Source of the DNA: Gemmatimonadota bacterium
GTDB taxonomy: Bacteria > Gemmatimonadota > Gemmatimonadetes > Longimicrobiales > Longimicrobiaceae
Direction: 5' to 3'
DNA: 15,003 nucleotides
Assembly (NCBI GenBank): GCA_019348475.1
Contig: JAHWJJ010000043.1
Coordinates: 1 to 15,003 of the forward strand
In this document: one piece after another, positions 1-15,003 of the stretch
Position numbering within the stretch: position 1 is the first letter of the stretch
How the letters are laid out: the number at the start of each line of letters is the position of its first letter
The notes under the pieces: generated by a model
What the model was told of the DNA's origin: nothing
Database searches by the model: none
What the model saw: only the letters and a program-made list of their open reading frames with translations
Position numbers and translations under genes: made by a program

Positions 1-586
1 GCTCAGGCTCAGCATCGAGAAGTTCCGCCGCGGCGCAACGAAGAGCGGGAATGTTGTTGTTCACGTTTCCGGAACCCAGGAACTGGACGCCGGGAACGGG
101 GCCGATCGCGGCGTTGACCGCGTCGGGGTAGGCGCAATTGATTACGTCAGGGCGGAGCCCCGCCGCCCCGACCGCGGCAAGCAATTCCGCAAGTAGCGCC
201 AAATGGCAGGGGAGGAAAGCTCCGATACCGGCACGCTCCAGCCCTCGCTGGACATCCGGCGGAAGCTTCGCGATTGCATCGGAGGGGTAGAGGGTTGCGG
301 CGTGTACGATCACACCGGGCCGGAAGTCAGACAGCCATTCGGCCAACCTCGCGGTATCAGAGAGCCCGATCGGAATCACTTCGAAGGCGGGCATGCGCCC
401 CGTCGCTGCCCAGGGGGAGAATCGGGAAAGATTGAGCCCCGGCCTCGGTCTCGAGTTCCTCGTGAGCACCCCGATCTTGCCCGAGAACCCGTGGAAGAGC
501 AGCGCTGTGAGGAACTGCGTCGCCACTTTCCCCGCTCCGACCAGGAGCAAGCGCGGCTCTTCGGAATCGCGCAGCTCCCTCTTCAT
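1..586 (-). CDS. Rossmann-fold NAD(P)-binding protein, C-terminus cut by window edge
   Basis: An open frame of 195 codons runs from an ATG at 586 to the left edge without a stop. The N-terminus holds a dinucleotide-binding signature, LLLVGAGKVATQF at about residues 13-25 (GxGxxA after a hydrophobic strand). A VIVHAA strand follows near residue 92, then an INCAYPDAVNAAI...GSGNVNNN stretch (about 149-178), which recalls the central part of malate/lactate-dehydrogenase-like and related NAD(P)-dependent enzymes. The ATG overlaps the stop of the upstream UppS-like gene as ATGA, so the two are almost certainly one operon and translationally coupled. Codons are less GC-rich at third positions than in the ABC transporter genes, hinting at transfer or a specialised cluster. 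The substrate is unknown; the fold is likely, the exact enzyme class is not shown. Confidence 0.8.
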   Translation of the reverse strand, partial: MKRELRDSEEPRLLLVGAGKVATQFLTALLFHGFSGKIGVLTRNSRPRPGLNLSRFSPWAATGRMPAFEVIPIGLSDTARLAEWLSDFRPGVIVHAATLYPSDAIAKLPPDVQRGLERAGIGAFLPCHLALLAELLAAVGAAGLRPDVINCAYPDAVNAAIGPVPGVQFLGSGNVNNNIPALRCAAAELLDAEPE

Positions 587-1227
587 TCGCCGTGCCGCCT
601 CTGTCTGGATGCGAAGCTTCGAAGGGCGGCATGGAAGTGTCGGGCCGAGAAGGGGAGGAAGCTCTCATGAAACCAGAACTCGCTGCCGACGGACTGCCAG
701 AGCATGAACCCCCTCATCGACTTGGTCGAACTGGTCCTGATGACGAGGTCCGGGGCGGAGCAATCCCGGGTCGTAAGGTACGCCTCTACATCGCGCTTGG
801 CAAGTGGGAGGCCGCAGGCGCTGCTCGCGTTCCGGAGCGCCTGGATGACCTGCCGCTTGCCGTCAAAGGTTAGATAAATGTTCACGCAGGCCGCCGAAGT
901 CGCGACTCTCGCTACGTCCTGGTCAGATTCATGCACTGCCAACTCCATGTCGAGATCCAGGCATAGCCTTGCGACTGCGCCCCGGATCCGCTGCTGGCAG
1001 TATTCGAGCTCGAGCGCCCTGGGCAGCGACATCGTCCAGAGGGTCAATCTCTTGATTCCGGCGGCGCTGGACGCCGCGACGAGTGCCTTGATGCTCCGGA
1101 TGTTGCCCCAGAGGCCAAGGTCAGGTGCCAGGAGGCCGAGCCGCCAGTACAGGGGGAGGTCGAGGATCACGCCGACGTGCTCCAGCATGCTCGCCTGATT
1201 CGGGATGTCATCGCTGATCTTGCTCAC
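583..1227 (-). CDS. Divergent cis-prenyltransferase (UppS-like) family protein
   Basis: The 214-aa product from a GTG start matches the undecaprenyl diphosphate synthase fold along its length. HVGVILD at 17-23 corresponds to the HVAIIMDGNGRW region, LTLW at 61-64 to the LTLYAFS strand, NIYLTFDGKRQV at 116-127 to the NYGGR region, and PDLVIRTS...FMLWQ...SEFWF at about 159-186 to the C-terminal signature. The aspartate of DGNGRW (D23), the first arginine of the RTGGExR motif (R164) and the late Mg-linked glutamate (E183) remain. The GNGR loop is LPLY, and the Glu, second Arg and Ser of RTGGEHRIS are Thr, Ser and Arg. It may use an unusual substrate or act as a non-catalytic partner. The GTG is preferred because AAGGA lies 12 nt upstream; ATG at 1188 is an alternative, and the frame stays open to 1635. 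Confidence 0.8.
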   Translation of the reverse strand: MSKISDDIPNQASMLEHVGVILDLPLYWRLGLLAPDLGLWGNIRSIKALVAASSAAGIKRLTLWTMSLPRALELEYCQQRIRGAVARLCLDLDMELAVHESDQDVARVATSAACVNIYLTFDGKRQVIQALRNASSACGLPLAKRDVEAYLTTRDCSAPDLVIRTSSTKSMRGFMLWQSVGSEFWFHESFLPFSARHFHAALRSFASRQRRHGE

Positions 1228-1390
1228 AGTACTCGTCGGTCCTTGAGGTGTGCCGCTCTCAGCCAACGACGTGGCGGAGACGGCTCGCAACACGAAAGCA
1301 GGCGAGTTTCGCGTGGCGGCGGGTACCAGGAGAACGCGCTTCTCGCGCAAGCCGCGGAGAAACTGGCCGTGGCGGAGTGACGTCGGCAAT

Positions 1391-1689
1391 CTACTGATCG
1401 CCACGCTCGACCGACTGCGGCACTTCGGCCAGGACGGATCTCGCCTGCGCCTGCTCATGCTCGCAGCAGAAACATCGGTCAAAAGCCCCAACTCGGGCCC
1501 GAAAACCAGCGGAAAGTTGCCCGGCAGCGGCCCCCCCGTGCTCGCTCTCGCCTCCTGTAGAGGGCGCTCGGTCATGGTGAGCGCATGACCATTGAGGATC
1601 TCGCGCCCCACTGCCCGGTTGACCAGCGTCCCCATCCCTCGAGCTTCTTGCAGAGCGGGCCAATCGAGACGCCGCTCCAGGGCGCGAGA
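1391..1689 (-). pseudogene. Possible small frameshifted gene between nucleotidyltransferase and UppS-like gene
   Basis: Directly after the nucleotidyltransferase stop, the same frame stays open with coding-like codons (for example EILNGHALTMTERPLQ and VFGPELGLLTDVSAAS), then becomes arginine-rich and unprotein-like near 1460. The neighbouring frame becomes protein-like at that point (EQAQARSVLAEVPQSVERG) and stops at 1391. Joining the two needs one missing base and gives about 100 residues. I do not recognise the family. It may instead be an unbroken N-terminal extension of the UppS-like protein, since that frame never stops between 1635 and 583. A sequencing error is a third explanation. Confidence 0.35.
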
Positions 1690-2370
1690 TCATCCGCGCA
1701 TATGCGCGCGGCGTCGGAGGACCGTGTAGTATGGCTGGTTGAGAATCGTGCGGCGTCCGTACTGGATGATGTGCGCGCTCGCCTGCAGGCTCACTGGCCG
1801 ACCAGCAATGGCACGGAGGGCCTGCCGCAGGGGTGTAAGGGCCGGAGCGACATCGGGCGCCGCGTCATCGAGCGCGAGTGAGTAGAGCCGTGGGATGTAC
1901 ATGGCGTCGGCGCGCCACAGCGCGAATGCCCCGCGCCCCAGAAGGGCAAGGTCGATATCGCTCGTGCCCGGACCATCCACGTCGAAGGGCTCGCCGGTGC
2001 GCCAGCGCTGACCGGTGACGGCGCTCCCGCGCAATACCACGGTCACGTGGGGCGGGAGCCCCTCGCGAAGCACGTGAACGAACGTCTCGAAGCGGTGCGC
2101 CTCGCCGCCGAAGGCGAGTCGTATGATGTTCTCGCGCATCTCCTCTCCCGACAGCGCGCTACGCAAGCCATCGCGGTCCGTGCTCCCGGAGTTGTTCCGC
2201 GCAAGGGGCGCCAGAGTGAGGGCTCTCATAGCACGCCGGCCCCCTCGCCGCAGAAGCTGCTTCGCGAGATCGAGAGAGATCTCAGCGAGGGGTTTGGCGC
2301 GCCCGTCACCGCGGCGCACGGTCGCAGGACCGTGCGTATGCCCGTCGTCCGTCGGCGGTCCCTCCGACAT
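1690..2370 (-). CDS. Nucleotidyltransferase-domain protein
   Basis: The product shows the pol-beta-type nucleotidyltransferase signature: a strand ending in LRGSAVTG (about residues 113-120 from this start), then SDIDLALLG (about 137-145). These are the GS and DxD motifs that hold the nucleotide and the metal ions. The start at 2370 is chosen because AGGAGG sits 6 nt upstream. It gives 226 aa with an N-terminal part of unknown nature (LAEISLDLAKQLLRR helix). A second candidate, ATG at 2139, has GGGAG just upstream and would give a compact 149-aa domain starting MRENIIRLAFGG. The target is unknown; stand-alone enzymes of this kind modify small molecules, RNA or proteins. It lies on the same strand as, and downstream of, another nucleotidyltransferase-fold gene. 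Confidence 0.75.
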   Translation of the reverse strand: MSEGPPTDDGHTHGPATVRRGDGRAKPLAEISLDLAKQLLRRGGRRAMRALTLAPLARNNSGSTDRDGLRSALSGEEMRENIIRLAFGGEAHRFETFVHVLREGLPPHVTVVLRGSAVTGQRWRTGEPFDVDGPGTSDIDLALLGRGAFALWRADAMYIPRLYSLALDDAAPDVAPALTPLRQALRAIAGRPVSLQASAHIIQYGRRTILNQPYYTVLRRRAHMRG

Positions 2371-2489
2371 CCACATCCTCCTGACCCTCGGTCTGTTCGA
2401 GCGGCGCATGCATCAGCTATCAGAGGGCAGTGCAGCCCGCCGATGATCCTGCATCCCTCATTTTGCCTGCGGGGCGGACGAAAGTTCAA

Positions 2490-3257
2490 TCAGGCGGGCC
2501 AGCGCCAGCGGCCGCCAAGGACGGCGCCGGCTACCTTGCCCACCGTGGACGCATCCGGGCGAAAGCCGCGCTTCCAGTACTTCACCAGGCGCCGCATGGC
2601 GATGGGGGGATAGCCCAGTTGATTGGCGCGCAGCCGGCCCTCCATCAGGTCCGTCCAGGTGTAGCGGCCCACGTGCAGGTCGCGGCCGTCCATTACCATC
2701 TGGCACACCGTGTAGTCCGCCAGGGCCAGGATCTCCTGGGCCGACGCACGGCTAGAGACGCCGGAGAGCTGGATCAGGTCGCCGTTGGGCGCGCGAAAGT
2801 CAACCGCCACCAGCCCCGGCCGCGTGGCAAGCGCGTGCAGGTACAGCAGCATTTCCTCCTCCGGAAGCGCGGACAGGTCGGGGACGGGGTTATAGATGCG
2901 TTTACGCCGCCTGTCCCACGGCGAGCCCTTGAGGGAGAAGCACTTGGGGACGTAACCGGCGCGCAGCAGCCGTACGGCCGTACGCTCCAGCGCCGCGCGG
3001 CTCTCAAAGAACAGGTCGAAATCGCCCGGGTTGTTCTCGGGGCCAAGCTGGCCGCACAGCCAGCGCAGCAGGCTTCCGCCCATCAGCCAGCAGCCGCCGC
3101 CCAGAAAGTGCGCGTGGGGAATGTCCGGAAGGCCCAGCGCGTCGCGCACCCGCTCGACGGGGAGGCGCATGGACGCCTCGGTGACCGACCCGCGCGCGTA
3201 GGGGGCCACGAGCGCGCGCAGGCGGTCCGCCTGCGCGGCGCCGACGGGAGCGATCAT
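2490..3257 (-). CDS. Nucleotidyltransferase-fold protein of unknown function
   Basis: The 255-aa product contains HFLGGGCWLMGGSLLRW at about residues 50-66 followed by NPGDFDLFF at about 76-84, the G-rich helix and DxD of the nucleotidyltransferase fold (D79 and D81). The C-terminal half carries ADYTVCQMVMDGRDL and a basic AMRRLVKYWKRGF segment. I associate this layout with uncharacterised nucleotidyltransferase-like proteins of phages and accessory regions, but I cannot name the family. ATG at 3257 has AGGAG 11 nt upstream; the open frame extends further up to 3539, but that part is arginine/proline-rich and not protein-like. The next gene on the same strand is also a nucleotidyltransferase, 119 bp downstream, so the two may be co-transcribed. 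Confidence 0.75.
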   Translation of the reverse strand: MIAPVGAAQADRLRALVAPYARGSVTEASMRLPVERVRDALGLPDIPHAHFLGGGCWLMGGSLLRWLCGQLGPENNPGDFDLFFESRAALERTAVRLLRAGYVPKCFSLKGSPWDRRRKRIYNPVPDLSALPEEEMLLYLHALATRPGLVAVDFRAPNGDLIQLSGVSSRASAQEILALADYTVCQMVMDGRDLHVGRYTWTDLMEGRLRANQLGYPPIAMRRLVKYWKRGFRPDASTVGKVAGAVLGGRWRWPA

Positions 3258-3333
3258 TCCGGACAAATCTCCTGCGGAAACGGAGCGACAAGGGGGAGCG
3301 CGCCGACACAAATATCTATCGCTTCTCCGCGAG

Positions 3334-3371
3334 AGGCAAGCCGCGCGCGGCACGCGCGCGGCTTGCCTTTT
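3334..3371 (+). terminator. Perfect 15-bp hairpin followed by four T
   Basis: AGGCAAGCCGCGCGC (3334-3348) pairs perfectly with 3354-3368 around a 5-nt loop and is followed by TTTT on the plus strand. An outer inverted pair, CGCGAGAG (3328-3335) and CTCTCGCG (3377-3384), overlaps the inner stem, so two alternative foldings exist. Its form is that of a plus-strand intrinsic terminator, but no plus-strand gene lies to its left. It sits about 75 bp upstream of the minus-strand gene starting at 3257, so a regulatory or insertion-remnant role is possible. Confidence 0.5.
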
Positions 3372-3399
3372 GGCATCTCTCGCGTTGCCACGCAGAAAC

Positions 3400-3687
3400 C
3401 CGCAACCTCTTTTCGCGCCACCGCGAGGCGCGCCTCTGCTGCGGGGCCGAGCGCCGGCTGAACCAGCTGGCGGCCGACTTTCCGGCGAGGCCCGCGGCCT
3501 GTGCCGCTTCGGCAAGCTGCTGCACGAAGGCACCAGCACGCTTGGTGAACCTGCTGGTGGGCGCGGCGCTCCCCGTGCGGCGGGTGCCGCTGGAACCCTT
3601 TCGCACGCCGCTGACGCCGGGCTGGACCGCTACCTTCGCGACCCGCTGCTCAAGGGGGTACTGGGCGCGGATGCATGGGCGCGCTGA
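3400..3687 (+). pseudogene. Frame-broken remnant of an unrecognised gene (C-terminal end)
   Basis: No single frame looks coding here, but high third-position GC hops between two plus frames. AERRLNQLAADFPA is in one, GLCRFGKLLHEGTST in the other, VNLLVGAALPVRRVPLEPF back in the first, and LDRYLRDPLLKGVLGADAW in the second, ending at the TGA at 3685-3687. Joined, they give about 90 residues of plausible protein C-terminus. I do not recognise the family. At least three frame changes are needed, so decay is more likely than one sequencing error. Confidence 0.4.
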
Positions 3688-3689
3688 GG

Positions 3690-4118
3690 ATGCCCCCGGG
3701 GCTCAGTGCGTTCTCTCGATGGGGGGGCTCATGCACTACCTCCGCGGCCTCTCATTGTTCCGCCGCGTGATTTCTTCGGTCTCTGCTCCGTCTATGGAAA
3801 AGGCTTGTTGTATCAAGGCCAACATGGTGGCCTCACCGGCCTTTGGCCAAGATCTGCACCGGAGCAATCTTCTATCCGCACTCAGGCACCCACGCTTCCG
3901 CGCTGGTGCATGTTGATGTCCGTGGTGCGGGGCCTGACGCCGACAAACTCTCAGGCGGCCTCTGAGGGCCATGGAACGGCACGCAGTCGTGACAAGATGT
4001 CAGGCTTCGCACGCGCGAGGGGACGCCACCCGTGCGCGTGGTCACGCCTCCACCGGCGCTTCGAGGTAGCCCTGCACCCGCGGGGGAAAAGCCGGGGAGG
4101 GAGCGGCCATGGGAGCGG
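3690..4118. other. Intergenic stretch with no intact gene
   Basis: No frame shows sustained coding character. Less GC-rich than its neighbours in part (about 3760-3960), it holds one plus-strand segment ending at a TGA near 3960 that reads IFYPHSGTHASALVHVDVRG, possibly a remnant of a peptidase-like or toxin-like C-terminus. That reading is weak. No clear terminator for the ABC operon ending at 4119 is visible. Confidence 0.4.
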
Positions 4119-6011
4119 TCATGGATGTGACGTCGGTACCTTGTCGTACGTGTGGTTATGCCCCGGCGCGGGGTGGGCCGCGGCGGCGAAACGCGCTTCC
4201 TGTCGGGCAGACTGCAGGCGGTGGAAGCGGGCATACATCCCGCCCAGCGCCAGCAACTCCGCGTGGGTCCCCTCCTCCACCACCCGGCCCCCGTCCAGTA
4301 CGACGATGCGGTCGACGGACCGCAGCGTGGCCAGGCGGTGGGCGATCACCAGCACGGTGCGCCCCTCCAGCGCGGCCTGCACGGCCGTCAGGAGCCGCGC
4401 CTCCGTCTGCGTATCGATGCTGGCCGTGGGCTCGTCCAGCACCAGGACGGGGGGCGAGCGGTAAAGGGCGCGCGCAAAAGCCAGCATCTGCCGCTCGCCC
4501 ACGGAAAGGTTGCCGCCGCCCTCCGCCACGGGGGCGTCCAGGCCGCCTGGGCGCTCGCCGAACCACTCCAGGGCGCCCACGGCCGCCAGCGCCTCGCGCG
4601 CCCGCTCCCGGTCCGGCGCGCCCGCGCCGGCGGCCACGTTCTGCAGCACGGTGCCCGCGTACAGCACCACGTCCTGCGGCACCACGGCGAACCTGGCCCG
4701 GAGCGCCTCGCGCGGGACGGTGCGCACGTCCTGCCCAAAGACACGGACGGTGCCGGCGTCCGGCTCGTACAGGCGCAGCAGCATGGCCGCGATGGTGCTT
4801 TTTCCCGATCCGGTGGGCCCCACGAGGGCCACGCGCTCGCCCGGCATCACCCGCAGCGAAACGCCGCGCAGCACGGGCGTTCCCGGCGCGTAGGCGAACT
4901 GCACCCCCTCCAGCTCCAGGGCGGGCACCGGCGCACGAGATCCGGCCGGGGCTTCGGGCGCGGCGCGGGGGCCGGGCGCGTCCTCTTCGCCGGCGTCCAG
5001 CAGGGCGAAGATGCGGTCGGCGGCGGCCAGGGCGGACTCCATCTGCCCCTGCCGCAGCATGGCGTTGCGGATGGGGAGAAAGAACATGTCCAGGTAGATG
5101 ACGAACGCCACCATCGTGCCGAACGAGACCGGCTCCCCCGTCACCCGCACGGAGGTGTACCACAGCACGGCCGCCAGGCACACGCCGAACATGGTTTCCA
5201 CGAGCGCGTCCATCACGGCGCCGGCGCTGATGGTGCGGCGCACCGAGCCGTAGTGGTGCTCCGCGATCGACTCCAGCCCTTCGACGGCCTGTCGCTCGCG
5301 CCCGTAGCTCTGCACCACGGACACGCCAAGCACGTGCTCGCCCACGAACGCCCCCAGCCGCGCCGCCCACACCCGCTGGTGGCGATACGCTTCGCGAAAG
5401 CGCCGGCGGAACCAGGTGACCCCCAGCGCCGCCACGGGGACGATGGCCAGGGCCACCAGCGCCAGCCGCCAGTCGATCAGCAGCATTACGACGGTGGCGC
5501 CGGTCAGCCGGAGGGCGTCGCCCGGCACGGTCAGGGTGCCGGAGGTGAAGAGCTCGCCCAGCGAGTCCACGTCGTGCGTGAGGTTGGCCACGAGAACGCC
5601 GCTCTCCGTGCGGTCGAACATCGCGAGGCGCCGCGTCTGCAGGAACGAGAACAGGTGCTCGCGCAGGTCCGCCACCGAGCGCGCGCCGGCCAGCGCAAGG
5701 CAGAGCATCTGCGGATACAGGATCAACTGCTCGCCGATCACCACGATCCCCAGCAGTACTCCCGCGCGGACCAGCGCGCCCGTGCCCCCCTGCGAGGCCA
5801 GGCCATCCAGCCCGTACTTCATCACCAGGGGGCGGACGAGGGCCAGCAGCGCCCCCGCCGCCATGAGCCCGAACGCGAGCGCCAGCAGCCCCGCGCGAGG
5901 GCGCAGGAAGGGAAGGAACCGCGCGAGGATGCGCAGGTCCATCCGCAGGTCCGCCTCCTGCCCCGGGGTGCCCGGCGGCATCGGCACCGCCGTACCCGCT
6001 GCCGCGCTCAC
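4119..6011 (-). CDS. ABC exporter half-transporter, second subunit (catalytic-site Walker B intact, signature LSVGE)
   Basis: The 630-aa protein has an N-terminal type I exporter membrane domain (about residues 28-330; helices around 40-62, 83-105, 168-200, 275-312) and a C-terminal ATPase domain. Motifs are Walker A GPTGSGKST (398-406), Q-loop VVPQD (443-447), signature LSVGE (502-506), Walker B LVLDEP with E527, and H-loop H558. The signature departs from LSGGQ, as in the second subunit of MdlA/MdlB- or BmrC/BmrD-type heterodimers, while the Walker B glutamate is kept. The GTG start overlaps the stop of the upstream subunit (GTGA) and has a GGGGG ribosome site 5 nt away, so the pair is coupled. 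Such pumps expel drugs, lipids or peptides across the inner membrane; the cargo cannot be told. The C-terminus ends in a His-rich tail. Confidence 0.93.
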   Translation of the reverse strand: MSAAAGTAVPMPPGTPGQEADLRMDLRILARFLPFLRPRAGLLALAFGLMAAGALLALVRPLVMKYGLDGLASQGGTGALVRAGVLLGIVVIGEQLILYPQMLCLALAGARSVADLREHLFSFLQTRRLAMFDRTESGVLVANLTHDVDSLGELFTSGTLTVPGDALRLTGATVVMLLIDWRLALVALAIVPVAALGVTWFRRRFREAYRHQRVWAARLGAFVGEHVLGVSVVQSYGRERQAVEGLESIAEHHYGSVRRTISAGAVMDALVETMFGVCLAAVLWYTSVRVTGEPVSFGTMVAFVIYLDMFFLPIRNAMLRQGQMESALAAADRIFALLDAGEEDAPGPRAAPEAPAGSRAPVPALELEGVQFAYAPGTPVLRGVSLRVMPGERVALVGPTGSGKSTIAAMLLRLYEPDAGTVRVFGQDVRTVPREALRARFAVVPQDVVLYAGTVLQNVAAGAGAPDRERAREALAAVGALEWFGERPGGLDAPVAEGGGNLSVGERQMLAFARALYRSPPVLVLDEPTASIDTQTEARLLTAVQAALEGRTVLVIAHRLATLRSVDRIVVLDGGRVVEEGTHAELLALGGMYARFHRLQSARQEARFAAAAHPAPGHNHTYDKVPTSHP

Positions 6012-7798
6012 GAGACCCCCTGCGCGGCCAGCGCGGGCTCCGCGCCGCCCGCGTCCGGCTCGTGCCCGTCCTGCTCGCGCACCAGGGCGGCGTAGGCGCC
6101 GCCGGCGGCCATGAGGGCGTCGTGCGTCCCCGCCTCGGCCACGCGGCCGCCGTCCAGCACCAGGATGGCGTCGCAGCGGCGCGCCGCGGCCGTGCGGTGC
6201 GTGGCCAGCACGAGCGTGCGCCCGCTCGTCCATGCCCGCATCTCCGCCAGCACCCGCGCCTCCGTCTCCGCGTCCACGGCCGAAAGGGGATCGTCCAGCA
6301 CCAGCACGGGTGCGGCGCGCGCCATAGCCCGGGCGAGCGCGACCCGCTGCCGCTGGCCGCCCGAGAGCTGCACCCCCCACTCTCCCACGGCGGTCTGCAG
6401 CCCCAGGGGCAGCGCCTGGGCCTCGGCGAGCACCTGCGCGCGGGCCAGCGCGTCGCGCACGGCGGCGCCGGCGGCGGGGGTATCGGGATCGTCCAGCCCG
6501 TAGGCGGCGTTCCGCTCCACCGTGGTGGAGAAGAGGAACGCGTCCTGGGGCGCGTACGCGATGCTCCGCCGCACCTGGTCCAGGGGCAGGTCGCACATGT
6601 CCACTCCATCCAGGAACAGCGACCCCGGCGGCGCCGCCTCCAGGCGGGCGAGCAGGCGCACCAGCGTGCTCTTGCCCGAGCCCGTGCGCCCCAGCACGGC
6701 CAGGGACCCGCCCGGAGGAACGCGAAAAGACACGTCCTGCAGCACGGCCGCGCCGCCGTGCCGGAACGTAAGGCCGCGCGCCTCCACCTCGCCGCGGACC
6801 GACTGCAGCGGCGGGTGCGTTCCCCCGGCGATCTCGGGGACGGCCACGAACACGGCCTGCATGCGGTCCATGGCCGCGCGGCCCCGCTGTACCACGGCGG
6901 CGACCGTCCCCAATCCCATGAGGGGCCCCATCAGCCGCAGCAGGGCCACCCAGAACGCGGCGAACTCGCCCCAGGACAGGGTGCCGGACATCACCATCCA
7001 TCCCCCGTAGCCGAACACGCCCAGCCCCGCGAGCGACGCGACGCCGGCGAGGGCCGGCATCATGGCCGCGCGGACGCGGGAAAGGGCCACCAGCGCGTCG
7101 TGGTGGTGGCGGTTGGCGGCGGCGAACCTCGCGCGCTCCGCCTCCTCCAGCCCCAGGGCCCGGACGGCGCGCACCCCGGCCAGGCTGCGGAAGGCCTGGC
7201 CGCTGAGCGCGCCCATGCTTTCCTGCGCCTCGTGGTGCCGCGCGAACAGGCGCTGCGCCAGCAGCTTGCGGGTAAGGGCGAGCCCCGGCGCCACGACCAT
7301 GGCCGCCAGGGTGAGGCGCCAGGAAAGGTGCAGCATCACCGCCAGGGCGCTCACCATCCCGCACACGGAGTACACGATGCCGTTCACCCCCAGGCTCAGC
7401 ATCCCCCGCACCTGCGCCAGGTCGTGCGTGGCGCGGCTCATCGCGTCGCCGGGGGGCATGCGGCGAAAGAAGCCGGGTCCCTGGTTCAGCATCCGCTCCA
7501 GCAGCAGGGCCCGCATCCGCCGCTCCGCGCGGGCCGCGGCGGTAAAGATTTGCAGCCGCGACGACACCCGGAGCGCCGCGGCGGCCAGCGTGGCGACCAG
7601 CACCCACTGCGCGGCGCGCATGCCGGCCGCCGCGTCGCCCGCGGTAATGCCGTCCACGGAGGCGCGGACGAGCAGGTCGCGCGCGGCCAGCACGGCCTGC
7701 TGCGCCACGATCGCCGCCGCGCCGCCGGCGTACAGGGGCAGGTAGCGCAGCAGCCAGTCCCGCGGCCGCGGCGCCGCCGGAAGGGGTGCGCCCCTCAT
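6008..7798 (-). CDS. ABC exporter half-transporter, first subunit (Walker B Glu replaced by Asp)
   Basis: The 596-aa protein has a membrane domain (about residues 15-320) and an ATPase domain. Motifs are Walker A GRTGSGKST (370-378), Q-loop YAPQD (415-419), canonical signature LSGGQ (478-482), Walker B LVLDDP with Asp503 where the catalytic Glu normally is, and H-loop ATHR with H534. An Asp here is the hallmark of the subunit that builds the degenerate ATP site in heterodimeric exporters such as TM287/288, BmrC/BmrD and MdlA/MdlB. ATG at 7798 is chosen because GAGG lies 4 nt upstream and the protein then begins shortly before the first membrane helix; the frame stays open to 7942 without convincing coding character. 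It is the first gene of a two-gene operon with the overlapping gene 4119-6011. Confidence 0.93.
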   Translation of the reverse strand: MRGAPLPAAPRPRDWLLRYLPLYAGGAAAIVAQQAVLAARDLLVRASVDGITAGDAAAGMRAAQWVLVATLAAAALRVSSRLQIFTAAARAERRMRALLLERMLNQGPGFFRRMPPGDAMSRATHDLAQVRGMLSLGVNGIVYSVCGMVSALAVMLHLSWRLTLAAMVVAPGLALTRKLLAQRLFARHHEAQESMGALSGQAFRSLAGVRAVRALGLEEAERARFAAANRHHHDALVALSRVRAAMMPALAGVASLAGLGVFGYGGWMVMSGTLSWGEFAAFWVALLRLMGPLMGLGTVAAVVQRGRAAMDRMQAVFVAVPEIAGGTHPPLQSVRGEVEARGLTFRHGGAAVLQDVSFRVPPGGSLAVLGRTGSGKSTLVRLLARLEAAPPGSLFLDGVDMCDLPLDQVRRSIAYAPQDAFLFSTTVERNAAYGLDDPDTPAAGAAVRDALARAQVLAEAQALPLGLQTAVGEWGVQLSGGQRQRVALARAMARAAPVLVLDDPLSAVDAETEARVLAEMRAWTSGRTLVLATHRTAAARRCDAILVLDGGRVAEAGTHDALMAAGGAYAALVREQDGHEPDAGGAEPALAAQGVS

Positions 7799-8017
7799 CC
7801 CGCCTCGGGGTGCACCCCGAGCGCCACCCGGCCGATGTACCGAATGCACCAGTTCCCCCGCTCGACACTCATTATGGCCCTTGTGTATCCGACGCTCGGG
7901 TGTGGCAGCCAGGTGCGTGCCTCGTGACAGATTCCATGACAAGCAGATGAATAGGCTACGAAATCCGATTGCCTCTCCCAGGCTGCTCGTTGGGGCTCCA
8001 AGCGTGCTATGTCTTGA

Positions 8018-8564
8018 TCACTCGGTCAGATGTGCGGTTCGGATAAGGTGATGCCTAATCCACGAATCGACAAGGCGTGCAGGATCACGATCTGGGCGAT
8101 GGGGGTGAGCGGCTCCTGCGCGCTGCTGATGGGATCGCTGCTTTGACAGCAGTTCCGCCACCGGCGCGACGGGTCCGGGAACCGTGTCGGCCCACGCCAT
8201 CAGGCATGGCGTCCAGCGGTCGTGGAACACCGGACCGGGCGCCACGGCAACGTTGCGGTGGTAGTGATCCACGTAGTCAGCGTGGTGGACCAGCGCAGCG
8301 CGTACGCCAGGCCGCCGCTGCGGTACGTCTCCGGACGGTGCAGCCGTCCGGCCAGAGTGCGTACAGGCAGTAGAAGTTCTCGCGGTTTTCCCGAGTGAGG
8401 CAGCAGACGCCGTCCCAGCGCCCGCAGCGGGCGAGCCGGTCCATCAGTGTGGACTTGACAGAGCCGTCGATGCCGCAGAACACGATCAGAGGCGCGCGGG
8501 GCGTGGGGGCAGAGGCGGACCCCGTGCCCGGGTCCGGCTCCCGGCGCCGGTTGGGAGTCGTCAT
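8018..8564 (-). pseudogene. Thymidylate-kinase-like P-loop NTPase, frameshifted
   Basis: From ATG at 8564 (GGAGG 9 nt upstream) the frame reads through PLIVFCGIDGSVKSTLMDRL, the start of a thymidylate-kinase-like P-loop protein, with Walker A GIDGSVKST in which the usual Gly before Lys is Val. Coding character then moves to a second frame near 8330-8345 (RPETYRSGGLAYALRW) and to a third near 8275 (DYVDHYHRNVAVAPGPVFHD, then RW), which ends at 8018. The DRW piece matches the DR motif of the family. Each move equals one missing base. With two frameshifts and a damaged Walker A it is most likely a pseudogene. It diverges from the broken oxygenase gene at 8788. Confidence 0.65.
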
Positions 8565-8787
8565 CCAGCAGAACCTCCGGGCAGGGCAGGGATCCATCCG
8601 CAGGCGTGCCGTGCGACGCATGAGGGGCGACGCCTGGTAGCGGGCGCGTCGCGCACCGGCTGTCCGGGTCAGGATCATAACACCGCACCCGCGCCTCCGC
8701 ATACCCACGGGACGGGCGCACCACACCTCAACAGGAGCCTTCCAGAGCTGCGAGCTGGAGACCGTCCAGGAGATCACGGCGGGGCTG

Positions 8788-9541
8788 GTGCCTACCACCT
8801 TTCACAAAGAGATCGCGGGGTTCCGCATCCCCGGATACTGCGCTGCCGAGGTCGCGCGCCTTGCGGCCAGGGTACTGCTGGAGCGTCGCGACCGCACGAA
8901 CTACCAGGTGCGCTGGTACCGCAGGACGACCTCGACCCGGCCGCCGGCGAAGCCGTGGGCGCAGGCGGGGCCCGGTACGAGGCGAGCGACACCGACCGGG
9001 TGGGCGGCGTGGACTCGGCCCCGGACGGGAGCACCGCCTCGGACCCGCTCACGCGCCGGCTGCGGTCGGCGCTGTACCCGTACATGCCCCCGTCGACCGC
9101 CTGCGGCTGGATCTGGACGACGCGCTGCCGCTGGGGGCTGCCCCGTACCGCCGGCCCGACGGCAGCCGGTCGTCCGTGGGAGTGGGCAGGATCATGACGT
9201 CGGCGCAGGAGCTGGTACATGCCGACACCAGCCGCAGGGGGTGCCTGACGGCCAACATCTACGTTCAGCTGCCCACCGAGAACGGGGGCGTGCGCATCGG
9301 GAACCACACCGGCGCCTTTCTGGATTCCCCGGGGTCGTACCTGTTCGGCGAAGGCGAGATTCCGGACGACACCCCGTCGGTGCTGCTGGTCCCCGCGGCG
9401 GGCGAGCTGGTGGTCTGGAATCCGACCTGCCCCCACGTCGTGTATCCGTTCTCCGGGGGAAGCCGCGTCTCCATGCAGACCTGGCTCAAGGTGGTGCCCT
9501 CGGCGCAGCGTGAGACGCTGTGCGTGGAACTGCTGAACTGA
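8788..9541 (+). pseudogene. 2OG-Fe(II) oxygenase-like gene with two frameshifts
   Basis: Three frames together give one protein of about 250 residues. The first reads TFHKEIAGFRIPGYCAAEVA up to TNYQVRWY; the second (from about 8919) reads PQDDLDPAAGEAVGAGG to SALYPYMP; the third (from about 9088) runs to the stop at 9541. The last part holds the iron-binding facial triad of prolyl-hydroxylase-like 2OG-Fe(II) oxygenases: HAD (HxD) in LVHADTSRRG, a distal His in NPTCPHVVYPF, and an Arg after it in GSRVSMQTWLKV that could hold 2-oxoglutarate. Both breaks equal one missing base, the second in a run of five C (9087-9091). Catalytic residues are kept, so a sequencing error or recent decay are both possible. 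The start is uncertain: the frame is open further upstream. The substrate is unknown. Confidence 0.7.
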
Positions 9542-9599
9542 GCCGGCCCTGGCCCACCCGCAGAGGCTGGGGCGGGGTTTCTCGCGTTGGAGCCGTTCG

Positions 9600-9905
9600 C
9601 TATGTTCCACCGCCCGAATGGCGGGGGCGGGTGCGCGCGGGCACCGGTCAGGACTTTTCCCTGCTCTGGGAACTGGGCCGGGGGTACGACGGCCTGGTGG
9701 CGGTGCTGGACCGTTTCGCGCATCCGCGGGTGCGCGGCCGCGAGTTCCTGTTCGTGTTCCAGGGCGGCGGTCTGCCGGCGGGGACGGGCAGCTACACCTT
9801 CCGCTACTGGCTCGGCGCCCCCGACCGTACCCTGGGCGGCGACGAGCTGGAGCAGTTTCGCCAATCGCTGCTTGTCTTTCCGCCGAGAACATCCCCCTGC
9901 GCTGA
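9600..9905 (+). pseudogene. C-terminal (FDX-ACB) fragment of a PheT-like protein
   Basis: This stretch reads QDFSLLWELGRGYDGLVAVL, then HPRVRGREFLFVFQGGGLPA and YTFRYWLGAPDRTLGGDELE. That is the pattern of the ferredoxin-fold anticodon-binding domain that closes the beta subunit of phenylalanyl-tRNA synthetase (compare the family's VYRGEGLPEGKKSLAYRL and SPDRTLTDEEV). Only about the last 95 residues of a roughly 800-residue protein are here, so it is an orphaned 3' end. Near 9870 the frame must drop one base to reach the natural-looking end LSAENIPLR and the TGA at 9903-9905. No start codon or ribosome site is evident. It could also be a stand-alone FDX-ACB protein, but the frameshift argues for a remnant. 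Confidence 0.6.
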
Positions 9906-9992
9906 AGGCGCGGCGCACGCCGCGGCCTTTTCCCCGGACGCGCCTCGCACCCCCGGGGCGCACCGCCCCTTTTCCCGCCCGCCGTGCCAGGC

Positions 9993-10400
9993 ATGCAAGA
10001 GCCCCTCACCATCAGCGCGGACAGCCTTCCTTTCTTCCGTGAAAAGGTGGACCGCCTTCTGGACGCGTGCCTGGCCTTCAAGGTGCGGGAGCCGTTCGGG
10101 GTGCCGCCCGCCGCGCTGGACGAGGACGCCCTGCGCGCGGCCGCCGCGATCCGCGCGGAGGGGGAGCCGCTCGACGACGTCCTGGAGGCGCTGGCCGGCA
10201 CGGTGCTCCCGGCGTCGGTCAACTTCGGCGCGCCGGCCTTTCTGGCGCATCCCGACTGCGGCAACTCCATCGCGGCCGCGCTGGGGGACTTCGCGCGCTG
10301 ATGCAGCAGAACCTTTCCAGCTTCGACTACTCTCCCGCGGCCAGCCGCGTGGAGCTGCACCTGCTGCAGCAGAGACGCGAGCTGGTGGGGTTTTCCACAC
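9993..10400 (+). pseudogene. N-terminal fragment of a PLP-dependent (group II) decarboxylase
   Basis: From ATG at 9993 the frame gives FREKVDRLLDACLAFKVREP and, near residue 80, VNFGAPAFLAHPDCGNSIAA, then hits TGA at 10299-10301. One base over, it continues LMQQNLSSFDYSPAASRVEL and HLLQQRRELVGF. The HP..GNSIAA...NQNL-like...SPAA order is the N-terminal region of aromatic-amino-acid and diaminobutyrate decarboxylases. The catalytic part with the PLP lysine is absent: after about 10400 the family match ends. It is therefore broken twice, by a frameshift equal to one missing base and by loss of the 3' two thirds. Confidence 0.65.
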
Positions 10401-10560
10401 GGTCGGGACCAGCCCGTCCAGCGGGCGCTGGCGCGGGCGGGCGGGGCGCGCCGGGCGGCGGAGCTCGTGGAGGCGGTGGCGCTGGCCGGGTCAGGGGGAT
10501 CAGCTTGTCGGGGAACTGACCGGGACGCCGACGGCACCGGCGTCGCGGAGGCGGCGCGAT
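10400..10560 (+). other. Coding-like scrap after the decarboxylase fragment
   Basis: One plus frame reads QPVQRALARAGGARRAAELV followed by EAVALAG with very high third-position GC, then another frame reads GQGDQLVGELTG. This suggests a further piece of a decayed gene, perhaps a helical repeat protein, joined to the decarboxylase fragment. I cannot name it. Confidence 0.25.
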
Positions 10561-10915
10561 GGAGGTGAGGGATTTCGAGTTCCTGCTTCGCTGCGTCTCG
10601 TTTCGCGGCGGGGCCGTGCCCGACCCTGCCCCGGCCGGGGGGTCGGCGGTGGACGGCGCGGACGACCTCCCTGCGTGCAGCGAGGGTCGGTCTCGGTGCC
10701 GGAGGAGAGGAGGAACCTGGCAGAACCTACCGTTGTGGCGGATACGGCGTCAAATGGAACGGCGCGGCTGGAGGGGATCATCCCCGCGCGTCGCGCGTTC
10801 GATTCCCTCCCGGCGCGGACGCGGCGCCGGAGCGCGTGCGCAGGCCCACGCACCTGCGCGTCGTACGTCAACCGCGTCACAATTCCTGTCGCGTGTAACG
10901 GAGCTCGGGGGAGCG
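10561..10915. other. Non-coding leader region upstream of the HTH membrane protein
   Basis: None of the six frames has convincing protein character. The interval probably carries the promoter of the gene at 10916, but I see no promoter that I would defend. A GC-rich inverted pair is present around CCCCGGCCGGGG (about 10630-10641). Confidence 0.4.
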
Positions 10916-11734
10916 ATGACCTGGATGACGTCGAGGCAGCTGGCGGAGGGACGGCAGCGGATCGGCTGGTCGCAGGAGCAGCTGGCCAGGGCGGTGGACG
11001 TTCCTGTGGACCGGGTGCGGGAATGGGAGGCCGCCACCGTGCCGGTGCCCCGGCGCGCGGCATGGCACATCGAGGAAAAGCTCGCGTGGGCCGAATACGA
11101 AGCCGGCGTGCGAAGGGCCGGCATTCCCGTGTGCGAATGGGCCGAGGCGTGGGATGCCACGCCGTTTCCGGCAGACGACGAGGGGATGCTGAAGTCCCTG
11201 GAAGAGCTCCAGGCGCACGAGAAGGAGTGCCCGGTTTGCATCGCGCGGCAGCGGTACGCGGAGCGGCACCCGCCGCCGGCCGCAAGACGCCGGCATCTCT
11301 GGCTCCCCCCGGCCTGGACGATCGCGGATCAGGTGGACCGCCTCCCGGAGAAACTTCGCCCGGTGGCGTGGGGGGTGCTGGCGGGCGTGCTGGGCGTCCT
11401 GGCAGTGGCGTTCCACGACCTGGGGAACGCGTCTTCCGCCCATCGGCTGACGGCCGCGCTGCAGGCCCTCGGCATCGGGATTCTCGGCGGCGCTGCGGGA
11501 GGCACCGCGTACCTCGTTGCGCGCCCGCTGCGCACGCGATTGCACGGGGCGGGTCCCTACGTCGTGGGCGTCGTCTGTACGACGGCCTTCCTGGGCGTAA
11601 CCCTGCTTCTGTCGCATCTCGCGGGGGGTACCACGCCCCGGGCGGCCGAGGCCTGGGCCCTGGTCGCCGTCGCGAACCTGGTCCTCGGCATCTGCATGGG
11701 GTACGCCTGGTTCCGGCCGGGACGTCGGGGCTAG
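10916..11734 (+). CDS. XRE-family HTH protein with H-x3-C-x2-C motif and four membrane segments
   Basis: The 272-aa protein starts with a helix-turn-helix of the XRE type at about residues 5-50 (LAEGRQRIGWSQEQLARAVD then VPVDRVREWE). Near residues 101-108 it has HEKECPVC, an H-x3-C-x2-C motif like that of zinc-binding anti-sigma factors. Hydrophobic segments at about 150-167, 184-201, 214-234 and 246-266 look like four membrane helices. This suggests a membrane-anchored DNA-binding or sigma-controlling regulator, with the N-terminal 135 residues in the cytoplasm. The start is ATG at 10916 with GGGGGAG immediately upstream; ATG at 10925 has better spacing from the same site and cannot be excluded. 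The gene stands alone, followed 137 bp later by an AraC-type regulator on the same strand. No target can be inferred. Confidence 0.85.
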   Translation: MTWMTSRQLAEGRQRIGWSQEQLARAVDVPVDRVREWEAATVPVPRRAAWHIEEKLAWAEYEAGVRRAGIPVCEWAEAWDATPFPADDEGMLKSLEELQAHEKECPVCIARQRYAERHPPPAARRRHLWLPPAWTIADQVDRLPEKLRPVAWGVLAGVLGVLAVAFHDLGNASSAHRLTAALQALGIGILGGAAGGTAYLVARPLRTRLHGAGPYVVGVVCTTAFLGVTLLLSHLAGGTTPRAAEAWALVAVANLVLGICMGYAWFRPGRRG

Positions 11735-11871
11735 CCGGGAGCATCGCGCCCCCAGGCGCCTCCGCATCCGACATCCACACTGCGGCCCCGCCGCCCCGCT
11801 GCCTGTCGGTGGCGGCGGATGAGGTGGGAGGATGCGCATCCGTCCCTCCACCGCGCGAAAGGTTTGACCGA

Positions 11872-12678
11872 ATGCCCACCGACGCACCGGGCCCGCTCTC
11901 TCCGGCCGCGGCGTACCGCGAGCACGCGCCGCCGGCCGCGCTGCGCGACGCGCTGGTCTGCCTGTGGAGCCACGCGTCCGCGCCGGACGGCGCGGAGCGG
12001 GCGCAGCCGGTGCTGCCGGACGGGTGCGTGGACGTTCTCTGGGTGAGCGATGCCGAGCCGGTGGTCGCGGGGCCGGCCACCCGCTCCATCGTGGCGCGGG
12101 TGGCGCCTGGGACGACGATCGTCGGCGCGCGCTTTCGCCCCGGCTGGTGCGCTGGGGTGCTGGGGGTGGACGCGAGCGAGCTGCGGGACCTTCACCTGCC
12201 GCTGCGCGACGTGGCGCCGGCCCTGGCGCGGCGCCTCTCCACCTCCGTGGCGGACCGCGAGGCGCGCATGGAGCGCGTCGCCGTGGCCGGTGCGCTGCTG
12301 GCGCGGCACCTGGCCTGTGTGCCTCCGGACGGCGTGGTCCGCGGCGCGGTGCAGTGGCTGGCGCGGCATCCGCAGGGGCGGATGGACGGGTTGAGCCGGG
12401 CGCTGCACGTCAGTCCGCGCCAGCTGCAGCGGCGCCTGCTCGCCGCCTCCGGCTACACCCCCCGGACGCTGCGTCGCATCCTGCGGTTCCAGCGGCTGCT
12501 GGCGCTTGCGGACGCCGCAGGCCCTGGGGCGCGGCTGTCGTCGCTGGCGCTGCGCGCGGGGTACGCGGACCAGGCGCACATGACGCGCGACGTCCGCGAC
12601 CTGGCCGGCACCACCCCCGCCGCGCTCCTCCCCGGCGCCGGCTCCGCCTTGCGGATGGCGAACCTCTTCGACAGCTGA
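11872..12678 (+). CDS. AraC-family transcriptional regulator with DUF6597-like N-terminal domain
   Basis: The 268-aa product has an N-terminal sensing-type domain (about residues 14-125; YREHAPPAALRDALVCLWSH, QPVLPDGCVDVLWV, GARFRPGWCAGVLGV) that matches the DUF6597 layout. It is followed by an AraC DNA-binding domain at about 150-255 with two helix-turn-helix units (LSRALHVSPRQLQRRLLAAS and LALRAGYADQAHMTRDVRDL), each preceding a recognition helix. ATG at 11872 has AAAGG 10 nt upstream. Regulators of this type commonly sit beside a VOC/glyoxalase-fold gene, as here (12867), and such a pair probably forms a small stress- or metabolite-response unit. The ligand is unknown. The domain assignment is strong, the partnership an inference from position. 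Confidence 0.9.
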   Translation: MPTDAPGPLSPAAAYREHAPPAALRDALVCLWSHASAPDGAERAQPVLPDGCVDVLWVSDAEPVVAGPATRSIVARVAPGTTIVGARFRPGWCAGVLGVDASELRDLHLPLRDVAPALARRLSTSVADREARMERVAVAGALLARHLACVPPDGVVRGAVQWLARHPQGRMDGLSRALHVSPRQLQRRLLAASGYTPRTLRRILRFQRLLALADAAGPGARLSSLALRAGYADQAHMTRDVRDLAGTTPAALLPGAGSALRMANLFDS

Positions 12679-12866
12679 TGCCCCGCGTTCGGCTCCCGGA
12701 TGTCCGATTCGTTCAAGACGGCGGATCGGCATCCTCATACGTTCACGGGGTTCCCGTGGCGCGCACCTCGCCGGACCGCCGATCGCCGACGCTGAACTCG
12801 CGCAGGATACGGTCATAATCCGGCGACTGCGCGGCCCATCCCCCTCTACCCTGAGGCGTATCGAAG

Positions 12867-13259
12867 ATGAAGCCCCGTCTGGACCTGATCGGAATCGTGG
12901 TGCAGGACATGGCGCGCTCGCTGGCGTTCTACCGCGAGCTGGGCCTGGAACTGCCGCCGCAGGCGGATGCCGAGCCGCACGTGGAGACGACGCTCCCCGG
13001 TGGGCTGCGCCTGGCCTGGGATACGGTGGAGGTGGTGCGCTCGTTCGATCCGGACTGGCAGCCCCCCAGCGGCGGCCACCGGATGGGGCTGGCGTTCCTC
13101 TGCGAAAGCCCCGCCCGGGTGGACGCGGCCTACGAGCGGCTGGTGTCGCTGGGCTACCACGGGCACCGTCCGCCGTGGGACGCGTTCTGGGGCCAGCGCT
13201 ACGCCGTGGTGCACGACCCCGACGGCAACGGCGTGGACCTGTTCGCGCCGAACGGCTGA
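12867..13259 (+). CDS. VOC-family (glyoxalase/bleomycin-resistance fold) protein
   Basis: The 130-aa length and layout are those of a single VOC protein: an N-terminal beta-alpha-beta unit LIGIVVQDMARSLAFYRELG (about residues 7-26), a middle strand LRLAWDTVEVV, an alpha unit near VDAAYERLVSLGYHG, and the closing YAVVHDPDGNGVDLFAP (about 112-128). The usual first metal ligand (His/Gln in HVxLxVxD) is Ile and the last (Glu) is Asp, so it may bind metal poorly or act by binding and sequestering a ligand. It follows the AraC-type regulator gene by 188 bp on the same strand. Only a weak ribosome site (GAGG, about 12 nt upstream) is visible. A tandem 8-bp repeat begins two bases after its stop. Confidence 0.85.
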   Translation: MKPRLDLIGIVVQDMARSLAFYRELGLELPPQADAEPHVETTLPGGLRLAWDTVEVVRSFDPDWQPPSGGHRMGLAFLCESPARVDAAYERLVSLGYHGHRPPWDAFWGQRYAVVHDPDGNGVDLFAPNG

Positions 13260-13261
13260 GA

Positions 13262-13333
13262 GGGACAAGGGGACAAGGGGACAAGGGGACAAGGGGACAA
13301 CGAGACAAGAGGGCGAGGGGACAAGGGGATGGG
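13262..13333. repeat. 8-bp tandem repeat GGGACAAG, about nine units
   Basis: Starting at 13262, GGGACAAG occurs four times perfectly, then GGGACAAC, GAGACAAG, AGGGCGAG, GGGACAAG and GGGATGGG, all in exact 8-bp phase. It directly follows the VOC gene stop and precedes a terminator-like hairpin. It is a simple-sequence array, not a CRISPR (no spacers). Confidence 0.95.
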
Positions 13334-13359
13334 TGATCGATCGTCCCAACCTCGCGCGC

Positions 13360-13393
13360 AAGGGCGCGGAGAGCCGATGCTCTCCGCGCCCTT
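13360..13393. terminator. Perfect 15-bp hairpin between convergent genes
   Basis: AAGGGCGCGGAGAGC (13360-13374) pairs perfectly with 13379-13393 around a CGAT loop. It lies between the plus-strand VOC gene and the minus-strand HNH gene, 26 bp past the HNH stop, so it can serve as a shared bidirectional terminator. There is no T-run after it on either strand, as is often so in high-GC genomes. Confidence 0.65.
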
Positions 13394-13418
13394 CGCGTCC
13401 CACCTCCGGCCCTGGCCG

Positions 13419-14009
13419 TTACAGCGCATCCGCCACGTCGGCACCAAAGAACTGGACCACGTACTTGCGCTGCAGCGAAGTAAGCCGCCGCACCGACCAC
13501 TCCAGGTGCACGAAGTGCGGTTCCGCCGGCACCAGGCGCAGCGGCATCCCCGCCTCGGCCGGCGTGCGGTCCGCCTTGCGGTTGTTGCAGGTGCTGCACG
13601 CCGCCACGCAGTTGTCCCACGTGTTGGCCTCCGCGCGGGGCGCAAAGCGGCTCTGCGGCAGCACGTGGTCGCGGGTAAGGAACTCGCGGCTGCGCAGCGC
13701 GCTCCGGTGCCGCCCGCAGTACGCGCAGGTGTAGCCGTCCCGCGCAAACAGGATGGTGTTGGTCACCCCCCGGCGCATGCGGCGCGGCACGTACACGAAC
13801 CGCACCAGCCGGATCACCGCCGGAACCGGCACCTCGCGCCCCGCCGACCGGATGACCCGGGTGCCGTGCGCCTCCACCAGCTCCGCGCGCCCGTCCAGCA
13901 CCAGGCGCACCGCCCGCTGCACGGGCAGAAGCACCAGCGGCTCGTACGAGGCGTTCAGCGCAAGGCACCCGCGCCGGATGGATCGAGTCTCCGTCATCGT
14001 GGTCAGCAT
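13419..14009 (-). CDS. HNH endonuclease
   Basis: The 196-aa product has the classical zinc-framed HNH nuclease module: YTCAYCGR (C95, C98), TRDHVLPQSRF (H115, the catalytic His after Asp), NTWDNCVAAC (N133) and CSTCNNRK (C138, C141, then N). The N-terminal region (LNASYEPLVLLPVQRAVRLV, GRAELVE) is the one seen in stand-alone bacterial HNH proteins, which are widespread and of uncertain role; it is not clearly part of a restriction system or an intein. ATG at 14009 is chosen because GGAG lies 10 nt upstream; ATG at 13997 is also possible. The open frame upstream runs through a tandem repeat and is not coding. The stop TAA faces the convergent VOC gene across a strong hairpin. Confidence 0.92.
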   Translation of the reverse strand: MLTTMTETRSIRRGCLALNASYEPLVLLPVQRAVRLVLDGRAELVEAHGTRVIRSAGREVPVPAVIRLVRFVYVPRRMRRGVTNTILFARDGYTCAYCGRHRSALRSREFLTRDHVLPQSRFAPRAEANTWDNCVAACSTCNNRKADRTPAEAGMPLRLVPAEPHFVHLEWSVRRLTSLQRKYVVQFFGADVADAL

Positions 14010-14082
14010 GTCGGCAGCTCTCCGTTTCTCTTCCTCCTGAAGTTTGGGCGAGGTACGGGTCCGGGTGAGGAACGATCCAGGG

Positions 14083-14121
14083 AAAGTGCGAAAGTGCGAA
14101 AGTGCGAAAGTGCGAAAGTGC
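14083..14121. repeat. 8-bp tandem repeat AAAGTGCG, four units plus a partial fifth
   Basis: AAAGTGCG is repeated perfectly at 14083, 14091, 14099 and 14107, with a partial copy at 14115. It sits about 75 bp upstream of the HNH start, in its probable leader, and has the same 8-bp period as the array at 13262. Both arrays flank the same gene. Confidence 0.95.
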
Positions 14122-14127
14122 AGTTCA

Positions 14128-14156
14128 ACCTCCCCCAGGGTTTTTTGGGGGGAGGT
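14128..14156. repeat. 9-bp inverted repeat around an AGGGTTTTTTG loop
   Basis: ACCTCCCCC (14128-14136) pairs with GGGGGAGGT (14148-14156). On the minus strand it lies downstream of the two tRNA genes and upstream of the HNH gene, so it could end the tRNA transcript, but it lacks a trailing T-run there. A role in controlling the HNH gene is equally possible. Confidence 0.5.
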
Positions 14157-14259
14157 GTCAGCCTCGGCGAGCGGAGGGGCGTGGCGCGGATTCCCGCCAC
14201 CGCAGAAAGTCTCCGCGGCGGCTCCCTCGGCATGATCGGTGTTTTTGTGCATCCAACGA

Positions 14260-14333
14260 CGAGAGCGGCGGGATTCGAACCCGCGATCTCCGGAGAGACA
14301 GTCCGGCGCTTTGAGCCGCTAAGCTACGCCCCC
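14260..14333 (-). tRNA. tRNA-Asp (GTC), with pyrimidine at position 37
   Basis: Read on the minus strand from 14333, a full cloverleaf forms. The acceptor is GGGGGCG with CGCTCTC (two G-U pairs), the D-stem GCTT/AAGC, the anticodon stem CCGGA/TCCGG with loop CTGTCTC, the variable loop AGATC, and the T-arm GCGGG-TTCGAAT-CCCGC. The discriminator is G, as expected for tRNA-Asp. CCA is not encoded. The anticodon GTC reads Asp codons. The base after the anticodon is T where a purine (A in CTGTCAC) is usual, which is odd. It follows tRNA-Arg by 17 nt and is probably co-transcribed. Confidence 0.85.
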
Positions 14334-14350
14334 ACAATGTCGGTCCGCAG

Positions 14351-14425
14351 TGCGCCCGGGGGGATTCGAACCCCCGCCCTCCGGATTCGTAATCCGGCGC
14401 TCTTGTCCAGCTGAGCTACGGGCGC
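14351..14425 (-). tRNA. tRNA-Arg (ACG)
   Basis: On the minus strand from 14425 the cloverleaf is complete: acceptor GCGCCCG/CGGGCGC with discriminator A, D-stem GCTC/GAGC, anticodon stem CCGGA/TCCGG with loop TTACGAA (anticodon ACG, its A expected to be edited to inosine), and T-arm GGGGG-TTCGAAT-CCCCC. CCA is not encoded. It is the first gene of a two-tRNA unit. Confidence 0.97.
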
Positions 14426-14607
14426 ATGCAACCCGTTCCATGTTGATGCGCAGCCGCGGGGTCCCCGCGCGGAGCGGAGAAGACGCACGGCACCGGGAGT
14501 CGCGTTCGCCAGGCCGGGCGCTGCCTGCCCCGGCGGGTCTCCACGCGGACTGCGCTGTTCCTTCACCCGAAACCCGAGTTTTCAACGGCCCTGCGCATAA
14601 GGAAAGA

Positions 14608-14643
14608 CGCCCTGCCTCTCCCGCTGCATGGGGAGGCAGGGCG
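14608..14643 (-). terminator. 14-bp hairpin with T-rich tail on the minus strand
   Basis: The arm 14608-14621 (GCCCTGCCTC core at 14609-14618) pairs with 14630-14643, including one G-U pair. Read on the minus strand the stem is followed by TCTTTCCTTA, the form of an intrinsic terminator. It lies about 35 bp after the stop of the small minus-strand ORF at 14677 and keeps that unit apart from the tRNA genes. Confidence 0.6.
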
Positions 14644-14676
14644 CCTTGCTGCGCCTGCGCCGGCCGGGGCCGTAGC

Positions 14677-14880
14677 TTAGCCCTGTGCCGGAGCACCTCC
14701 CATGGAACTTCCGAAATCCTCACCGCCGTCCCGCGAACCGCGCCAGGGATCCGCCGCGTCCTGATGCCCGCCGCGCGTGCCGAGAACGACGGCAGCTTCC
14801 GCACGCGGCAGGGCCACGCCTCGCGTGCTGTGCGAGGGCGCCTGCGTGCGCTGGCGGCCGGCGAAGGTGTGCGCCTGCAT
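14677..14880 (-). CDS. Possible 67-aa small protein of unknown function
   Basis: An ATG-TAA frame of 67 codons begins MQAHTFAGRQRTQAPS and ends in a glycine-rich GGEDFGSSMGGAPAQG. Third-position GC is moderately high (about 70-75%), consistent with but not proof of coding. It lies between two hairpins whose T-rich tails both read on the minus strand (about 14921-14965 upstream, 14608-14643 downstream), so it fills a transcription unit of its own. No convincing ribosome site precedes the ATG. No signal peptide or membrane helix is seen. A small RNA in the same place is the main alternative. Confidence 0.35.
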   Translation of the reverse strand: MQAHTFAGRQRTQAPSHSTRGVALPRAEAAVVLGTRGGHQDAADPWRGSRDGGEDFGSSMGGAPAQG

Positions 14881-14920
14881 CGTGGTGCCTGGTGGTGCGT
14901 GTACGTGCCCGCGAGGGCGG

Positions 14921-14965
14921 AAAACAGAAAAGGAGCCGCGATCCTCCGGCCTTCCTGCGAAGGCC
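14921..14965 (-). terminator. Putative terminator for a minus-strand unit entering from the right
   Basis: A perfect 7-bp stem GGCCTTC/GAAGGCC (14948-14954 with 14959-14965, 4-nt loop) is followed on the minus strand by a second short GGAG/CTCC hairpin and then TTTTCTGTTTT. This would end a transcript that starts beyond the window. The ORFs crossing it lack coding character. Confidence 0.4.
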
Positions 14966-15003
14966 TGGCGAGCCCCAGACCCGTGGTCTGCAATGGCCCG
15001 CCG

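Follow-up and report, generated by a model that had tools for sequence, protein, structure and literature searches.

What role could be played by a protein whose predicted fold is that of a cis-prenyltransferase, and in which residues of both diphosphate sites have been replaced? The question is raised by a gene at the left end of the window, by which we mean the whole stretch of DNA analysed, the entire 15,003-base contig C377 of a draft genome of 4.08 Mb (504 contigs, 77% complete). On the minus strand its frame is open from a GTG at 1227 to a TGA at 583, over 214 codons, and the GC contents of its three codon positions (0.595, 0.474 and 0.809) follow the pattern of a coding frame. An alternative start, the ATG at 1186-1188, coincides with the residue at which homologue P0004 begins. 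At 583-586 the gene's stop and the start codon of the frame that follows (2-586) share an ATGA, an arrangement that suggests translational coupling of the two. The product of that frame, P0002, carries a GxGxxA motif near its N-terminus, and its single-sequence model is of low confidence (pLDDT 52). Searches for P0002 homologues beyond itself gave nothing among 4410 candidates or in 20 further genomes from the taxonomic family, and no Pfam family matched at its cut-off. Further into the window, the minus-strand frames at 1690-2409 and 2490-3539 appear nucleotidyltransferase-like by eye, with no Pfam match, and 4119-7942 on the same strand is an ABC exporter gene region, in which 6008-7942 has matches to both ABC_membrane and ABC_tran and the frame adjoining it looks by eye like a second exporter.

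Table 1. Coordinates of the features discussed, in the window unless locus L035 (contig C104) is given.
Feature	Position	Strand	Description
Cis-prenyltransferase homologue P0001, presumed non-catalytic	583..1227	-	214 aa, GTG start
Former S1 diphosphate loop	1138..1161	-	DLPLYWRL replaces DGN(G/R)RW, residues 23-30
Former S-x-(D/E)-N segment	1012..1029	-	reads SLPRAL, residues 67-72
Former S2 (IPP) site	709..738	-	RTSSTKSMRG replaces RTSGEQRLSG, residues 164-173; Arg164 kept
C-terminal RXG motif Arg211-His212-Gly213	589..597	-	standard spacing, one residue from end
Overlapping downstream gene P0002	2..586	-	195 aa read, ends at contig edge
C104 cis-prenyltransferase P0159	L035:7103-7885	-	catalytic residues kept, RXG two residues late
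Lower-GC gene cluster, contig C104	L035 3791-9642		one strand

An earlier note on this DNA had described P0001 as an UppS-like protein in which the fold survives, and had named the lack of such a fold, or a pseudogene, as grounds for giving up that description. The description holds on both counts. PF01255 matches P0001 at E 2.3e-20, only over residues 95-213, and the structure predicted for the single chain is recognised in fold searches as a cis-prenyltransferase, which places the protein in the superfamily; the frame is open and is common to three homologues. NUS1 was absent among the 50 matches listed in either fold search, a result that is uninformative either way. The three close homologues (P0004-P0006, 61-69% identity) stand apart in the protein database search, in which the next match falls from 265 to 76 bits. 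They lie on contigs of 1.2-1.7 kb, and they too have open frames with the same residue changes. Since the changes are common to three database homologues, they are not the outcome of chance.

Which residues have been exchanged? As a reference we used 155 proteins, comprising 152 database matches and three paralogues from the same genome. All 155 keep D26, R30, N74, R77, R194, E198 and R200; N28 and E213 are kept in 154, H43 in 146 and S202 in 144. The catalytic motifs of UppS and Z-isoprenyl diphosphate synthases (DGNxRW, S-x-(D/E)-N and RT(S/G)GExRxS) are retained in this set with few exceptions and are missing from P0001 and its three homologues, E198 and R200 being replaced in all four. The comparison bears out the substitutions that the earlier note had read from the letters: DGNGRW has become DLPLYW, the Glu, second Arg and Ser of RTGGExRxS are Thr, Ser and Arg, and the GHxxG and SxENW stretches are gone, both having been replaced. 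Asp23, Arg164 and Glu183 are retained and correspond, we assume, to positions 26, 194 and 213 of E. coli UppS; the latter two are the phosphate Arg and the Mg-linked Glu that were said to remain. The catalytic Asp, said to remain as well, does so in P0001, but two of the three homologues (P0005 and P0006) have Glu at position 23, where a carboxylate is thereby maintained. The equivalent residue of human DHDDS is D34, and variants with A, E or N in its place are about 5- to 20-fold less active (PMC7573591). An RW follows the S1 loop in all three homologues, so that R30 may persist there, shifted by one. The altered segments are themselves conserved, LPLY, SLP and T-K-x-M being identical in the four family members. 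Conservation among the four is higher in the C-terminal half (68 of 103 columns invariant) than in the N-terminal half (45 of 95), where the S1 loop lies. Two features had been overlooked, namely the RXG tail, which is retained, and the ATGA shared with the following gene.

How widespread is this family and where does it come from? In a search with a four-member profile (7999 candidates scored, 570 matches, 120 of them listed) the score drops from 420 to 97 bits, and the nearest matches to the family among those listed are, where named, bacterial isoprenyl transferases. At a threshold of 1e-12 the profile has matches in 13 of 395 phylum genomes; a family-level score is reached in the own genome only (423 bits, the next best being 56). 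A scan of genome_contigs with P0001 alone gave 27 pattern matches, no relative among them, and a scan with the four-member alignment gave nine loci of 29-36% identity, all nine actinobacterial by title. Members of the window family were absent from the results of both scans, which may not have covered the genome that the window comes from. We also built a tree of 68 rows: the four family members, three own paralogues, 48 database matches (45 of them drawn at random), 11 relatives and two plasmid sequences. The family (100/100), on a stem of 3.42, is placed within a 54-row clade (100/100) of database matches together with a cis-prenyltransferase of the same genome that is encoded on contig C104; the named members of this clade are largely actinobacterial. 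The tree resolves neither the order inside the clade nor whether the C104 protein is sister to the window family; both of these are long branches, the tree program warned of long branches, the bootstrap had not settled, and long-branch attraction is possible.

What does the C-terminus add? All four family members carry the RXG motif at the standard position. The standard spacing (+17) occurs in 168 of the 172 proteins examined, most of which were found through the window protein itself, and in all 15 of a group made up of the 11 relatives, the two plasmid sequences and two other own genes. In the C104 protein the motif (RLG) comes two residues late, at +19 instead of +17. Three otherwise canonical-looking database cis-prenyltransferases also depart from the standard: P0072 has its RXG at +14 and a shortened tail, and P0060 and P0079 have no RXG, their C-terminal tails being shortened or altered. 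One human enzyme consists of two halves, DHDDS, which is catalytic, and NUS1 (NgBR), which is not. In PMC7573591 the RxG tail of NgBR is described as crossing the interface and helping to form both DHDDS sites, the cavity of NgBR itself as collapsed, and yeast Nus1 as being without a canonical RxG. MM_0014 is active without RXG (PMC8131916), and the plant proteins CPT4 and CPT5, without RXG, require LEW1, which has it (PMC13247534). Given the activity of MM_0014 and the tail of yeast Nus1, an RXG neither proves nor excludes a role. With replaced substrate-site residues and a retained C-terminal RXG, the window family has the features of an NgBR-like functional class, in which RXG is not universal.

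Profile scores point in the same direction. The four-member profile scores human NUS1 at 37.3 bits (positions 52-214) and DHDDS at 19.1; P0006 alone gives 28.2 and 14.7 bits, and P0001 alone gives 25.0 bits for NUS1, DHDDS falling below the E 0.001 cut-off. The order is reversed in three controls, namely the own UppS encoded on C319 (NUS1 24.2, DHDDS 160.7 bits), the canonical P0008 (30.5 and 111.8) and the C104 protein (17.4 and 94.3). The better NUS1 score may in part come from the mere loss of the active-site half. The entry 6jcn, which we take to be yeast Nus1, was not among the family-profile matches at E 1, although a search with the own UppS does match it, at 19.3 bits. Most bacterial enzymes outscore NUS1 when the family profile is used, the exceptions being 3ugs and 2d2r. 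As the nearest named matches are bacterial isoprenyl transferases as well, we rejected the idea that the window protein is an NgBR/NUS1 orthologue by descent; its likeness to NgBR, if real, would be convergent.

Based on these observations, we propose a model in which the window protein is the non-catalytic partner of some cis-prenyltransferase, a reading that we judge slightly better than evenly balanced. The earlier note had offered an enzyme with a new substrate or an NgBR-type partner; the partner option is now the better supported, because residues of both diphosphate sites are replaced, the C-terminal half and the RXG are kept and NUS1 scores above DHDDS, and the new substrate ranks lower and remains a rival. 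The protein would have kept its fold and C-terminal half while giving up substrate binding, and with it catalysis. The C-terminal half forms the dimer surface in the cis-prenyltransferase family, and through this conserved half the window protein would dimerise with a catalytic cis-prenyltransferase. Its RXG tail would then reach across the interface into the active site of the partner, as that of NgBR does in DHDDS, and the partner would be stimulated; the product of such a pair is likewise conjectural. Against a partner role stand the kept Asp/Glu23, Arg164 and Glu183, unneeded in a dead subunit. The family is known from four proteins.

Which protein might be the partner? Besides that of the window, three PF01255 genes are present in the genome, on C319, C323 and C104. 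The check for a second, canonical uppS, recommended earlier, turned up canonical-looking genes on C319 and C323; the former adjoins a cdsA-like frame, probably cdsA itself as its translation reads. The likeliest partner would be the C104 cis-prenyltransferase, another paralogue being less likely. Its gene belongs to a cluster of lower GC than the flank, with a family-2 glycosyltransferase, a CDP-alcohol phosphatidyltransferase, a HAD hydrolase, P0160 and an amine-oxidase-like protein, which reads as an isoprenoid-lipid biosynthesis cluster. P0160 has DDxxD-like motifs by eye and no Pfam match, and a PF00348 search found only a gene on C42. The C104 and window contigs may belong to one gene cluster: strand and low-GC ends would fit the right end of C104 meeting the left end of C377, yet the last 400 bases of the one and the first 600 of the other share no word of at least 13 bases. 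GC3 is 0.81 in the window gene, 0.75 in its neighbour and 0.745-0.84 in the C104 cluster, against 0.92-0.97 in uppS, cdsA and the C323 paralogue and 0.91-0.97 when the MFS, ABC and glyoxalase genes are counted with these; the argument from composition is weak, because three other window genes have values of 0.79, 0.82 and 0.85. The C104 cis-prenyltransferase (at E 1e-40) and P0160 (at E 1e-5) were each found in one of the 395 phylum genomes, the own, so that co-occurrence cannot be shown. Tentatively, and with doubt prevailing, we picture a two-subunit enzyme in which catalysis would stay with the C104 protein, whose RXG is displaced, and the window protein would contribute the tail and no catalysis, both encoded in one acquired isoprenoid-lipid cluster and having arisen from the short-chain Z-isoprenyl synthase group independently of NgBR/DHDDS. 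The C104 protein may also work alone, since it still has an RLG, only shifted.

The residues that speak against a dead subunit would find a use in a remodelled enzyme, which through the kept Asp/Glu, Arg164 and Glu183 would bind a new substrate, such as a non-diphosphate isoprenoid or an altered donor or acceptor. Irregular cis-prenyltransferase homologues, in which the use of acceptors has changed, would be a parallel. We regard this as rather unlikely. The carboxylate at position 23 and the identity of the three altered segments in all four members are in keeping with it, as is the plant lavandulyl diphosphate synthase (LPPS), which the family profile matches at 46.8 bits over 13-215, above NUS1; some homologues are also known to couple irregularly or to carry out O-prenylation (PMC8131916 and PMC7839719). 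It is harder to reconcile with the replacement of residues in both diphosphate sites at once and with the lesser conservation of the half that carries the S1 loop, and the profile matches cyclolavandulyl synthase (CLDS) at 19.3 bits over 159-214 only, with isosesquilavandulyl synthase (Mcl22) not among the matches at E 1. The shared altered motifs would also suit a homodimeric, non-enzymatic protein that binds isoprenoids or regulates, paired with no cis-prenyltransferase, and so would an overlapping neighbour of no recognised kind; we hold this to be improbable, as the RXG tail, an element of the active site, is kept in every member. Decay of a cis-prenyltransferase gene copy heading for loss would account for the many conserved residues replaced and for the confinement of the family to one of 395 phylum genomes. 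Against it stand three homologues whose frames are open and which share the changes, the coding-type codon composition and the ATGA overlap, and we give it very little credence.

What would a non-catalytic partner mean? The arrangement of a catalytic and a helper subunit is known in animals, plants and archaea, and precursors of dolichol and rubber are made by heteromeric cis-prenyltransferases. Bacterial enzymes are placed among the homodimeric cis-prenyltransferases in one review (PMC7839719). Among the matches listed from the open-licence literature, with subscription journals mostly outside it, no title or abstract start reported a bacterial heteromeric cis-prenyltransferase. If our proposal is true, the two bacterial proteins, of about 200 and about 260 residues, would be a simple model in which to study what a dead subunit contributes, how an RXG acting in trans affects the length of the chain and how a division of labour of this kind first arises.

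Among known systems, the nearest canonical relatives are the Rv1086-type short-chain Z-isoprenyl diphosphate synthases and related, largely actinobacterial, isoprenyl transferases of the well-supported clade; these synthases keep the catalytic residues, whereas the window family, on its long stem, has replaced most of them. The lavandulyl, cyclolavandulyl and isosesquilavandulyl diphosphate synthases illustrate a cis-prenyltransferase fold with changed chemistry, and LPPS matches the family profile lengthwise. The heteromeric pair MM_0618/MM_1083 of Methanosarcina mazei (PMC8131916) is a prokaryotic precedent for a two-gene cis-prenyltransferase, archaeal and likened here by description alone. 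NgBR has a membrane-anchored N-terminus that is not seen in the 214 residues read for the window protein. The sequences closest to the window family are those of most bacterial enzymes, NUS1 being more distant, and its partner is a candidate. With NgBR/NUS1 and LEW1 the window protein shares a cis-prenyltransferase fold, as predicted, replaced substrate sites, an RXG one residue from the end and a sequence likeness that is greatest in the C-terminus.
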